From positions 124,001 through 188,000 of the forward strand of contig NZ_JGZD01000006.1 of NCBI RefSeq assembly GCF_000741645.1: a stretch of 64,000 nt of DNA. The letters run 5' to 3'. The position numbers and the translations under genes were made by a program. The notes under the pieces are model-generated. The model made no database searches, was not told the origin of the DNA, and worked only from the letters and a program-made list of their open reading frames with translations. This document shows positions 1 through 64,000 of this stretch, piece after piece; the first letter of the stretch is position 1; the number at the start of each line of letters is the position of its first letter. The stretch is from Bifidobacterium minimum (GTDB lineage: Bacteria > Actinomycetota > Actinomycetes > Actinomycetales > Bifidobacteriaceae).

Positions 1-306
1 GCCGATGCGAGGACCTTCTCGGGCCTTGCCGGCGTGGGCGATCTCATCGCCACATGCGGGTCCTCCCTGAGCCGCAACTACACGTTCGGTGCGAATCTGG
101 GCAAGGGGATGAGCGTCGATGAGGCCACGCGGGTGAGCAACGGGGTCGCGGAGGGAGTCCCGACCACGGCGGCCGTCGTCGGTCTGGGCAGGCGCCTCGG
201 GGTGGAGACCCCGCTGGCGTCGGCGATGGATCGTGTTCTTCGTGAGGGGATTTCGTGCTCACAGATGCTTTCGGCGCTTTTCGGGGAGGATATCGTCGAA
301 GAATAG
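1..306 (+). CDS. gpsA: NAD(P)-dependent glycerol-3-phosphate dehydrogenase, C-terminal part
   Basis: The reading frame is open from the first base, so the gene begins before the window and only about 101 C-terminal residues are seen. The piece carries the conserved C-terminal GpsA segment GVGDLIATCGSSLSRNYTFG followed by a glycine-rich stretch and the family's typical ending. GpsA reduces dihydroxyacetone phosphate to sn-glycerol 3-phosphate for phospholipid synthesis in the cytoplasm. The next gene downstream on the same strand is ddl, about 225 bp away, a neighbour pair I recall as common in actinobacteria. The call rests on motif similarity and is quite secure for a fragment. Confidence 0.9.
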   Translation, partial: ADARTFSGLAGVGDLIATCGSSLSRNYTFGANLGKGMSVDEATRVSNGVAEGVPTTAAVVGLGRRLGVETPLASAMDRVLREGISCSQMLSALFGEDIVEE

Positions 307-362
307 GATTGACGCGTGCTCCTGCGGAGGCCGGATCGTCGGCGGACCAGGGGCGCGTGCTG

Positions 363-400
363 CACGACCCGACGCGTGTTGTACGACCCGACGAGTGCTG
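363..400 (+). repeat. Two tandem 19-bp repeats between gpsA and ddl
   Basis: Two adjacent copies of a 19-bp unit built on ACGACCCGACG lie in the 225-bp gap, and a degraded third copy (GAGACCCGATC) follows. I see no gene in this gap. The function is unknown; a small repeat expansion is the simplest reading. Confidence 0.5.
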
Positions 401-531
401 CGCGAGACCCGATCGGCGGTGTATGGAGTCGGCGTGACGGCCGCGCGGCCGGCCGGTGAGGCGTGTGGGCGTGCGGTGACGCGGGTATGACGTGTGGTGA
501 CGGGAACGTGGTGAAGGAAACGAGGTCCGAT

Positions 532-1700
532 ATGGTGAGAAAACGTGTGGCGGTGCTGTATGGTGGGCGCGCGGACGAGCATTCGATCTCGTGCGTGTCC
601 ACCGCGGGCGTTCTGGGGGCGATGGACCGTGAACGGTTCGATCCCGTTCCCGTGGGCATCACGAAGGATGGGCGCTGGATCGTGGGAGGGGACGATCCGC
701 GTGGTTTCCGGCTGGATGCTGATGCTCTGCCCACCGTGGAGCGAACCGCGCGGTCGCGTGACGTCGTCCTCGACCCGTCGCGGGGTGGCGACGGCTTCCT
801 GGTGAGGAACCCGGATGGGACCGTCGAGTCCCTGGGCCACATCGATGTCGTCTTTCCCGTGCTGCATGGTCCGTACGGCGAGGACGGGACGGTGCAGGGA
901 CTGCTGGAGATGATGTCCGTCCCATACGTGGGATGCGGCGTGCTGACCTCCGCGGTGTGCATGGACAAGCACTACACGAAGCTCGTGCTCTCGTCGGCGG
1001 GGATTCCCGTGGCTCCCGGGATCACCGTGGACATGCGCCGGGTGGATCTGGCGTCCGGCCAGGGCGCGACCCGGGGAATAGCCATGCCGTCGATGCCATG
1101 GGCGTCAACGGTGTTCTGGCGCGGATCGATGCCGCGGGTCTTCGGTACCCGGTTTTCGTCAAGCCGTCGAGGGCGGGGTCGAGCTTCGGCGTGACGCGTG
1201 TGGATTCGCCGGACGAGAAGGTCCTGTCCGCGGCGCTGGCCGAGGCCTCCCGCCATGATTGGAAGGTTCTGATCGAGGAGGGGATCGACGGCCGGGAGAT
1301 CGAGTGCGCTGTTCTGGCCGCCCGTCCCACCGATAGGCCGCGGGTGAGCTGGCCTGGCGAGATCGTCCTCGATCGACGGGCCGAGGGCGATGAGCAGTTC
1401 TACGATTTCGACAGCAAGTACACCGATTCGCAGGCGTCCCATGTCGAGGTTCCCGCCAAGCTCCCCCGGGAGGTTCTCGACCGCGTGCGGGACGTCGCGG
1501 CCAGGGCGTTCACCGCGGTCGACGGCACGGGGCTGAGCCGCGTCGACACCTTCGTCACCGCCGATGGACGGGTGACGGTCAACGAGATCAACACGATGCC
1601 CGGCTTCACTCCGATCTCGATGTATCCCCAGGCCTGGGAGGCGACCGGTGTGAGCTATGCCGAACTGATCGGGACGCTGATCGATGGCGCAGGCCGCTGA
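532..1700 (+). pseudogene. ddl: D-alanine--D-alanine ligase, frame broken once
   Basis: The first frame (from ATG 532, with GAGG at 522-525 upstream) gives RVAVLYGGRADEHSIS, the N-terminal Ddl signature, and FPVLHGPYGEDGTVQG, the substrate-binding loop. After about residue 180 the homology moves to the third frame, which supplies PVFVKPSRAGSSFGV, the ATP-grasp Lys region, and the C-terminal VNEINTMPGF metal/ATP-binding motif. The two halves join perfectly if one G is added to the GGGG run at 1073-1076, giving a protein of about 389 residues, normal for Ddl A/B. Ddl makes the D-Ala-D-Ala dipeptide for peptidoglycan. It is usually essential, so a sequence error or a programmed or phase-variable slip should be weighed against true gene loss. 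Identity is sure; functional state is not. Confidence 0.85.
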
Positions 1701-1799
1701 CGCGGTTGAATGACGCGGTTGAATGACGCGGTGGTTACCGACGCGGCGGCAATGACGCGGTCTGGACATACGGAGAACACGCAATGGCAGGAGGCTGAT

Positions 1800-2906
1800 A
1801 TGAGTGGCTGGGATGACGGGTCGTATGGTTCTGGTGCCGGAACGCCGCCGACCGGCCCCGCCGGTTCCGGGCCGGAACCTCCGCGCGAATCCGACGATCG
1901 GCGGCCATGGCCGTTCGCCCCGCGTGACTGGACGGTCGTTCGGCGGAGGTTCTCCCATGTGGGGGCGGGCCTGTCCGTCATGCTGCTGCTGTGGATCTCG
2001 CTGCAGCTGATCGTCTATGCGCTGCTGGCCCTCGTCGTTCCGCGGTCCTCGGATGGATCGTTTCCCACCTGGATGACGCTGCTGTCATCCAGCGGCCCGC
2101 TGTACCTCGTGGCGATGCCGCTGTCGCTGGTCGTTCTGACCGCGGTCCCCCGGCTGCCGACGCGCCGGTTCTCCATGGGCGCGGGGGAGTTCGTCAGGCT
2201 TCTTGTCGTCTGCGTCCCGTTGATGTACGCCGGCAGCATCATCGGTTCCGTTCTGGCCGCGCTGCTGTCGGGCGGCACCGCGTCCAACGGGTTGGACGAT
2301 CTTCTTCTCGGATCCGATACGCCCACCATGGTGCTGTTCGTGGTCATCCTCGCCCCGATCTTCGAGGAGTGGATGTTCCGCAAGCAGATCATCGATCGTC
2401 TCAGGGCCTACGGCGAGCGGACGGCGATCCTGATATCGGCCCTCGCCTTCGCGCTGTTCCATCTGAACATCTACCAGTTCTTCTACGCCTTCGGGCTGGG
2501 GCTGGTGTTCGGCTACGCCTACATGCGCACCTCCCGGCTGAGATACAGCGTGGCGATGCATATGATCATCAACCTCAACGGTTCGGTCATAGCCCCGTGG
2601 GTTCTGTCGTTGCTGGGGAAGGACACTCTGGATGCCATCGACTCCGGCTCCATCCAGGCCGTGGAAAGCGCCGTCGCGTCGGCGGGGGTGGGCGTCGCCA
2701 TATATCTCGTCTATGCCTTCGCGCTGATGGCCGTGATCATCCTCGGCGTGGTCATCCTTGTCCGGGATCGCCGGCGTATCGAATTCTACGTGGCTCCCTA
2801 TGAGCTTGGCCGTGGCGTGCGGGCCAGGGCCGCGTTCCTGAATCCCGGGATGGTCGTCTATGCCGTGCTGTGCCTGTCGGTTATGGTCATCACCATGATC
2901 ATGTGA
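1800..2906 (+). CDS. CPBP family intramembrane glutamic endopeptidase
   Basis: ATG 1800 is preceded by GGCAGGAGG, which favours it over the upstream in-frame start at 1710. The protein (368 residues) has a Pro/Gly-rich cytoplasmic N-terminus of about 45 residues and then roughly eight hydrophobic segments. The three CPBP/ABI motifs are present: FEEWMFR (the EExxxR catalytic pair), FALFHLN and HMIINLN. The family comprises Rce1-like membrane proteases often linked to prenyl-protein maturation or bacteriocin self-immunity; the substrate here is unknown. It stands alone, converging on the MscS gene. Confidence 0.85.
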   Translation: MSGWDDGSYGSGAGTPPTGPAGSGPEPPRESDDRRPWPFAPRDWTVVRRRFSHVGAGLSVMLLLWISLQLIVYALLALVVPRSSDGSFPTWMTLLSSSGPLYLVAMPLSLVVLTAVPRLPTRRFSMGAGEFVRLLVVCVPLMYAGSIIGSVLAALLSGGTASNGLDDLLLGSDTPTMVLFVVILAPIFEEWMFRKQIIDRLRAYGERTAILISALAFALFHLNIYQFFYAFGLGLVFGYAYMRTSRLRYSVAMHMIINLNGSVIAPWVLSLLGKDTLDAIDSGSIQAVESAVASAGVGVAIYLVYAFALMAVIILGVVILVRDRRRIEFYVAPYELGRGVRARAAFLNPGMVVYAVLCLSVMVITMIM

Positions 2907-3021
2907 TTCCCGCATCCGCCTCCGTATTCTCCCGTATTCGCCCCCGTATTCACCTCCGCCCTCGCGGTGCCGATACCGCGGCCCCTCCGCGGCCGTCACT
3001 GTCCTCCGTCACGGCCCTCCG

Positions 3022-3810
3022 TCACTGCCCTATGGCGGCCCTTTGTTCGATGAAGTCCGCGCTGGCCAACGCCCTTACCGTCGCGTCGCGGATCGTCGAG
3101 GCGAGGACGCCGGGCGCCGCGAACACCAGAACGCTTCCCTCGATTCCGTAGGGGGAGAACCCGGAGAATCTCACCAGAACCGAGCCGGATGGCGTCGCCA
3201 TGTCCGCGGTTGCGGACCGGACCCGCGTGATGATCCATCGTTCGGCGTCGTCCACCGGGGTTCCCGCCTTGATGGTGAAGGGGACGTCCACGCAGGATTC
3301 GTTCGCGGGGACGATTCGTTCGAGCGCGGACGTGTTGAGCACGGAGTTCGGGATGACGAGCTTGTTCCCGTTGCGTTCGAGCATCACGGTCTGCCGCCAG
3401 GTGATGTCGGTGACCGTTCCCGTGGTTCCGGCGATGGCGATGAGATCGCCGGGATGGATGACGTGCCCCATCATCAGACCGAAGCCGCCGACGATGTTGG
3501 CGATGGTGTCCTTGAGACCCAGGGACAGGGCCAGGCCTCCGATGCCGAGCGCGGTGACCAGCGTCGTCGGATTGATGCCGAAAACCGGCTGAAGCACGAT
3601 GGCGGCGGCCACCGTCCATATCAGAACGCGTGCGAGATTGACGAATATGGATACGCTGGGTATGTGCGAGCGATCGAGCGCGTGCCGAAGAATCGACACC
3701 AGCACCTTGGTGGCGATGGCCGCCGCCACCACCACGACCAGAAGGAGCGCGATGCGGTTGGCGTTCGTCGTGAACCAGTTTCCGATGGTGATGATCAGCT
3801 CGTCGTTCAT
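3022..3810 (-). CDS. Small-conductance mechanosensitive channel (MscS family)
   Basis: The 262-residue protein has two or three N-terminal membrane spans, then a Gly/Ala-rich pore helix containing LVTALGIGGLALSLGLKD, and the beta domain with LMMGHVIHPGDLI and the ITWRQTVMLERNG strand. Length and domain order fit minimal MscS channels, which release solutes on hypo-osmotic shock. Its ATG overlaps the adenosine deaminase stop codon as ATGA, so it is the last gene of a three-gene operon (lipase-like protein, deaminase, channel) in which each start overlaps the previous stop. Confidence 0.9.
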   Translation of the reverse strand: MNDELIITIGNWFTTNANRIALLLVVVVAAAIATKVLVSILRHALDRSHIPSVSIFVNLARVLIWTVAAAIVLQPVFGINPTTLVTALGIGGLALSLGLKDTIANIVGGFGLMMGHVIHPGDLIAIAGTTGTVTDITWRQTVMLERNGNKLVIPNSVLNTSALERIVPANESCVDVPFTIKAGTPVDDAERWIITRVRSATADMATPSGSVLVRFSGFSPYGIEGSVLVFAAPGVLASTIRDATVRALASADFIEQRAAIGQ

Positions 3811-5034
3811 GCGCCCGTGTTCGTCCCTTCCGCGTCCGTCCCTTCCGTATTAGTCCCGTCCGCGTCCGTCCCCTTCATGCCTGCCACTTTCGCCTTCCCC
3901 TCGTCATCGTCGTGAAGACGGAGCCTGAGCCATGCGTCATGCATGGCAAGCATCCGTCGTCTCTCGTCCTCGTCGACGAACGACGCCTCTATGGAGTTGC
4001 GCGCCATGGTCGCCAGATCCTTCAACGCGATTCCCGCGTCCCGCTCCAACGCACGGTAGTTGTCGGCGATGTAACCGCCGAAATAGGCGGGATCGTCGGA
4101 GTTGAGCGTGACCTTCACCCCTGCGTCCAGAAGGGCGGCGATGGGAAGATCACGCACCGAGGACGCCACGTGGAGGCGCGTGTTCGATAGGGGGCACATG
4201 GTCAGCGGGATGTCGTCGGCCGCCAGACGCCTGACCACGCCGGCGTCGTCGGCGCTGTGGACGCCGTGGTCGATGCGTTCCACGTGAAGCAGGTCCAGCG
4301 CCTGCGACACATATCCGGCGGGTCCCTCCTCCCCGGCGTGCGCCACGCGATGCAGACCCATGCGGCCGGCCCTGTCGAACACCCCCGTGAACAGCGAAGG
4401 TGGGTATCCCACTTCGGCGGAGTCCAGCCCGATGCCGACGAGGTCCCCCACGCGGTGCTCCACGGCGTCCAGCGTCCGCTCGGCCGATTCGACGGGGAGA
4501 TCGCGCACGATGCACAGGATGAGGGAGCTGGTGATGCCCCAGCGCTCGCGTCCCAGACGCATCCCCTCCAGAAGACCGTCCATGACGGTGTCGATGGACA
4601 GTCCGTTGCCCATATGGACCTGAGGGTCGAAGAAGATCTCGCTGTGCAGAACGCCGTCATGGGAGGCGCGTTCAAGATAGGCCAGCATGAGGTCGCGGAA
4701 GTCGTCCGCCGTGCGCAGGACGGCCATGAGCCGATAGTACAGATCGAGGAACGACTGCAGGTCGTCGAACTGGTATTGACGCCGCAGCGTCGCCAGATCC
4801 GTCCATGGAAGGGCCACGGAATTCCTTCGTGCCAGCTCAAGGGCCAGATCCGGCTCCAGCGTCCCCTCGATATGCAGGTGAAGCTCCGCCTTGGGGAGTG
4901 ACGTCAGCGGATCGGCGGCCTCCGTCGCGATGGAGGCGTTCGGCCGTCCGAGAATATCGGCGGGGAATGCGGAGGATAGCGGGGATACGGGGGATACAGG
5001 GGGTGTGGGGAACGTGGGGGGATGACGATGTCAT
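3807..5034 (-). pseudogene. add: Adenosine deaminase, N-terminal frame broken
   Basis: The body reads as a full adenosine deaminase: LPKAELHLHIEGT (zinc-binding HxH), HAGEEG (catalytic Glu), ERIDHG, MCPLSNTRL and NSDDPAYF (second metal Asp region). In this frame there is no ATG, GTG or TTG between a TGA and the HxH motif. An ATG at 5034, overlapping the upstream gene's stop as ATGA, sits one frame away. Removing one C from the six-C run (reverse complement of 5016-5021) joins it to the catalytic frame. The protein deaminates (deoxy)adenosine to (deoxy)inosine in purine salvage. The C-terminus ends in a Thr/Asp/Gly repeat tail. A non-canonical start is an alternative to a frameshift. Confidence 0.8.
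4981..5021 (+). other. Five-run G-quadruplex-capable tract at the 5' end of add
   Basis: On the plus strand five runs of 4, 5, 5, 4 and 6 guanines (4981-4984, 4989-4993, 4999-5003, 5007-5010, 5016-5021) are separated by loops of 3 to 5 bases. This satisfies the usual G4 pattern with one spare run. The add mRNA carries the C-rich complement, so any quadruplex would form in the non-transcript DNA strand. The last run is also the likely site of the add frameshift. Confidence 0.75.
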
Positions 5035-6305
5035 GCGGATTCTCCTTCAGAGGTCGATGCGATGCCGCTGTCCCGTGCCGGATGGGAGGGGATCGTCGGT
5101 TCCGGTGTCAGGCCGCGGATCCTGTTGCGCATCAATGCGGCTTTGGCGAACAGGTTGACCGCGGCGAGGATGTTGCGCCTATCTTGAGAGGATAGTCCCG
5201 CGAACGAGGAGATCATGTCCGGAAGGGCCCTCGGGATAACTCCCAGCATCCCGCGCATGGTGTCGGCGCCGCTGGACTCGAGCGTCGAGAAGAGCGCATC
5301 CACGGTCCGTCGCCGTTGCTCGACGGAGAGGCCCTCGATCCACGAGTTCAGCGTCTTGTTGAAGTATTGCGAGCTTGGCGATACCGCCGGCATGCGGACG
5401 AGAATCCCATCGTTGATCTGCCAGGAGAACGCGTCGTGCTGCATCAGTCCTTTCTGGTCCGATTCGACCACGGTGCAGGGTTCCGGAGTGTCGAAGATCA
5501 TGCCGACGATGGAGGAATCGGGGATGATCTTGCGGATCCGTCCGATGACGTTCCGGTATCGGGGTCCGCACACGACGTCGCTGGGGAATCCCGGGCCGTC
5601 CAGACTATAGGCGAGTGAGATCCTTTCCTGAACGGCCTTCGGCGCCTCGATCGCGGCGTAGACGGCCAGGTTCCCGCCTTTGGAATGGCCGGTGGTGACG
5701 ATCCGTCCCCGTGGCCAGATCCCGGCCACGCGGGTGAGGTATCGGACGGCGGACTCCTGGGCCGGCACCGGATATTGGAAGGTCATGTTGAAATCCTCGC
5801 GCCACCCCGTGAAGGATTCGTCCGTTCCACGGTACGCCACCACAAGGGTTCCGTCGGGAAGCATCATCGTCTGGGCGGCGAACTGGGTCTGGTGCTCGCA
5901 GCTTACATGCTCCTGCACGGCTCCGATTCGGATCGGAGAGAAGCGCGGGCTTGCGCCGACGGCCTCGACGAGCCGGCGCGTGTTGTCGGGGCGTCCCAGT
6001 CCGGTGTGGTTGCCGGCGAAATCGAAGTCGGCTTCCAGAAGCATGGCGGACGTCTCCGCGATCGTCGGGCCATCGAACGGCGCCCGCAGCATGGTCGTCA
6101 GGGATGTCCAGGGATGCCGGAGATCGGCCCGTCCCGCCCGCCTCCACCAGGTGGATAGACGCGGCTCCTGATCGTCGAGCCTCGGTACGGACGGCGGGAG
6201 ACGCTCGTATGACAGGCAGGCGAGCACAAGGGCGTCGATCTCCCCGAATGGACGGGAGTCGAAGTCCTCGGTGGTGGAGGTGACGTAGTCGATGATGCTG
6301 CCCAT
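5031..6305 (-). CDS. Lipase-like alpha/beta hydrolase (Mbeg1-like/DUF2974)
   Basis: ATG 6305 is preceded by AAGGGGA at suitable distance; an earlier ATG at 6338 is possible. The protein (424 residues) shows the nucleophile elbow VTTGHSKGGNLA (Ser in GHSKG), preceded by LVVAYRGTDESF, the oxyanion-hole strand of class 3 lipase-like folds. This pattern matches DUF2974/Mbeg1-like proteins common in Firmicutes and bifidobacteria. No signal peptide is visible, so it is probably cytoplasmic. Substrate is unknown. Its stop overlaps the add ATG, making it the first gene of the operon. Confidence 0.8.
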   Translation of the reverse strand: MGSIIDYVTSTTEDFDSRPFGEIDALVLACLSYERLPPSVPRLDDQEPRLSTWWRRAGRADLRHPWTSLTTMLRAPFDGPTIAETSAMLLEADFDFAGNHTGLGRPDNTRRLVEAVGASPRFSPIRIGAVQEHVSCEHQTQFAAQTMMLPDGTLVVAYRGTDESFTGWREDFNMTFQYPVPAQESAVRYLTRVAGIWPRGRIVTTGHSKGGNLAVYAAIEAPKAVQERISLAYSLDGPGFPSDVVCGPRYRNVIGRIRKIIPDSSIVGMIFDTPEPCTVVESDQKGLMQHDAFSWQINDGILVRMPAVSPSSQYFNKTLNSWIEGLSVEQRRRTVDALFSTLESSGADTMRGMLGVIPRALPDMISSFAGLSSQDRRNILAAVNLFAKAALMRNRIRGLTPEPTIPSHPARDSGIASTSEGESA

Positions 6306-6461
6306 GAGTGTCGATCCCCTTGATCCCGTGCCGGCCATGGTGGCGCGCGCCCTGTGATCAGCCGGTTCATGCCGGTTATAGGTCCTATCGTATTGCTTTT
6401 CGCGTGGAACGCCGGTTATGCCGTGGTGGCGTGGTGACGTCCTTCTCGTAGAGTGGGACGC

Positions 6462-7760
6462 ATGTCCGATGAGATTGGTGATGGTGGCGTCGATGTGCTG
6501 GTGGGTGGATTTGGTCCGCTCAACGGTGAATCGTGCCGTGGAATCGAATGGGTTACGGTTGCCGGCGACGAGGGTGGTGGTTCCCGTGCCGGAGATGAGG
6601 GTGGCGATGCCGGGCGTGAGGTCGGCTCCGTGGCGCGTGGGCTGGTCGCCGACCTTCCCTCACCGACATGGCTGCTGCGATGGAGGGACGTCATCGTGGC
6701 GGTTCTGGAGAACACCGGCGAGCTGGCGTCCATGCGGCTGTCCTTGCACGGGGGGCGTCCCTCGCTGATGATGCTTTCCAGGGTCGCGGTTCCCGGCGAG
6801 GGGCCCACGCATGCGGTGGCGACGCATGACGACCGGGGTTCGGCCGTCGTGCTGGTGGCCGACTACGGCGATGGGACCATCGCGGTGCATGGGCTTGACG
6901 AGGCGGGAAGGATCTGCGAATCGAAGCAATCCATTCCGGCTCCGGCCGGTCATGGCCCGCTTCCCGCTCAGGAAGGACCGCATGCGCATTGGATCCTTCC
7001 GCTTCCGGATGGGCGTGTGCTGACCACGGATCTGGGCGCCGACCGCGTGCATGTCCATGAGTGGGACGATGGCGTTCTGCGACGCGTCGGATCGATCGTG
7101 CTGCCGGCGGGGACGGGCCCGCGCGATATGCATCTGCTGCCCATGCCGGATGGCGGCTGGCGCGTGGCCGTCGTCGGCGAATGGGGCGGGGACGTGACGG
7201 TCCTCGATCTGGGGGCGGGCCACGCCGCCTCCGTCCCCGCTCCCGGTTCCGACGACGATGCCTCCGCTGACGACGGCCGGTCCGGGCGTTGCGTCCAGCG
7301 CATCTCTCTGTCGGCGGCGCCGGGCGATCAGGCCGCGTCGCTGGCCTTCGTGCCCGATGCCGCGTGGCGTCCCGTCCGGGAGCGGACTTCGTCGGCGTCA
7401 TCGGACGGCATGGCCTACGTGGGACTGCGAGGGTCGGACAGAATCATGGCGCTGCGGTGGTCGCAGGGAAGGCTGTCCTATGTACCGGCATGGGGTGGGC
7501 ATGACGGCGGTGGTCGGAGTGGCTTCCCGGACGACCCATCCGCCGATCGTTCATGGCGTGAGCGTGGAGTCTCCAGCGGCGGCGGACGCCCGCGTCACAT
7601 TCTGGCGTATGGGCGGATGCTGGTCGTGTCCAACGAGACGTCGAATCATCTGGACGTCTTCGGCATCGCCGATGATGGTCGCCCCGTCGCCCGTGACGTC
7701 GTGTCCGTGGGATCACCGACCGTCACGCTGCCCATCGGGGAGCCCGGCGTCGCGCGGTGA
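6462..7760 (+). CDS. Lactonase family beta-propeller protein
   Basis: The 432-residue protein carries repeated blade motifs of the 6-phosphogluconolactonase YbhE/Pgl type: EGPHAHWILPLPDG, TTDLGADRVHVHEW and GTGPRDMHLLP. These residues line the active site of seven-bladed lactonases. ATG 6462 is chosen over GTG 6453; neither has a strong ribosome site. Members hydrolyse 6-phosphogluconolactone or related lactones, but substrate cannot be told from sequence, and bifidobacteria mainly use the fructose-6-phosphate shunt. There are glycine/serine-rich insertions near residues 45-65 and 350-375. Confidence 0.75.
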   Translation: MSDEIGDGGVDVLVGGFGPLNGESCRGIEWVTVAGDEGGGSRAGDEGGDAGREVGSVARGLVADLPSPTWLLRWRDVIVAVLENTGELASMRLSLHGGRPSLMMLSRVAVPGEGPTHAVATHDDRGSAVVLVADYGDGTIAVHGLDEAGRICESKQSIPAPAGHGPLPAQEGPHAHWILPLPDGRVLTTDLGADRVHVHEWDDGVLRRVGSIVLPAGTGPRDMHLLPMPDGGWRVAVVGEWGGDVTVLDLGAGHAASVPAPGSDDDASADDGRSGRCVQRISLSAAPGDQAASLAFVPDAAWRPVRERTSSASSDGMAYVGLRGSDRIMALRWSQGRLSYVPAWGGHDGGGRSGFPDDPSADRSWRERGVSSGGGRPRHILAYGRMLVVSNETSNHLDVFGIADDGRPVARDVVSVGSPTVTLPIGEPGVAR

Positions 7761-7797
7761 TCGCGTGAGGGGCCTCCTCCCTACGGGGGCCTCGTCC

Positions 7798-8844
7798 CTA
7801 CGCGGGGTCCCCGTCCGGCGTGATCCGGGCCAAGGCCAGAGCGTCGTCCCTCCCCGGACATTGCGGGACGCCGCCCTGGCTGTGGGCGATGGCGAGTGAT
7901 GCGGCCGCGTTCGCGATGCGGACGGAGTCGATGAGAGACCATCCCTGTGCCAGCATGGCGCATAGAGTGCCGGTATGACAGGAGCCCGCCGACCGCGTGT
8001 GGATGGGCTCGGTGGGGAAGCCCTCGACGTGGGTGAGTATTCCGCCCGGCTCCCGCACCCATGCGCCGCGGGACCCGGCGCGAAGCACAAGGGGCGCGTG
8101 GAGCGCCGCTCCGAGTTCCGTGCACAGTATGCCCATGGATTTGTCGAAGGAGCCCCCGACGGTCATGGCGCTGCTGTAGTCGATGTCGACTCCGAGCCTT
8201 TGGGTCAGTTTCTCCGCCTCCTGACGGTTGCATGACCACAATGGGCGTGCCAGGACGGTGTCCTCGATGAGATGGTCGCTGACGAGATCCAACGAGCGGG
8301 TGGGATTGATGACGATCCCATACTCGCGGTGCAGCGGGTTCGATTCGGGACGCCGGAGAAACGCGTCGAGTCCTGATGCGGAGTGGTCCATCAGGCTGTT
8401 GCCGCTGATGTGGACGATGTCCGAGGGCTTCGGCTCGATGTCGTCGAATATGTCGTCCGCCCCCTGGGCCTCCGCCCCGTACCGGGCGATGAAGGTCTTC
8501 CTGTCGCCGTCATTGAGGACGATGCGGAATCCGGTGTCGGAATCGATGCGGTCCTGCCCTATGTGGTCGATGCCGTGGGTGGCCATAGCGGTGCGGATCG
8601 CGGTGCCCCATATCCCGGTTCCGATGATTCCGGCATGCATGCTGGGCGAGCCCATCCGCTGGACGGCCTGCAGAACCCGGAAGCTCCCTCCCAGGGCGGG
8701 TTCGGCGTCCGCCGCGACGGCAAACCCGCCGGATGGCGGGACGTCGGCCACATCCATCATGATGTCCATCCAGATCTGCCCGAGGGAGATCACGGAGGGT
8801 TCATGGACGATGGCGTCCATCTGTTGGGCTGGCGATGATGCCAT
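7798..8844 (-). CDS. PfkB-family sugar or nucleoside kinase with altered active-site motif
   Basis: ATG 8844 follows an excellent AAGGAGG site. The 348-residue protein has the PfkB N-terminal pattern (SLGQIWMDIMMDV, then ALGGSFRVLQAVQRMG) and the middle segment IVHISGNSLMD. The usual C-terminal signature with GAGD, whose Asp is the catalytic base, is here RSAGSCHTG, so that Asp is replaced by Ser at about residue 288. Flanking residues still align with the family (CHTG follows). It may be inactive, use another base, or have a binding role. It diverges from rpmB. Confidence 0.75.
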   Translation of the reverse strand: MASSPAQQMDAIVHEPSVISLGQIWMDIMMDVADVPPSGGFAVAADAEPALGGSFRVLQAVQRMGSPSMHAGIIGTGIWGTAIRTAMATHGIDHIGQDRIDSDTGFRIVLNDGDRKTFIARYGAEAQGADDIFDDIEPKPSDIVHISGNSLMDHSASGLDAFLRRPESNPLHREYGIVINPTRSLDLVSDHLIEDTVLARPLWSCNRQEAEKLTQRLGVDIDYSSAMTVGGSFDKSMGILCTELGAALHAPLVLRAGSRGAWVREPGGILTHVEGFPTEPIHTRSAGSCHTGTLCAMLAQGWSLIDSVRIANAAASLAIAHSQGGVPQCPGRDDALALARITPDGDPA

Positions 8845-9027
8845 AATGACCTCCTTCGCGTCGGTGCGGCTGAAGCGGCCACCCGCATGGATATCGGGCG
8901 GATGATTTGGGCTTAGCAGTGCATCCTGATGATATTCTGAACGTCGTTTGCCGCTCTGGCCAATCGACGGTGGTCAGGGTGTTCATCGTAGTCCGTCGAC
9001 CGGGAGGGCATGCCGCGCATTCCGCAG

Positions 9028-9056
9028 TTGCATTCCTGAGAAGCATGGGATATAGT
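9028..9056 (+). promoter_or_regulatory. Probable sigma-70-type promoter for rpmB
   Basis: TTGCAT (9028-9033) and TATAGT (9051-9056) are separated by exactly 17 bp, upstream of rpmB with a leader of about 95 bases. It lies in the 312-bp divergent gap 8845-9156, in which I see no other gene. Confidence 0.6.
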
Positions 9057-9156
9057 AGACAAGTTGTGTGCTCGTTCGGCGTCGTGACGCTTTACGTCGG
9101 GAATCGTCGGGTGGGCGTGATGATGTCTTGCAAGACAACGTTTAAGGGAGTCCATC

Positions 9157-9351
9157 ATGGCAGCTCGTTGCGCAGTGTGCGGCAAGGGACCGCAGACCGG
9201 TTACACCGTATCGCATTCGCATATCCGCAATAAGCGCGCCTTCCGCCCGAACCTGCAGCCGGTTCGCACCACCGTTGACGGAGAGAACGTCCGCGTTCGC
9301 GTATGCGTCAAGTGCCTCAAGGCTGGCAAGGTTCAGCGCGTGGCCGCGTGA
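9157..9351 (+). CDS. rpmB: 50S ribosomal protein L28
   Basis: The 64-residue protein begins [20 protein letters not shown] and carries a second [10 protein letters not shown] motif, the paired-cysteine (zinc-binding) form of L28. The size is exactly that of actinobacterial L28. AAGGGAG lies just before the ATG. It is a single-gene unit with its own promoter and a strong hairpin terminator. Confidence 0.97.
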
Positions 9352-9370
9352 ATCCCAGCGGAGTGATGTC

Positions 9371-9402
9371 TGGCCCCGAAGACCCCCAGGTCTTCGGGGC
9401 CA
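9371..9402 (+). terminator. Terminator after rpmB
   Basis: A perfect 14-bp stem (TGGCCCCGAAGACC with its complement) with a four-base loop follows the rpmB stop by about 20 bases. The downstream T-tract is weak (TTCGTTTG), as often in GC-rich actinobacteria. Confidence 0.85.
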
Positions 9403-9474
9403 TTCGTTTGCGGAGGGTGCGTCGGCGTCGGGCATGGGCATGCCGGTCGGGGTGGTCGGGGACAATGCGGTGAT

Positions 9475-11817
9475 ATGAGCGCTTCATCGGACACATCCCT
9501 CCCGGGCGGCGCATCCGTGCCGTCCGACGCGGGCGTGGATTCGTCCGCGGTATCGCTTGACACCCGTGTTTCGGCGCTGCTGACCAACAAGCGTCGTGTC
9601 TCGGCGCTGAAGTCATTGGGGATCGTCACCGTCGGCGACGCCGTGACCTATTACCCTTTCAGAGTCGTCGATCCGGTTCCGCTGCGGACGCTTTCCGGGA
9701 TCGTCCCGGGTCAGGCGTCCGCCTGCGTGGTCACCGTCGTGGAGTCGCGGGTGCGGCCGATGTCATCCCGTCGCGGGTGGCGTCTGGAGGTCAGTGTCGT
9801 CGATGCGCGTCCGGGCGTCGCCCCGGTGACGGGGCCCATGGCCACGCTGGTCTTCTTTTCCGGAAAACGTCCGTATATCGCGTGGATGGAACAGCGCCTT
9901 CATGACGGTTCCACGGTCGTGATCAGGGGCATGGCGGGCACGTTCAACGCCGACCTTCAGTTCGTGCATCCCGACGTGGACGTCGTGGCGGATTCCGCGT
10001 CCCTCGATGGCGTGGTGGAGAGGGTGACGCGTCCTCGACCCGTGTACCACGCGAATTCCCGCATCTCCGCCGAGCATCTGCACGAGACCATCCTCCAGCT
10101 GCTGTCTCGCGTCGACGGGACCGGGGTGCCCGACCGGATTCCCGAGCCGATACTCGAGAGCCGTGGATTCCCCCATCGTCGCGAGGCCCTGGCGATGGTT
10201 CATGACCCCGCGAGCGTGGAGGATTTCCATCGCGCCATCGGCGCTCTGCGCTATGAGGAGGCGTTGGTGTCCCAGATCGCCGTCCTCCGACAGCGTGAGC
10301 AGGCCCGCGCGGGCCGGACGTTCGTGTGCGGGAACCGGTCGATGGTCGAGGGTTATCTGAAGGCCCTCCCGTTCTCGTTGACCGATGGACAGCGTCGGGT
10401 GATTGATGTCATCGCCCGCGACATGGCATCCGGGCATCCCATGCGTCGCCTTCTGCAGGGCGAGGTCGGATCGGGGAAGACGGTGGTGGCCCTGGCCGCG
10501 ATGCTCCAGGCGGTCGGATCGGGGCATCAGGCGGTTCTCGTCGCGCCGACCCAAGTTCTGGCGGGACAGCACGTGCGGTCGCTTCGTCGGATGATCGACG
10601 ATGCAGGATTGGATGTGCCCATCCATCTCGTCACCGGGGGAATGCGGCTGGCGCGCCGTCGCCGTGTTCTGGCGGCCGTGGCGTCGGGCGAACCGGCGTT
10701 GATCGTGGCGACTCATGCGGTGTTCTCCCGCACCTTCCAGGCTCCCGACGTGGCCGTCGTGGTGATCGACGAGCAGCACCGCTTCGGCGTGGAGCAGCGG
10801 GGGTCGCTGGGCCGGGATTGCGAGGGTCGTCGCCCGCATCTTCTGGTTATGACGGCGACGCCTATCCCACGCACCGCGGCGATGACCTGGTTCGGCGATC
10901 TGGACGTCTCCGAGCTCACCGAGCTTCCGCAGGGGCGCAGACCGGTGACGACGGTGGTCGTCCGCGAGGAGGACGGAGCCACTATGGCGCGGATGTTCGC
11001 CCATGTGCGGGCGCGTATCGACGCGGGGGAGAGGGCGTATGTCGTCTGCCCGCGCATCGATGACGATCAGGGCGTACGCGCGTCCTCCGGGAATTCCGCC
11101 GAAGTCGAGGATGATGATGGCTTCGAAGAGCCTTATGCGGATGTCGAGTCCTCGGCCGATGGCGAGGCGAACCACGATGACGGGGGCCGCGATGGGGGTC
11201 GCCCGCCGCTTCACGCGGTCAGGCAGATGGCGGATCGTCTTGCCTCGCTTCCGCAGTTCGCGGGAATCGACATCGTCACGTTGACCGGGCGTGATGATGA
11301 CGCGACCAAGGATGCGGTGATGGCGCGGTTCGCCTCCGGAGAGGCTCCGCTTCTGGTTTCCACGACCGTGATCGAGGTCGGTGTGGACGTCCCCCAGGCG
11401 AGTTGCATTGTGGTTTTCGACGCCGACCGATTCGGACTGTCGCAGCTGCATCAGCTGCGTGGTCGCGTTGGACGTGGGGGGACTCCGGCATGGGCCTTTC
11501 TTATATCACGGGCCGATCCGGGCAGCGTCGCGGAACGGCGTCTTGACGTGGTGCGCGCGACGATGGATGGCGCGCGCATCGCCAGCGCGGATCTGGAGAT
11601 GCGCGGAGCGGGCGACGTGGTGGGCGACGCGCAGTCGGGCCTTCGGTCGGGATTCAAGCTTCTTCGCGTCGTAGCCGACGCCCAGACGATTCGCGATGCC
11701 CGGAAGGACGCGGAACGGCTTCTTGACGACGATCCCGGACTGGAATCGCATGTCCAGCTGGCCGGAGCGGTGGTGGATTTCTCCCGCGCCAGCGAGACCG
11801 CGCTGCTCGGGGCGTAA
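9475..11817 (+). CDS. recG: ATP-dependent DNA helicase RecG
   Basis: The 780-residue protein has the N-terminal wedge/OB domain (SLGIVTVGDAVTYYPFR), then superfamily-2 helicase motifs: GEVGSGKT (Walker A), VVIDEQHRFGVEQR (DEQH Walker B, typical of RecG), MTATPIPRT (motif III), STTVIEVGVDVPQA (motif V) and LHQLRGRVGRGG (motif VI). RecG regresses stalled replication forks and branch-migrates Holliday junctions. An acidic low-complexity insertion at about residues 535-580 is unusual and probably a surface loop. It is followed by rsmD on the same strand, an arrangement I recall from other actinobacteria. Confidence 0.96.
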   Translation: MSASSDTSLPGGASVPSDAGVDSSAVSLDTRVSALLTNKRRVSALKSLGIVTVGDAVTYYPFRVVDPVPLRTLSGIVPGQASACVVTVVESRVRPMSSRRGWRLEVSVVDARPGVAPVTGPMATLVFFSGKRPYIAWMEQRLHDGSTVVIRGMAGTFNADLQFVHPDVDVVADSASLDGVVERVTRPRPVYHANSRISAEHLHETILQLLSRVDGTGVPDRIPEPILESRGFPHRREALAMVHDPASVEDFHRAIGALRYEEALVSQIAVLRQREQARAGRTFVCGNRSMVEGYLKALPFSLTDGQRRVIDVIARDMASGHPMRRLLQGEVGSGKTVVALAAMLQAVGSGHQAVLVAPTQVLAGQHVRSLRRMIDDAGLDVPIHLVTGGMRLARRRRVLAAVASGEPALIVATHAVFSRTFQAPDVAVVVIDEQHRFGVEQRGSLGRDCEGRRPHLLVMTATPIPRTAAMTWFGDLDVSELTELPQGRRPVTTVVVREEDGATMARMFAHVRARIDAGERAYVVCPRIDDDQGVRASSGNSAEVEDDDGFEEPYADVESSADGEANHDDGGRDGGRPPLHAVRQMADRLASLPQFAGIDIVTLTGRDDDATKDAVMARFASGEAPLLVSTTVIEVGVDVPQASCIVVFDADRFGLSQLHQLRGRVGRGGTPAWAFLISRADPGSVAERRLDVVRATMDGARIASADLEMRGAGDVVGDAQSGLRSGFKLLRVVADAQTIRDARKDAERLLDDDPGLESHVQLAGAVVDFSRASETALLGA

Positions 11818-11863
11818 CCGTGGCCATGGTCGATCTGGCCGCGCGGTGGCTGCGGCCGTGATT

Positions 11864-11917
11864 GTGACCGTGCGGTGGACCGTGACCGTGCGGTGGACCG
11901 TGACCGTGCGGTGGCTC
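11864..11917 (+). repeat. Three tandem 18-bp repeats before rsmD
   Basis: Three copies of GTGACCGTGCGGTGGACC (the last ending GCTC) lie end to end in the recG-rsmD gap, and a degraded fourth follows. The unit keeps a period of 18, a multiple of three, so the frame stays open through it, but RsmD homology only begins at 11977. Confidence 0.85.
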
Positions 11918-11976
11918 ATAACCGTGGCGGCGCTGCACGCGCGGCATCGTGGACGGGGATGGCTACAGTGGTGGCC

Positions 11977-12630
11977 ATGCATGTGATCGCAGGACGGTTC
12001 AAAGGCACCCCTCTGGCGTCGGCCCCCTCCGGAACGCGGCCGACCACCGATAGGACGAAGGAGGCCATCTTCTCGCATCTCGAGGCGTGGAACATGGTGG
12101 AGGACTCCCGCGTGCTCGACCTGTTCGCGGGTACCGGCGCCCTGGGCGTCGAAGCACTGTCCCGGGGCGCGGCGAGCCTGGTCTGCGTGGATTCGTCTCC
12201 CGCCGCCATCGCCGCGGTGAACGACGTCGCAAGGCGGATCCGCGCGCGCATGCGGTCGACGGATCGTGCGGACATCCACGCGGTCAGAAGTCCCGTGGAG
12301 CGTTATCTGCGGTCGGCGGTCTCCGAGCGGTTCGACGTCGTCTTCATCGATCCGCCCTATGACTACCCCACGGCGCATTGCGAGGAGCTTCTGGCCACTC
12401 TGGCGGATCACAGGATGCTCCCGCCCGAAGGGATCATCGTGCTGGAGCGTTCGACGCGTTCCGTCATGCCGCGGGATGACGACCGATGGAATCTGGTCGA
12501 CCGGAGGACCTACGGCGAGACCGCGGTGCTGTACTACGAGATCACGGGGGACGACGGGACTGTGGGGAACGACGGGCTCATAGCGAACGGCGGCCTCGCG
12601 GAGCATGGCGAGACCACTGAGCATGCATGA
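11977..12630 (+). CDS. rsmD: 16S rRNA (guanine(966)-N(2))-methyltransferase RsmD
   Basis: The start at 11977 gives MHVIAGRFKGTPL, matching RsmD N-termini; the longer open frame before it is repeat DNA. Motifs are TTDRTKEAIFSHL, VLDLFAGTGALGVEALSRGA (SAM-binding motif I) and VVFIDPPYDYP (the NPPY-type catalytic DPPY). It methylates G966 of 16S rRNA in the 30S subunit. The last 35 residues are low-complexity Gly/Asp/Glu and may be a local extension. In many actinobacteria rsmD is next to coaD; here coaD lies 20 kb away. Confidence 0.92.
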   Translation: MHVIAGRFKGTPLASAPSGTRPTTDRTKEAIFSHLEAWNMVEDSRVLDLFAGTGALGVEALSRGAASLVCVDSSPAAIAAVNDVARRIRARMRSTDRADIHAVRSPVERYLRSAVSERFDVVFIDPPYDYPTAHCEELLATLADHRMLPPEGIIVLERSTRSVMPRDDDRWNLVDRRTYGETAVLYYEITGDDGTVGNDGLIANGGLAEHGETTEHA

Positions 12631-12735
12631 CTGGCTCGGGGAACGACAGCCGGAACGACAGCCGGAACAACAGCCTCGGGGAACGATAGCGGGAGCGCGG
12701 CCATCGGGCCCCGATCCTTATGTCTCACTTATGTC

Positions 12736-13368
12736 TCAATCCATATCGTCGGGATGGTCGGCCATCATGCGTGCGACGGCCGACGTTCGATCGTTGACCT
12801 CGAGTTTGGCGAAAATGCGAGTGAAATAGGTTTTTACCGTCGTCTCCCCGATGAACAGGCTTCTGGCGATCTGCCGGTTGGTCATGCCGTCGGCGGCCAG
12901 ACGCAGCACTCTGAGCTCCTGCGCGGAGAGTCCCTGGCGCCTGGACGGTGGTCGTCGCAACTGCACAGTGACAGCCTGAATGGCGTGGGAGTCGAGGACG
13001 GTGCGTCCGGCCATGGTGTCGCGTATCGCATCGGCAAGGGCGGCGGGACGGACGTCCTTGAGAAGATAGCTGTTCGCGCCGGCTTCGATTGCCGGCAGGA
13101 TGTCCGCATCGGAATCATACGTGGTCAGAATCACGATCTTCGTCGTGGGGGCGAATGACAGCACTCTCTCGCTGACCTCGGGGCCGTTCATGTCCGGCAT
13201 GCGCAGGTCCAGCAGAAGAAGGTCGGGGCTGGTCGCCCTCACTAGTCCCACGGCCTCCTCTCCGTTCGACGCCTCACCGACGACCTCCAGATCGGCATGC
13301 TTCATCAGCATGCTTTTGATGCCCTCGCGAACCATGCGGTGATCGTCAGCTATGACCATGCGTATCAT
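12736..13368 (-). CDS. NarL/FixJ-type response regulator
   Basis: The 210-residue protein has a receiver domain (VIADDHRMVREG; phospho-acceptor in LLLDLRMPDMNG; switch Lys in SYLLKDV) and a LuxR helix-turn-helix (LSAQELRVLRLAADGMTNRQ, then VKTYFTRIFAKL). The ATG overlaps the stop of the sensor kinase gene as ATGA, so the two are co-translated. The kinase-regulator pair directly follows the ruined MFS exporter, so it may once have controlled drug or metabolite efflux; its present target is unknown. Confidence 0.92.
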   Translation of the reverse strand: MIRMVIADDHRMVREGIKSMLMKHADLEVVGEASNGEEAVGLVRATSPDLLLLDLRMPDMNGPEVSERVLSFAPTTKIVILTTYDSDADILPAIEAGANSYLLKDVRPAALADAIRDTMAGRTVLDSHAIQAVTVQLRRPPSRRQGLSAQELRVLRLAADGMTNRQIARSLFIGETTVKTYFTRIFAKLEVNDRTSAVARMMADHPDDMD

Positions 13369-14810
13369 CGTGATCCCCGTCCGTGGAGAACCTCGTCGAT
13401 GGCGACCCCCGACGTGGCGTTCGACGTGGCGACTTGGATGGTGCCCGACGTGGCGACCTCCGACCTGGCGCCCCTCATGATGCCGTCGTCGTCGGATGCG
13501 GCATTGCTGCCGCGGATCGGCAGCGACGCCTGTACTGTGGTTCCCGATCCGGGCGCCGAATCGATGCGCAACGTTCCTCCGAACCGGTCCACGCGACGGC
13601 GCATGTCCGTCAATCCGTATCCGTGCCCCGGTGCCCGGCAACCATTGCGGCGCTCGCGCTCCTGCGCGTCGACGTCGAACCCCGCGCCGTCGTCGGTGAT
13701 GGTGACGACGATCCTGTCATCCTCGGGCTCATCGCGCATGCGCATGACGGTTACCTCGACGTTATGCGCGAAGGCGTGGCCGCGGATGTTCGCCAACGAT
13801 TCCTGGGTGATGCGCAGTATCACGACCTGTAGCTGCTGGTCGCCGATCGCGAGGGTTCCGTCGTCGTCGCAGTCGATGGTCGCGTCGATTCCCGTCTGCT
13901 CGGAGAACCTCCGGACCGTGCGATGCACGGAATCATGGAGTCCGCGCCCTCCCCGCAGCGACGTCGGCATGCCGGCGGCGACCAGCTGCCGGGCGTCGTC
14001 CAGACCCTCCTGGGCCATCATGGTGATCATGGAGAGATGCGCGTCGAGATTCTCGAGCTCCCCGGACTGCGCCTCCTCGCGTGCGGTTCTTCCCAGAGCC
14101 AGCATCGACGCCAGGGATTGGGCCAGCGTGTCGTGAACTTCGCCGGCCACACGCTGCCTTTCGGCCATGATGCCCTCGTCATGGCTCAATGCCCGGATCT
14201 GTCCCTGCTGGTCGAGGAGCTGCGTCACCAGATGCTGGTTGTGGTTGCTCACCTGAACGATCTGATCGATGGCGCCGCCGATCATGGCGCTGAAGAGTAT
14301 GGAGCCGCCGGATTGGGCGATCGCGTTCATGACGGTAACCGTCGTGGGCGGCCAGGCTTGGGCGATGGAGATGGCGACGAGGCCGATGTTCATCGTCGTG
14401 ATCAGCCACATCGCCGATCCGTAGGTGAAGGCTATGAAGAGCTCGGGGATCAGGAACACCTGCGCGAACATCGCCTGATGCTCCAGACAATAGGCCGCCA
14501 GTTGGGATGCCGCCGTCAGCCCCGCGAATATCCAGCCCCACGCCCCGCTTTTGCTCGTCATGAACCGTTCGTTCGATACTCCCCTGGTGCGGGGACTGAC
14601 GCTCACCAGGAACATCACGCTGGGGACGGCGACCAGACACGCCGCGACGATTCGTGACGAGACCGCGGCGGAGCCGGACGTCACGATCAGCAGCGCGATC
14701 AACGGCGTGCTGATGATGAGATAGCCATTCCACCGGCCGCGCATGGAACGTCGTGGCACGGTGGACGGCGGTCCGGGAACCGCATCCATCGCACTGATGT
14801 CCTCATCCAC
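13365..14810 (-). CDS. Sensor histidine kinase (HisKA_3 type)
   Basis: I place the start at GTG 14810, which has AAAGGAA six bases upstream; ATG 14858 or 14870 would add an uncharacterised stretch. The protein (481 residues) has about six membrane spans in residues 25-180 and a short coiled linker. Next comes ERQRVAGEVHDTLAQSL with the phospho-acceptor His of the NarL-partner family, then an HATPase domain with QESLANIRGHA (N box), TDDGAGFD (G1) and GYGLTDMRRRV (G2). The last 40 residues are low complexity. The open frame continues upstream into the exporter relic and could be misannotated as one 914-residue fusion; it is not. Confidence 0.88.
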   Translation of the reverse strand: MDEDISAMDAVPGPPSTVPRRSMRGRWNGYLIISTPLIALLIVTSGSAAVSSRIVAACLVAVPSVMFLVSVSPRTRGVSNERFMTSKSGAWGWIFAGLTAASQLAAYCLEHQAMFAQVFLIPELFIAFTYGSAMWLITTMNIGLVAISIAQAWPPTTVTVMNAIAQSGGSILFSAMIGGAIDQIVQVSNHNQHLVTQLLDQQGQIRALSHDEGIMAERQRVAGEVHDTLAQSLASMLALGRTAREEAQSGELENLDAHLSMITMMAQEGLDDARQLVAAGMPTSLRGGRGLHDSVHRTVRRFSEQTGIDATIDCDDDGTLAIGDQQLQVVILRITQESLANIRGHAFAHNVEVTVMRMRDEPEDDRIVVTITDDGAGFDVDAQERERRNGCRAPGHGYGLTDMRRRVDRFGGTLRIDSAPGSGTTVQASLPIRGSNAASDDDGIMRGARSEVATSGTIQVATSNATSGVAIDEVLHGRGSR

Positions 14811-14953
14811 GGCGCGTTCCTTTCTTGCTTTTTCGCCGGGCGGGTCCGCGCTTTCCATGGGATCGGCCATGCGCCGGACATCGCGACCGGATGGCCCGCA
14901 TCGGGCGGCGTCCGGGGGCGGGCGTTCCCTTAGACTACCGCCAAAGACCGGAG

Positions 14954-16346
14954 TCAGTCCGTGGCAACGTCCGATGGCTCCGCGCTGTGGTCCGGCAGTG
15001 CCGCACGACTGTGGCTCTGCGCCGCCGCACGGTGGGCATCGCCTGGCCCGTAGAACGCCGCGATGAGAAGGAACGCCAGTCCCACCGCGGCCATCGTGAG
15101 GAAGACGGTTCCGCTTGCCGATTCCGGCTCCGCTGAGCATCAGAGGGACGGTCAGGGCCGACACCGGAGGAACTCCCGCGTCGAGGCCGCCCGCGATGGC
15201 ATGCAGCCGTCCGAACCCGATGATGGACAGGAGTCCCGCGACGAGCAGCACTCTGCGGATGCCGTGCGCGTCGAAGATCCTGGCGCCGATCTGGGCCGCC
15301 ACCATGAAGCCGATGAAGAAGTACAGAATGAATTCGCTGGCGTGCAGGACATTCTGGTCCAGCGCCAGCTCGCCGTACACGCTGACGAAGTACATGACGG
15401 GGATGAATGCCATGGAGGCCGCCAACGTCGCCAGAGCGGACAGCGAGAACCGAGCGCTGCGGAACACTCCGATGGTGATGATGGGGCGGGTGGTTCGGCT
15501 CTCATGGATTCCGAACGCCAGGAACAGGATGACGCTGCAGAGGAGACCGCCGATGATGCGGACGTTGGTCCATCCCACGGTTCCGCCCTGCTGCAGGGGG
15601 ATGATCAGCGACGCCATCGCCAATGCCACCAGCACGGCTCCCGGCCAATCCATGGAGGCGAGTCCCGCTGCCAGGCCGGTGCTGCCGTCGGCCGGAGTGA
15701 GCGCCCATATCAGGGATACGGCGGCGATGGCCAGAGGCAGATTGATGAAGAACACGGCACGCCAGAAGAAGGTGATGAGATAGGACCCCGCTATGGGGCC
15801 TATCGCGGTCATGCCACCGGTGATGGCGAAGAACATGGCCATGTATTTGGCGCGCTTCTCCTGTGGCGCGTGGCTGAATAGTATGCCGATGGCCGAGGGG
15901 AACATCAGAGCCAGTCCCGCCCCCTGCACCACGCGGGATACGATCATCCACGCCAGCGCGAGAGAACCCTGCGGGGTGAGCCCGCACAGAAGGCTGCCTA
16001 TGGCGAACGCGATGGTCCCGGCCAGCATCATGCGCTTGTACCCCAGCACGTCGGCGAGTTTTCCCGCAACGGGGAACAGGGCCGCGGCGGCCAGCTGGTA
16101 GGAGTTCACGATCCATTCGATTCCCCGGGAGTCCAGCGAGAGGCCCGTCTGAATCGTCTATGAGGACAGGGACACGATGGTCTAATCAATCGAACTCATC
16201 GACACCGCCACGATAAGCCCCGTGAGGATGATGCCGACCGAACGGTTTCGTGCCCGGTCGGGTCGATTCTGCGGACTTCGCACGGTTCGCCGCGCCCGGT
16301 CGGATTCGGATCGCGTCACGTCGTCCGATACGTCAGGTGGTGTCAT
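14954..16346 (-). pseudogene. MFS exporter of the DHA2 (EmrB/QacA) type, decayed
   Basis: From ATG 16346 the frame gives the first membrane span IILTGLIVAVSMSSID, a TAG, then TIVSLSS, a second TAG, then TIQTGLSL and IEWIVNSYQLAAAALFPVAG. Each TAG stands where CAG (Gln) or a similar codon would be expected. The rest reads as spans 2 to 12 of a 14-span transporter up to LMLSGAGIG, where the frame is lost. A final span, TVFLTMAAVGLAFLLIAAF, follows in another frame, so the region around span 13 is missing (roughly 60 to 80 codons, my estimate). Two nonsense codons plus a frame-breaking deletion make this a true pseudogene. It lies just upstream of the two-component system. Confidence 0.88.
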
Positions 16347-16514
16347 GTCATGAGCCTTCCAGCCGGGTCCAGTGGGGTGCCTTACCGCCACGCACGGCGG
16401 CCGGGAACGGTTCCAGGACTAGAAGGGGTGGAAGGGGATATCCGTAGCCCACCCGGGCGCGGACGTGTCCTCCTTATGGTGGACATCACCGCTCTGGAGG
16501 ACGTCACCGACGAG

Positions 16515-16580
16515 GCGAATGCCACCGAATGTCACCGAATGTCACCGAATGCCACCGAATGCCACCGAATGTCACCGACG
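16515..16580 (+). repeat. Tandem decamer array GYCACCGAAT next to trmD
   Basis: Five perfect copies of a 10-bp unit (GCCACCGAAT or GTCACCGAAT) run from 16521 to 16570, with partial copies on both sides. Further CACCGACGAG units flank the array. It sits in the gap after the trmD stop and has no coding signal. The two unit variants are interspersed, which suggests repeated slippage. Confidence 0.85.
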
Positions 16581-16589
16581 AGTCGGACG

Positions 16590-17504
16590 TCACCGACGAG
16601 GCCGGTCTCCGGAGACGTCCCATCCCAGGTCGCGCAGCGTGGCCCTGTCCTTTTTGTCAAGATCGGCGCATGTCAGGCGCTCGATCAGATCAGGACGTAT
16701 CCGGCTGGTCCGGCTCAGCGCCTCGTCCCGGCGGTATCTGTCGACCCGTCCGTGATCGCCGCTGAGGAGGACGGGAGGAACCTCAAGACCTCTCCATAGT
16801 GCGGGCCTGGTGTACTGGCGATGCTCCAGCAGGGGATCGCGACCGGTATAGGACTCCTCCACGATGGATTCGGGATTGCCCATGAAGCCGGGAAGGAGAC
16901 GGACTATCGCCTCCATCATCACCGCGACCGCCACCTCGCCTCCGTTGAGCACATAGTCACCGATGGAGTACTCGCGGACGTCCAGCCCCCGTCCGCGGTA
17001 GTACTCGGGGACGCGGGCGTCATAGCCCTCATACCGGCCGCATCCGAAGACCAGATGCCCGGCGTGAGAGAGGCGAGTCGCCTCCGACTGCGTGAAAAGA
17101 GGGGCGGAGGGATTGGGGAAGATGAGGATCGGAGTCGCCGTGGCCCGAGCTTCTGCGGTCGACGTCGCTGAGGAGGGCGACGCCGCGGAGGACGGCGCTG
17201 AGGAGGGCGTCGTTCCGTTGATATCCTCGGCGGACGGCGACGCGTCCGAATCATCGGGACCAGTCAGATTCAGTAGATCATCGAGGCAATCGGCCCAGAC
17301 CTCCGGTTTCATCACCATTCCGGCGCCGCCGCCCACGGGAGTGTCGTCAACCGAGTGGTGGACGTCGTGCGTCCAATCACGCAGATTGTGGGTGGTGATG
17401 GACAGCAGGCCTTTGTCCCGGGCCTTTCCCATCAGACTGAGGCCCACGACGTCGAAGTATTCCGGGAACACCGACACGATGTCGATGAGCATCGTCGCGC
17501 TCAT
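16590..17504 (-). CDS. trmD: tRNA (guanine(37)-N(1))-methyltransferase TrmD
   Basis: The 304-residue protein begins MLIDIVSVFPEYFDVV after four residues. It shows the SPOUT-knot motifs DDTPVGGGAGMVMKPE, LVFGCGRYEGYDARV, YSIGDYVLNGGEVAV and the C-terminal PVLLSGDHGRVDRYRRD. TrmD makes m1G37 in tRNA and prevents frameshifting. Residues about 78-125 form a Ser/Ala/Thr-rich insert absent from most TrmD proteins. The start overlaps the rimM stop, in the order rpsP-khpA-rimM-trmD. Confidence 0.95.
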   Translation of the reverse strand: MSATMLIDIVSVFPEYFDVVGLSLMGKARDKGLLSITTHNLRDWTHDVHHSVDDTPVGGGAGMVMKPEVWADCLDDLLNLTGPDDSDASPSAEDINGTTPSSAPSSAASPSSATSTAEARATATPILIFPNPSAPLFTQSEATRLSHAGHLVFGCGRYEGYDARVPEYYRGRGLDVREYSIGDYVLNGGEVAVAVMMEAIVRLLPGFMGNPESIVEESYTGRDPLLEHRQYTRPALWRGLEVPPVLLSGDHGRVDRYRRDEALSRTSRIRPDLIERLTCADLDKKDRATLRDLGWDVSGDRPRR

Positions 17505-18223
17505 GCGGCGGTGTCCTCGGCGTCATCCGTGATGGCGGCGGACTCAGGGGCTTCTCCGTCATTCGTGGCATCCGTGGCTACGTCGTCGTCCATGCTGTCG
17601 TTCGTGCCGTTGTCGTCGTCGTCCATGTCGTTGTCGTCGTCGGCTGACAGTCCGGGCATCAGACCGCCAGGCGGGTCGATCGTGATGATGCCGGCCTCGG
17701 TGTCCACGTCGGGGACGATCTGCTCGACGAATGGCACCAGTGCGGTGCGCTGCCCGTCGACGGGCTTCCGAAGGCGGATGGTCAGCAGCGCCTGCGCTGT
17801 GGCGTCACTGACGTCGACGACGGTTCCGATCGTCATATCGGCGGGAAGGCCCAGGGAGTTGCCTGCGGCGGGGATGACGGTCAGCCCGATGAGGTCGCGT
17901 GGATAGAACGCATCCTCCCGGGCCAGCTGCTCGGCGGTGTCGGGATGGGTGAAAAGAACCGTGCCGTTGAGGTCTTCGGCCGCATCGCGGTCGTTCACCC
18001 CCGCAAAGTGGAGGATCCAATGGTTGCGGAACGTTCTCGAGGAGTCGACGGTCAGGACGTTCCCGTCGTCATCGATAAGCCGTGATTCCGGGGCGAAGCG
18101 GATATCGGGTTCGGAGGTGAAGCTCTGGACGGTGACCTCGCCTCTGAGGCCCTGGGCGCGTCCGATACGACAGACCCTCAGCAGATCGTGCTGAGGGTCG
18201 TCGGCGTGCTGTTGGTGTGCCAC
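17501..18223 (-). CDS. rimM: Ribosome maturation factor RimM
   Basis: Starting at GTG 18223, the protein (240 residues) shows LLRVCRIGRAQGLRGEVTVQ, the RimM N-terminal signature, and the PRC-barrel part with YPRDLIGLTV, VVDVSDATAQ, LVPFVEQIVPDVD and IITIDPPGGLMPG. RimM binds S19 and helps 30S head assembly. The last 55 residues are an Asp/Asn/Ala-rich acidic tail not needed by the fold. It begins 10 bases after the khpA stop. Confidence 0.94.
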   Translation of the reverse strand: MAHQQHADDPQHDLLRVCRIGRAQGLRGEVTVQSFTSEPDIRFAPESRLIDDDGNVLTVDSSRTFRNHWILHFAGVNDRDAAEDLNGTVLFTHPDTAEQLAREDAFYPRDLIGLTVIPAAGNSLGLPADMTIGTVVDVSDATAQALLTIRLRKPVDGQRTALVPFVEQIVPDVDTEAGIITIDPPGGLMPGLSADDDNDMDDDDNGTNDSMDDDVATDATNDGEAPESAAITDDAEDTAA

Positions 18224-18232
18224 GCTACCGGA

Positions 18233-18466
18233 TCACCGCCGTATGTCCATGATGTCCACGCGGACGCTGTGGTCGGACAACGCCTGGATGACGGTGCGGA
18301 TGGCGTTGGCCGTCCTGCCGTTTCTCCCGATGACGCGCCCGATGTCCTCGGGGTTCACGCGCACGCGCAGCAGCTCGCCACGCGGGTTCTCGTGCGATTT
18401 CACGGACACGTCATCGGGGAAGTCCACGATGTTCTTGATGAGGTGTTCGACGGCTTCGGCAAGCAT
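18233..18466 (-). CDS. khpA: KH-domain RNA-binding protein (KhpA)
   Basis: ATG 18466 gives MLAEAVEHLIKNIVDFPDDV, the standard KhpA beginning; a GTG two codons earlier overlaps the rpsP stop. The single KH domain contains GRVIGRNGRTANAIR, the GxxG loop. The 77-residue length is typical. KhpA-type proteins bind RNA and affect cell size and division in Gram-positives. The place between rpsP and rimM is the conserved actinobacterial one. Confidence 0.93.
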   Translation of the reverse strand: MLAEAVEHLIKNIVDFPDDVSVKSHENPRGELLRVRVNPEDIGRVIGRNGRTANAIRTVIQALSDHSVRVDIMDIRR

Positions 18467-18468
18467 GG

Positions 18469-18882
18469 TCACTCAGCCTGGCTCTGCTCATCGGCCTTGG
18501 CCGTCTTCGCCGCATCGGCGGAGTGGGCGGCCTTGAGCTTCTGGGCCTGGGCGTCGATGGCCTCGATGCGGGCGGCGGCATCCGGTCCGTCCTCGGGGGT
18601 CTTCAGAGTGCCTTCGGCACCCTCGAGTCCCTTGAACTTCTGCCAGTCTCCGGTGATGGTGAGCAGCCGCAGAACGGGCTCGGTCGGCTGGGCGCCGACG
18701 CCGAGCCAGTACTGGACGCGCTCGGAATCGATCTGGATGAGGGACGGCTGCTTGTTCGGATCGTACAGACCGATCTCCTCGATGGACTTGCCGCCGCGCT
18801 TGTTGCGTGAGTCGCTGATGACCACACGGTAGAAGGCGTAGAACTTCTTGCCCATGCGCTTGAGACGAATCTTGGTTGCCAA
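18469..18882 (-). CDS. rpsP: 30S ribosomal protein S16
   Basis: The protein (137 residues) begins [20 protein letters not shown] and contains [13 protein letters not shown] and [15 protein letters not shown], diagnostic of S16. The Ala/Lys-rich C-terminal extension is normal for bifidobacterial S16. It is the first gene of the rpsP-khpA-rimM-trmD operon and is served by the promoter at 19007-19035. Confidence 0.97.
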
Positions 18883-19006
18883 AATGGCTCTCCTTGGTGC
18901 TGTGTTTGTCGGTTGTCGGCTCCATGTGGGGCATGACGCCTCGAACCAACGCGTTCCTCATGGGCCGCGGGAATGAGAGGGCCCCGGACTCACGAATAAC
19001 TGGAAA

Positions 19007-19035
19007 AGTATAGCTCAGCGACTGGATAATGCCAA
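19007..19035 (-). promoter_or_regulatory. Promoter of the rpsP operon
   Basis: On the minus strand TTGGCA (19035-19030) and TATACT (19012-19007) are spaced by exactly 17 bp. The element overlaps the last codons and stop of the upstream nuclease-fold gene and leaves a leader of about 115 bases before rpsP. Confidence 0.7.
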
Positions 19036-20220
19036 GCCGTCGTTCGCCCCCGCGTTCGCGGGCGTTATGGGCGTGTCCGTCGCTGCCTCCGGTGGATAGG
19101 CTTCCACCCGCAGCGTCGCGCAGACCGCGAGATGGTCCGTTCCGGGAACGGGGAAGGATGTGATGTGCAACGCCTCTATCCCCTTGGTGAGAAGAATATG
19201 GTCGATATCCAGACGAGGCCATGGCATCCAGGAGGGGAAGCTGGCGACGGGCCGACGGGCGATCGACAGTCCGGCGTCATGGAATCCCTGATCCAGCAGT
19301 GCCCGGAAGCTGGGATGATCGGGGCTGGAATTGAGATCACCCATCAGAACGGTTCCGGTGCGGGATCGCCGACGCGAACCGGCGTTTCCGCGGTCGGAGG
19401 GGTTTGGGGCCGCGCTGTCCGATACCGCGCTGTCCGATGCCGTAGTGTCTGATACCACTGGTTCCGAAGCCGCGGGTTCCGATGACGCGGGTTCCGATGA
19501 CGCGGGTTCCGAAGCCAAAACACCCAGCCCGATGATTCCCCGTGACCATTCACGGCATCCACGCTGCGGGGATTTGGTGTGCGCGGAGACGAAACGCACG
19601 GTCTGCGGGCCCATTCGAAGGGATATGCACGGCGTCTCGGCGGCCGATATGGCGACGGCGTCGCTTCGTGATGACACCGGGCGCGCCAGGGACCATATCG
19701 CATTGAATCCGCCGTTGTCGTCGCGATGCTGGACTCCGGACTGGTGGTGGGGGAGCAGCGCATCCAATCCGGCGGCGGACAGGGCGGCCACGGCGTCGTC
19801 GGTGAGCTCCTGCAATGCCAGAACCTGCACCCCACGCTCGCGGACGGCCCCCACGACGCTGCCCGCATCGGCAAGCCCCCTGCGGCAGTTCAGGGTCATC
19901 ACGGTGATGGTCTTTGCCGCGTCCGCGGATCCGTTGAACGTCGTTGGCATCGGCGGCTGCGGGCGTCGCCATGGACGATACGTGAGCAGTGAGTTGATCC
20001 CTATGCCGATGGCCGTGGCCATGGCCAGCCCGGCCGACACCGGATCATGCGATGCCACCGCCACGACGGCGACTATGACGAGCGGGATCCACAGCAGATG
20101 ACCGAGGGATATGAGATACGGGAACGGGGATCGGCCGTCCGCGCCTGCGGGAAGCACGCGGAGAAGAGACCATAGCAGCAGTATGACCGCTATGGGAGTT
20201 ATCCACGTTATGCCGGGCAT
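19015..20220 (-). CDS. Membrane-anchored endonuclease/exonuclease/phosphatase family protein
   Basis: Two to three hydrophobic segments in residues 1-80 precede an EEP-fold domain: MTLNCRRGLADA (N-terminal Asn motif), LALQELTDDA (metal-binding Glu), FVSAHTKSP, LMGDLNSSPDHPSF (the GDxN motif) and DIDHILLTKG with a final DHLAVCATL (catalytic Asp-His). The architecture matches actinobacterial proteins with an N-terminal membrane module and outward or cytosolic phosphatase domain; the substrate is unknown. Between the GDxN region and the preceding strand is a Ser/Glu/Pro repeat (units SEPAS) encoded by 15-bp tandem DNA repeats near 19470-19515. Confidence 0.85.
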   Translation of the reverse strand: MPGITWITPIAVILLLWSLLRVLPAGADGRSPFPYLISLGHLLWIPLVIVAVVAVASHDPVSAGLAMATAIGIGINSLLTYRPWRRPQPPMPTTFNGSADAAKTITVMTLNCRRGLADAGSVVGAVRERGVQVLALQELTDDAVAALSAAGLDALLPHHQSGVQHRDDNGGFNAIWSLARPVSSRSDAVAISAAETPCISLRMGPQTVRFVSAHTKSPQRGCREWSRGIIGLGVLASEPASSEPASSEPAASEPVVSDTTASDSAVSDSAAPNPSDRGNAGSRRRSRTGTVLMGDLNSSPDHPSFRALLDQGFHDAGLSIARRPVASFPSWMPWPRLDIDHILLTKGIEALHITSFPVPGTDHLAVCATLRVEAYPPEAATDTPITPANAGANDGLALSSR

Positions 20221-20238
20221 GATCGGTTCGTATAACGG

Positions 20239-21879
20239 CTATCGGCCCAGAAGGCCCGATAGCCCTCCCCCGAGGTTGGGCGGCAGATCGGGTGCTCCAT
20301 CGGCCCCCAGAAGTCCATCCAGCCCCTGTGGAAGTGCGGGGTTCTGCGGTTTCTTGGAGAAGGCCGATCCGCCCGTCGTGGGATTCTGCGACAACCGCTC
20401 GCGCAGGGCCTTCTCCTCGGCCTCGCGCTTCATCGGATTTCCTGATTTGGATCCGCCCTTCTTCTTGGACTTCCCCTTGCGGTTCTTCCTGCCTCCGGGA
20501 CCGCCGAATCCGGGTATCACGCCGTTCATGCCACGGTTGGCCATGCGCCTCATCATGGTCGCGGCCTGCTCGAAGCGTTGGAGGAGCCCGTTCACCGCGG
20601 ATACCGTCGTTCCCGCGCCGTAGGCGATTCTCGCGCGTCTGGATCCGTCGATGATGTCCGGATTGCGGCGTTCCTCGGGCGTCATCGACTGGATGATGGC
20701 CTCGGTGCGGTCGATCTCCTTCTCGTCGAACTGCTCCAGCTCGCGTCGATGCTGCGCCATGCCGGGAATCATTCCCAGAAGGCTTTTCATGGACCCCAGT
20801 TTGCGTACCTGCTGCAGCTGGTCCATGAAGTCGTCCAGTCCGAAGGTCCCCTCGGACATCTTCCGGGTGGCCTTGCGCGCCTCCTCCTCGTCGAACTGGC
20901 GTTGCGCCTGCTCGATGAGGGTGAGGATGTCGCCCATGTCGAGGATGCGCGACGCCATGCGATCGGGATGGAAGACCTCGAAGTCCTTCAGGCCCTCTCC
21001 CGTCGAGGCGAAGAGTATCGGCTTGCCCGTGACGCTGGCCACGGATAGCGCGGCTCCGCCACGCGCGTCGCCATCGAGTTTGGAGAGCACGACTCCGGTG
21101 AAGTCCACGCCCTTGTCGAAGGCCTCGGCGGTGCGCACGGCATCCTGCCCGATCATCGCGTCGATGACGAAAAGGATCTCATCGGGATGCACGGCATCGC
21201 GGATGTCCCTCGCCTGACGCATCAGATCCTCGTCGACGCCCAGACGTCCCGCGGTGTCGATGATGACGGTGTCATACAGCTTGGTGCGGGCCAGCTCCAC
21301 GGCGTCGCGAGCCACGGCGACGGGATCCCCCGAGGTCATCCCCGGGGATGCCACGGCCTCGCCGCCATCGGACTGCACGCCCTTCTGGGGTGCATAGACG
21401 GGAACCCCGGCGCGTTCGCCCACAACCTGGAGCTGCGTCACCGCATTGGGTCGCTGCAGGTCGGCCGCCACGAGAATCGGCGTGTGGCCCGCATCGCGCA
21501 GCCAATATCCGAGCTTGCCGGCGAGCGTGGTCTTGCCTGCGCCCTGAAGACCGGCGAGCATGATAACCGTCGGCGGGTTCTTCGCGACGTTCAGGGGGCG
21601 GTCGACTCCGGCGCCCAGGATGGTCGTCAGTTCCTCATTGACGATCCTCACCACCTGCTGGGCGGGGTTGAGGGCCTGGGACACCTCCTCGCCCAGGGCG
21701 CGTTCGCGGATCCGGGCCGTGAAGGGGCGGACCACCTCCAGCGCCACATCGGCGTCAAGCAACGCGCGTCGTATCTCACGGATGGTGCCGTCGATGTCGG
21801 CGTCGGTCAGACGTCCCTTGCTGCGCAGGTGACGGAACGCCGAGGAAAGCCTATCGGTCAAAGAACTGAATGCTGCCAT
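20239..21879 (-). CDS. ffh: Signal recognition particle protein Ffh
   Basis: The 546-residue protein has the N domain, then the G domain with GLQGAGKTTLAGKLG (G1), DLQRPNAV, VIIDTAGRLGVDE (G3), LSKLDGDARGGAALS (G4/SRX insertion) and the M domain with GMIPGM and RRMANRGMNGVIP Met-rich segments. It binds 4.5S RNA and signal peptides and docks with FtsY. The Gly/Ser/Lys/Asn C-terminal tail is typical of actinobacteria. ATG 21879 follows GAGGACATT. Confidence 0.97.
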   Translation of the reverse strand: MAAFSSLTDRLSSAFRHLRSKGRLTDADIDGTIREIRRALLDADVALEVVRPFTARIRERALGEEVSQALNPAQQVVRIVNEELTTILGAGVDRPLNVAKNPPTVIMLAGLQGAGKTTLAGKLGYWLRDAGHTPILVAADLQRPNAVTQLQVVGERAGVPVYAPQKGVQSDGGEAVASPGMTSGDPVAVARDAVELARTKLYDTVIIDTAGRLGVDEDLMRQARDIRDAVHPDEILFVIDAMIGQDAVRTAEAFDKGVDFTGVVLSKLDGDARGGAALSVASVTGKPILFASTGEGLKDFEVFHPDRMASRILDMGDILTLIEQAQRQFDEEEARKATRKMSEGTFGLDDFMDQLQQVRKLGSMKSLLGMIPGMAQHRRELEQFDEKEIDRTEAIIQSMTPEERRNPDIIDGSRRARIAYGAGTTVSAVNGLLQRFEQAATMMRRMANRGMNGVIPGFGGPGGRKNRKGKSKKKGGSKSGNPMKREAEEKALRERLSQNPTTGGSAFSKKPQNPALPQGLDGLLGADGAPDLPPNLGGGLSGLLGR

Positions 21880-21966
21880 AATGTCCTCAAGTCTAGCCGA
21901 GTCCGGAGTCCGTCCATATTCGTGCGGCGGAGGGCCGGAGTCACGTGATGGTGGTTGGTCGTCGGC

Positions 21967-23601
21967 TCAGTGCCGCGTCTCCTGCGTCGACAGGCTCCAG
22001 GACGATCCCTGCGGCCCGTCCTCGATGTCGATTCCGGCCCGCGACAGGGTGTCCCGAATGGCGTCCGCGGTGGCGAAATCACGATTCGACCGGGCCCTGG
22101 ACCGTTCATCGAGCTGGGCTCGCACCAGGGCGTCCAGCGCCGTGGCCGTCCGGTCGGTCGTGCCGTCCGGTTCCCCCCCGATGAGCCAGGGCGAGGCCAG
22201 CGGATCCAGCCCCAGAGTGTCCAGCATGGCGCGCACCGAGACGAGGGAGGCGCGCACGGAGGTCCGGGTTCGGGGATCCACGGCCCGGTCCTGTCGATCC
22301 GACATCAGGGCGTTGCCGTTGCGGATGGCGGTGAATATCGCCGCGGTCGCTCCTGAGACGTTCACGTCATCGTTCATTGCCGTGATGAAATCGTCCGGCA
22401 GGGAGTCCGCGGAGACATGGACGATCTCGTCGCGTGCGGGCTGTTCTCCGACGATGGTCTGGGCGCGGTCGATGAAGTTGGTCACGCGGGCGTACGCCGA
22501 CCGGGCCTCCACCAGCGTCTGGTCGGACCATTCCAGCATGGATCGGTATTGGACGGAGCCCAGGGCGTACCGGACGATCCAAGCGGAGTTTTGCGACAGC
22601 ACGGCGGGGACGGACAGGCCGTTGCCCAGCGATTTCGACATCTTCTCGCCCTTGGCGGTCACCCACGCCGAATGCATCCAGCGGGCGGCCGACGTCCAGC
22701 CCGCGGCGCGGGTCTGGGCCATCTCGTTCTCATGATGGGGGAACCGCAGATCCAATCCGCCGCCATGGATGTCGAACATCCCACCCAGATAGCGGTGGCT
22801 CATCGCCGAGCATTCGATATGCCATCCCGGACGACCCTCACCGAAGGGCGTCGTCCAGCGGGCGTCCGCGGGATCGGTGTCCTTCGAGGATTTCCATAAG
22901 GCGAAATCACGGGGGTCGTGCTTGGCGTCTGAGGCGTCGGCCGGGTCCGTGGGATTGTATCGGTCCCTCCCCGTGGAATCGACGCTCGGGCCCATGCGGT
23001 CGGCGACCGCTGCGGCGGCATCGGAGGGGGACCCCTGTTTCTGGTGAGTCAGCTCACCGTAGTGGGGCCAGCTGGCGACGTCAAAGTACACGTCCCCGGT
23101 CGGCTCGCCCTTGGCATCGCGGATCACATACCCATGTCCACGGTCGATGATGCGGGTGATGAGCTCGATCATCTCCGGTATATGGCCGGTGGCCCGGGGC
23201 TCGACGGTGGGCGGGAGAACCCCCAGAGCGTCGTACGCGCGCGTGAACTCGCGTTCGAACCGGTATGCGCGTGCCCACCACTGTTCCCCCGCGGCAGCGG
23301 CCTTGTCGAGGATTTTGTCGTCGATGTCGGTGACGTTGCGCACGAAGGTGACGTCATAGCCGAGCCGCATCATCCACCGTCGTACGATATCGAAGGCGAC
23401 CGCGGCGCGGATGTGTCCGATGTGGGGCGAACTCTGCACCGTCGCGCCGCAGACATAGATCCCCACGTGCCCGGGGACGAGGGGGACGAAAGGCGACACC
23501 CGGTGGGATGCGGTGTCATACAGGGCCAGTCCCTCGGCCGCCGTGGCGAGCGTGGGGTGCTCGGAAGGGCTGGAATTCCGGGGTTCCTCGACTTTGCTCA
23601 T
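21967..23601 (-). CDS. cysS: Cysteinyl-tRNA synthetase
   Basis: From ATG 23601 the protein has 544 residues. It shows the zinc/ATP site with IYVCGATVQSSPHIGH (HIGH motif), VRNVTDIDDKIL, WHIECSAMS (zinc ligand region), FPHHENEMAQ and GEKMSKSLGN (KMSKS). The C-terminal DALR domain is present. A frame extends further upstream but lacks homology. CysS charges tRNA-Cys. It lies 87 bp before ffh on the same strand. Confidence 0.96.
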   Translation of the reverse strand: MSKVEEPRNSSPSEHPTLATAAEGLALYDTASHRVSPFVPLVPGHVGIYVCGATVQSSPHIGHIRAAVAFDIVRRWMMRLGYDVTFVRNVTDIDDKILDKAAAAGEQWWARAYRFEREFTRAYDALGVLPPTVEPRATGHIPEMIELITRIIDRGHGYVIRDAKGEPTGDVYFDVASWPHYGELTHQKQGSPSDAAAAVADRMGPSVDSTGRDRYNPTDPADASDAKHDPRDFALWKSSKDTDPADARWTTPFGEGRPGWHIECSAMSHRYLGGMFDIHGGGLDLRFPHHENEMAQTRAAGWTSAARWMHSAWVTAKGEKMSKSLGNGLSVPAVLSQNSAWIVRYALGSVQYRSMLEWSDQTLVEARSAYARVTNFIDRAQTIVGEQPARDEIVHVSADSLPDDFITAMNDDVNVSGATAAIFTAIRNGNALMSDRQDRAVDPRTRTSVRASLVSVRAMLDTLGLDPLASPWLIGGEPDGTTDRTATALDALVRAQLDERSRARSNRDFATADAIRDTLSRAGIDIEDGPQGSSWSLSTQETRH

Positions 23602-23692
23602 ATCCCAGAGAGTAGGTGGTTTGCGCGACAAAAGCCATCCCTCCGACGTCGGACGTATGCATGTTAACGTGAGCGATGCCACAATAGGAACC

Positions 23693-24415
23693 ATGACATC
23701 GCCACAAGTGCTTATCATCCAGCATGTTCCGTGGGAGAAGCCGGGGCGCATACTCGAAAGCCTCGAGGACACGATGCTGCCCACGCGGACGCTGACCATT
23801 CTCGACGAGCGCAAGCCCGATCTTCCCGATTTCTCCGATGTGGCCGGACTCGTCATCATGGGAGGCCCCATGGGGGCTCTCGACTACGACCGGCATCCGG
23901 GGCTGAAGGCGGAGGCGAAGCTCGCCAAGGCGGCGATAGCGGTGGGCAAGCCCGTTCTCGGCGTCTGCCTCGGACACCAGATAATCGCCACGGCATTGGG
24001 AGCCAAGCTCAGCGAGGGAACCCACGACGAGATAGGCTTCGCGCCGATCAAACGCGTCGGGAAGCATGACTATTTCTCCATGTGGAACAAGCAGATCGAC
24101 GTTCTGCACTGGCACCGTGACCATGTGTCGTTGCCCGTTGGCGCGCAGCTGCTGGCGAGTTCGCAGGACACGGAGAATCAGGCCTTCCGTGTCGGATCGG
24201 CGTTGTGCCTGCAGTTCCATCTCGAGGTCACCGCTCCGCTGATGGAGGAATGGCTGTCCGAGCCGGTGATGACGAAGAAGCTGAAGAAGTCGCAGATATC
24301 CCGGATTCGCGATGATTTCGCGGTGGACAACCCGCAGCTGATGCCTTTGGCGGAGCAGGTGTTCTCCGGTTTCGCCGCGCGATGCGACACGTATGCCCGC
24401 AGCCTGACGGCGTGA
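23693..24415 (+). CDS. Class I glutamine amidotransferase-like protein
   Basis: ATG 23693 gives MTSPQVLIIQHVPWEKPG. The triad is visible: nucleophile in GVCLGHQIIA, His in LQFHLEVT and Glu two residues on. VIMGGPMGALDYD is the oxyanion region. The 240-residue stand-alone domain resembles GMP-synthase-like amidotransferases of unknown acceptor (YfeJ type). It is divergent from cysS, with a gap of only 91 bp. Confidence 0.88.
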   Translation: MTSPQVLIIQHVPWEKPGRILESLEDTMLPTRTLTILDERKPDLPDFSDVAGLVIMGGPMGALDYDRHPGLKAEAKLAKAAIAVGKPVLGVCLGHQIIATALGAKLSEGTHDEIGFAPIKRVGKHDYFSMWNKQIDVLHWHRDHVSLPVGAQLLASSQDTENQAFRVGSALCLQFHLEVTAPLMEEWLSEPVMTKKLKKSQISRIRDDFAVDNPQLMPLAEQVFSGFAARCDTYARSLTA

Positions 24416-24551
24416 CGGCGGTTATGTCGTGACGGGGTGGGTGCGGTCCGCGCCTCTTGTCTGTACTGTGCCTCTGCCCGTCGGCGGATGACGTGCCAAG
24501 CTTCATATGGGTTGCGATCGGGCTCCATGCCGGGGGCTAGATTAGAGGATC

Positions 24552-26720
24552 ATGCCGATATATGACTTGGGATTGGAACACGTCTCACTCGCGTACGCCA
24601 CGAAAACCGTCTTCACCGACGTGACGCAGGGGGTGTTCGAAGGGGACCGCATCGGCATCGTCGGTCGCAACGGTGATGGAAAATCCACCCTGCTGCGGCT
24701 GCTTTCCGGCGATCAGGAGCCCGACTCGGGCCGTGTGACGCGACGCGGGGGACTCACCTTCGGCGTTCTCGACCAGCGTGATCCTCTGAACGACGCGATG
24801 ACGGTCCGTCAGGCCGCCCTCGAAGGCCGAGCCGACTATGAATGGGCCGCGGATTCGAAATCGCGCGAGATCGTCGAGTTCCTTCTGGGCGGGATCAACC
24901 TTGAGGCCACCGTGGGAACGTTGTCCGGAGGACAGCGTCGTCGTGCGGATCTGGCGCGTCTGCTTCTCCATGATTGGGACATCCTTGCGTTGGATGAGCC
25001 TACGAACCATCTGGATATTCTGACCATTCACTGGCTCGCCGAGCATTTGCGCAACCGCTGGTCTCAGGGACAGGGGGCGCTGCTGCTCGTCACCCATGAT
25101 CGGTGGTTCCTCGATGAGGTCTGCGATTCCATGTGGGAGGTCCATGACGGTGTGATCGACCCCTTTGAAGGGGGGTACAGCGCCTATATGCTTCAGCGGG
25201 TGGAGCGTGACCGTCAGGCGGGAGTCCGCGAGGAGCGTCGCCGCAATCTTGCCCGCAAGGAGCTCGCCTGGCTGTCGCGTGGCGCCCGGGCGCGGGCGAC
25301 GAAACAGAAGTTTCACGTGAAACAGGCCCGGGATCTCATCGCGGATGTCCCTCCCATGCGCAACGCCCTAGAACTCAAGCAGATGGCCACGGCGCGTCTG
25401 GGCAAGCAGGTCGTCGATCTTGTCGATGTCACCCAGATATATCCCGACGATTCGTCGTCCACGTCGTCCACGTCGTCCGCGCCGTCCATGGATTCGTCAT
25501 CCACGTCGATGGGGAAACCGGACGCCGCGTCGACCGAGGGGAACGTCGAGGGGAATACGGAGGGTTCCCGTCAATCCGCCCACGGCCTGATTGACGTGGT
25601 TCCCTCCGCCTACGCCGAACCCGTGGTGATCGGATCGGTGGCGCGTGACGTCGATCCGGATCATGATAATCCGAGTGACGACGCCGAGGCCGACGTCAAA
25701 ACCGGTGCCGGGGCCGAAGGGAATGCCGTCGGTCGTGACACGGCCGCTGCGCATCATGTGGTCGTGTCCGGCCGCAAGATCCTCGATGACGTCACCTGGC
25801 TGATCGGCCCAGGCGATCGCGTTGGCATCGTCGGAGCCAACGGGGCGGGGAAAACCACTCTTCTCAGCATTCTTGACGGAAGCCTTCACCCCACTGCGGG
25901 CAGGGTGAAAATAGGCAAAACCGTCAAGTTCGCGGTGCTGTCGCAGCGGCTCGATGAGCTGGAGAAGCTGGGATCCTATCGGATCAGCGAGATTCTGAGC
26001 AGATACAAGCCCACCTATGTCGTCGACGGCAAGGAGGTGAGCGTCGGACAGCTTATGGAGAGGCTGGGATTCTCGTCTGCCCAGCTCATGACCCCGGTGG
26101 CGGACCTCTCCGGAGGTCAGAAGCGGCGGATGCAGCTGCTGCTCATTCTGCTGGACGAGCCCAATGTGCTGATCATGGATGAGCCCGGCAACGATCTGGA
26201 TACCGACATGCTAGCCGTGATGGAGGATCTGCTGGACAGCTGGCCGGGGACGCTCATCGTCGTGTCCCATGATCGATATCTTCTTGAACGAGTCACCGAC
26301 GATCAGTATGCGTTGATCGGTGGCAAGATCCGGCATCTTCCCGGAGGCGTGGACGACTATCTGTCGATGGTGGAGGCCAGACGGGAGTCCGGTTCGGCGG
26401 ATACGTCGGCGGGATCGTCGTCGCAGCCATCCCGTTGGGCGCATGATTCCGAAGAATCCGATGACGGAAGCGGCGACGACGGGGATGGGGCCAAACTGTC
26501 GGGCAAAGCCTTTCATGATGCGAAGCGCCGGATGTCCGCGATTGAGCGACGGCTGGCGAAGCTCGAGGATGAGCATGGGCGTATCGAGGAGGAGATGGCG
26601 GTGCACGATCCCAGCGATTATGAGGGTCTGGCCAGCCTCAATGAGCGCTTGAAGGCCACCGACGACGAGTCCGCCGGTTTGGAGGCGGAATGGATGGAGC
26701 TGGGATCTCAGGTGGAGTGA
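24552..26720 (+). CDS. ABC-F family ATPase (ribosome-associated type)
   Basis: The 722-residue protein has two ABC domains and no membrane spans. Domain 1: GRNGDGKST (Walker A), GTLSGGQRRRADLARLL, LALDEPTNHLDI. Domain 2 (from about residue 400): GANGAGKTT, DLSGGQKRRMQLLLILL, LIMDEPGNDLDTDM. A Lys/Arg-rich linker follows domain 1, then an acidic Ser/Asp stretch at about residues 298-320 and 350-395. The C-terminus is a coiled coil (residues about 655-722), as in Uup-type proteins. ABC-F proteins act on ribosomes in translation quality control or antibiotic protection. AGAGGATC precedes the ATG. Confidence 0.92.
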   Translation: MPIYDLGLEHVSLAYATKTVFTDVTQGVFEGDRIGIVGRNGDGKSTLLRLLSGDQEPDSGRVTRRGGLTFGVLDQRDPLNDAMTVRQAALEGRADYEWAADSKSREIVEFLLGGINLEATVGTLSGGQRRRADLARLLLHDWDILALDEPTNHLDILTIHWLAEHLRNRWSQGQGALLLVTHDRWFLDEVCDSMWEVHDGVIDPFEGGYSAYMLQRVERDRQAGVREERRRNLARKELAWLSRGARARATKQKFHVKQARDLIADVPPMRNALELKQMATARLGKQVVDLVDVTQIYPDDSSSTSSTSSAPSMDSSSTSMGKPDAASTEGNVEGNTEGSRQSAHGLIDVVPSAYAEPVVIGSVARDVDPDHDNPSDDAEADVKTGAGAEGNAVGRDTAAAHHVVVSGRKILDDVTWLIGPGDRVGIVGANGAGKTTLLSILDGSLHPTAGRVKIGKTVKFAVLSQRLDELEKLGSYRISEILSRYKPTYVVDGKEVSVGQLMERLGFSSAQLMTPVADLSGGQKRRMQLLLILLDEPNVLIMDEPGNDLDTDMLAVMEDLLDSWPGTLIVVSHDRYLLERVTDDQYALIGGKIRHLPGGVDDYLSMVEARRESGSADTSAGSSSQPSRWAHDSEESDDGSGDDGDGAKLSGKAFHDAKRRMSAIERRLAKLEDEHGRIEEEMAVHDPSDYEGLASLNERLKATDDESAGLEAEWMELGSQVE

Positions 26721-26753
26721 TGGCAGGCGCCTGACGTCCAAGCGCCTGCCATC
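26719..26753. terminator. Bidirectional terminator between the ABC-F gene and ilvH
   Basis: A perfect 12-bp stem (GATGGCAGGCGC and its complement) with an 11-base loop begins at the ABC-F stop codon, between convergent genes. Confidence 0.8.
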
Positions 26754-26771
26754 GGAGAACGCCGCGCACCC

Positions 26772-27326
26772 TCAGCGACCGGTGATCTCCGAACCCACCA
26801 CGCGCTCGCTGAGGGCCCGCGGCCCGCGGCTGACGGCCACGGCGCCCGAACGCACAAGCTCGATGATGCCGTAATGGTCGAGAAGGCCCAGAAGCGCGTC
26901 GATTTTCCCTTCGGCGCCGGTGGCCTCGATGGTGAGCGACTCCGGGTGCACATCGACCACGCGCACGCGGAACAGCCGCACGATCTCGAGAACATCGGAT
27001 CTGTTGGATTGGTTGGCGGCCACCTTGATCAGGACAAGTTCGCGCTCGACCGTGGTGCCGGGATCAAGGTCGACGATCTTCAGAACATGGAGCAGCTTGT
27101 TGAGCTGCTTGATGATCTGCTCCAACGGAACGGCCTCGACATCCGCGGTTACCGTCACGCGGGAGATGTCGGGACGCTCGGTGGGGGAGACCGACAGGGA
27201 GTTGATGTTGAACGCGCGGCGTGCGAAAAGACCGGCGATCCGTGCGAGGACGCCGGGTCGGTTCTCCACGAGGACCGACAGTGTGTGACGCTGCGATCCG
27301 GGTTGCGATGCGGGATAATTGGCCAT
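26772..27326 (-). CDS. ilvH: Acetolactate synthase small (regulatory) subunit
   Basis: The 184-residue protein begins with a short tail and HTLSVLVENRPGVLARIAGL, the ACT domain, followed by NINSLSVSPTE and the C-terminal half ending near SRGPRALSERV. The small subunit confers valine feedback control on IlvB. It lies 20 bp after ilvB and is clearly co-transcribed with it. Confidence 0.96.
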   Translation of the reverse strand: MANYPASQPGSQRHTLSVLVENRPGVLARIAGLFARRAFNINSLSVSPTERPDISRVTVTADVEAVPLEQIIKQLNKLLHVLKIVDLDPGTTVERELVLIKVAANQSNRSDVLEIVRLFRVRVVDVHPESLTIEATGAEGKIDALLGLLDHYGIIELVRSGAVAVSRGPRALSERVVGSEITGR

Positions 27327-27346
27327 GGTGTGTTTCCCCTTCCCTG

Positions 27347-29296
27347 TCAGCGTGACGAATCGTCCGAAGGGGATGTCCCGACGGATGGAGAGGCGTCGTT
27401 GTGGGTCCCCGCGCGTTCGCCGAGCAGCGGCGTGACACCCGGTTCATATACGACGGTGTCGTTGGATGCGCCGGCGGAGACCATCGGCCAGACCATCGCA
27501 TCCTTCCAGACGCGGAAGTCGATGATCACGGGACGGTCGTTGATGGAGTTCGCCTTCGTTATGGCGTCCACGGCCTCCTGCTTCGTGCGTGCCCGCAGTC
27601 CGACGCAGCCATAGGCGGCGGCCAGTGTCACGAAGTCGGGGATGTCCATGTCCGCGCCGGTTCCGGCGTCCTTCGGCTCGGCGCCGGAGTTCGCCGCCTC
27701 GCCGTCCATAAGATCGGTCTGGGAATAATGCTGCCCGTAGAACAGGGTCTGCCATTGCCGGACCATTCCGTAGACGGAGTTGTTGAGAATGGCGACCTTG
27801 ACGGGGGCGTGATCGAGCCGCGCCGTGGCGAGCTCCTCCGAGGTCATCTGGAAGCTCCCGTCGCCGTCTATGAGCCAGACCGGCCGTTTGCCGTCGAACT
27901 TGCGCGTGGAGCCCACGGCCGCGCCGATGGCGGCGGGCAGCCCATAGCCCATGGTTCCCAGGCCGCAGGAGGATATCCATGAATGCGGATTCTCGAAATC
28001 GATGAACTGCGACGCCCACATCTGGTGCTGTCCCACTCCCGACACCCAGATGGTGTGGGGATCGGCCAGCTCGGAGAGCTTGCTGACGACCCACTGGGGC
28101 GCCAGAGTGCCATCCGGGGGCTCCTCGAAGGTCAGGGGATAGGCGGAGCGCCATTCCTTGATCTGCTCCCACCACAGATGCAGGTCGGGGCGGCCCTGGA
28201 TGGCCTGGATGCGCTCTATCTCGGGGATGAGATCGTCGATCACCGCCGCCACGTCGCCCACGATGGGAACGTCCACCACGCGGTTCTTGCTGATCTCGGC
28301 GGGATCGATGTCGATGTGGATCACATGCGCCGTGGGTGCGAACGCCTCCAGCTTGCCGGTGACGCGGTCATCGAACCGCGCGCCGATCGCCACCAGAAGG
28401 TCGCTTCTCTGGACCGCTCCCGTCGCCGCGATGGTGCCGTGCATTCCCAGCATTCCGAGGACCTTCGGATCGGAATCGGGAACGATTCCGCGCGCCGGAA
28501 GCGTCGTGACTATGGGGGCGTCGGTGAGGTCGGCGAGTCGTTTGATCTGGGCTCCGGCGTTGGACCGGACGGCCCCGCCGCCGACGTAGAGGACGGGACG
28601 ATAGGAATGCGCGAACAGTTTCGCCGCATCCGAAAGGACGCGCCCATGGGCGCGGGTGGTGGGATTGTATCCGGGGAGGATCATGCGCTGCGGCCAGGAG
28701 TAGTACATGTCCTCCTTCTGCGCGGTCTTCGTCAGATCCACCACCACGGGTCCCGGCCGTCCGGACTGCGCGATGTAGTAGGCCTCGGTGAGCACGCGGG
28801 GAATGTCCTGCGCGCGGGTGACGAGGAACGAATGCTTGGAGATCGGGTAGGTGATCCCCACGATGTCGGCCTCCTGGAAGGCGTCGGTCCCGATGGCGTT
28901 CACCCCCACCTGCCCGGTGATGACGACCAGGGGGACGGAGTCCATGCTCGCGTCCGCGATGGCCGTCACGGTGTTGGTCGCCCCCGGTCCGGAGGTGACG
29001 ATGCATACGCCGACCCGCCCTGTCGCGATGGCATAGCCCTCGGCGGCATGCCCGGCCCCCTGCTCATGCCGGGTGAGGATGAATCGGAATTTCGTGGCGT
29101 CATCGATCGCATGGTAGACGGGGAGGATCGCGCCTCCGGGAATCCCGAACACATCGGTGACCCCCAGATCCTCAAGTGACCGGATCAGCGCCTGGGCACC
29201 GGTCATTTTCTCTCCGCCCACGTCGGCCGGTTGATTCGGCGTCGTGGATGTTTTGGGCATTCCGCTGAAAGCCTGAAGAGGCGTTGGCAATACCAT
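27347..29296 (-). CDS. ilvB: Acetolactate synthase large subunit
   Basis: The 649-residue protein has thiamine-diphosphate enzyme motifs: [29 protein letters not shown] (catalytic Glu), [18 protein letters not shown] and the ThDP motif [12 protein letters not shown]...NNSVYGMV. It condenses two pyruvates, or pyruvate and 2-oxobutyrate, in valine/isoleucine synthesis. ATG 29296 has GAGGGGAAA upstream; a start at 29260 is possible. Pairing with ilvH is standard. Confidence 0.96.
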
Positions 29297-29480
29297 TCGT
29301 TTCCCCTCGTTCGTGTGTGGTCGTCGTCAATACCGTCGATCGTCGCCGTGGATGCGGCTGTGCGCCGGCATCCTGTTGGCTCGCCCTTCGTCACGTCCGG
29401 TTGGGATGTCTTTTCCGGGGGTGGATTCGAGTGGGCGTTGATGCGTGGTGGCGTCGCTTGTGGCCACTGCCGTGAAGCGC

Positions 29481-29508
29481 ATCATAATCGCGGTTATCTG
29501 TGTTTCAG
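29481..29508 (-). promoter_or_regulatory. Possible promoter of ilvBH
   Basis: On the minus strand CTGAAA (29508-29503) and TATGAT (29486-29481) are spaced by 16 bp, about 185 bases before ilvB. In the 29297-29609 gap I see no gene and no clear leader peptide or T-box. Confidence 0.35.
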
Positions 29509-29609
29509 TGTAGGACACACCCGCGCCGCCTTCGAACCGACGACCATATCGCGGCGCGGACGTCGTGCGGCGTCGGCGGAATCGGTGGGGCGTGATGGCG
29601 TCAACGGCG

Positions 29610-30410
29610 TCAATGACGCGCGGAAATCTCGTCGAGTCTGTGCCAGGCCTCTTCGGCGGCGGCCAGCTGCGCCTTGCGCTTGGACGGTCCCCGGCCTGTT
29701 CCCAGCACCGTGCCGTCCTCGCCGAGAACGGCACGCGCGGTGAATTCCGGTGCGTATTCCGGGCCTGCGACGGCCATGCGGTAGAGGGGATCCTCATAGC
29801 CCTTGGCGTGGGCCTTCACCGTGAGCGATGTCTTCCAATCCAGAGCGGGCCCTTCGGTGGCGACTTCCGCCAGAGTGTCGTCGAGGAGATGATGGATGAC
29901 CTTGCGGGCCTCGTCTATTCCATGCGAGATGAAGGTCGCCCCGATCAGGGACTCCACGATGTCACACAGGATCGAGCTCTTCTGCGATCCCCCCTGCGTG
30001 GACTCGCCATGTCCCAGAAGGATGTAGGGGCCGACGCGGAGCTTGGTGCGCGCGATCCGTGAGAGGGCTGCCTCGCTGACCGCCTGCGCCCTCATCTTCG
30101 CGAGCTGCCCCTCCGTCATGTCCGGATGCGTTCGGTAGAGGGTTTCGGTGGCCACGAGCTCAAGCACGGCGTCACCCAGGAATTCGAGGCGCTCGTAGTT
30201 CGGCGCCCCGGGATGCTCGTGCGAGAACGACCGATGCGTTAACGCCTGGACCAGCAGATCGGGTTCCATCGTCGTCCCCAGGGCGTCAAGGAGGGCCTTC
30301 TGCGGATCGCCGGAGGAAGCCTCGAGATGAGCGGTCTCCGGGTCCTGCCGGTTGCGGCCGTTGGGGTTGGAATGGTTGGCGGTCGATGTGCTGTCGGGCG
30401 TGATGGCCAT
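29610..30410 (-). CDS. rnc: Ribonuclease III
   Basis: The 266-residue protein carries the RNase III signature ERLEFLGDAVLEL, then LLGHGESTQGGSQKSSILCD, DIVESLIGA (second catalytic Glu) and a C-terminal dsRNA-binding domain ending GRGPSKRKAQLAAAEEAW. It processes rRNA precursors and double-stranded RNA. It follows rpmF at 237 bp on the same strand, the conserved yceD-rpmF-rnc order. Confidence 0.96.
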   Translation of the reverse strand: MAITPDSTSTANHSNPNGRNRQDPETAHLEASSGDPQKALLDALGTTMEPDLLVQALTHRSFSHEHPGAPNYERLEFLGDAVLELVATETLYRTHPDMTEGQLAKMRAQAVSEAALSRIARTKLRVGPYILLGHGESTQGGSQKSSILCDIVESLIGATFISHGIDEARKVIHHLLDDTLAEVATEGPALDWKTSLTVKAHAKGYEDPLYRMAVAGPEYAPEFTARAVLGEDGTVLGTGRGPSKRKAQLAAAEEAWHRLDEISARH

Positions 30411-30647
30411 TGTGGGACCTTCCTCGTGCGCTGCGGGAGCGCTTGTGTGAATGGGGCGATCGGTGGTGTACGGGAACCGATCGGAGTGGGGCGTGGCCGT
30501 CCGTACGCGGCTCGTACAAGGCTCATATACGGCTCATATACGACGAAGACCCCGCCACCCGTCGATGGCAGGGCCCTCATTCGCGGCCTTTCGGGTGGTC
30601 GTCTCGAAATGCTTCGAACGGCCCCTCCGTAGCTACGCCGATGATGC

Positions 30648-30842
30648 CTACTTGGTGTGGCCGGGCTGAATGGCGTCGCGGTAGATGCGTCCACGGAATG
30701 ATCCGCAGCTCGGGCAGGCCATATGGGGAAGGCTCGGTGCTCCGCAGTTGGGGCAGGAGACCGTCTGAGCGGCCGTGGCCTTCCAATTCGCGCGGCGCGA
30801 GTGCGTGTTGGCGCGCGAGGTCTTGTACTTGGGCAGTGCCAT
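30648..30842 (-). CDS. rpmF: 50S ribosomal protein L32
   Basis: From ATG 30842 the 64-residue protein begins [20 protein letters not shown] and carries paired CPNCG and CPSCG zinc ligands. Upstream in-frame starts are ignored since L32 always begins with M(A)xPK. It lies between yceD and rnc. Confidence 0.96.
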
Positions 30843-31007
30843 GATTTCCTCTGTTTCGTTTAAACGATTGGTGCTTAAGCGTTCTGAATGATAGCGCACT
30901 CCCCGAACAAAGTCCATCCACGGGTGTGCGAGGGCGCATGCGGTGCGGGACGGATCACCGGGAGGCGTTCGCGTCGTTCCCCCTGCTCTCTCAGTTCCCG
31001 TGCTCTG

Positions 31008-31649
31008 TCAGTTTCGCTTGCTCCCGTCGTTTTCCTCGTTCGCGTCGTTCCCGTCGCCGTGAGAGCCGGCCAGCTGGTCGCGGAGCCGCTGCAGCTCGGC
31101 GAAGCGGATGTCGGTGACGTCGTGGTGGTGGTCCGGATGCTCGTTGAGGTTCACTCCGCATTGCGGGCATAATCCGCGGCAGTTCTCGTGGCACAGTGGT
31201 TGCAGCGGAAGGGCCTCGGTGAGCGTGTCGCGGAGGGGTGCCTCAAGGTCGAGGGTTTTCCCGTCGCTCGACAATGGGTAGACGTCGCCGGACTCCTCCT
31301 CTCCCGCGATGATCTCGATCTCGTCGTTGCCGTCGTGGTCATTGCCTGCAGGCCCGTCATAGGGGAAGAACGTCGTGATGGGGATGGTCCAGTCACGGTC
31401 GAGCGGCGTCAGACAGCGTGAGCACGAGGCGTGCACGGGGGCTGTTATCCGTCCGGTGAGAAGCACTCCGTCGACCACGGAGTCCAGGGTTCCAACGACG
31501 GTGACGTCGTCGCCCTCGTCTACGCCGATGACCTCGTCTCCTATTCCACTGGGTGCCGGCACGGTCGCGTCGAGGTCACGGGTATGCCCGGGCGCGATCG
31601 ACAATGAGGCCAAAGGTACCGTCCATGGCGTTGGGGTGTTGTGTGGCAT
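31008..31649 (-). CDS. YceD/DUF177 family protein
   Basis: ATG 31649 follows AGAAGGA. The 213-residue protein has the DUF177 pattern: VHASCSRCLTPLD, an acidic middle, and CHENCRGLCPQCGVNLNEHP near the C-terminus, with four cysteines suggesting a metal site. YceD proteins sit next to rpmF in most bacteria and are implicated in 23S rRNA or ribosome assembly. The Asp/Asn-rich tail ends after HGDGNDANEE. Confidence 0.9.
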   Translation of the reverse strand: MPHNTPTPWTVPLASLSIAPGHTRDLDATVPAPSGIGDEVIGVDEGDDVTVVGTLDSVVDGVLLTGRITAPVHASCSRCLTPLDRDWTIPITTFFPYDGPAGNDHDGNDEIEIIAGEEESGDVYPLSSDGKTLDLEAPLRDTLTEALPLQPLCHENCRGLCPQCGVNLNEHPDHHHDVTDIRFAELQRLRDQLAGSHGDGNDANEENDGSKRN

Positions 31650-31812
31650 GATTCTGTATCCTTCTCTCCGGATCTCCACGGCTCTTCGTTCCGGCTTCCC
31701 CGGTCGTTTCGGGCTCACCGGTTTGGACGCCGCCCGGGCGCCCGTATCCTGCCTTTGCCGCTCCTGTTGTCCCTGTGCGGTTAGTTCCCTGTGCGGCCAG
31801 TTCCCTGTGAGG

Positions 31813-32511
31813 CTAGTTCTGGGGAGGGTTGTCGTCGGCGTGGGGCACCTGCTGGGCCGCCGCCCTTTGCCGTTCCTGAAGGACGCGCAGCCCCGCCTCG
31901 ATGTCCTTGCCGAATTTGTCGGTCTGGGCGCGTAGCTCGGTCATAACCGTCGTGCAGTATTCGTCGGCGCCCCGGACAAGATGATCCGACTGTGCCTGGG
32001 CGGAGGCGATCATGTCGCGGGCCTTGGCCCGTGCCATATCCGTCACGTTCTGTTGACTGGTGAGGAACTCCGCCTGCTCCTGTGCGTCGGCCACGATGCG
32101 CTGTGCCTGCCCCTGCGCGGTGCTGATAATCGAGTTGGCCTGGTTCTGCGCGTTGTCCAGGCGACGTTCAGCCTCGCGCATCAGCGCGGAGGCCCGTTCC
32201 AGCTGGACGGGGAGAAGCCCTTTGAGCTTAAGGAGCTGCTCCGCGACCTCGTCGTGGTCGACACGCACCATTCCCGGGGCGAAAAGGAACCCCTTGGCGT
32301 TGTCGAGCGTCTCCTCAAGATCGTCGAGAATGTCGTAGACGGTGGTGAACTCCTCCCGGCTGCGTGTGGATTCGGGGGCGCCGGACGGATCCCGCCGTTC
32401 GCCGGTATGCTCCCGCATGTCGGGAAGATCGTCGTTGGTGAACAGCGGCGTCGTGCCACGCCCGTCAGCGTCGGAGCGTGGTTGCTCGCCGGTGGACATG
32501 TCGTCAGTCAT
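31813..32511 (-). CDS. DivIVA-like coiled-coil protein
   Basis: The 232-residue protein starts with a disordered acidic/polar region, then [19 protein letters not shown] and a long coiled coil with heptads from about residue 85 to 205, rich in Gln/Ala/Glu. It resembles the cell-division initiation (DivIVA-like) proteins found between coaD and yceD in actinobacteria. Its start overlaps the coaD stop by eight bases. A role in envelope or septum organisation is inferred from this context only. Confidence 0.75.
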
Positions 32512-33016
32512 ATATCGCTCTCTTTCCCTGGTCGTCGTTCTTCACCGCCTGGACCAGCAACGGAACCACCTCATCCGGGACCATTCCGGTCACATCCCCG
32601 CCATGCCGGGCCACATCCTTGACGATGGAGCTGGAGATATGTTCAAGAACCGGGTCGGCGGGAAGGAACATGGTCTCGATATTGGCCAGTTTACGGTTGA
32701 CCAGGGCCATTCCCAGCTCGGCCTCGTAGTCGCCGTTCTGCCGAAGACCCTTGACGATGACCGTTGCACCCACGCTGGTGCAGTAGTCGGTGATGAGCCC
32801 GCTCGTCGACGCGACGACGACCGATTCGTATCCATCGTGGCGGAGCGCCTCGCGGATGATGCGCACGCGAACGTCCTCGGGGAAGAGCGGTGTTTTTGCG
32901 GCGTTGACGGCCACCACCACATGAACCGCGTCGAACAGCTGTGAACAACGCTTGATCACGTCCAAGTGGCCGGATGTGACGGGATCGTATGATCCGGGGC
33001 ACACGGCGATAGTCAT
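32504..33016 (-). CDS. coaD: Phosphopantetheine adenylyltransferase
   Basis: The 170-residue protein begins [20 protein letters not shown], the nucleotidyltransferase (T/H)xGH motif, and contains [20 protein letters not shown] and [17 protein letters not shown], both CoaD hallmarks. It makes dephospho-CoA from 4'-phosphopantetheine and ATP. It heads the coaD-divIVA-like-yceD-rpmF-rnc run. Confidence 0.96.
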
Positions 33017-33235
33017 GGTTTACACAGTACCCCGTCGGATGCGGTGAATCGACATGGATTGTGGTGTGGCGTCTATGATGGTGCCCGATCGAGGATTGTC
33101 CCGTCGCCGGGTCGCGGCATGGGGTTGCCAGTTCGGAGACGGTGCCTTTCCTCGATGGTGTGTGCCGATGCTGTGTGTGGAGTCGAGGCCGGACCGGCGA
33201 CGATGGCGCCGGTGCCGCAGGGAGGAAACCGGATC

Positions 33236-33556
33236 ATGGGACTGAAGGACATGACGGAGCTGGGCGCGGTGATGTCGGAGGACGAGCGGCCCGACGAACA
33301 GGAGGAGGGCGGTGTCGGAACCGCGGTTCTCGAACGTCCGGAGACCAAGGAGCAGCCGCAGTCCACCGATGATGGAGACGCCGATCGGTTCGCCCACTAT
33401 GTCTCCAAGGACAGGATCATGGAATCCCGCATCACCGGGCGTCCGGTGGTCGCGCTGTGCGGCAAGATCTGGGTTCCCAAGCGCGACCCCTCCCAGTATC
33501 CCGTCTGCCCCGACTGCCGGCGCATCTATGAGAGCATGACCGGCGGCAGATCCTGA
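33236..33556 (+). CDS. DUF3039 family protein
   Basis: ATG 33236 has GGGAGGAAA ten bases upstream, so the longer frame from 33044 is not used. The 106-residue protein has an acidic N-terminus and a conserved C-terminal half: RFAHYVSKDRIMES, GRPVVALCGKIWVPKRDP and VCPDCRRIYE. The three cysteines fit the small Zn-like DUF3039 fold of actinobacteria. Function is unknown. Confidence 0.88.
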   Translation: MGLKDMTELGAVMSEDERPDEQEEGGVGTAVLERPETKEQPQSTDDGDADRFAHYVSKDRIMESRITGRPVVALCGKIWVPKRDPSQYPVCPDCRRIYESMTGGRS

Positions 33557-33640
33557 TTCATTGAGATGGTTCATCGGATCCATCGCGTGTCCGGTCGCGC
33601 TCCCGGAGCCGTGGTGCGTCTCCCGCAGCTGGAGAAGCAG

Positions 33641-34963
33641 CTAGAGAAGGTGCACGGTGGTCGGGATGGCGGGATCTCCCCGCATAAGCGATTGGGCGGT
33701 TATCGGCAGCTCCTCCAGCGCCTTGGCGCGGTGTTCGTGCGCCCGCACTATGGCGTCATGCCCCTGCCTTGTCGAATCGGCCACGCCGTGATCCATGTAC
33801 GTGACCAGAAGATCGCGCCAATCGGATTGCGGTGCGAAGGCGGCGAGACTCCTTTCGGAGCCGGACACGACGTGTTCGCCGTCCGCGAGACTGTACTCGT
33901 AGGAGCGGTAGGCGAGTTTGCGTCCGGGGATGCTGGCCTTGTCCTTCGATTTCTTCGCGACGGGCTGCATCGTTCCATCCGCGCCCTGGCGCTCGGTGAG
34001 CTTGTAGACCATCGCGCAGGTCGGGGCGCCCGAGCCGGTCACGAGCTGCGTGCCGATGCCGTAGGAGTCGACGGGGGCCGTTTGCAGGGCGGCGAGGGCG
34101 TACTCGTCAAGATCGTTGGTGACGGTGATCCGCGTCGAGGTGGCGCCCAACGCGTCCAGCTGGTTCCTCACGCGCTGGGCGAGGGCGGCGAGGTCGCCGG
34201 AGTCGATGCGCACGCCTCCGAGCTGGGGGCCGGCGACGCGCACGGCGGTCCGCACGGCCTCCTCGATGTTGTAGGTGTCGACGAGCAGCGTCGTGTCACG
34301 TCCCAGCGCCTCAATCTGGGAGCGGAAGGCGTCCTCCTCCCCGTCGTGCACCAGCGTGAAGCAGTGGGCCGCGGTGCCGATGGCCTTGAGCCCATACAGC
34401 TGGGCGGCCAGAAGGTTGGCGGTGCCCTGGAATCCTCCGACCACGGCGGCGCGTGCTGCGGCCACCGCCGCCCACTCGTTGGTCCGGCGTCCCCCCATGT
34501 CCATGCAGGGGCGGTCCTTCGCTGCCGACACCATGCGGGATGCCGCCGACGCGACGGCCGAATCGTAGTTGAGGATCGAGAGGACGAGCGTCTCCAGCAG
34601 GGTGCATTCGCCGAACGTTCCCTCGACCTGCAGGATCGGGGAGTTCGGGAAGAACATCTCGCCCTCGCGGTAGCCGCGAATCGTGCCCGAGAAACGGAAG
34701 TCCTCCAGCCAGTGGATGGTGTCGGCGCCGACGATGCGACGGTCCGTGAGGAAGCGGAGGTCCTCGTCATCCAGATGGAAACGTTCCAAGGCGTCCAGAA
34801 TGCGTCCGCTTCCGGCTACGACGCCGTATCGGCGTCCCGCCGGAAGATGGCGCGTATAGACCTCGAACACGCATCTGCGGTTGGCGGTTCCGTCGCGCAG
34901 GGCGGCGTCGAGCATGGTGTACTCATACATATCGGTCATCAGTGCTGGTGAGTAGTCGACCAT
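33641..34963 (-). CDS. pncB: Nicotinate phosphoribosyltransferase
   Basis: ATG 34963 follows GAGAGAGGGG and gives [20 protein letters not shown]. Family motifs include [60 protein letters not shown] and TNDLDEY. At 440 residues it is the PncB type that makes NaMN from nicotinate, PRPP and ATP in NAD salvage. Confidence 0.95.
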
Positions 34964-35138
34964 CAGGAACCCCTCTCTCAATCGTTCTTGCGCCGGTATG
35001 GCGATCGGCCGCAGAACCGCGCGCGCGGCGCTGCTGTCACGACTTGCCTCCACTGTAATCGCGCCACGCGAAGTGCCCCTTCGATGGGATTCCCGGACGG
35101 TCTGTTGGTGCCCTGCCGGTCGTCTAAGCTGTCATGGT

Positions 35139-35807
35139 ATGGGATTGACGAGGATCATCGCCGGAGTGTGGCGTCTGGCCATCGCCGGGCTGTGCTTCGC
35201 GGCGACCGCCGAGGCGTGGAGCATACCCAACAGATGGGTGTACTTCACCTTTCAGGCCGGTTTCCTCATGGGGCTGGTGATGGTGTGGGCGGGGGCCGCG
35301 ACGATTCTCGATGGGATCCAGCCGCCGGCGTGGATGAAGAACGGCGTCACCGTGTACGTCGTCATCGTCGCCCTTATGGCGTTCCTCCTTCCGTCTTCGG
35401 AGCCGTCGGGCTCACCGCTGCTTCCGGGGGCGTCCGGCGCTATCGTTCTCCATCGTGTGGTGCCGCTGATGGCGGTTGCGGATTTTCTTCTTGTGGACGC
35501 TCATCGGCGGAGCCGCTGGGAGCATGTTCTGGTCTGGATGTCGTATCTTCCGCCTTATCTGGCTTTCGTCCTCATCCGTGGCGCGCTATGGCCCCATTCG
35601 GGTCCGGCGGCGGGAGGCAGCCCCTATCCCTATGCCGTCATCGATCCCTCGTCGGTGGGATGGATCCAGTTGGGGATCAACTGCCTGGAGCTGGTCGTGG
35701 TCCTTCTGGGCGTGGCGCTCGCCGTGTTCATCGTCGATCGGATGCTTCCGTCCTCGTCGATTATGGGCGTCGCAGGCAGAGGGCGCTCGTCGCGTTCGCG
35801 ACGTTGA
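35139..35807 (+). CDS. Pr6Pr family membrane protein
   Basis: ATG 35139 gives a 222-residue protein with six or seven predicted membrane spans (for example [15 protein letters not shown] and [15 protein letters not shown]). The pattern of [16 protein letters not shown] with later [15 protein letters not shown] and [14 protein letters not shown] matches the Pr6Pr (FAR-17a/AIG1-like) bacterial family. Function is unknown. It ends 38 bp before rph. Confidence 0.75.
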
Positions 35808-35845
35808 CGGATCCAGCCGTGGAGTCCGGGTGTTACCGTGAAGGC

Positions 35846-36610
35846 ATGGCAGAGATCAAGGACATCATCGCAGGACGAACGGTTGTCAGAGTGGATGGAC
35901 GGGCGGCGGACGAGCTGCGGCCCACACGCATCACACGGCGTTTCACGGATGCCCCCGAAGGGTCTGTTCTCATCGAATGCGGCAACACGCGGGTGATGTG
36001 CACGGCGACCTTCACGACGGGCGTTCCCCGGTGGCGGCGGGACAGCGGCTCGGGATGGGTGACCGCCGAATACGCGATGCTTCCGCGTGCCACTTCGGAA
36101 CGCACCGACCGTGAGTCCGTGCGTGGACGGATCGGTGGGCGCACCCACGAGATCAGCCGCCTGATCGGACGGTGCCTTCGAGGCGTCGTCGATATGAAGG
36201 CGCTGGGGGAGAACCAGATCCAGCTGGATTGCGATGTCCTGCAGGCCGATGGCGGCACCCGGACGGCGTCGATCACCGGTGCCTATGTGGCGCTCGCGGA
36301 CGCGCTGTCGTGGGCGGAGGAGAACCACCACATCCGTTCCGCGGCGAAGGTGCTGAAGGATTGCGTATCCGCGGTGTCCGTCGGAATCATCGACGGAACC
36401 CCGATGCTTGATCTTCCCTACGTGGAGGACAGCCGCGCCATGACCGACATGAACGTCGCCATGACCGGTTCGGGGGAGTTCATCGAGATCCAGGGCACCG
36501 CCGAGCACCGTCCGTTCAGCCGCGACGAACTGGGTGTTCTGCTCGATCTGGCCCAGAAGGGCAACAGGGAACTGCAGAAGGCCCAGCGCATCGCTCTGTC
36601 CGAGAACTGA
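35846..36610 (+). CDS. rph: Ribonuclease PH
   Basis: ATG 35846 gives a 254-residue protein. The open frame runs further upstream but has no homology there. RNase PH motifs are [80 protein letters not shown] and the C-terminal [13 protein letters not shown]. It trims tRNA 3' ends phosphorolytically. It is followed by rdgB, the usual actinobacterial pair. Confidence 0.96.
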
Positions 36611-36645
36611 AGGATTCCGGGAGGACGCGGGATGGAGGACATGGG

Positions 36646-37356
36646 ATGAGGATTGTCGTCGCCACCCATAACGAGGGCAAGCTGGTGGAGATCCGCCGTA
36701 TCATCGCCGATCATGTGGGATTGCGGTCCGGCGGGATCGATCTGGTCTCGGCCGGGTCGCTGGGTCTCCCGGACCCGGTGGAGACGGGCACCACATTCCA
36801 GGAGAACGCGCTTCTCAAGGCGCGTGATGTCGCCGCACGGACGGGACTCCCCGCGATGGCCGACGACTCGGGGCTTATCGTGGACGTCATGGGCGGCGCA
36901 CCCGGGATCCTGTCGGCGCGCTGGTCGGGCGTCCATGGTGACGACGCCGCGAACAACCGTCTGCTTCTCGCGCAGCTCGGCGACATCCCGGACGACCGGC
37001 GAACGGCCAGATTCCGTTGCGCGGCGGCGCTGGTCGTTCCCGACGCCCAGGGGAATGTTCCTTCTGCGTCGGATCCGGTGTCACCTCCGTCGTATCTTGT
37101 GCACCCCGGATTCTCTCTCCCCTGCCAGATCGTCGCGATGGGTGACATGACGGGGCGCGTGACGACCGAACCCCGAGGAACGAACGGATTCGGTTATGAT
37201 CCCCTGTTCGTTCCGGACGAGCAGGAGGTCGATTCGGGCGGGACCGCGTTGACGAGCGCGCAGATGACCTCGGCGCGGAAGAACGCCATATCGCACCGCG
37301 GCAAGGCCTTCGTCGCGCTGGCGCCCGCGGTGGTGGCCCTCCTCGATCTGGGCTAG
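36646..37356 (+). CDS. rdgB: XTP/dITP pyrophosphatase
   Basis: The protein (236 residues) starts MRIVVATHNEGKLVEIR (the THNxxK substrate motif) and contains ENALLKARDVAA, MADDSGLIVDVMGGAPGILS and GTNGFGYDPLFVPD, then SHRGKAF near the end. It cleaves non-canonical purine triphosphates and keeps them out of DNA. It lies 35 bp after rph. Confidence 0.95.
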   Translation: MRIVVATHNEGKLVEIRRIIADHVGLRSGGIDLVSAGSLGLPDPVETGTTFQENALLKARDVAARTGLPAMADDSGLIVDVMGGAPGILSARWSGVHGDDAANNRLLLAQLGDIPDDRRTARFRCAAALVVPDAQGNVPSASDPVSPPSYLVHPGFSLPCQIVAMGDMTGRVTTEPRGTNGFGYDPLFVPDEQEVDSGGTALTSAQMTSARKNAISHRGKAFVALAPAVVALLDLG

Positions 37357-37434
37357 GGGCTTCAGGACCTCCACTCGATTCCGGATCCCCGCCCGATTCA
37401 GGAGGCCCACTTGATTCCGGAGATTTTAGAGGCC

Positions 37435-37930
37435 TTATGAGACGAGAAGATGGAAGCCCGTCATCGTCACCAGCGACGTCACGGCCGTCACCGACAATGT
37501 GAAACCCGCCAGTGTGGCGTTCCTGAGAACCTTGTCGGTGAACATCGTGGCGAAGATGGCGGTGGGTGCCAGACAGCACAGGGCGACGGCCTCGCGGATG
37601 ACGGCGTCGAAGGGAAGCAGGAACCATGCGGCGGCGGCCAGAAGAATCCCGCAGGGAATCCTCCACGCCAGAACCTGGGCCACGGCCTTGGAGTCGCGTG
37701 TGGAGGCGGGGAGTTCGGTGAGCATGCCCACCATGATCATCGAGCAGAAGGCGTTGGCGTCCGAGAAGGGGGCGCTGGCGACCGCGATCCACGAGGGCAT
37801 CCTCACCCCGGCGACGAGCAGCGCGACCATGATCATATAGGTGTCGAACGCGGCGGAGGAGGCGAATCCCCTGGCAATGCCTATGGCTCTCGCTCTGCGC
37901 GCCAGTCGGCGGCCTGATCAACGCGTCCAT
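37435..37930 (-). pseudogene. AEC-family permease, N-terminal half missing
   Basis: The frame gives about five hydrophobic segments including FCSMIMVGML, IPCGILLAAAAWFLLPF, AVALCCLAPTAIFATMF and FTLSVTAVTSLVTM. This order resembles the C-terminal half of AEC (auxin efflux carrier-like) permeases, normally about 300 residues. An in-frame TGA stands roughly 30 codons before the first clear span, and no start with a ribosome site serves this frame. An ATG at 37930 with GAAAGGA upstream opens another frame, possibly the original start joined by a deletion. The family assignment is tentative; decay is likely. Confidence 0.5.
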
Positions 37931-38143
37931 GCGCGTCCTTTCCATGTCCCCGACCTGCCTCCCACATCATAGAACGCGCCGCCTATCTCTCTGCGTCCCC
38001 ACATACCTTGTGCTCATGTTTCGGTCCTCCCGAGTGCTTTGACCGTGGCTCTTTGGGCGCGCGATCGTTTCCCACCGGGCGTGGCGAGTGCGCCATACTT
38101 CGGATTGTTGGTCTAGGGGTGTGTTAGGTTGAGGTCTGTCGCC

Positions 38144-38225
38144 GCGCGCATGGCGGAATTGGTAGACGCGCAGGATTTAGGTTCCTGTGGCTTCGGCCGT
38201 GGGGGTTCGATTCCCCCTGTGCGCA
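38144..38225 (+). tRNA. tRNA-Leu (anticodon TAG)
   Basis: A complete cloverleaf with a long variable arm (class II): the acceptor stem GCGCGCA pairs with TGTGCGC (one G-U), the anticodon stem CAGGA/TCCTG encloses loop TTTAGGT with anticodon TAG, and the T arm GGGGGTTCGATTCCCCC is perfect. The discriminator is A and CCA is not encoded. It reads CTA codons. Confidence 0.95.
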
Positions 38226-38234
38226 CGATGTCGG

Positions 38235-38276
38235 AGGTCTTCGGAAATGGCGTTATGAAACCGTTTTTGAAGACCT
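38235..38276 (+). terminator. Possible terminator after tRNA-Leu
   Basis: AGGTCTTC (38235-38242) and GAAGACCT (38269-38276) form a perfect 8-bp stem enclosing a loop that itself ends in five Ts. It lies ten bases after the tRNA. The strength is uncertain. Confidence 0.4.
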
Positions 38277-38308
38277 TTCGCATATCCTCTTCCGCATTCC
38301 GAGGCCTG

Positions 38309-38336
38309 AAAGTGCGGCGGGTAAAGTGCGGCGGGT
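38309..38336 (+). repeat. Perfect tandem 14-bp duplication
   Basis: AAAGTGCGGCGGGT occurs twice in immediate succession in the 226-bp gap between tRNA-Leu and the tetR stop. Looser GGTATC repeats follow up to 38412. No coding signal is visible. Confidence 0.7.
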
Positions 38337-38451
38337 ATACGGGGATATTCCACTTTTCCGGTATCGTGTGGTATCGGATATCGTGCGGCAGGTATCGACC
38401 GGCAGGTATCCGGCGCGAGCCGCCGGCGGGCTGCTTATTCCCCTGTATTTT

Positions 38452-39198
38452 TCATTTCTTGGCGGTCGTCGCGGCCGAGTCGTTTCCGGAAGGTGTTCCA
38501 TCGTCGGGAATCGGTGTGATGATCTCTTCGCCGCGACGCCATTCCTCGAATCCGGAAAGCGTCAGATCGAAGAAGAGGGTCAGGGTCCCGGTGATGTCGA
38601 TGCCGTGGTCGCGCACCCACTGGAGTTCCAGCCCGTCCGCCATGGCCACGATGATGGATATGGCCTTGCCGGGATCCCAATCGCGCATAAGGAGGCCGCG
38701 GCGGTTGACCTCGGCGACGAAGGGCTCGAAGCTCGCGTGGATGATGTCCGTCCTGCGCCGGAAGTATTCATAAGCGGGATTCGACGGTGAGCTGGCCAGG
38801 GCCTGCATCCGAACGAAAAGCTCGATGAGTCCGGGTGTCTGCTGCGCGTGGTGAATGTTGCGCAGGAAGATGCTGATCAGGGTGTATATGGCTGAATCGG
38901 GGTCTTCGGGTCCGATGGCGGGTGCACCGTCGACGATGCGGATGACTCCCGAATCGCCGACTTGCCGGAGCGCCGTCTCCATGCGCCGCCGCTCGCGGGC
39001 GTCGACGATCTGCAGATAGAGGTCTTCAGACGAGGGGAAGTAGTGGAGCACTCCGGCCTGGGAGAGGTTCACCGCGTCGGCTATGTCCCGCAGGACGGTC
39101 TCCCCGAATCCCCGCTGCGCTATGACGTCGAGGGATTTGTCGAGGATCTCCTGTCTCTTGCGCACCCCCTTGGCGTACAGCCGCGGATGTGTCTCCAT
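38452..39198 (-). CDS. TetR/AcrR family transcriptional regulator
   Basis: ATG 39198 has GGAGGATG upstream, and the longer frame before it overlaps tRNA-Thr. The 248-residue protein has an N-terminal helix-turn-helix (RQEILDKSLDVIAQRGFGET, then LSQAGVLHYFPSSEDL) and a ligand-binding C-terminal domain. It probably regulates itself and possibly the decayed permease or a distant target. A tandem 13-bp repeat 40 bp upstream is a candidate operator. Confidence 0.9.
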   Translation of the reverse strand: METHPRLYAKGVRKRQEILDKSLDVIAQRGFGETVLRDIADAVNLSQAGVLHYFPSSEDLYLQIVDARERRRMETALRQVGDSGVIRIVDGAPAIGPEDPDSAIYTLISIFLRNIHHAQQTPGLIELFVRMQALASSPSNPAYEYFRRRTDIIHASFEPFVAEVNRRGLLMRDWDPGKAISIIVAMADGLELQWVRDHGIDITGTLTLFFDLTLSGFEEWRRGEEIITPIPDDGTPSGNDSAATTAKK

Positions 39199-39237
39199 AT
39201 AGTCATCCTCCGTCGGTGTCTTACGCGATAGCAATCG

Positions 39238-39263
39238 AACGCAACCAATAAACGCAACCAATA
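39238..39263 (-). promoter_or_regulatory. Tandem 13-bp repeat, candidate TetR operator
   Basis: AACGCAACCAATA occurs twice head-to-tail without spacer, 40 to 65 bp before the regulator's ATG. Direct rather than inverted symmetry is less usual for TetR, so the operator role is inference from position. Confidence 0.4.
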
Positions 39264-39441
39264 GTAGACGGTGGTTTTGCCAAAAACGCATGCGGTAGCC
39301 GAATGATGAAGACGACCGAATGATGAAGCCCCACGATCTGGATGCCCGGAAGGAAGGAGGGAATGCCGGAAGATAGGAATGCCGGGAAAAAGGGACGCGG
39401 AGATGGAATGCCGGTGGCGTCCCCATCGGGAACTGCTCCTG

Positions 39442-39517
39442 TGGAGCCACTTGACAGAATCGAACTGTCGACCTGCTCATTACGAGTGAGCCGCTCTGCC
39501 AACTGAGCTAAAGTGGC
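39442..39517 (-). tRNA. tRNA-Thr (anticodon CGT)
   Basis: Read on the minus strand: GCCACTT acceptor, a D arm with AGCTCAGTTGGCAGAGC, anticodon stem GCTCA/TGAGC with loop CTCGTAA (anticodon CGT), T arm GACAGTTCGATTCTGTC, and the acceptor closing AAGTGGC, then TCCA so that CCA is encoded. It reads ACG codons. Confidence 0.95.
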
Positions 39518-39718
39518 GTTGCCCGAGCAGCATTCGCTACCCGCGCACAAGATGATTATGATACCGGACGTCGTGGATTTTGTCACATCGTGGTCGTGGC
39601 GGTGTCGTGACGGCTGCCGTGCCGGTGTCATGCGTGTCGATGCCCCCTGCAACGCGCCGTTTCGGAACGTCTTCGCCGGACATCGCCGTCATGGGGTTTG
39701 ATGGGAGGCATGTGCCAT

Positions 39719-40951
39719 ATGGATAACGGTGATGCGCGCAGGTCTCCGTCCTCGGACGCGGGTTCGGACGCGGCGGTAGATGCGGACGCGGCGGTAGGTT
39801 CGGCCGCGGTGGGTGCGGGGCCCGCGGCCGGTCTGGAGGACTGCTACGCCATCATTCCGGCGGGAGGTGTGGGTTCGCGCCTGTGGCCGCTGAGCCGGGG
39901 CGACCGTCCCAAGTATCTTTTCGATCTGCTGGGGCAGGGTCGCACCCTCATCCAATCGACGTATGACCGGGTGTCGGCGTTGTTCGGCGCCGGCCATATC
40001 TCCATGGTCGTGGGTGCCCGTCACGTAGACCCCATCCTTGAGCAGCTCCCCGAATTGCCGGCGGGCAGCGTCATCGCGGAACCCGTGGCACGTGATTCCG
40101 GCCCGGCCATCGCTCTGGCCGCGGCGATTATCGCGCGCCGGCACGGGCCTGATGCCATAGTCGCATCCTTTGCGGCCGATCAGGTGATTCATGGACTTGA
40201 CGGTTTTGGGCGTTCCGTGCGCGAGGCCGCCGCAGTCGCTCGGGCCGGGTACGTGGCGACGATAGGCATCGCGGCGTCCCGTCCCTCGACCGCGTTCGGC
40301 TACATCAGACAGGGGGAGTCCCTGGCGCGTCTTATCGACGGAGCTCCGTCGGCGCGGATGGTGGAACGCTTCGTCGAGAAGCCCGACGCCGTCACCGCCC
40401 AACGCTATCTCGCCACGGGCGAGTATCGGTGGAACGCCGGCATGTTCGTCATGCGGGCCGATGTTCTTCTGAGATGGCTGCGCGACACGAGGCCGCATAT
40501 GTATGAGACGGTGAGCCGGATAGCCGAGGCGCGTGTGGATTCCCATGGCGAGATGGACGAGGTCATCGCCGGACTGTGGCCGGGGGTGGAGAAGATCGCC
40601 TTCGACTACGCCGTGGCCGAACCCATGAGCCTTCAGGGCGGAGTGGCCGTGGTGTCGGGGGATTTCGGATGGGACGACGTCGGCGACTTCTCCTCCGTGG
40701 CGACGCTTCTTCCCGGGTCGGCCTCGGGAAACATACGGATTCTGGGGGATCACGGCAACGTCGTGGCGCTTGATTGCGCGCAGGACGTGGTGGTGTCGAG
40801 AGGCGGCCGTGTGGTGGCGCTTCTCGGCGTCGATGACCTCATCGTGGCGGACACCCCTGATGCGCTGATGGTGGCGCCCCGTGCCCGTAGCCAGGACGTG
40901 AGGCGTCTCGTCGACTTTCTCCGCGCACGTGGACACGGCGACGTCCTGTGA
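39719..40951 (+). CDS. manC: Mannose-1-phosphate guanylyltransferase
   Basis: ATG 39719 is chosen because GGGAGG lies ten bases upstream; earlier in-frame starts are too close to it. After an Ala/Asp repeat tail (residues 1-40), the nucleotidyltransferase domain shows YAIIPAGGVGSRLWPLSRGD (GxGxRLxPLS), EPVARDSGPAIALAA, VERFVEKPD and EYRWNAGMFVMRA, with VSGDFGWDDVGDFSS near the end. It makes GDP-mannose for glycans. The C-terminal isomerase domain of some homologues is absent. Confidence 0.9.
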   Translation: MDNGDARRSPSSDAGSDAAVDADAAVGSAAVGAGPAAGLEDCYAIIPAGGVGSRLWPLSRGDRPKYLFDLLGQGRTLIQSTYDRVSALFGAGHISMVVGARHVDPILEQLPELPAGSVIAEPVARDSGPAIALAAAIIARRHGPDAIVASFAADQVIHGLDGFGRSVREAAAVARAGYVATIGIAASRPSTAFGYIRQGESLARLIDGAPSARMVERFVEKPDAVTAQRYLATGEYRWNAGMFVMRADVLLRWLRDTRPHMYETVSRIAEARVDSHGEMDEVIAGLWPGVEKIAFDYAVAEPMSLQGGVAVVSGDFGWDDVGDFSSVATLLPGSASGNIRILGDHGNVVALDCAQDVVVSRGGRVVALLGVDDLIVADTPDALMVAPRARSQDVRRLVDFLRARGHGDVL

Positions 40952-41149
40952 TGACGTCCCGTGGCGCGTCCTGTGAATCGGATCGTCCGGTCGGGTTCGC
41001 GTATGTGCGCTGCCGTTGCGGCTCCGTTCGGTTCTGTCCTCTTTTGTGAGTATCTTGTGAGACGAAGTCAATAACGCGGTGGCACCTGTTCGTGCTGGTT
41101 CTACCGCGTTGTCCCGATGTTGTCCCGATGATGAAAGGACCAATCGACT

Positions 41150-42847
41150 ATGGCCATCAATCCGCCTGTCGACGCCACCACGACCCCTGAGTGGGCGGCG
41201 CTGCAGAAGCATTTCGACGAGCTCCAGAAGGAGGGCGTCAGCCTCAAGAAGTGGTTCGCTGAGGATCCCGAGCGTGTGGACAAGCTGACCTTCGAGGCCG
41301 GCGATCTGCACTTCGATCTGTCGAAGAATCTCATCAAGCCCGAGACGCTTGCCCTGTTCGCCGATCTCGCCAAGGCCGTCAAGCTGGACGAGCGCACCAA
41401 GGCCATGTACACCGGGGTCCACATCAACAACACCGAGGACCGTGCCGTTCTGCACACCGCGCTTCGCCGTCCCGTCGAGGACGAGGGCAAGTACATCGTC
41501 GACGGGCAGGACGTCGTCAAGGACGTTCGCGAAACCCTTGACCGCATCTACGCCTTCGCGGACAAGGTCCGTTCGGGTGAGTGGAAGGGCGTGACGGGCA
41601 AGAAGATCACGACCGTCGTCAACATCGGCATCGGTGGGTCCGACCTCGGTCCCGTCATGGTGTACGAGGCGCTCAAGGCCTACGCTGATGCCGGCATCAG
41701 CGCTCGCTACATCTCCAACATCGATCCCAACGATCTGGCTGAGAAGACCAAGGGTCTGGATCCCGAGACCACGCTGTTCATCATCGTCTCGAAGACCTTC
41801 ACCACCCTCGAGACGCTGACCAACGCCCGCGAGGCCCGCACATGGCTTCTTCAGGAGCTCACCGCGTCCGGTGCCATCGACGGATCCGACGAGCAGAAGG
41901 CCGACGCGATCCGCAGGCATTTCGTCGCCGTCTCCACCAATCTGGAGAAGGTCGCGGAGTTCGGCATCGACCCGGCCAACGCCTTCGGCTTCTGGAACTG
42001 GGTCGGTGGACGCTACTCCGTCGACTCCGCCGTCGGCACCTCGCTGGCCGTGGTGTTCGGTCCCGCGCGCTTCGAGGAGTTCCTCCACGGGTTCCATGAG
42101 ATCGACGAGTACTTCGCGGCCACCCCGTTCGAGAAGAACGTCGTGGTCCTCATGGGCATGATGAACGTCTGGTACCGCAACTTCTTCAAGGCCGCGTCGC
42201 ATGCTGTTCTGCCCTACGACCAGTATCTGCACCGCTTCCCCGCGTATCTGCAGCAGCTGACCATGGAGTCCAACGGCAAATCCGTGCGCTGGGACGGCAC
42301 TCCCGTCACCTCCGAGACCGGTGAGATCTTCTGGGGCGAGCCCGGCACCAACGGCCAGCATGCCTTCTACCAGCTCATTCACCAGGGCACCCAGCTGATT
42401 CCGGCCGATTTCATCGCGTTCGCCAACACGCCGAACCCCACCAAGGACGGCGATCAGGACGTGCACGAGCTGTTCCTGGGCAACTATCTCGCGCAGACGA
42501 AGGCGCTCGCCTTCGGCAAGACCGCTGATGAGGTGCGTGCCGAGGGAACCGCCGAGGAGATCGTCCCCGCCCGCGTGTTCGCAGGCAACCGCCCGACCAC
42601 CTCGATTTTCGGCGTGGCACTGACTCCGTTCGCCGTCGGTGAGCTGATCGCCCTCTACGAGCACATCACCTTCGTCGAGGGAACCGTCTGGGGGCTGGAT
42701 TCCTATGATCAGTGGGGAGTCGAGCTTGGCAAGCAGCTGGCCAAGCAGATCACCCCGGCCATCTCGCAGGATGACGGGGCCTTGTCCGAGCAGGATGCCT
42801 CCACGCAGAGCCTGATCAGGTTCTACCGCGCCAACCGCGAGTTCTGA
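41150..42847 (+). CDS. pgi: Glucose-6-phosphate isomerase
   Basis: The 565-residue protein has the PGI signatures [55 protein letters not shown] and the C-terminal [25 protein letters not shown] precedes the start. It interconverts glucose 6-phosphate and fructose 6-phosphate, feeding the bifid shunt. The strong codon bias suggests high expression. A classical terminator follows. Confidence 0.97.
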
Positions 42848-42913
42848 TTCGCTGCGTGGTGTACGGCGGCCAGAACGTAGCCTGACCTGCCGGTAGACCA
42901 AGCCAACAACAGG

Positions 42914-42952
42914 ATCCCGCCATCCGTTACCGTTACGGATGGCGGGATTTTT
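42914..42952 (+). terminator. Intrinsic terminator of pgi
   Basis: A perfect 14-bp stem (ATCCCGCCATCCGT with complement) has a seven-base loop and is followed by a run of five Ts. Confidence 0.93.
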
Positions 42953-42968
42953 GTGTTGGTGGGTTCGG

Positions 42969-43597
42969 GGGTTAAATGACATAATGTGTGTTTTATTCCG
43001 GTGTGTCGAGGTGGCGTCATCGGGTCTTGCCTGCCCGGCCTTTCCTGATGTCGAATCCTGATTCGTAGGCGTCAACGCCGGGTGCGGCCTCTTGTATGCT
43101 GCCGGCGGGCAGGCCGGTGCTCGTGGTGGGCGGCTCGGTGGTTTCGTCGTGTGCGGCGGTGATGAACGACGCGGGGTCGGGGTTGTGCGTCTTCATGTGC
43201 AAGACCCGTTCGCAGCGTTTCATGTGTTCCTCCGTCAGGCCGCGGTGGGTGTCGAGGACGCGCTTGATGTCGGCGTTGACGCCGCCCTCGAGACGGTTGG
43301 TGGTGGACGGGACGCTGCCTGCGGAGGCGGGCTTTGGGGTTGCCGGGGTCGTCGCGTGCGGTGGTGCGTTGGCCGATGATGTCGTCCCGTTCCTGCGCAT
43401 CGGCTCGCCGCATATCGTGCACGGTCTCGCTGTGGATGATTTTCTTCTGCCCATCCGTCAAGCACAGCAGGATCACGTTTTCCGGAAAAGTCAAGCGGGG
43501 ACCTCGATAATGCCCCGGACCCAAAATCACCCCGCGACACGCCTTACGGCAGTAGGGATAAGTGGCAAAATAAAACACACATTTTGTCATTTAACCC
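42969..43597 (-). mobile_element. Internally deleted IS element (IS1249-like) with both ends
   Basis: The ends are inverted repeats of 29 bp, GGGTTAAATGACAWAATGTG... at the left and its complement at the right, with one mismatch. Between them lie the transposase's N-terminal zinc-finger region and its C-terminal part with the whole catalytic core missing, so the element is about 629 bp. GGTTCG occurs just outside both ends, a possible target duplication, though not in perfect register. It could be moved only by a full-length relative in trans. Confidence 0.8.
43017..43454 (-). pseudogene. Transposase remnant, IS256-superfamily/IS1249-like
   Basis: The frame joins RPCTICGEPMRRNGTTSS, a CxxC...KNG finger as found at the N-terminus of IS1249-type transposases, directly to STTNRLEGGVNADIKRVLDT and HRGLTEEHMKRCE, the conserved C-terminal NxLEGG...HRGLS region. 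The DDE core of roughly 200 residues between them is gone. The join keeps frame, but no active enzyme is possible. Confidence 0.75.
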
Positions 43598-43699
43598 TCG
43601 GTTCGTGCGGTGGGTTTGTCGTTGTGAGTGTGCGTGGACATACGCGAGGTGACAGATGCCGGGAGATGTCTCAGCCCGGACGGTGGGTCTGTCATCGTG

Positions 43700-43862
43700 C
43701 GTATGTGTGGGCATACGTAAGTTGATGGATGTGGGTCGATGCGGCGGGGATGTCCGGCAATTGGCTGGTTACGTATATCACGGGATGCGCAAGGTGTCAG
43801 ATGTCAGCTGATACTCCAGCTCGATTGGCAGGTCCGCCGTCCCGCGTATGGCCAGACATACG
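43700..43862 (+). repeat. Left copies of palindrome family CGTATG-N6-CATACG
   Basis: Perfect copies at 43700-43717 and 43845-43862 share an 18-bp hyphenated palindrome with a six-base centre; an imperfect relative lies near 43632-43645. The same family recurs at 51126-51365. No gene is supported between 43598 and 44311. Confidence 0.75.
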
Positions 43863-43935
43863 TGATTGGGCGGATGCTGGGCGGCTAGAGGCGTCGCTGT
43901 TGTGCCAGCCACTTTTGAGAGGCTCGAGCCGTGAC

Positions 43936-44252
43936 TTTGTGAGGATTGGCTCGCACGATGCCGGTTGGCGTGCTCCGATTCCTTCCAGCGAGTGGTGTTG
44001 GGCGTCATTGTGTGAGGATTGGCTCACACAATGACTGTCTGGCTGGCCGTGATCTGCTGTGTTACTGCGTCAGAGGGTGATTGTGTGAGTTCTGGCTCAC
44101 ACAATGATCGGTTCCATGGTCTCGAGCTGGTGCCTGGCAGGTTGCGGGCGTCGTCGTGTGAGGATTCGTTCACACAATGGGGGCCGGTCGGCTGAAATCC
44201 GCCGTATTGCTCTGCCTGCAGATGGCAATGCGAGTCCCGGCTCACACAACGG
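43936..44252 (+). repeat. Left array of palindrome family TTGTGTGAG-N6-CTCACACAA
   Basis: Copies lie at about 43936-43960 (decayed), 44006-44033 (perfect 11-bp arms, centre GATTGG), 44080-44105 (perfect 10-bp arms, centre TTCTGG), 44153-44178 and 44229-44252 (decayed). Spacing is about 70 to 75 bp. The family also occurs at 50913-51083. Confidence 0.8.
44011..44063 (+). repeat. 53-bp direct repeat, left copy, flanking the cytosine cassette
   Basis: This stretch, which includes most of a palindrome and the sequence ACTGTCTGGCTGGCCGTG, is identical to 50915-50967. The two copies bracket the codA-codB-pucR-deaminase block of 6.9 kb. Confidence 0.85.
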
Positions 44253-44311
44253 CCAGCCCGCGCCGAGTAATCACCCAGCGCGGGCCGGCAAAAGCGATGA
44301 CGACGGCATCA

Positions 44312-45562
44312 TCAGTGATGTTCCGGATTGAAAAGATGCGTTTCATGCGGCGTCGTCCGCGCAATGACGCGACCGTGTCGGATGCTGTAGAGCACCTCGA
44401 CGTTCTCGTTGAGCGCATGGTAGAAGTCTGGGGCATTCAGCACGATGCAGTTCGCCGGCTTCCCGACGGCGATGCCGTAATCAGCGGGTGCCAGATGCAG
44501 CGTGCTGGCGCCGTTGTACGTCACATATCGGAAAGAATCCATGATCTGTCCGTACCCCATGAGCTGCGCCGCATACAACCCCATGCGAACCACATCGAAC
44601 ATGTTGCCGGCTCCCAGCGGACTCCACGGATCCTGGATATCGTCTTCGCCGAATGCGACGTTGATTCCCGCTTCGGAAAGCTCTTTTACGCGAGTCAAGC
44701 CGCGACGCTTCGGATACGTATCGAAGCGCCCGCCCAGATGTATGTTGACCAGCGGGTTGGAAACGAAGTTGATGCGTGACATTCCCAGCAAACGGAACAG
44801 CTTGTAGGTGTACGCGTCATTGTACGATCCCATCGCCGTGGTGTGGCTTGCGGTCACCCGGTCGCCCATGCCGCTCTCGTAGGCGAGCGTGGCGAGCGTT
44901 TCGAGGTTGCGCGATGCCGGGTCGTCAATTTCATCGCAATGCACATCGACCAAACGGTCGTTACGTTCGGCGAGATCCATCAGGAATCGTAGCGATTGCG
45001 CGCCATAATCGGCCGTGAACTCGAAGTGTGGAATGCCGCCTACGACGTCGGCTCCTTCTTCGACGGCTTCGCGCATGAGGTCTTTGCCGTGCGGGAACGA
45101 GAGAATTCCCTCTTGCGGGAATGCGACGATCTGCAGTGTCACATACGGTTCGATTTCGTCGCGAAGCTCAAGCAGTGCGTGCAACGCGGTGAGACTCGGG
45201 TCGGTCACATCCACATGGGTGCGGACGTACTGGATTCCACGTTTCGCCATCATCAGCAGTGTCCGTCTCGCGCGGTCTTTGACATCCTCGACGGTCAAGG
45301 TCTTCTTGCGCTCCGACCAGATGCGGATACCGTCGAAGAGCGTTCCGGTCTCATTCCATTCCGGGTCGCCCGCGGTGAGTGCCGCATCGAGGTGCACGTG
45401 AGGGTCTACGAATGGTGGGATCAGCAGCCCGCCTCGGGCATCAATCACCTCGTCATCCCCGGTTGGTTGCAGCGATGCTCCGATGGCGGTGATGACTCCG
45501 TCCGTGATCTTGACGTCTGACGTTTCGGGAGAGTTTTCGACATGCACGTTATGGATAATCAT
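44312..45562 (-). CDS. codA: Cytosine deaminase
   Basis: The 416-residue protein follows E. coli CodA motif by motif: PPFVDPHVHLDAALTAG (metal HxH), GIQYVRTHVDVTDPSLTAL, LQIVAFPQEGILSFP, DVHCDEIDD (metal His and catalytic Glu), VTASHTTAMGSYNDAY, NIHLGGRFDTYPKRRG and FGEDDIQDPW (metal Asp). It hydrolyses cytosine to uracil and ammonia in pyrimidine salvage. It lies 123 bp after the codB stop and is probably co-transcribed with it. The 750 bp downstream are gene-free palindromic repeats. Confidence 0.93.
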   Translation of the reverse strand: MIIHNVHVENSPETSDVKITDGVITAIGASLQPTGDDEVIDARGGLLIPPFVDPHVHLDAALTAGDPEWNETGTLFDGIRIWSERKKTLTVEDVKDRARRTLLMMAKRGIQYVRTHVDVTDPSLTALHALLELRDEIEPYVTLQIVAFPQEGILSFPHGKDLMREAVEEGADVVGGIPHFEFTADYGAQSLRFLMDLAERNDRLVDVHCDEIDDPASRNLETLATLAYESGMGDRVTASHTTAMGSYNDAYTYKLFRLLGMSRINFVSNPLVNIHLGGRFDTYPKRRGLTRVKELSEAGINVAFGEDDIQDPWSPLGAGNMFDVVRMGLYAAQLMGYGQIMDSFRYVTYNGASTLHLAPADYGIAVGKPANCIVLNAPDFYHALNENVEVLYSIRHGRVIARTTPHETHLFNPEHH

Positions 45563-45599
45563 GATGCTTCTTTCAACAAATCATGCGATGACAAAATTA

Positions 45600-45638
45600 G
45601 GGATGACAATGAGGGATGACAGCATGGGACGACAATGA
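45600..45638 (-). repeat. Three tandem 13-bp repeats between codB and codA
   Basis: GGGATGACAATGA is followed by two variants (GGGATGACAGCAT and GGGACGACAATGA); a more diverged GCGATGACAAAAT precedes them. They lie between the hairpin and the codA start. Confidence 0.7.
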
Positions 45639-45678
45639 GGCGGCGCGCCCCGGTTGACTTGCCGAAGGCGCGCCGCCT
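45638..45678 (-). terminator. Strong hairpin between codB and codA
   Basis: A perfect 12-bp GC stem (AGGCGGCGCGCC and complement) with a 17-base loop lies eight bases after the codB stop. No T-tract follows, so it may be an attenuator or mRNA-protecting hairpin rather than a full terminator. Confidence 0.6.
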
Positions 45679-45685
45679 GGAGCGG

Positions 45686-47170
45686 TCAGGCGAGGGACGC
45701 GTTGCGTTCCCGCAGATTGGTGGCGCGGGCGAGCAGATAGTACACGCCGCCCGAGGTGACGATTCCCGCGAGCCATGACAGGTCGATGCCTCCGATAGCG
45801 GCGGAAATCGGACCCTGGAAGATGGGAAGTCCGCCATAGCTGAACATCCAGGTCATGAGCAGGCCGAGAACGAACGCGACCATGGCCTGCCAGCGAACCA
45901 CGGGGATGCCGTCGCTGCCGGGTTCGTCGAGAACCGAGGAGAAGTCGTCACGATGGCGTTCGATGACATAGAAGTGAACGAACATGATGCCGCCCCAGAC
46001 CGATGTCCATCCGGCGACGCTGGACAGCCAGCTGTCAAGGGTGTTGCCCATGTCGGACAGGCTGAGGAACAGGCACACGCCAAGCCACGCGAAGAATCCG
46101 ACCGCGATATTGATGGCACGACGGTTGATCTTGAGATCCAGGCATTGCACCGACAGCGTGAAGCTGTAGATGTTCAGGATATTCGTCGCAATCGGGCCAT
46201 GCACGACCAGCAGCAGTACGGGAATGGCAAGCGCGCCGAAGTTGTCGACAATAAGCTGGCCGGGGTCAATGCTGCCGGATTTCGTGGCGAGCGTCGCGCC
46301 AAGCAGGCCAAGCCACACCACGGGGATGAGCTGTCCGAGTGCGCTCGCGCCGAACAGTTTGCGGCGGGGAACGGAACGGCTGACAAAACGTGAATAATCG
46401 CAGGCGTAGGTAAGCCAGGTGAAGCCCCAGCCAATGCCGATGGCGGTCATGATGGAAGAGATGGCGGCGATCTTGTCGGTACCGGTGCCGGTGAGGTTGC
46501 CCGCATAATTCCAATCGATGCCCATGAAGCCCCATGCGGCGATGGTCATGGCCAGAAGAATGGCGACGGTGGGCGGCACAGTCCACTTTTCGAACGTCGA
46601 TATCGCCTTATATCCGAAGAGAGACACGATGACCTGAATGATCATGACCACGGCGCCGATGCAAGCCTTGAGCACGAAATGGCCTTCGATGGAGTCAACC
46701 AGGCCGATTTTCATGAGCAGTGCGGTGATCAAGTCCAGCACCACCCAAGTGTTGATGGCACACCAGCCGATGACTACGATCGCCTGGATAGCCGTCGGAA
46801 TGTAGTTGCCGTACCGGCCGAAAACGCGCCGACCGAGCAGCATGCCGGTCAGGCCTGTGCGCTGCCCGAGCAGCACCATGCAGCCGAAAACGGACATGCC
46901 AATGGCGTTGCCGGCAAGGATGACGGCGAAAGTCTCCCATAGGCCCAGACCCATCTGGACGCCGAGAGCGCCAAGCAGCCAGTTGATGGGGGCAACGTTC
47001 GCGCCGAACCATACCCAGAACTGGCCCCACAGGCTTTTGGTCTTTGCCTGTTCGGGTACTACTGAGAGGAAGTCTTCGTAATTTTCATTGCTGCTTGCCG
47101 TGGCATGTTCAGCCGTGGGTGTTTGTGATGGCATTTCGTTGGTTGAAGCCAATGTAATCCTCTGCGTCAT
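45686..47170 (-). CDS. codB: Cytosine permease (NCS1 family)
   Basis: ATG 47170 has AAAGG nine bases upstream. The 494-residue protein has about twelve membrane spans. NCS1 features are FWVWFGANVAPINWLLGALG, WGFTWLTYACDYSRFV and the C-terminal IVTSGGVYYLLAR. It would import cytosine with a cation. The CodA downstream supports cytosine rather than allantoin or hydantoin as substrate. Confidence 0.88.
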   Translation of the reverse strand: MTQRITLASTNEMPSQTPTAEHATASSNENYEDFLSVVPEQAKTKSLWGQFWVWFGANVAPINWLLGALGVQMGLGLWETFAVILAGNAIGMSVFGCMVLLGQRTGLTGMLLGRRVFGRYGNYIPTAIQAIVVIGWCAINTWVVLDLITALLMKIGLVDSIEGHFVLKACIGAVVMIIQVIVSLFGYKAISTFEKWTVPPTVAILLAMTIAAWGFMGIDWNYAGNLTGTGTDKIAAISSIMTAIGIGWGFTWLTYACDYSRFVSRSVPRRKLFGASALGQLIPVVWLGLLGATLATKSGSIDPGQLIVDNFGALAIPVLLLVVHGPIATNILNIYSFTLSVQCLDLKINRRAINIAVGFFAWLGVCLFLSLSDMGNTLDSWLSSVAGWTSVWGGIMFVHFYVIERHRDDFSSVLDEPGSDGIPVVRWQAMVAFVLGLLMTWMFSYGGLPIFQGPISAAIGGIDLSWLAGIVTSGGVYYLLARATNLRERNASLA

Positions 47171-47339
47171 CGGGCACCGCCTTTCTATCATTTGCCGCTG
47201 CCGGAGTTGTTCCGGCGTCTTGGAGGAACCGTCGGTCATGGATCACTGAATTCATGACATGCGTGACAATGAGTGGTTGCCTCGTACTATCGCCGGAGTG
47301 ATTTGCGCGATGGTGAACCGGTGATTACGGTGTCGGAGC

Positions 47340-47358
47340 GACAAATGGACGAATTGTC
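47340..47358. promoter_or_regulatory. Inverted repeat GACAA-N9-TTGTC before codB
   Basis: In the 399-bp gap between pucR and codB (47171-47569) this hyphenated repeat lies about 170 bp upstream of codB. It could be a PucR site, but there is no direct evidence. I see no gene elsewhere in the gap. Confidence 0.3.
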
Positions 47359-47569
47359 TAGTTGTTGAGCGTGGGTGAAGCGTGCTGATTGATTCGGACC
47401 GCTGATTTGCTGGGCGCCTTGACTGATGTGTGTGCGTTGGTTGTTAGGCCAGTGACTATTGCTAGGTCCGCGGCTATCGCGGGCTTCCGGGCGATTGGCT
47501 GGTGCAGCGATCGCGCGTTGCCGTGCTTATGCCCGTTGTCTCGGCTCGCCATTACGCGGAGTGCGCCGG

Positions 47570-49258
47570 TTATTGCCCGCCGTCCGCCGGCTCCGCGGCT
47601 TGAAATTCCGTGGCTTGGAGTTCCGCGACTTTGAGTTTCGCGGCGCACAGCAGCAGCGGCCAAGCCATGCTGTCCTCTTTGCTGATGCCGGTCAATTCGG
47701 TGATTTTTGCCAGCCGGTTGTACAGCGTCTGACGATGAATCTCCAGCAGTTCGCACGCCTTGGAAATATTGCCGCCTGCGTCAAAACAGGCTCCCAAAGT
47801 GCGCATCAGCGATTCCTGATTCGGCAGCGCGTCCCCCAGCATCAGTGACTGCAACGCGCCGGCCGCGTCCCTCGTGTGTCCGATGCCGAGCAGTCGTTGC
47901 GGCGCGGCGGCCAGCAGATTCGTAACCGTACCGGTGCCGGGCAGGCCTGCGGCATCGTGCGCGGCGAACTGAAGCAGACCGCATTCATCAAGCAGCATGC
48001 TGACGCTCGGCACCGCCCTGCCATATATGCACCATGTTCCAGGCAGCGCGGCCACATCTGCGAGCCGCCGTTTGAGTCGCATCACCGCGTCGCCGCGATT
48101 GCCGGCCTTGCCAGTACCGCCGCCTTGGGCAGGGTCCGGATTTGCATCTGAGGCCGAGCCCGGATTCGTGCCCGTATCCAAGCCCGAGCCGAATTCCGCG
48201 CCCGAACCAGGCCCCTTGTCATCGCCGCCGTCAGCCGCCGCATACAGCCCGAACAGCATGTTCCCCTCCAGTACATCCGCGATGGTGTCCTCGTCTGAAG
48301 CATCCTCCTCTTCGTCGCCGGACAGGCACCGGGAGACGGCGTCGATTGACGACGAAACCGAATCCATGGCGATAGCAAACGGAATCAGGTGTTTCACGTC
48401 GCTCAGGCCAATCGCCTGCAACATGGTGGCTGCATCGTTGATCTCCTGTTCTCCCGCCCGATAGCCGTTCGTCGGTCCCCGCAGCACGTGGGCAAGCATC
48501 GCGTTGCGAGGCTGCGTCTGCACGAATGCGGGCAGTACCTGCTTGATCACTTCATCGACCCGGTCTGCGATCCTTCCGTCTGCGAGACGATTGCGCTGGG
48601 TGATTTCGATGCTTGCGAGCGGGCCGCCGTTCTTGCGCACGTCCAGCACCAGCGTCCGTTCCGCGGGATAATCGGCGTCCGCCGGGCGAATCGACGGTCC
48701 GCAATGCGCGATCACCAGACCGTCGGAATCAAAAATCGCCACGGATTCGCCGAAAATCTCGTTGAGGATTTTCGCGACATCCTGCGCGGAACGGGCAGTG
48801 GCGAGCCGGGTGCGCATCGTCGTGGCGAGTGTGTCGGTGCGCACCTGCACCAGCAGCTGATCCTTGACGATTGAGGTGTTGATGGACTGGCACAAGTCGA
48901 CGAACGGCATGCGCCGATGCATACCGATGACGGGCAGGCCACGCTCGTCCGCGCGAGCAATCATCGCCTTTGGCACGGTGCGCACGCCCTCCACGAGTTC
49001 GATGGCAAGACCTGCTACGCCGGCGTCCACCAACGTGTCCACATATCGGATGATCTCGTTGTCGCCCATATGGCCGAGCAGCGCACTGCCCTCGATGATC
49101 ACCAGTTCGCCGCTGGACAGGAACGAAGCGATATCGTACCGCTCATTCGTGTACGCCCAACGGACCGTGCGGTCCATGCCTGCTTCTCCCGCCTCGATTG
49201 TCGGATCGGTACGAGCGAACATCGGGTCCGTCATCACGTCATGCATCGTCAGCGTCAT
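47570..49258 (-). CDS. PucR family transcriptional regulator
   Basis: The 562-residue protein has an N-terminal PucR sensor domain (RTVRWAYTNERYDIASFLSS, then VIIEGSALLG and GLPVIGMHRRMPFVDL), a middle GGDEF-like region with an acidic Gly/Pro/Asn insertion at about residues 355-390, and a C-terminal HTH_30 (CFDAGGNISKACELLEIHRQ). PucR proteins respond to purine or other nitrogen-base catabolites. Its place between codB and the second deaminase gene suggests it regulates both. Confidence 0.9.
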   Translation of the reverse strand: MTLTMHDVMTDPMFARTDPTIEAGEAGMDRTVRWAYTNERYDIASFLSSGELVIIEGSALLGHMGDNEIIRYVDTLVDAGVAGLAIELVEGVRTVPKAMIARADERGLPVIGMHRRMPFVDLCQSINTSIVKDQLLVQVRTDTLATTMRTRLATARSAQDVAKILNEIFGESVAIFDSDGLVIAHCGPSIRPADADYPAERTLVLDVRKNGGPLASIEITQRNRLADGRIADRVDEVIKQVLPAFVQTQPRNAMLAHVLRGPTNGYRAGEQEINDAATMLQAIGLSDVKHLIPFAIAMDSVSSSIDAVSRCLSGDEEEDASDEDTIADVLEGNMLFGLYAAADGGDDKGPGSGAEFGSGLDTGTNPGSASDANPDPAQGGGTGKAGNRGDAVMRLKRRLADVAALPGTWCIYGRAVPSVSMLLDECGLLQFAAHDAAGLPGTGTVTNLLAAAPQRLLGIGHTRDAAGALQSLMLGDALPNQESLMRTLGACFDAGGNISKACELLEIHRQTLYNRLAKITELTGISKEDSMAWPLLLCAAKLKVAELQATEFQAAEPADGGQ

Positions 49259-49415
49259 ACAAACTGTCCATTTCTCGGCTTCGCGACGTCACCTCCACGT
49301 TACGGCAACGCGCATCATCGCGCCCACAATAGGCGACATACATCACGAACCCGATTCGTCGTACCGGCCGGCGCAAACCGGCAGACGACGGCACGGCAGC
49401 AGGAAGGAGCACACC

Positions 49416-50738
49416 ATGACCACCAGAACCCTGTTCACCAACGCCCACATCGCCACCGGACAGCCCGGCAGCACCGCCGCCCAGACCGCCCCGCTCCAGG
49501 ACATCCTCGTCGAAGACGGCCATTTCGCCGCCATCGGCGAAGGCCTCGCCGCAAGCCTTCCCGCGCAAGGCTACGACATGACCGGCGTGAAAACCGTGGA
49601 TCTCGGCGGCAAGCTCGTCACCCCGCCGTTCTGCGACACTCACCTGCACCTCGACTACGTGTTCACCGCACGCAAGCCCGGCGCCGTCAACGAAAGCGGC
49701 ACCCTGTTCGAAGGCATCCAACGCTGGAGCGACACGAAATCCGACCTCACCGTCGACGAGATCAAGGCACGCGCCCGCAAGGCCGTTGGCATGGAGCTGC
49801 GTCACGGCGTCCAGTACATCCGCTCCCACGCGGACGTCACCGACCCGAACCTCACCTCGCTCAAAGCGCTCCTTGAACTCAAGGAAGAGCTCAAAGACAC
49901 GGTGACCATCCAGATCGTCTCCTTCCCGCAGGAAGGCATGTACTCCTACGAGGGGCCGAACGGCGAAAGTGGCGCGGACCTTGTGGAAGAAGGCCTGCGC
50001 ATGGGCGCCGACTGCGTGGGCGGCATCCCGCATTTCGAACAGTGCCGCGAATTCGGCGAGCGCTCCATGCACACGGTGGTCGAGCTGGCCTCCAAGTATG
50101 ACAAGCTCATCGACGTGCACTGCGACGAAACCGACGACCCGAACTCACGCTACGTGGAACTGCTCAGCGCGCTCGCCTACCGTGCGGGCATCGGCCCCCG
50201 CACCACCGCGAGTCACACGTGCTCCCTGGGATCGGCCGACAACGCGTACTTCTTCCACCTGACCAAGCTGCTCAAGGCTGCGCACATCAACTTCGCGTGC
50301 GCCCCGACCGAAAACCTCTACCTGCAGGGCCGGCAGGACACCTTCCCCAAGCGCCGCGGCATCACGCGTGTCAAGGAACTCACCGACGCCGGCGTCAACG
50401 TGTCGCTCGGTCAGGATTCTATGCAAGACCCGTGGTATCCGCTCGGCAACGGCAACATGATGATCATTCTCGACTATGTGCTGCATGTGGCGCAGATGAT
50501 GAGTTTCCCCGAAATCGATGACGCGATGAAGTTCCTCACCGTCAACGGCGCGACCACGCTCGGCATGCTCGATTCGTACGGTGTGGAAGTCGGCAAGCCC
50601 GCGAACTTCGTGGTGCTGGATGCGGACAGTGTGTTCAACGCCGTGTACGAGCGCTGCGACGTGCTGCGGTCCGTGCGCGACGGGCGGACGCTGTTCACCG
50701 CGACGACGAGCGTGGACTCGGCGACCGAACTGCTGTGA
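49416..50738 (+). CDS. Second cytosine-deaminase-like amidohydrolase
   Basis: ATG 49416 has AGGAAGGAG just upstream; the open frame before it overlaps pucR. The 440-residue protein keeps the CodA plan: FCDTHLHLDYVFTA, QYIRSHADVTDPNLTSL, IVSFPQEGMYSYEGP, DVHCDETDD, TTASHTCSLGSADNAYFFH, DTFPKRRGITRVKEL and LGQDSMQDPWYPLG. Differences around the active site (Glu-Gln-Cys instead of Glu-Phe after PHFE, Cys-Ser instead of Thr-Ala) suggest another substrate such as a modified or ring-varied cytosine. It is divergent from pucR. Confidence 0.85.
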   Translation: MTTRTLFTNAHIATGQPGSTAAQTAPLQDILVEDGHFAAIGEGLAASLPAQGYDMTGVKTVDLGGKLVTPPFCDTHLHLDYVFTARKPGAVNESGTLFEGIQRWSDTKSDLTVDEIKARARKAVGMELRHGVQYIRSHADVTDPNLTSLKALLELKEELKDTVTIQIVSFPQEGMYSYEGPNGESGADLVEEGLRMGADCVGGIPHFEQCREFGERSMHTVVELASKYDKLIDVHCDETDDPNSRYVELLSALAYRAGIGPRTTASHTCSLGSADNAYFFHLTKLLKAAHINFACAPTENLYLQGRQDTFPKRRGITRVKELTDAGVNVSLGQDSMQDPWYPLGNGNMMIILDYVLHVAQMMSFPEIDDAMKFLTVNGATTLGMLDSYGVEVGKPANFVVLDADSVFNAVYERCDVLRSVRDGRTLFTATTSVDSATELL

Positions 50739-50812
50739 GCGTGGGTGTTGTGAGCGCGAGTGTTGTGTGAGTGCTGTGGCCGGTCGGGGTGGACTCGGCG
50801 ACCGAACTGCTG
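50712..50812 (+). repeat. 24-bp end of the deaminase gene duplicated 77 bp downstream
   Basis: The last codons (GTGGACTCGGCGACCGAACT GCTG) at 50712-50735 recur exactly at 50789-50812. The copy is outside the gene. Confidence 0.8.
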
Positions 50813-50912
50813 CGAGGCGTTGCAGCTGGGGATATGCCCTTTGGATTGGCGGGTTCTCGCGGGCTGGCCGTGGGTGCCGTGGGTGAGGCAGATCTCTGAA
50901 GCAGATCCTCTG

Positions 50913-51083
50913 TTTGTGAGGATTGGCTCACACAATGACTGTCTGGCTGGCCGTGATCTGCTGTGTTGCCGTGTCGGCGGGTGATCGTGTGAGGATTGGC
51001 TCCCACAGTGACGCCCATTCCGCCCCACCCAGCCCGATTTCGGTAGGCCGCAGACCATCGTGTGAGGATTGGCTCACATATCC
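50913..51083 (+). repeat. Right array of palindrome family TTGTGTGAG-N6-CTCACACAA
   Basis: Copies at 50913-50937, 50983-51010 and 51056-51083 all keep the centre GATTGG and are again about 70 bp apart. The first is inside the 53-bp direct repeat. No gene is supported in 50739-51332. Confidence 0.8.
50915..50967 (+). repeat. 53-bp direct repeat, right copy
   Basis: Identical to 44011-44063; beyond it the two flanks stay similar but diverge (GTTACTGCG against GTTGCCGTG). Confidence 0.85.
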
Positions 51084-51125
51084 GCCATATGGCCGTTTCG
51101 CAAGTGGGCGGCGATGCTGCGGGTT

Positions 51126-51365
51126 GCGTATGTCCCGCCATGCGTGGGTCGTCGGAGTCGGCCGGTGTCGGTGGTCTGGGTGATGGGGCCTGTCGGTTTG
51201 CGAATGTCAAGACATACGCAGGCCGTCAAATCAGTGATGACGCAGTGGCTAAGCGCTGCGATGCCGCCTGCCACGTATGCCTTGGCATGCGTAGCTGCTC
51301 GGATATATTTCGGTGGTCTCGGTGCCGGCTGTCTATCTCGCCGGTTGCGTATGTCTTGGCATGCG
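51126..51365 (+). repeat. Right copies of palindrome family CGTATG-N6-CATRCG
   Basis: Members lie at 51126-51143, 51201-51218, 51274-51291 and 51348-51365, with a spacing of 73 to 75 bp. Each has a six-base centre (TCCCGC, TCAAGA, CCTTGG, TCTTGG). Confidence 0.78.
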
Positions 51366-51770
51366 TACCTGTCCGGATATGTGATGTCTAGCGCTCGCCG
51401 CCGTGCCCATCAGCGCTCTGCTCCGCCTCGGCGTCGTGTCGCACAGTAACCGAATCCCCGGTTCGATCTGCCGAGAATAAGGCCGTACAAAATTCAGCCG
51501 GATATGACTGCTGTCATCCTCATCGACCGCGAACATGTCACCGGGCATGAACGTCCCGCCCGCGTGCCGCGCGTCATCCAGCAGTCGTGCGGCACGTAAG
51601 CCATCTGGCAGCCGTGCCCACAGGTAGTAACCGCCCAGCGGCGTGCTCCAGCGCATCCCGTCCGGCGCGTACCGGCGCAAGGCATCGAGCATCAGGTCGC
51701 GCCGATGCCCGTAGATTTCGCACAATCGCCCGATATGCCGCCCGATACGCCCACTGCTGAGCAGGGTGTA
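51333..51770 (-). pseudogene. PLP-dependent aminotransferase (MocR-like) C-terminal fragment
   Basis: The frame shows GRIGRHIGRLCEIYGHRRDL, then STPLGGYYLWARLPDG, GTFMPGDMFAVDE and HIRLNFVRPYSRQIEPGI, the C-terminal third of fold-type I aminotransferases in the MocR/2-aminoadipate family. The PLP-lysine and everything before it are missing, cut near 51770 where the MarR-like frame begins. The last 30 codons run into repeat DNA. Confidence 0.7.
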
Positions 51771-52146
51771 CGACGAGGATACGTTCGCGCGCAAGCGGGC
51801 CAGCATCTACCGGTATCTGATCGCGTGGGCGTCGGACGGTTCGGCGAATCCCGCTCTGCCCAGCACCAAGCGGCTTGGCGAGGAGCGACTTCCTCTGATT
51901 GTGCCCGACGGCATGCGTGACAATCCTTTCATCACGGCACATCTGGCATCTCGAATACTGGACCGATATTTGGAACGTATCGCCACGCAGTTCGGTATGG
52001 ATCTTGGCGAAGTGCGGGTCATCGTGTTCCTGCATTATGGTGGTGATACCGCTGATTTCAAGGCCTTGCAGGATTATCTCGACGCCGGGCGCGTGTCGGC
52101 GACCCGGTTGACGGAGACACTGGCGCTCAAGGGATACGTGGATTCC
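51766..52146 (+). pseudogene. MarR-like regulator fragment, 3' end cut by the IS
   Basis: The frame contains NPFITAHLASRILDRYLERI and LDAGRVSATRLTETLALKGY, resembling the dimer helix and recognition helix/wing of MarR proteins. Homology stops at the IS inverted repeat at 52147. The family assignment is tentative because only a weak motif is seen. Confidence 0.45.
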
Positions 52147-52560
52147 GGGTTAAATGACAAAATGTGTGTTTTATTTTGCCACTTATCCCTACTGCCGTAA
52201 GGCGTGTCGCGGGGTGATTTTGGGTCCGGGGCATTATCGAGGTCCCCGCTTGACTTTTCCGGAAAACGTGCCCCTGCTGTGCTTGACGGATGGGCGGAAG
52301 AAAATCATCCACAGCGAGACCGTGCACGATATGCGGCGAGCCGATGCGCAGGAACGGGACGACATCGTCGGGCAGGAAGCGGTGGCGTCGCCTGCGCTGC
52401 CGCGCGAGCAGCGCGGGCGACGGCGGCAACGCGCGGGCAAGCGCCGAATTCCGCGCGTTCCCAGTCCGGGTGACCGGCCGGATGACGCTTGCGCAGGCCG
52501 CCGCGATGCCCGGGGTGTCGCCGCGCACGTTCATCCGTCGCATCCAATGGTGCTGGCATG
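52147..52560 (+). mobile_element. One-ended IS fragment, same family as 42969-43597
   Basis: The left inverted repeat and about 230 bp next to it match the element at 43.0-43.6 kb nearly base for base. This copy retains more of the transposase: the finger RPCTICGEPMRRNGTTSSGR and a helix-turn-helix MTLAQAAAMPGVSPRTFIRR. It then ends at the histidine kinase fragment with no right repeat, so a deletion has removed its other end. The right boundary is approximate. Confidence 0.75.
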
Positions 52561-53436
52561 CCAGGCGCATTGGAACGCGCGGACGAATCGATCGCGCACA
52601 TCGAACGTTCCAGCCAACGCATGACCGTGCTGGTGGAGGACCTGCTCTCGCTCGCCCGACTGGACGAGGGGCGCGGCATCGATATGACGCAGGAGGTGTC
52701 ACTCACCTCGCTCGTAACCGACGCGACCGATGATCTGCACGCGCTCGACCCGGAACGTGAAGTGACGCGCGGCACCGTTACGCTCAAGCCCGCGGACGGG
52801 GAGCACCCGTGCGCGTTGGAGGTTGTGGAAGGTCAAATGCAGCCGATCACGCTGATTGGTGACGCGTCGAGGTTGCGCCAGGTGGTGACGAATATCGTGG
52901 GCAACGTGCATCGTTATACGCCGTCTGATTCATCGGTGCGCGTGTCGATGGGCACCATGCTCGCCTCGATCAACCAGCGCGACCTGGCCACGCTGCCCTC
53001 GAATGATGCCTGGCTACGGCAGTTCCTGGACGCGGCTGAAGTGGGGCAGAGCATGTCCACCGGAACCGCGTATACGGTGTTGTGCTTCGAAAATCACGGG
53101 CCGGGCGTTCCTACGGAGACGCGCTCGCAGCTGTTCGAACGGTTCTTCACCGCCGATCCTTCGCGTGCGAGGGCCAAGGGCGGAACCGGTTTGGGGCTTG
53201 CCATCGCGCAGTCCGTGGTGAGGGCGCATCCGGGCTTTATTTGCGCTACGGATACGCCTGGCGGTGGTTTGACTTTCACTATTGTGTTGCCGTTGACGCA
53301 TCTTGTGAATCCGGTAGCAACCGGCGCAGCTGGTGCTGGCGCTGGCGCTGGTACGGCTGGCGCGGCTAGTGTCGGTGCCGGTACGGACGGGCTGTCCCAT
53401 ACCGGAATCGGACAAAAACAGGCCAATTTTGTCTGA
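52561..53436 (+). pseudogene. Histidine kinase C-terminal fragment
   Basis: It begins abruptly just after the IS with ADESIAHIERSSQRMTVLVE and DLLSLARLDEG, the second dimerisation helix. Then come GDASRLRQVVTNIVGNVHRY (N box), ENHGPGVP (G1), LFERFFTADPSRA (F box) and GGTGLGLAIAQSVV (G2). The sensor part and phospho-accepting HELRTP box are missing, so it cannot signal. An Ala/Gly repeat tail ends the frame. In my recollection this kinase lies upstream of the cold-shock gene in related genomes. Confidence 0.85.
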
Positions 53437-53682
53437 TTTCGGTGGAGGGGGAGGGGGAGGTTTCATATGTTTCGCATTCAGCTTCTGTTTCGCGCTCAAC
53501 TCTCGTCTCATGTTCGTCTCATGTTCGTCTCGTGACCGTCTCGCGTCAGTCTCCTCCACTAGACTCCTTCACCAACCAGATTCCCTCACCAACCGTGCAC
53601 CCGTACCTCTGGCGGGCATACGGAGCTTGCACTAAAATAAATCGCTTAATGTTTTTTAGGATTAGGAAAGCGAGAGTGCGCA

Positions 53683-54072
53683 ATACCCACCGGTCGAGTT
53701 CGTTGGTTTGACGCCGCTAAGGGATACGGCTTCATCGCCAGCGAGAAAGGCGAGGACGTGTTCCTCCCCGCGGCCGCTTTGCCCGCTGGAACCACCACGT
53801 TGCGTAAGAACGCCAAGGTGGAGTATGCCGTGGTTGCTGGCCGTAGGGGGCCGCAGGCCATGGACGTGAAACTTATCGCAGCCGGTCCGTCGCTGGTCAA
53901 GGCCACCTGCCCGAAGCCCGATGACATGGCCGCCATCTGCGAGGATCTCATTAAGATGTTGGATTCCGCAGGCAACACGCTGCGTCGCCACCATTACCCC
54001 TCTCCTTCCGAGAGCAGGAAGCTGGCGACGCTGTTGCGTGCGGTTGCCGACAATTTCGATGTACAGGACTGA
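53683..54072 (+). CDS. Cold-shock domain protein with ATA at the expected start
   Basis: The frame reads PTGRVRWFDAAKGYGFIASE and GEDVFLPAAALPAG, a cold-shock domain with its RNP-1 motif (KGYGFI). A helical C-terminal extension follows that is typical of bifidobacterial CspB-like proteins (about 129 residues). The codon where Met is expected is ATA at 53683. No ATG, GTG or TTG lies between it and an upstream TAA. AGGAAAG stands 9 to 15 bases before it. Either the start codon is mutated or ATA initiates; the next ATG (GTG 53758 region) would delete RNP-1. The family binds single-stranded nucleic acid. Confidence 0.75.
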   Translation: MPTGRVRWFDAAKGYGFIASEKGEDVFLPAAALPAGTTTLRKNAKVEYAVVAGRRGPQAMDVKLIAAGPSLVKATCPKPDDMAAICEDLIKMLDSAGNTLRRHHYPSPSESRKLATLLRAVADNFDVQD

Positions 54073-54075
54073 TTT

Positions 54076-55469
54076 ATGACCGGAACCGATGAAGTTCTTG
54101 ATCCGCAGATGCCGTCCGAGCAGCCGGATCCGCGTGATATCGCCCGTGCGGTGGCCATGGATGTGGCCGACGCCCCCGAGCAGGTGGGCGAGGTGGTCGA
54201 TGCCATCGAGCTTGGCGACAATGTGACGGATTTCCGCCTGGCTGCGGATGTGCGCGGGTATGAGGGCTGGCAGTGGTCGGTGACGCTGTACCACGACACC
54301 GAAGTGGGGACGTGGACGGCGAACGAATCGTCGCTGGTGCCCACGGATGATGCGTTGATGCCGCCCGCATGGGTTCCGTGGAAGGATCGTTTGGAGCCGA
54401 CTGATCTGGCTCCGACCGATTCCATCGGTACCGATCCGGATGATCCTAGGCTTGAAGGCGGGTTCCGTAAGACCGAGCCCGTGCAGGCGGCTGCTGCGGC
54501 ATCGGCCTCCGCCAGGGGTGATGTGTCAACGAATGTTGACGAAGTGGCAACCGGTGCGGAATCGGGAAACGTCGATGGTCCTTCAGATGTCAACGCGTCA
54601 ACAGATGTTGACAACGCAACGAATGTTGACGGTGCAACGGATGTTGACACGCGAGCGGATGTTGGCGAGCCAACGAATGTTGACAAGGTGATGGATGACG
54701 ACAAGTCAACAAACGTTGACAACGCTGCGAGGGCTATTGCAGCCGCTGAAGCCATCGAGGCCGATAAGGCGGTCGAAACCGATGACATCGTCGAGGAATT
54801 CGCGCTGTCCCGCCGCCATGTGCTGTCCCCGCAGGGCCGCGCCCAGGTGGCGAAGCGTTGGTATGAGGGCCCGCGCGGACCGAAGGCGCTGTCCACCAAA
54901 ACCGCGGACGGCAACCTGTGCTCCACCTGCGGGTTCTTCGTGCCGTTGAAGGGTGAACTGAACCTCATGTTCGGCGTGTGCGCGAACAAGTGGAGCCCGG
55001 ATGATGGCCGCGTGGTGTCGGTCGATCACGGGTGCGGCGAGCATTCCGAGATCGAGCCGCCGGAGCCGAGCCATCTGTGGGTGCAGTCGAAGCCCGGATA
55101 CGACGATCTGCATATCGACGTGATCGCCCAGAAGCCGCGCGACGAGCATGGTGCGGTCGAGGCCATCGAGCGGCTTGATGACGATCAGGATGATGAGGCC
55201 ACCGAAGGGACATTCTCGCCAACACCGAGCCGGATGGCGGCGACGATGAGGCGAATGAGAATCAGCCTTCCGGCGTGGATGCCTCCGCTGAGCTTGAGGC
55301 TGTGGTCGATATTGCCGCTTCCGGTGATGGCGAAGCCGATGATGAGTCTGTTGACGGCGCTGTTGACGGCGCTGTTGAGGTGTCTGATGACAAGCCTGTC
55401 GACAAAGCCGCCGAGCCGGGATCTGAGTCTGAATCGAAGCAGGATCAGGGAGACTCTTCCGAAGCATGA
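54076..55469 (+). pseudogene. DUF3027 family protein, frame broken near the 3' end
   Basis: The protein has a conserved N-terminal part (RDIARAVAMDVADAPEQVGE, then YEGWQWSVTLYHD, the DUF3027 core) and a Thr/Asn/Val/Asp repeat tract at about residues 150-215. A second conserved part has RHVLSPQGRAQVAKRWYEGP and a four-Cys/His site (LCSTCGFFVPLKG, FGVCANKW, DHGCGEH). After 55209 the frame turns from acidic to Arg/Leu-rich. Adding one G to GGG 55207-55209 restores an acidic tail (ILANTEPDGGDDEANEN...) ending at 55469. As sequenced, the frame runs to 55494. It starts three bases after the cold-shock gene. Function is unknown. Confidence 0.8.
54525..54720 (+). repeat. Palindromic GTCAAC-N4-GTTGAC repeats inside the DUF3027 gene
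   Basis: Perfect 16-bp palindromes lie at 54525-54540, 54597-54612 and 54705-54720, with near copies at about 54616, 54634 and 54670. Each encodes (S)TNVD or variants. The same palindrome in the other orientation forms the loop of the gene's terminator at 55531-55546. Confidence 0.8.
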
Positions 55470-55517
55470 CGTTCGCTGCTGTGTAATGTCATAGTTGTGT
55501 AACGCATGGCAACGCGT

Positions 55518-55562
55518 AAGCCGCGCTGCTGTCAACATTCGTTGACGCCAGCGCGGCTTTTA
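55518..55562 (+). terminator. Terminator after the DUF3027 gene
   Basis: An 11-bp stem (AAGCCGCGCTG with complement) encloses a nested 6-bp stem (GTCAAC/GTTGAC), followed by TTTTA. Confidence 0.88.
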
Positions 55563-55769
55563 CTTATGTGTGCTGGCGTGGGGTGGTCTATGTGCAGGGG
55601 CGTACCGTCCGGCGTTCGGCGTGGCATGCCGATGGGGGCTGGAAAAAGGGGGTATGGTTACCGAGTCTGAAAACGTTTTCGTGCTGATGACAACGAATGC
55701 TAAAAAAGTAGTCATCTGGAACCCGAGCGTCAAGGATAGCGCTAGAAATTAGGCAAAGAAAATCATATA

Positions 55770-55803
55770 GTCTAACAACTCTGCTTGTCGACATATGTTA
55801 GAC
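55770..55803. promoter_or_regulatory. Inverted repeat GTCTAACA-N18-TGTTAGAC upstream of the pilus genes
   Basis: Perfect 8-bp arms lie about 165 bp before the pilus promoter, in an AT-richer gene-free stretch (55563-56014). This could be a regulator site; its distance is large for a simple repressor. Confidence 0.45.
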
Positions 55804-55944
55804 AAACACTGAAACCGTGTCTGATAATGGTTAAGAAACGGCGGAATTGCAACGAAATGCGTACTTCTATGGCATGTGCTCAATGTGTGATGAAACGCGG
55901 CGTTCAATCAGGCGAAACAGCGATGAAAATTTTACGAGCATCGG

Positions 55945-55972
55945 TTTGCGCAATGCAAACGAACGCTATAAT
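55945..55972 (+). promoter_or_regulatory. Promoter of the pilus operon
   Basis: A consensus TATAAT (55967-55972) is preceded by TTTGCG (55945-55950) at 16 bp. The spacer includes the palindrome TTTGC-GCAAT-GCAAA. The leader would be about 35 bases. No long G or C run is present here, so the poly-G slippage known for some bifidobacterial pili is not evident. Confidence 0.6.
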
Positions 55973-56014
55973 CTCGTATCTAGGTTTGTGAATAGCTGAA
56001 TCCAGCGTTCCCCA

Positions 56015-59000
56015 ATGACCGGGAAAATTCACCGACGAAGGGGTAGGAACGGGGACGATGACATTCACTACATAGAGCTATTTGAGGAGCATGAAACGCT
56101 GATGCATCAGGTGGAACGGCTGAAGCACGTAGCGCTGAGGCAAGGGGTAAAACCGGCCCGCGCGCTCACCGCAACCCTCGTCGCCGTCGGCATGATGGTG
56201 ACAGGTTCCGTCGTCCTCGGCTCCTCCACCGCCAACGCCGACGATGGTCACAATAACGGTGCGATCTGCACGTCTACTACAGAGCCATTAGGCGATCAGA
56301 CTTCCGGTAGCGGTAACGATGAGGGTATTGCTACTTTCGTTGGCGGCGACATGTATGTAGGTGGCAAGAAGTCGGGCATTACTTCTGCTAAAAACAACAA
56401 TGCTCCTGAAGGTTCTTACGCCGTTGAGGCCGAAGGCTTGACCGCTGTGAACGGAAAGCTTCTGCTCCATCCAATGAAGCAGGCTTGGAATATTTGGAAT
56501 AAAGACGGTTCGTTCAATCGTTCGCGTGGTTTCCGTTGGGGTATCGTCGGCTTTGGCTCGCAGTTCCGCCCAAAGGACGGTTCAACGGTGCTTTCGGTCG
56601 GTGGCAATAGCACCAATTCCGAGCTGAATTGGTTCGGTGGAGCCCAAGGCTGGACCGATAACGCTAATCAGGGTTCCAGCTGGCTCGGAACTGGAGCGGG
56701 AAATAGCGCTACCGGCGAGACGAATGATCATAACTTCAACGCGAACATTGCGGGCAATCAAACCACAGTGCAAAGCCGTAACAATTGGAAGAACGGCGAA
56801 CAGTATTCCGTATATGCCATGGGCGGCAAGGGCAAAGTCAACTGGAATGGCAGCAAAACCGTTATTTCCGGAGTGAAGAATCCTTCGACGGGTTCGGATT
56901 ACACGTATTCCGACTATAAGAATTATGTGGCTACGCTGTCCGGCAAGCTCGCGAAGATTTCTTCCAGCAACACTGTTACGAAAGGCAATGAGGATAATTA
57001 CACAGGTTCTCGTTACTCGTACGGCTACAACACCTACGAATACAATGTCTATCGGTTCGATATTCAGAACAATTCCCGGCAGACGGAAATCACGCTGACT
57101 GGCAACGGCAAAGACGAGTTGCAGGTGTTCAATCTGGATGCATCAATGCTGAATAGCATTAGTGATGCCGGCGTGGTGTTCAACTTCAAGAACATTTCCG
57201 ACAATGCTTCGGTTGCCGTCAATATTAATGGTAATGGCAATGATGTGAAGTTCCGCAATGGCTGGCAGTTCAAATGGAACGACGTCGATATCTCCGACGG
57301 CTACGTCATGATGAATTCGACGGGTGAAAACCGCTACAACAATACGCATGGGCAGGAATACGTCAAGCGTGCAAGCCAGCTGATGTGGAACTTCTATAAC
57401 ACCAACTCCCTTACCATCCTTGGCGGTAAGGGGTCGGGGCATATCAATACCGGCTGGTACGAGAACCAGAACCATGGTGATAAGCAAGACTGGTACAACG
57501 TCTACGTAACCGATGATCCGTCTGCCGCATGGATGGGTTCCGTTATGGTAACGGGCAACGATTCCGGTGCTGCGGGTAACTTCCAGTCGCATGTCTCCAC
57601 CAACGGTCGTGTGTGGACTACCGGCGATTTCGAAATGTACAACAAGGATGTTGTTACCACAGGCAACGGTAATTTTGTCAACTCCGAAGGTAAATATTCC
57701 ACCTCTGCAGTGGATATGGACCAGGAACGGCATAACCTGTCTTGGTACGGGCAGATGACCACCTCATGCTCCACGATCCAGTGGTCCAAGGTTGATGCTG
57801 ATGGCAATGCATTGGGTGGCACCACGTGGTTGGTGTACGGCACGAAGAACGACGCTGTTGCCGCATCGGCTACTCCGCTTACCACCATCACCGACAACGG
57901 TTGGAATGATGGCGATGATGCGGATGGTCAGTTCTCGCTTGCCGGTCTTGCTCCCAACGCCACCTATTATCTTCGTGAGTTGGCAGCCGCTTCGCACTAT
58001 ACCAAGAACACGAACATTTATCGCATTGATACTGCAGAGGGTGGGACTAGTTCGACTACCATCAGCAAGGTATACGATACGGACGGCGTCGAGATTACAG
58101 TTGATAACAAGAAACTGCTGAACAACCAGGGTGCCATTATCAACGAAACCGCCGGTGCGGAGCTTGCTTGGTCGAAGGTCGACGGTACTGACAATGACGG
58201 TGCTCTTGCCGGTTCCGAATGGCAGTTGACTCGCACGGATACTGATCCTCCGCAGCAGTCTTGGACCATCACCGACAACACGACTACGCCTACCAGCGTT
58301 GCTCTGTCTGACGCTTCCGGCAATTCCATAGGTGATCTCACTTTGGATAAGAGCGGAGACACCGCTCAGGTTACCGTGACTGTCGCTCCGAGCGATGCCA
58401 GCCAGGAAGTGAAGTGGACTGGTACCCAAGGCTATGAGCAGGTGGCTCGTATTTCGTCCGACGAAGGATCGGGCACGTTCAACATCATTGCGGTTGGCAA
58501 GGGCAGCACGTCGTTCGCCGTCTGCTCCGCGTCGGATAGCTCGGTGTGCGCCACGTTGAACGTTAAGGTTAGTAGCGATTCCGTCATATCGCTGACGCTG
58601 TACAAGGCTGGCGATACAAGCAAGACCAGTATGGTCAATCAGAATGTGTCGCTTAAGTACAACGGAACGCTGCAACTGGCTGCGGAGGTGCAGCCCATAA
58701 ACACCGTTAAAACGTGGGAAAGCTCTAACCCCAATGTGGCTACCGTTAGTAATGACGGTCTTGTCACTGCGGTGAGCGCAGGCAACACCGATATCACGGT
58801 GAAGGCGGGCAACCTGTCGAGGACCGTACATATCACAGTGAAGCCGAAGTCCACCGTCGTGTACTACTACCGTACAGACGGTACTCCGCAAATCCACTAT
58901 GCGGTCGGTGATGTCTGGAATACGCTGAACGTAAATGACGATCCCGCAATGGCTTCCGTTAGTGGATGCAACAACTGGTATTCATACGAGATTGCAAATC

Positions 59001-60385
59001 CGGATGGTAAGGAAGTCAAGGTCACTTTCCATGTTGGCAATAACTGGGACAACAATGGTGGTTCGAAGAATAGCTACGCCTCGGACGGCTATGTTGAAGC
59101 GATGACAGTGAAGAACGGAACTCGTAAGCTGTCGGTTCCCGACGTTTACGATTGCAACGTCACCACGGCTGCAGCCCGCAATATCAGCGCTCACGTGTAC
59201 AGCGCGGTGCTGAAAAGCGGTATTGCCGTAGACGACGTTGCCGCAAACATGGTCAAGCCGATTGCCGAGAGTGCGTCCGCTGCAGGCACGCTTCCCGATC
59301 TGGATCCCGGTGTCGGTAAATTCCGCGTCAGCCTGAGTAACGGCACGTACACGTTGAAGGAGACCAAGGCTCCTGCCGGATACGAGCTTTCCACCAAGGA
59401 ATACACGATCGTGGTTCGTGACGGTCAGATCGTAACGAACGAATCGATCCTTCCGACCGGCAATAAGATTCCCAACAACCGCAAGTCCGGCACTGTTGTA
59501 TGGAATAAGAAAGATACCGGTGATGACGGTTCATCTGGAACCGGCGACGACTCGCTGCTTGGAGATACCAAGTGGACGTTGACCCAGACTCGTGCTTGGA
59601 ATGCTGAAAAGGCTTCCATGGTTGAAGTATCTGGTGACAACTATGTGCACACGTTGATTGATAACGGTGGCGAAGGTGTGTATGCCGACAAGGATTCCGC
59701 TGCAGGCCAATTCAAGTTCGTGGGACTGCCGTGGGGCGTGTACACGTTGAAGGAACAGCCGCGTGATGGTTTCGCTACCAACGACACGACGTATACGTTC
59801 ACGATTGACGCGAATTCGGTCGATGGTGAGATTCACCTTACGGTCGTAGGTGGCTCCGGCGCGACTGCGGAAACCGTGTACAACATACGTAAGACTGGTT
59901 CCGTGACTTGGTTGAAGGTCTCGAAAGGTACGAGTAGGCTGCTTTCCGGATCGCAGTGGACGTTGAAGCGCGTGCGCATGTGGAACGGAACAAGTTTTGT
60001 TTCCATGAGCTCCGCTGAAGCCTGGAACATCACGGACTGCGTTGACGCTACGTGCACTCCAACTAGCACTGGCGATCCCTACGATACTGACAACGCGGCA
60101 GGCAAGTTCGCATTGAGCGGCCTGAAGTGGGGTGAGTACGAACTCGTGGAAACCGTGGCACCTGACGGATTCAACCTGGACACCACGGTGCATAAGTTCA
60201 CCATCGGTCCGAACGATTCGTCGGTTACGCTTAGCGTCGCTCTTGGTGATATTGAGAATGTGCCCGGTGTCGTCCTGCCTAGCACGGGCGGCGAAGGGGT
60301 GAACAAGATGTACACTGCGGGATTCCTCGCAGTGGCGATTGCCGTGGCCGGTCTGGCCTTGAGCCTCAGGAGGCGGCAATCATGA
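56015..60385 (+). CDS. Sortase-anchored pilus tip adhesin with Ig-like and CBM25/26-like modules
   Basis: ATG 56015 lacks a clear ribosome site; ATG 56102 is an alternative. A long basic/acidic leader precedes a signal peptide span ending STANA at about residue 74. Residues about 85-550 resemble the choice-of-anchor A domain. SpaA/Cna-B repeats start near 588, 720, 1160 and 1296, each closing with an E-box strand such as YTLKETKAPAGY or YELVETVAPDGF. Residues about 762-945 hold two Ig-like group 2 folds (VATVSNDGLVTAVSAGNTDI). Residues about 947-1045 contain VYYYRTDGTPQIHYAVG and NNWDNNGGSKNSY, the starch-binding CBM25/26 look. LPSTGGEG, a hydrophobic span and RRRQS end it. It is AT-richer than its neighbours. 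Confidence 0.88.
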   Translation: MTGKIHRRRGRNGDDDIHYIELFEEHETLMHQVERLKHVALRQGVKPARALTATLVAVGMMVTGSVVLGSSTANADDGHNNGAICTSTTEPLGDQTSGSGNDEGIATFVGGDMYVGGKKSGITSAKNNNAPEGSYAVEAEGLTAVNGKLLLHPMKQAWNIWNKDGSFNRSRGFRWGIVGFGSQFRPKDGSTVLSVGGNSTNSELNWFGGAQGWTDNANQGSSWLGTGAGNSATGETNDHNFNANIAGNQTTVQSRNNWKNGEQYSVYAMGGKGKVNWNGSKTVISGVKNPSTGSDYTYSDYKNYVATLSGKLAKISSSNTVTKGNEDNYTGSRYSYGYNTYEYNVYRFDIQNNSRQTEITLTGNGKDELQVFNLDASMLNSISDAGVVFNFKNISDNASVAVNINGNGNDVKFRNGWQFKWNDVDISDGYVMMNSTGENRYNNTHGQEYVKRASQLMWNFYNTNSLTILGGKGSGHINTGWYENQNHGDKQDWYNVYVTDDPSAAWMGSVMVTGNDSGAAGNFQSHVSTNGRVWTTGDFEMYNKDVVTTGNGNFVNSEGKYSTSAVDMDQERHNLSWYGQMTTSCSTIQWSKVDADGNALGGTTWLVYGTKNDAVAASATPLTTITDNGWNDGDDADGQFSLAGLAPNATYYLRELAAASHYTKNTNIYRIDTAEGGTSSTTISKVYDTDGVEITVDNKKLLNNQGAIINETAGAELAWSKVDGTDNDGALAGSEWQLTRTDTDPPQQSWTITDNTTTPTSVALSDASGNSIGDLTLDKSGDTAQVTVTVAPSDASQEVKWTGTQGYEQVARISSDEGSGTFNIIAVGKGSTSFAVCSASDSSVCATLNVKVSSDSVISLTLYKAGDTSKTSMVNQNVSLKYNGTLQLAAEVQPINTVKTWESSNPNVATVSNDGLVTAVSAGNTDITVKAGNLSRTVHITVKPKSTVVYYYRTDGTPQIHYAVGDVWNTLNVNDDPAMASVSGCNNWYSYEIANPDGKEVKVTFHVGNNWDNNGGSKNSYASDGYVEAMTVKNGTRKLSVPDVYDCNVTTAAARNISAHVYSAVLKSGIAVDDVAANMVKPIAESASAAGTLPDLDPGVGKFRVSLSNGTYTLKETKAPAGYELSTKEYTIVVRDGQIVTNESILPTGNKIPNNRKSGTVVWNKKDTGDDGSSGTGDDSLLGDTKWTLTQTRAWNAEKASMVEVSGDNYVHTLIDNGGEGVYADKDSAAGQFKFVGLPWGVYTLKEQPRDGFATNDTTYTFTIDANSVDGEIHLTVVGGSGATAETVYNIRKTGSVTWLKVSKGTSRLLSGSQWTLKRVRMWNGTSFVSMSSAEAWNITDCVDATCTPTSTGDPYDTDNAAGKFALSGLKWGEYELVETVAPDGFNLDTTVHKFTIGPNDSSVTLSVALGDIENVPGVVLPSTGGEGVNKMYTAGFLAVAIAVAGLALSLRRRQS

Positions 60386-60402
60386 TTATCGACTCTGTGA
60401 GA

Positions 60403-60441
60403 GGGGAGGGCGGCCCGTAGCTGTTCTATGACGCCCTCTCC
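60403..60441 (+). promoter_or_regulatory. Hairpin between tip and backbone genes
   Basis: A 10-bp stem with one G-U pair (GGGGAGGGCG with CGCCCTCTCC) lies 18 bases after the tip stop. It has no T-tract. It may set the mRNA ratio of the large tip and abundant backbone. Confidence 0.5.
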
Positions 60442-60500
60442 TAAAAGGCTGAAAACTTAATATCAGAGAAGATATAACCCAATAAAGTAAAGGAAGAAGA

Positions 60501-62147
60501 ATGAATAAGGTACTCAAAGGCCTTGTTGCCGTGACTGCATCCGCAGCCATGGCTGTCGCAGGCCTCGCCGGCGTGGCTAGTTCCGCAATGGCAGCCGACA
60601 ACAACGTGACGGTTACCGTTCCGACTACCACGAACCTGAAGGACCATACGTATACCGCATACCAGATCCTCACTGGTAGCCAGGCTGAATCTGGTGGGGC
60701 CCTTGGCTCCACCAGCTGGGGCACTGGCATCGATTCCGCTAAGTTCCTTGCTGCGTTGCAGGCCGATAAGACCATTGGCAGCTATTTCAGCACGGTGACC
60801 ACTTCTGACCAGTTCGTGAAGGCACTCGGCAACACGGACAACTTCGCGTCCAATGGCGCGAACACCAACATTGTCGCCAAGATCGCTTTGGCGAACAAGA
60901 CGGGTGACGGTACCGCTCTGACGAATGGTGCTAATACTCTTGCCACCGGCTACTACCTGATTGTCGATTCCACCACTGAAGGTAACCAGACTGTCTACAA
61001 CCCGGCAGTGCTCGCCATCACCAGCGATATCACGATTCAGGACAAGACCTCGGTCCCAACCCTCGAAAAGAAGGTCAAGGAGAACTCCAGCAAGTTCAAC
61101 ACTGATGGCGGTTACGGCGCAGGTTACAATGACGTTGCTGACTACAACATCGGTGATACGGTTCCGTTCCACCTGATCGGTTCTGTGCCGGACATGAGCC
61201 AGTACACGACCTACGTGTACAAGTTCACCGATACTCTGGGCAAGGGCTTCGACGATCCGGCGGATGTGAAGGTTTACCTCTCCAACGATAAGGTTGTCGA
61301 CAGCGAAGATACTGTCGTTACGGATGATTTCACCGTCTCCCAGGCGAATGCTAGCGAGGATGGCACTACTAAGACCTTCACGGTTTCCACCAATGACCTG
61401 AAGTCTGTTAATAGCGGTATCATCGCCAAGGGCCAGTACATCATCGTGAATTACACCGCGAAGCTGAACGCCTCTGCTGAGATCGGCCTTCCTGGCAACC
61501 TGAACACCGCAAAGCTCACCTACTCCAACAATCCTGATCAGTCCGGCCAGGGCGAGAATCAGCCCACCGGCAACACCCCGGAAGACAAGGTCATCGTCTT
61601 CACCTACAAGCTCAATACCACCAAGGTTGACTCTGATAATGCTGCGACCAAGCTTCAGGGTGCTGAATTCAAGCTGAGGAATGCAAATAACCAGTACGCA
61701 GTGGTCGATGCGGATAACACGGTCACTTCTTGGTCTGCTACTGAAGAAGGCGGCTCCACGCTGACCTCTGACGCTAACGGTCTGTTCTCCGTCACCGGTC
61801 TGGACGATGGCACCTACTATCTGAAGGAAACCAAGGCTCCTGCAGGCTACAACCTGCCGGCAAGCGACTTCGAAGTCAAGATCACTGCAACCACTGCCAA
61901 TGGTCAGGATTGGGCTGGAGATGCAGCGGCTGCTCTGACCAAGATTGATGTCACCGTGGGTGGCACCGCCGGTACGGGTGACGCGCAGGCTGGTACTGCT
62001 GACATCACCATCAAGAACACTAAGGGCTCCTTGCTGCCGTCCACCGGTGGTATGGGCACCACCGTGCTGTACGCTGCTGGCGCTGCCATCGTCCTGGTGG
62101 CTGCCTTCGGCATCGCCTTCGCGGTCCGTCGTCGCAACGCTCGCTGA
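60501..62147 (+). CDS. Major pilin (isopeptide-forming fimbrial backbone subunit)
   Basis: GGAAGAAGA precedes the ATG. The 548-residue protein has a signal peptide (VAGLAGVASSAMAA) and a first pilin domain with VPTLEKKVKENS, where a Lys could serve as the pilin cross-link residue. A long Ig-like domain contains KFTDTLGKGFDDPADVKVYL. The last is a SpaA domain (TTKVDSDNAATKLQGAEFKL) with E-box YYLKETKAPAGYNLP. LPSTGGMG at about residue 512 is followed by a span and RRRNAR. This is the FimA type, polymerised by class C sortase. Confidence 0.92.
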   Translation: MNKVLKGLVAVTASAAMAVAGLAGVASSAMAADNNVTVTVPTTTNLKDHTYTAYQILTGSQAESGGALGSTSWGTGIDSAKFLAALQADKTIGSYFSTVTTSDQFVKALGNTDNFASNGANTNIVAKIALANKTGDGTALTNGANTLATGYYLIVDSTTEGNQTVYNPAVLAITSDITIQDKTSVPTLEKKVKENSSKFNTDGGYGAGYNDVADYNIGDTVPFHLIGSVPDMSQYTTYVYKFTDTLGKGFDDPADVKVYLSNDKVVDSEDTVVTDDFTVSQANASEDGTTKTFTVSTNDLKSVNSGIIAKGQYIIVNYTAKLNASAEIGLPGNLNTAKLTYSNNPDQSGQGENQPTGNTPEDKVIVFTYKLNTTKVDSDNAATKLQGAEFKLRNANNQYAVVDADNTVTSWSATEEGGSTLTSDANGLFSVTGLDDGTYYLKETKAPAGYNLPASDFEVKITATTANGQDWAGDAAAALTKIDVTVGGTAGTGDAQAGTADITIKNTKGSLLPSTGGMGTTVLYAAGAAIVLVAAFGIAFAVRRRNAR

Positions 62148-62290
62148 GCGTAACGGCTTCATCGAATCGGCTCACGCCGGTTTGATGGCACCGGGTTCCG
62201 GTGCCGGCCATAGTCGGGCATGATGCCGCGTCTCCCAGAGTTCGCGGCATCACCCCGGCCGGACGAAACAGCACAACTCAATACGCAACT

Positions 62291-62323
62291 GGCCCGGATC
62301 CGACCTCATCGCCGGATCCGGCC
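62291..62323 (+). promoter_or_regulatory. Hairpin in the gap between backbone and ancillary pilin genes
   Basis: CCGGATCCG (62294-62302) and CGGATCCGG (62313-62321) form a 9-bp stem, extendable by two pairs across a bulge. The 388-bp gap 62148-62535 shows no gene. The hairpin has no T-tract and may reduce read-through. Confidence 0.45.
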
Positions 62324-62535
62324 GCCATTGCCCAAACAACCGATCGGTCATCCGATCACACATCCAAAAACGCCGTCCTTACGTTACGAATGATCGTCAA
62401 CCACGAGCCGCGCGCGTCATGCACGCGCATCGTGTTTGACGGCTGTCCGCATCCTAAGGAACCCTGATAGGGGCCCGAGGGGAACCCGATTAAGGAACCA
62501 CGAGAACACAAGAACTTCCGACGAAGGTGACACAC

Positions 62536-63558
62536 ATGACAAGCCAGAATGAGAGGGCCGAGATGAAAAACAGAACGGCAACGCACCGCATCATCACGGC
62601 GCTGTGCTGCGCGGTCGCGCTCGTGCTCACGACCATCGGCTTGAGCGCACCAGCAGCCATGGCGGCCGACTCCACAACGGACGCCAGTGCCGCAGCCAAC
62701 ACGAACGGCAGCATCACCGTAACCTACGAGTATCAGGACGCCGCACTCAACCTCGCCACCATCAACCTCTACTACCTGGCTGACTGGTCCGCCAAAGGCG
62801 GCTACACTCCCGCAGGCGACTTCGCCGGTCACGGCAAATACCCGGTCGACTGGGATATCCTCAACGCCGACCAGAAGACCCTGCGCGACTTCGCCAACAC
62901 CATGGCCGGGTACATCGCAGTGAACAAGCCCGCCGCGGAAAGCACCCTCAAAACCGATAGCGCCGGTGTTGCCACCTTCAACCAGCTGAAGGATGGCCTC
63001 TACCTTGCGGTCGTCGCCCCCTACGAGGACAACGTGCTCACCTGCCAGACCGCCGCCATGCTCATCGCCCTGCCGAACGTCCACAAGAACGCCGACGAAC
63101 AGCGCACCCTCGGCATCGAACCGAAAGCGGATTGCGCGGTCCCGCCCACCACCACCACCAGCGTAAACAAGGTGTGGAAGGACAAGAACTCCGCCAAGCG
63201 CCCCGAAAACGTGACGATGAACTTGCTGCAAGACGGCAAGATCTACGATTCCATCATGCTCAACAACGCCAACGACTGGAAATACACGTGGAAGGGCTTG
63301 CAAGCCAAGCACGAGTACACCGTGGTCGAAGCGAACGTGCCGGGCAACTACACCGCGCTCGTCGACCGTGAAAACAACGATTACACGGTAACCAACACCG
63401 CCAAGCCCGAATTTGCGAAAACCGGTGCGAGCGTTGCCATCATCGCCGTGATCGTAGTCGTGCTGGCCGTCGCCGGCATCGCAATCGCCGTCGTGGTACG
63501 CAAGAAGAACACCACGGAAAACGCCGCGGCACAAACCTCCCCGGACGATAGCGAGTGA
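62536..63558 (+). CDS. Ancillary pilin with Cna-B domain and FAKTG sorting signal
   Basis: ATG 62536 has GAAGGTG upstream; ATG 62563 has GAGAGGG and gives a more typical signal peptide start (MKNRTATHRIITAL). The signal peptide ends LSAPAAMAA. A first domain includes YEYQDAALNLATINLYYLAD; a Cna-B domain shows VNKVWKDKNSAKRPENVTMN and NDWKYTWKGLQAKHEYTVVE. The end reads PEFAKTGASV, a hydrophobic span and RKK, so the sorting signal is FAKTG rather than LPxTG. GC content is clearly higher than in the two pilins before it. Confidence 0.88.
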   Translation: MTSQNERAEMKNRTATHRIITALCCAVALVLTTIGLSAPAAMAADSTTDASAAANTNGSITVTYEYQDAALNLATINLYYLADWSAKGGYTPAGDFAGHGKYPVDWDILNADQKTLRDFANTMAGYIAVNKPAAESTLKTDSAGVATFNQLKDGLYLAVVAPYEDNVLTCQTAAMLIALPNVHKNADEQRTLGIEPKADCAVPPTTTTSVNKVWKDKNSAKRPENVTMNLLQDGKIYDSIMLNNANDWKYTWKGLQAKHEYTVVEANVPGNYTALVDRENNDYTVTNTAKPEFAKTGASVAIIAVIVVVLAVAGIAIAVVVRKKNTTENAAAQTSPDDSE

Positions 63559-64000
63559 TGTTCGGTTCGAGCGAGAAACATACCGGCAAACGCCGGAAAG
63601 AACGCCAGATAACGGATAGCGACGCCGAAAGCGTCGCATCCGAAAGCGCCGCGACCTCTGAAACCGACGCAGCGACCCCGGAAACCGACGCGCAGCAATC
63701 GGAAACGATGAGCCGTGTTGACCGCCGCAAAAAACGCAAAAAAGACAATCTCGGCCTGAACCTCATCATCGGGTTCCTGGTCGTGGTGCTGATCGGCGGC
63801 CTCGGCCTCATCGCCTACCCGTCCGTGGCCGACTGGTGGAACCGAATGCACCAGTCATACGCCGTCGCCGGGTACGTGGCCAAATCCAAAGACATGTCCA
63901 AAGCCGAGAAGAAGAAACTCCTCGACGCCGCGCACGCCTACAACCTCAAACTCGCCGCCAACAGCGACCGCTGGCACATGAACGCCATACAACAAGAGCA
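63558..64000 (+). CDS. Class C sortase, N-terminal part (runs off the window)
   Basis: Its ATG overlaps the preceding stop as TGATG. About 147 residues are visible: a Ser/Glu/Thr-rich cytoplasmic tail of about 60, a Lys/Arg cluster, a span LNLIIGFLVVVLIGGLGLIA and then YPSVADWWNRMHQSYAV. That PxxxxWWN...Q pattern and the following Lys-rich helix are typical of the region before the lid in pilus-building class C sortases. The catalytic His/Cys/Arg are beyond the window. The context of three pilin-like genes supports the call. Confidence 0.85.
   Translation, partial: MFGSSEKHTGKRRKERQITDSDAESVASESAATSETDAATPETDAQQSETMSRVDRRKKRKKDNLGLNLIIGFLVVVLIGGLGLIAYPSVADWWNRMHQSYAVAGYVAKSKDMSKAEKKKLLDAAHAYNLKLAANSDRWHMNAIQQE

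Follow-up and report, generated by a model that had tools for sequence, protein, structure and literature searches.

The window analysed here, a 64,000-nucleotide stretch of the Bifidobacterium minimum genome, carries a cytosine cassette of two amidohydrolase genes, a cytosine/purine-type permease gene and a PucR regulator gene, flanked on each side by an array of hyphenated palindromes (Table 1). An earlier note had described two palindrome families with six-base centres, recurring about every 73 bp in mirrored order around this cassette, and motif counts confirmed each of these features. Family A (TTGTGTGAG-N6-CTCACACAA) has six window matches with up to three mismatches, where 100 shuffles averaged 0.00, and family C (CGTATG-N6-CATACG) has eight with up to two mismatches (shuffle mean 2.18, largest 7), seven of which fall inside the two arrays. 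A degenerate eighth C unit at 43772 (three mismatches) completes the left C array, and two weaker A copies (cores 43938 and 44229) bring the left A block, its orientation read from centres such as GATTGG, to five, giving the order CCCC-AAAAA-cassette-AAA-CCCC from left to right. Within blocks the units are spaced 72–74 bp apart; where the two families meet, the spacing is 93 bp on the left and 66 bp on the right. The span originally assigned to the arrays, 43700–51365, was slightly short, the first unit beginning at 43627.

Table 1. Features of the array locus, in window coordinates.
Feature	Position	Strand	Basis or detail
Left arm, 228-bp inverted repeat	43370–43597		98% complementary to 52147–52374
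Foreign island with arrays and cassette	43598–52146		Identity to other genomes
Left C block, four CGTATG-N6-CATACG units (43627, 43700, 43772, 43845)	43627–43862		Spacings 73, 72, 73
Left A block, five TGTGAG-N6-CTCACA cores (43938, 44011, 44084, 44157, 44229)	43938–44246	+	Spacings 73, 73, 73, 72
Cassette between arrays	44312–50738		Pfam
Amidohydrolase, cassette	44312–45562	-	Pfam
Cytosine/purine-type permease, cassette	45686–47239	-	Pfam
PucR regulator, cassette	47570–49258	-	Pfam
Second amidohydrolase, cassette	49416–50738	+	Pfam
Right A block, three cores (50915, 50988, 51061)	50915–51078	+	Spacing 73
Right C block, four units (51127, 51201, 51274, 51348)	51127–51365		Spacings 74, 73, 74
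Right arm, 228-bp inverted repeat	52147–52374		Pairs with 43370–43597

The left arm of the 228-bp inverted repeat belongs to an insertion sequence, which truncates the left array. Over positions 44229–50928 the island shares 96% identity with a B. thermophilum genome, against only 87% for the neighbouring pgi, and the 7.7 kb from 43373 to 51078 are 99.3% identical to a genome from another genus-level group. Judged by these identities, the B. minimum arrays are passengers on the island, imported together with the cytosine cassette from a B. thermophilum-like donor. All eight A sites with at most one mismatch in the B. minimum genome lie at this locus, as do six of the nine such C sites, the other three being isolated, and a generic periodic-palindrome scan of B. 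minimum (40 kb of the genome and the rest of the window) revealed no further array. Comparison of genomes with and without the cassette at this locus placed the junctions at or beside palindromes: genome G100, which lacks the cassette, has its junction at a C palindrome, and the homology block around the cassette stops at A palindromes. The suggestion that the arrays border a mobile unit is partly supported: these junctions, the island with its inverted repeats and the commoner length changes between array flanks agree with it, but array flanks that could both be located in another species are as collinear as control flanks.

The earlier note had named patterns confined to this locus as an outcome that would speak against it; this outcome did not occur, arrays being present in other genomes. 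The paired 73-bp pattern occurs in 5 of 112 congeneric genomes and is absent from 107, and, on sequence evidence, the home of the 73-bp arrays is the boum/thermophilum group together with Pseudoscardovia, where a single genome has many of them between its genes; the arrays give a marker for DNA transferred out of the boum/thermophilum group. The 8-kb loci L025–L096, including one from Pseudoscardovia radai (L086), were picked for an exact pair of A type or of the further family B, so that other arrays, C especially, are visible only when nearby. A arrays are uniformly oriented in 53 of 59 cases, with no bias relative to genes (12 with, 10 against) or to GC skew (34 and 25), and 16 of the 17 B arrays follow the G-rich strand, many of them being orthologous and hence not independent. 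A comparable design with a different palindrome and a 51-bp period was found in genome G060, where 28 of 29 spacings are exactly 51 bp and 8 of 15 gaps with an array are flanked by convergent genes, versus 34 of 194 array-free gaps. Orthologous comparisons, some of which count the same spot repeatedly, retained an array in 91 of 120 cases, a single unit in 11 and none in 18, and unit numbers vary between species. One Pseudoscardovia-like genome has CTCGCAC as its shifted right half-site in 22 of 24 units, versus 6 of 74 across 72 loci; this shift might be inherited through unit expansion instead of being imposed by a protein. Periodic-palindrome scans of samples from G006, G007, G011 and G015 (100 kb each) and G042 (200 kb) gave no array, and viral contigs held zero paired patterns and one isolated site.

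The palindromes change more slowly than the DNA between them. Across 73 orthologous unit pairs, which were required to have spacers at least 75% alike and are not phylogenetically independent, 22 of 876 arm sites were substituted (2.5%) versus 257 of 3485 spacer sites (7.4%; Fisher p = 1e-8). This count replaced an earlier one that was biased by labelling from both sequences and of which only the indel figures were retained. Shared ancestry of the units makes conservation look stronger than it is. Spacing is also tightly kept: although most spacers have widely diverged, 262 of 271 adjacent spacings measure 72–74 bp, after exclusion, here and in the drift tests, of 27 larger gaps (at least 144 bp, mostly multiples of 73 with missing units). 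If spacings drifted as fast as indels arise in nearby intergenic DNA, with indel sizes as observed in alignments, 22–57% of them would be expected within 72–74 bp, or 16–45% with a longer mean indel size; were indels much rarer, drift by itself could keep up to 75–89% within one base. In aligned arrays, spacers accumulate 26 indels per 383 substitutions, near the 89 per 1142 of other intergenic DNA, whereas indel sizes differ (36 bases in 26 events versus 310 in 89), a comparison limited by unit labelling that excludes large indels.

Spacers also carry a helical signal. Once spacers more than 60–65% alike had been removed, A+T content had a best period of 10.6 bp in family A, 10.2 bp in B and 10.7 bp in C, phase-locked to the palindrome (column-permutation p <0.0002, <0.0002 and 0.0022), and this phasing was not matched by random sets from 1839 background windows (1000 draws each); background intergenic DNA carries a weak helical component (power 0.0235 versus 0.0200 when shuffled) without phase lock. 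In the 73-bp families the signal is confined to the inside of arrays. With redundant spacers kept, pooled amplitude was 0.114 between palindromes (675 flanks, a spacer counting once from either end) versus 0.018 outside (151 flanks), and in 1000 inside subsamples of 151 flanks it never fell below 0.089. No significant phased A+T was detected in the outer flanks of A, B and C (p = 0.19, 0.43 and 0.40), and those of G060 hold a weaker signal (0.089, p = 0.004, versus 0.186 inside). Nine of the window's 12 within-block spacers, the other three being dropped, show this same phase when tested by themselves (p = 0.009). Spacer profiles are dyad-symmetric around their midpoint in all four families, and G060 has the reverse A+T phase with respect to its palindrome, compared with A, B and C. 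Four families, spanning two periods, show helical phasing; the 51-bp period corresponds to 4.9 turns at 10.5 bp, short of exactly five.

Among the three explanations raised at the outset, namely protein-binding arrays, transposase-mobilized repeats and borders of a mobile unit, the first fits best. We consider it probable, though far from certain, that the palindromes are sites for a symmetric (dimeric) DNA-binding protein and that each array forms a regular nucleoprotein scaffold with bent linkers. The conserved arms, the kept spacing, the absence of covariation over most of the arms, the A+T phasing inside arrays, the recurrence of the design in G060 and the half-site shift in the Pseudoscardovia-like genome all speak for this reading. 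Each palindrome would be a node for the putative dimer; nodes about seven helical turns apart would face one side; the linker, A+T-rich once per turn, would bend or wrap one way between adjacent bound proteins; and whole-unit recombination would expand and contract the arrays. We infer that such a scaffold may fold the DNA locally, buffer supercoiling or insulate genes from one another. The spacings at 11 boundaries from A or B to C (48–97 bp, three of them at 73–74) fit the scaffold model only if contacts join like units. A broader possibility, which we advance tentatively and hold less likely, is that bifidobacteria have a sequence-coded DNA-folding system in which node palindromes and bend-coded whole-turn linkers, with a lineage-specific node and putative partner, would produce regular wrapped intergenic fibres. 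Seen this way, there would be seven turns in the boum/thermophilum group and Pseudoscardovia and about five in another lineage. To our knowledge, no bacterial chromosome has a sequence code for regular DNA wrapping, and such a system, if real, would be a bacterial design counterpart of phased nucleosome arrays. The arrays unite conserved nodes, spacing precise to about 1 bp and helix-phased linkers, in two bifidobacterial lineages with differing nodes.

A first competing account, which we regard as unlikely, is that gyrase wraps each palindrome and its flanks, as at E. coli BIME-2, and so buffers intergenic supercoiling. The E. coli gyrase motif (PMC6379681) is symmetric, with two 47-bp arms in which GC content oscillates every 10.75 bp; the arrays resemble it in this once-per-turn oscillation over stretches of about 47 bp, with linkers of A, B and C of about 49–55 bp oscillating at 10.2–10.7 bp. 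The preference for convergent gene gaps and the persisting outer-flank signal in G060 also agree with gyrase. However, wrapping on both sides predicts phased outer flanks, and whereas the E. coli motif is phased on both sides of its centre, A, B and C arrays are phased between palindromes only. The palindrome arms are moreover the most conserved part, whereas no palindrome requirement is known for gyrase, and the reversal of A+T phase in G060 is likewise unfavourable.

A functionless tandem repeat of minisatellite type, multiplied through slippage and ectopic conversion with the palindromes as recombining seed, seems a little less probable still. With duplicate units left out (here as in the arm-conservation and spacer-module counts), 267 of 368 spacers are recognizably related to spacers in other units, some arrays show dimer-scale (~147-bp) duplication, species differ in unit number, and spacer indels per substitution are not meaningfully lower than elsewhere, all of which such a repeat would explain. 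Yet diverged spacers keep their 73-bp length more closely than the observed rate of drift would permit, arrays persist in most orthologous comparisons, and the phasing recurs across families and periods.

On a par with this account, and similarly doubtful, is that the palindromes are core sites of a site-specific recombinase (11–13-bp arms, 6-bp centre) and the arrays integron- or NIME-like shuffling grounds. Their arm–centre architecture is similar to that of tyrosine-recombinase core sites, and the cassette junctions at C and A palindromes are in line with it. Spacers are mostly transmitted as whole modules: among 173 spacer pairs with one related half, 124 were alike in both halves, 42 intermediate and 7 hybrid. 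Flank-to-flank length changes above 1 kb are also commoner at arrays (14 of 120, versus 5 of 133 controls), and array length itself accounts for part of these. Against it, array flanks are collinear between species in 109 cases and broken in 2 (controls 106 and 2), with a further 51 array and 45 control cases having a single flank in the limited database and BLAST hits below 400 or 200 bases dropped in the collinearity and flank-length comparisons; arrays as rearrangement hot spots were thus rejected on collinearity, despite the commoner length changes. The array-richest genome, G100, has only two Phage_integrase matches, presumably XerC and XerD, with no dedicated tyrosine recombinase found beyond these; its crossover lies at the palindrome edge and not the centre, as far as available relatives show; and recombination leaves spacing and phased A+T unexplained.

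Hairpins, whether transcribed as RNA (terminators or small RNAs) or formed in single-stranded DNA for an HUH enzyme, are very improbable: the arms could pair as a 9–13-bp stem, the family A centre is mostly GATTSR and some outer pairs covary (-7/24 and -8/25 in A; -1 to -4 and -8/25 in B), but half-sites do not covary in the inner 12 pairs of A (230 units) or in C (45 units), A pair 2/15 has equal wobble-type and non-wobble mismatches (15 and 15), one G060 pair shows 16 T-T mismatches and zero restored T-A, and Rfam matched only two tRNAs in the window and nothing on the arrays. These largely independent half-sites and the lack of wobble preference argue that a folded strand is not the thing kept.

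Compared with known systems, the arrays recall enterobacterial REP/BIME elements, which are intergenic palindromes in regular clusters, BIME-2 binding gyrase (PMC2817692, PMC3733652). They differ in their uniform rather than alternating orientation, in inner arms without compensatory pairing and in their Y1-free 73-bp genomes. The proposal that a TnpA-REP-type enzyme moves them is not supported on this last point, and a REP/RAYT origin was rejected: Y1_Tnp (PF01797) is missing from all five genomes with 73-bp arrays and present in seven others of the 112, including G060 (one match, a 144-aa frame), and 12 Y1 loci, that of G060 among them, contained no array palindrome with up to two mismatches, apart from a pair of isolated sites of C type in L102. 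Neisserial intergenic mosaic elements (NIME; PMC3898611) combine dRS3 (ATTCCC-N8-GGGAAT) with RS elements and are likewise intergenic arrays of ~20-bp hyphenated palindromes with longer intervening segments. Those segments are 30–160-bp repeat families, whereas the bifidobacterial ones are of fixed length with helix-phased A+T, and the array palindromes do not match dRS3, having a six-base centre and a different sequence.

A further parallel is plasmid F sopC/parS, which has 12 repeats of 43 bp, in each of which ParB binds a 16-bp inverted repeat (PMC9178275). Both consist of tandem fixed-length units with a single dimer inverted repeat each, the remainder being linker; the bifidobacterial arrays differ in their 73- or 51-bp units, their many chromosomal intergenic locations, their dissimilar spacers and the lack of an additional ParB gene. 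HTH_ParB gave one match in each of eight array-bearing genomes searched (G000 and G130 included), and, among 12 others, one in nine, two in G011 and G041 and none in G044; a sopC-like centromere with a dedicated ParB was rejected for want of an extra ParB. An origin- or terminus-linked centromere was also rejected, since in G100 the B arrays gather around prfB, a gene that in the 15 complete relatives is separated from dnaA by roughly a quarter to a third of the genome.

CRISPR was rejected on the variable repeats, the related spacers and the lack of a plasmid match for the right array stretch or a phage match for the left. The arrays further differ from CRISPR in that their repeats are degenerate and palindromic and the arrays dispersed. 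Among 18 proteins of the G100 B-array region and nine near arrays in L053, L224 and L226, no cas family was found. The B. thermophilum RBL67 genome note mentions CRISPRs only (PMC3642284). One array is nevertheless already on record: Table 1 of PMC4521832 (2015) lists for B. thermacidophilum subsp. porcinum an orphan, "Undetermined" CRISPR without cas whose 23-bp repeat, TTGTGTGAGGATTTGCTCGCACA, present five times, is an A-family unit. The B. dentium and B. ruminantium entries there match the G060 palindrome, and among the open-access papers listed (in two of the listings, 10 of 185 and 10 of 11 hits) this is the sole bifidobacterial-repeat paper printing these sequences. The arrays offer an alternative reading for some cas-less bifidobacterial "CRISPR" calls.

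The earlier note had described two families of hyphenated palindromes, repeated about every 73 bp on either side of a cytosine-type cassette, and the arrays match that description and lie far above chance (see table). Spacing within blocks is 72–74 bp, and the cassette comprises a cytosine/purine-type permease, a PucR regulator and two amidohydrolases. A local duplication lies close to the inner side of the right array, where a 28-bp direct repeat (window 50712–50739 and 50789–50816) places a second copy of the end of an amidohydrolase gene 77 bp downstream. A third family, B (TTGTGAG-N6-CTCACAA), has the geometry common to A and C. Overall, this repeat class is real, functional-looking and new in geometry.

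Palindrome units on either side of the cassette (window positions)
Block	Units	Position	Location
Left C (CGTATG-N6-CATACG)	four	43627, 43700, 43772, 43845	left of cassette
Left A (TTGTGTGAG-N6-CTCACACAA)	five	cores 43938 to 44229	left of cassette
Right A	three	50915 to 51061	right of cassette
Right C	four	51127 to 51348	right of cassette

A-type pairs exactly 73 bp apart (≤3 mismatches in 24 positions) were detected in 5 of 112 congeneric genomes, with 78, 49, 109 and 38 pairs in G008, G014, G100 and G101 (taken to be B. apri, B. boum, and B. thermophilum DSM 20210 and JCM 1207) and 5 in B. minimum, while the reversed control across these 112 genomes returned zero matches. C pairs occurred in the same 5 of 112 (26, 6, 17, 7 and 1, respectively). 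An exact scan of one genome per species (84,980 species) yielded 72 stretches, one of them in Pseudoscardovia radai and the others in B. apri, B. boum and two records of B. thermophilum, and 8 of 189 genomes matched at ≤2 mismatches in a family-level search. At these 72 loci, 8 of 450 units fell within genes predicted by a home-made gene caller. Array-bearing intergenic gaps were tandem, convergent and divergent in 30, 22 and 15 cases, compared with 78, 28 and 28 for array-free gaps. Across 120 orthologous comparisons, in which some spots are counted repeatedly, the spot held an array in 91, a single palindrome in 11 and neither in 18; B. apri and the Pseudoscardovia-like genome G172 both carry arrays in the gap between an amino-acid permease gene and the homoserine O-succinyltransferase gene. 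Six B-family arrays cluster within 43 kb of G100 (loci L172, at C1 200–220 kb, and L174), around genes for citrate synthase, prfB, ftsEX, smpB and a recQ-type helicase, and the long B arrays present in the fetched loci are likewise confined to a single contig in B. apri and to a single one in B. boum. One single A-type palindrome was also seen in an IMG/VR viral contig (L243, 11635–11652).

Across 73 orthologous unit pairs, differences affected 22 of 876 arm sites, 52 of 438 centre sites and 257 of 3485 spacer sites, with 10.9% differences in other well-aligned intergenic DNA. Adjacent spacings (n=271) were mostly 73 bp (191), 74 bp (51) or 72 bp (20). If indels accumulated as they do in intergenic DNA (89 per 1142 substitutions) and in the observed sizes, drift would leave 22–57% of spacings within one base; halving the rate would raise this to as much as 75%, and an eighth of the rate to 89%. 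Spacer indels occur at roughly the frequency found in other intergenic DNA (26 per 383 substitutions) but are short (36 bases over 26 events), so that total spacer length, rather than individual bases, seems to be held. Most spacers are beyond plain alignment with one another; 267 of 368 nevertheless have a relative above the shuffled threshold, and some arrays display dimer-scale duplication, so that new units arise by duplication and diverge afterwards, with palindromes and length kept.

The non-redundant spacers carry a periodic A+T signal of 10.6 bp in A (n=79), 10.2 bp in B (n=55) and 10.7 bp in C (n=20), with column-permutation p of <0.0002, <0.0002 and 0.0022, and same-size random background sets reached it in 0 of 1000 draws. 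Maxima lie whole turns from the palindrome centre (10.2–10.4 modulo 10.5). This phasing exists only between palindromes, with amplitudes of 0.127, 0.093 and 0.129 inside A, B and C arrays and non-significant ones of 0.019, 0.021 and 0.038 in their outer flanks (p 0.19, 0.43 and 0.40; pooled, 0.114 inside across 675 flanks vs 0.018 outside across 151). In the window alone, a test of 9 of the 12 within-block spacers gave the same phase (p 0.009). Spacer profiles, in A, B and C as well as in genome G060 (described below), are dyad-symmetric about their midpoint (r 0.47–0.66; 0 of 300 shuffles reach this). The unit thus has one dyad at the palindrome and another halfway to the next, a pattern that a regular folded array would be expected to show.

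Half-sites vary largely independently in A (230 units) and C (45), with paired fractions equal to or under the shuffled expectation (values under it may stem from the two-mismatch limit), and pair 2/15 of A has as many wobble-type as non-wobble mismatches. On this independence and this lack of wobble preference, we rejected a hairpin. Covariation at outer pairs, two in A (-7/24, -8/25) and five in B, is put down to sub-families, structure at these pairs being a conceivable cause. The independent half-sites fit a putative protein dimer that would read each separately. A half-site change found in 22 of 24 G172 units (two fetched stretches) vs 6 of 74 in the 72 loci of the exact scan hints at co-evolution with such a protein, or may reflect expansion from one altered unit. 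Our best reading, which we consider somewhat better than an even bet, is of phased operator arrays in which bent linkers would join the sites of a putative protein partner. The TnpA-REP type (Y1) transposase raised in the earlier note was not found in the five 73-bp array genomes, nor was an additional ParB in the eight array-bearing genomes searched, and the array-richest genome, G100, encodes two integrase-type recombinases only.

The arrays of B. minimum are foreign to its genome: all 8 A sites at ≤1 mismatch lie in the window, with none elsewhere in the 88% complete assembly. Identity to B. thermophilum JCM 1207 is 96% across window 44229–50928, against 87% for the nearby pgi gene. The stretch 43373–51078 matches G130, which belongs to another genus-level group, at 99.3%, and a second, related copy is present in that genome. 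The segment is flanked by 228-bp inverted repeats derived from an insertion sequence, whose full-length relative in G130 gives a weak Transposase_mut match. Both G130 copies stop directly after an A palindrome (CTCACACAA; L222 ~7414 and L223 ~3285, with reverse-complement positions 12570 and 14694), next to an insertion sequence, seen in L222 to carry an rve-type transposase. IS1397 targets REPs, and by analogy this element may target the A palindrome. At window 51764/51765, beside the right array, DNA lying 3.4–4.3 kb apart in B. thermophilum, B. boum and B. apri is fused.

With an A palindrome on each side, the cassette sits as a single, very large spacer would. It is carried by B. thermophilum JCM 1207 and B. 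boum and absent from DSM 20210 and B. apri, where arrays are continuous; at the DSM 20210 junction, sequence from the left side of window unit 43700 runs into the spacer found after a right-hand JCM 1207 unit. This shows recombination at or beside palindromes, for which ordinary homologous recombination would also account. Array loci other than this one were not breakpoints in comparisons between species, but flank-to-flank length shifts >1 kb were more frequent at arrays (14 of 120 comparisons) than in control DNA (5 of 133). In the second G130 copy (L223), a major-facilitator transporter and a further frame stand between the arrays in place of the counterpart of window 44290–47275 (permease and one amidohydrolase), so that the array-bounded slot holds different cargo.

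In one survey (PMC4521832), one A repeat is printed as an 'Undetermined' CRISPR, alongside TGTCCGATTCTCCAGAATCGGACA (B. dentium) and ATGTCCGATTCTGCAGAATCGGACA (B. ruminantium), both without cas. The palindrome of the latter two entries is carried by genome G060, with 15 arrays (44 units) and 13 single units in 500 kb, and 28 of 29 spacings exactly 51 bp; 51-bp pairs were absent from the G100, G101 and G042 samples. Twelve of the 44 units overlap genes predicted by a caller trained on another species, which weakens the intergenic claim for G060. Unlike the 73-bp genomes, G060 has one Y1_Tnp gene (C1:1697268–1697630, a 144-aa frame); the 3.4-kb locus fetched around this gene (L097) contains no array palindrome. 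One G060 arm pair shows 16 T-T mismatches and zero restored pairs. The G060 spacers have an A+T period of 10.0 bp (n=12, p 0.0008), and a weaker periodic signal is retained in the outer flanks.
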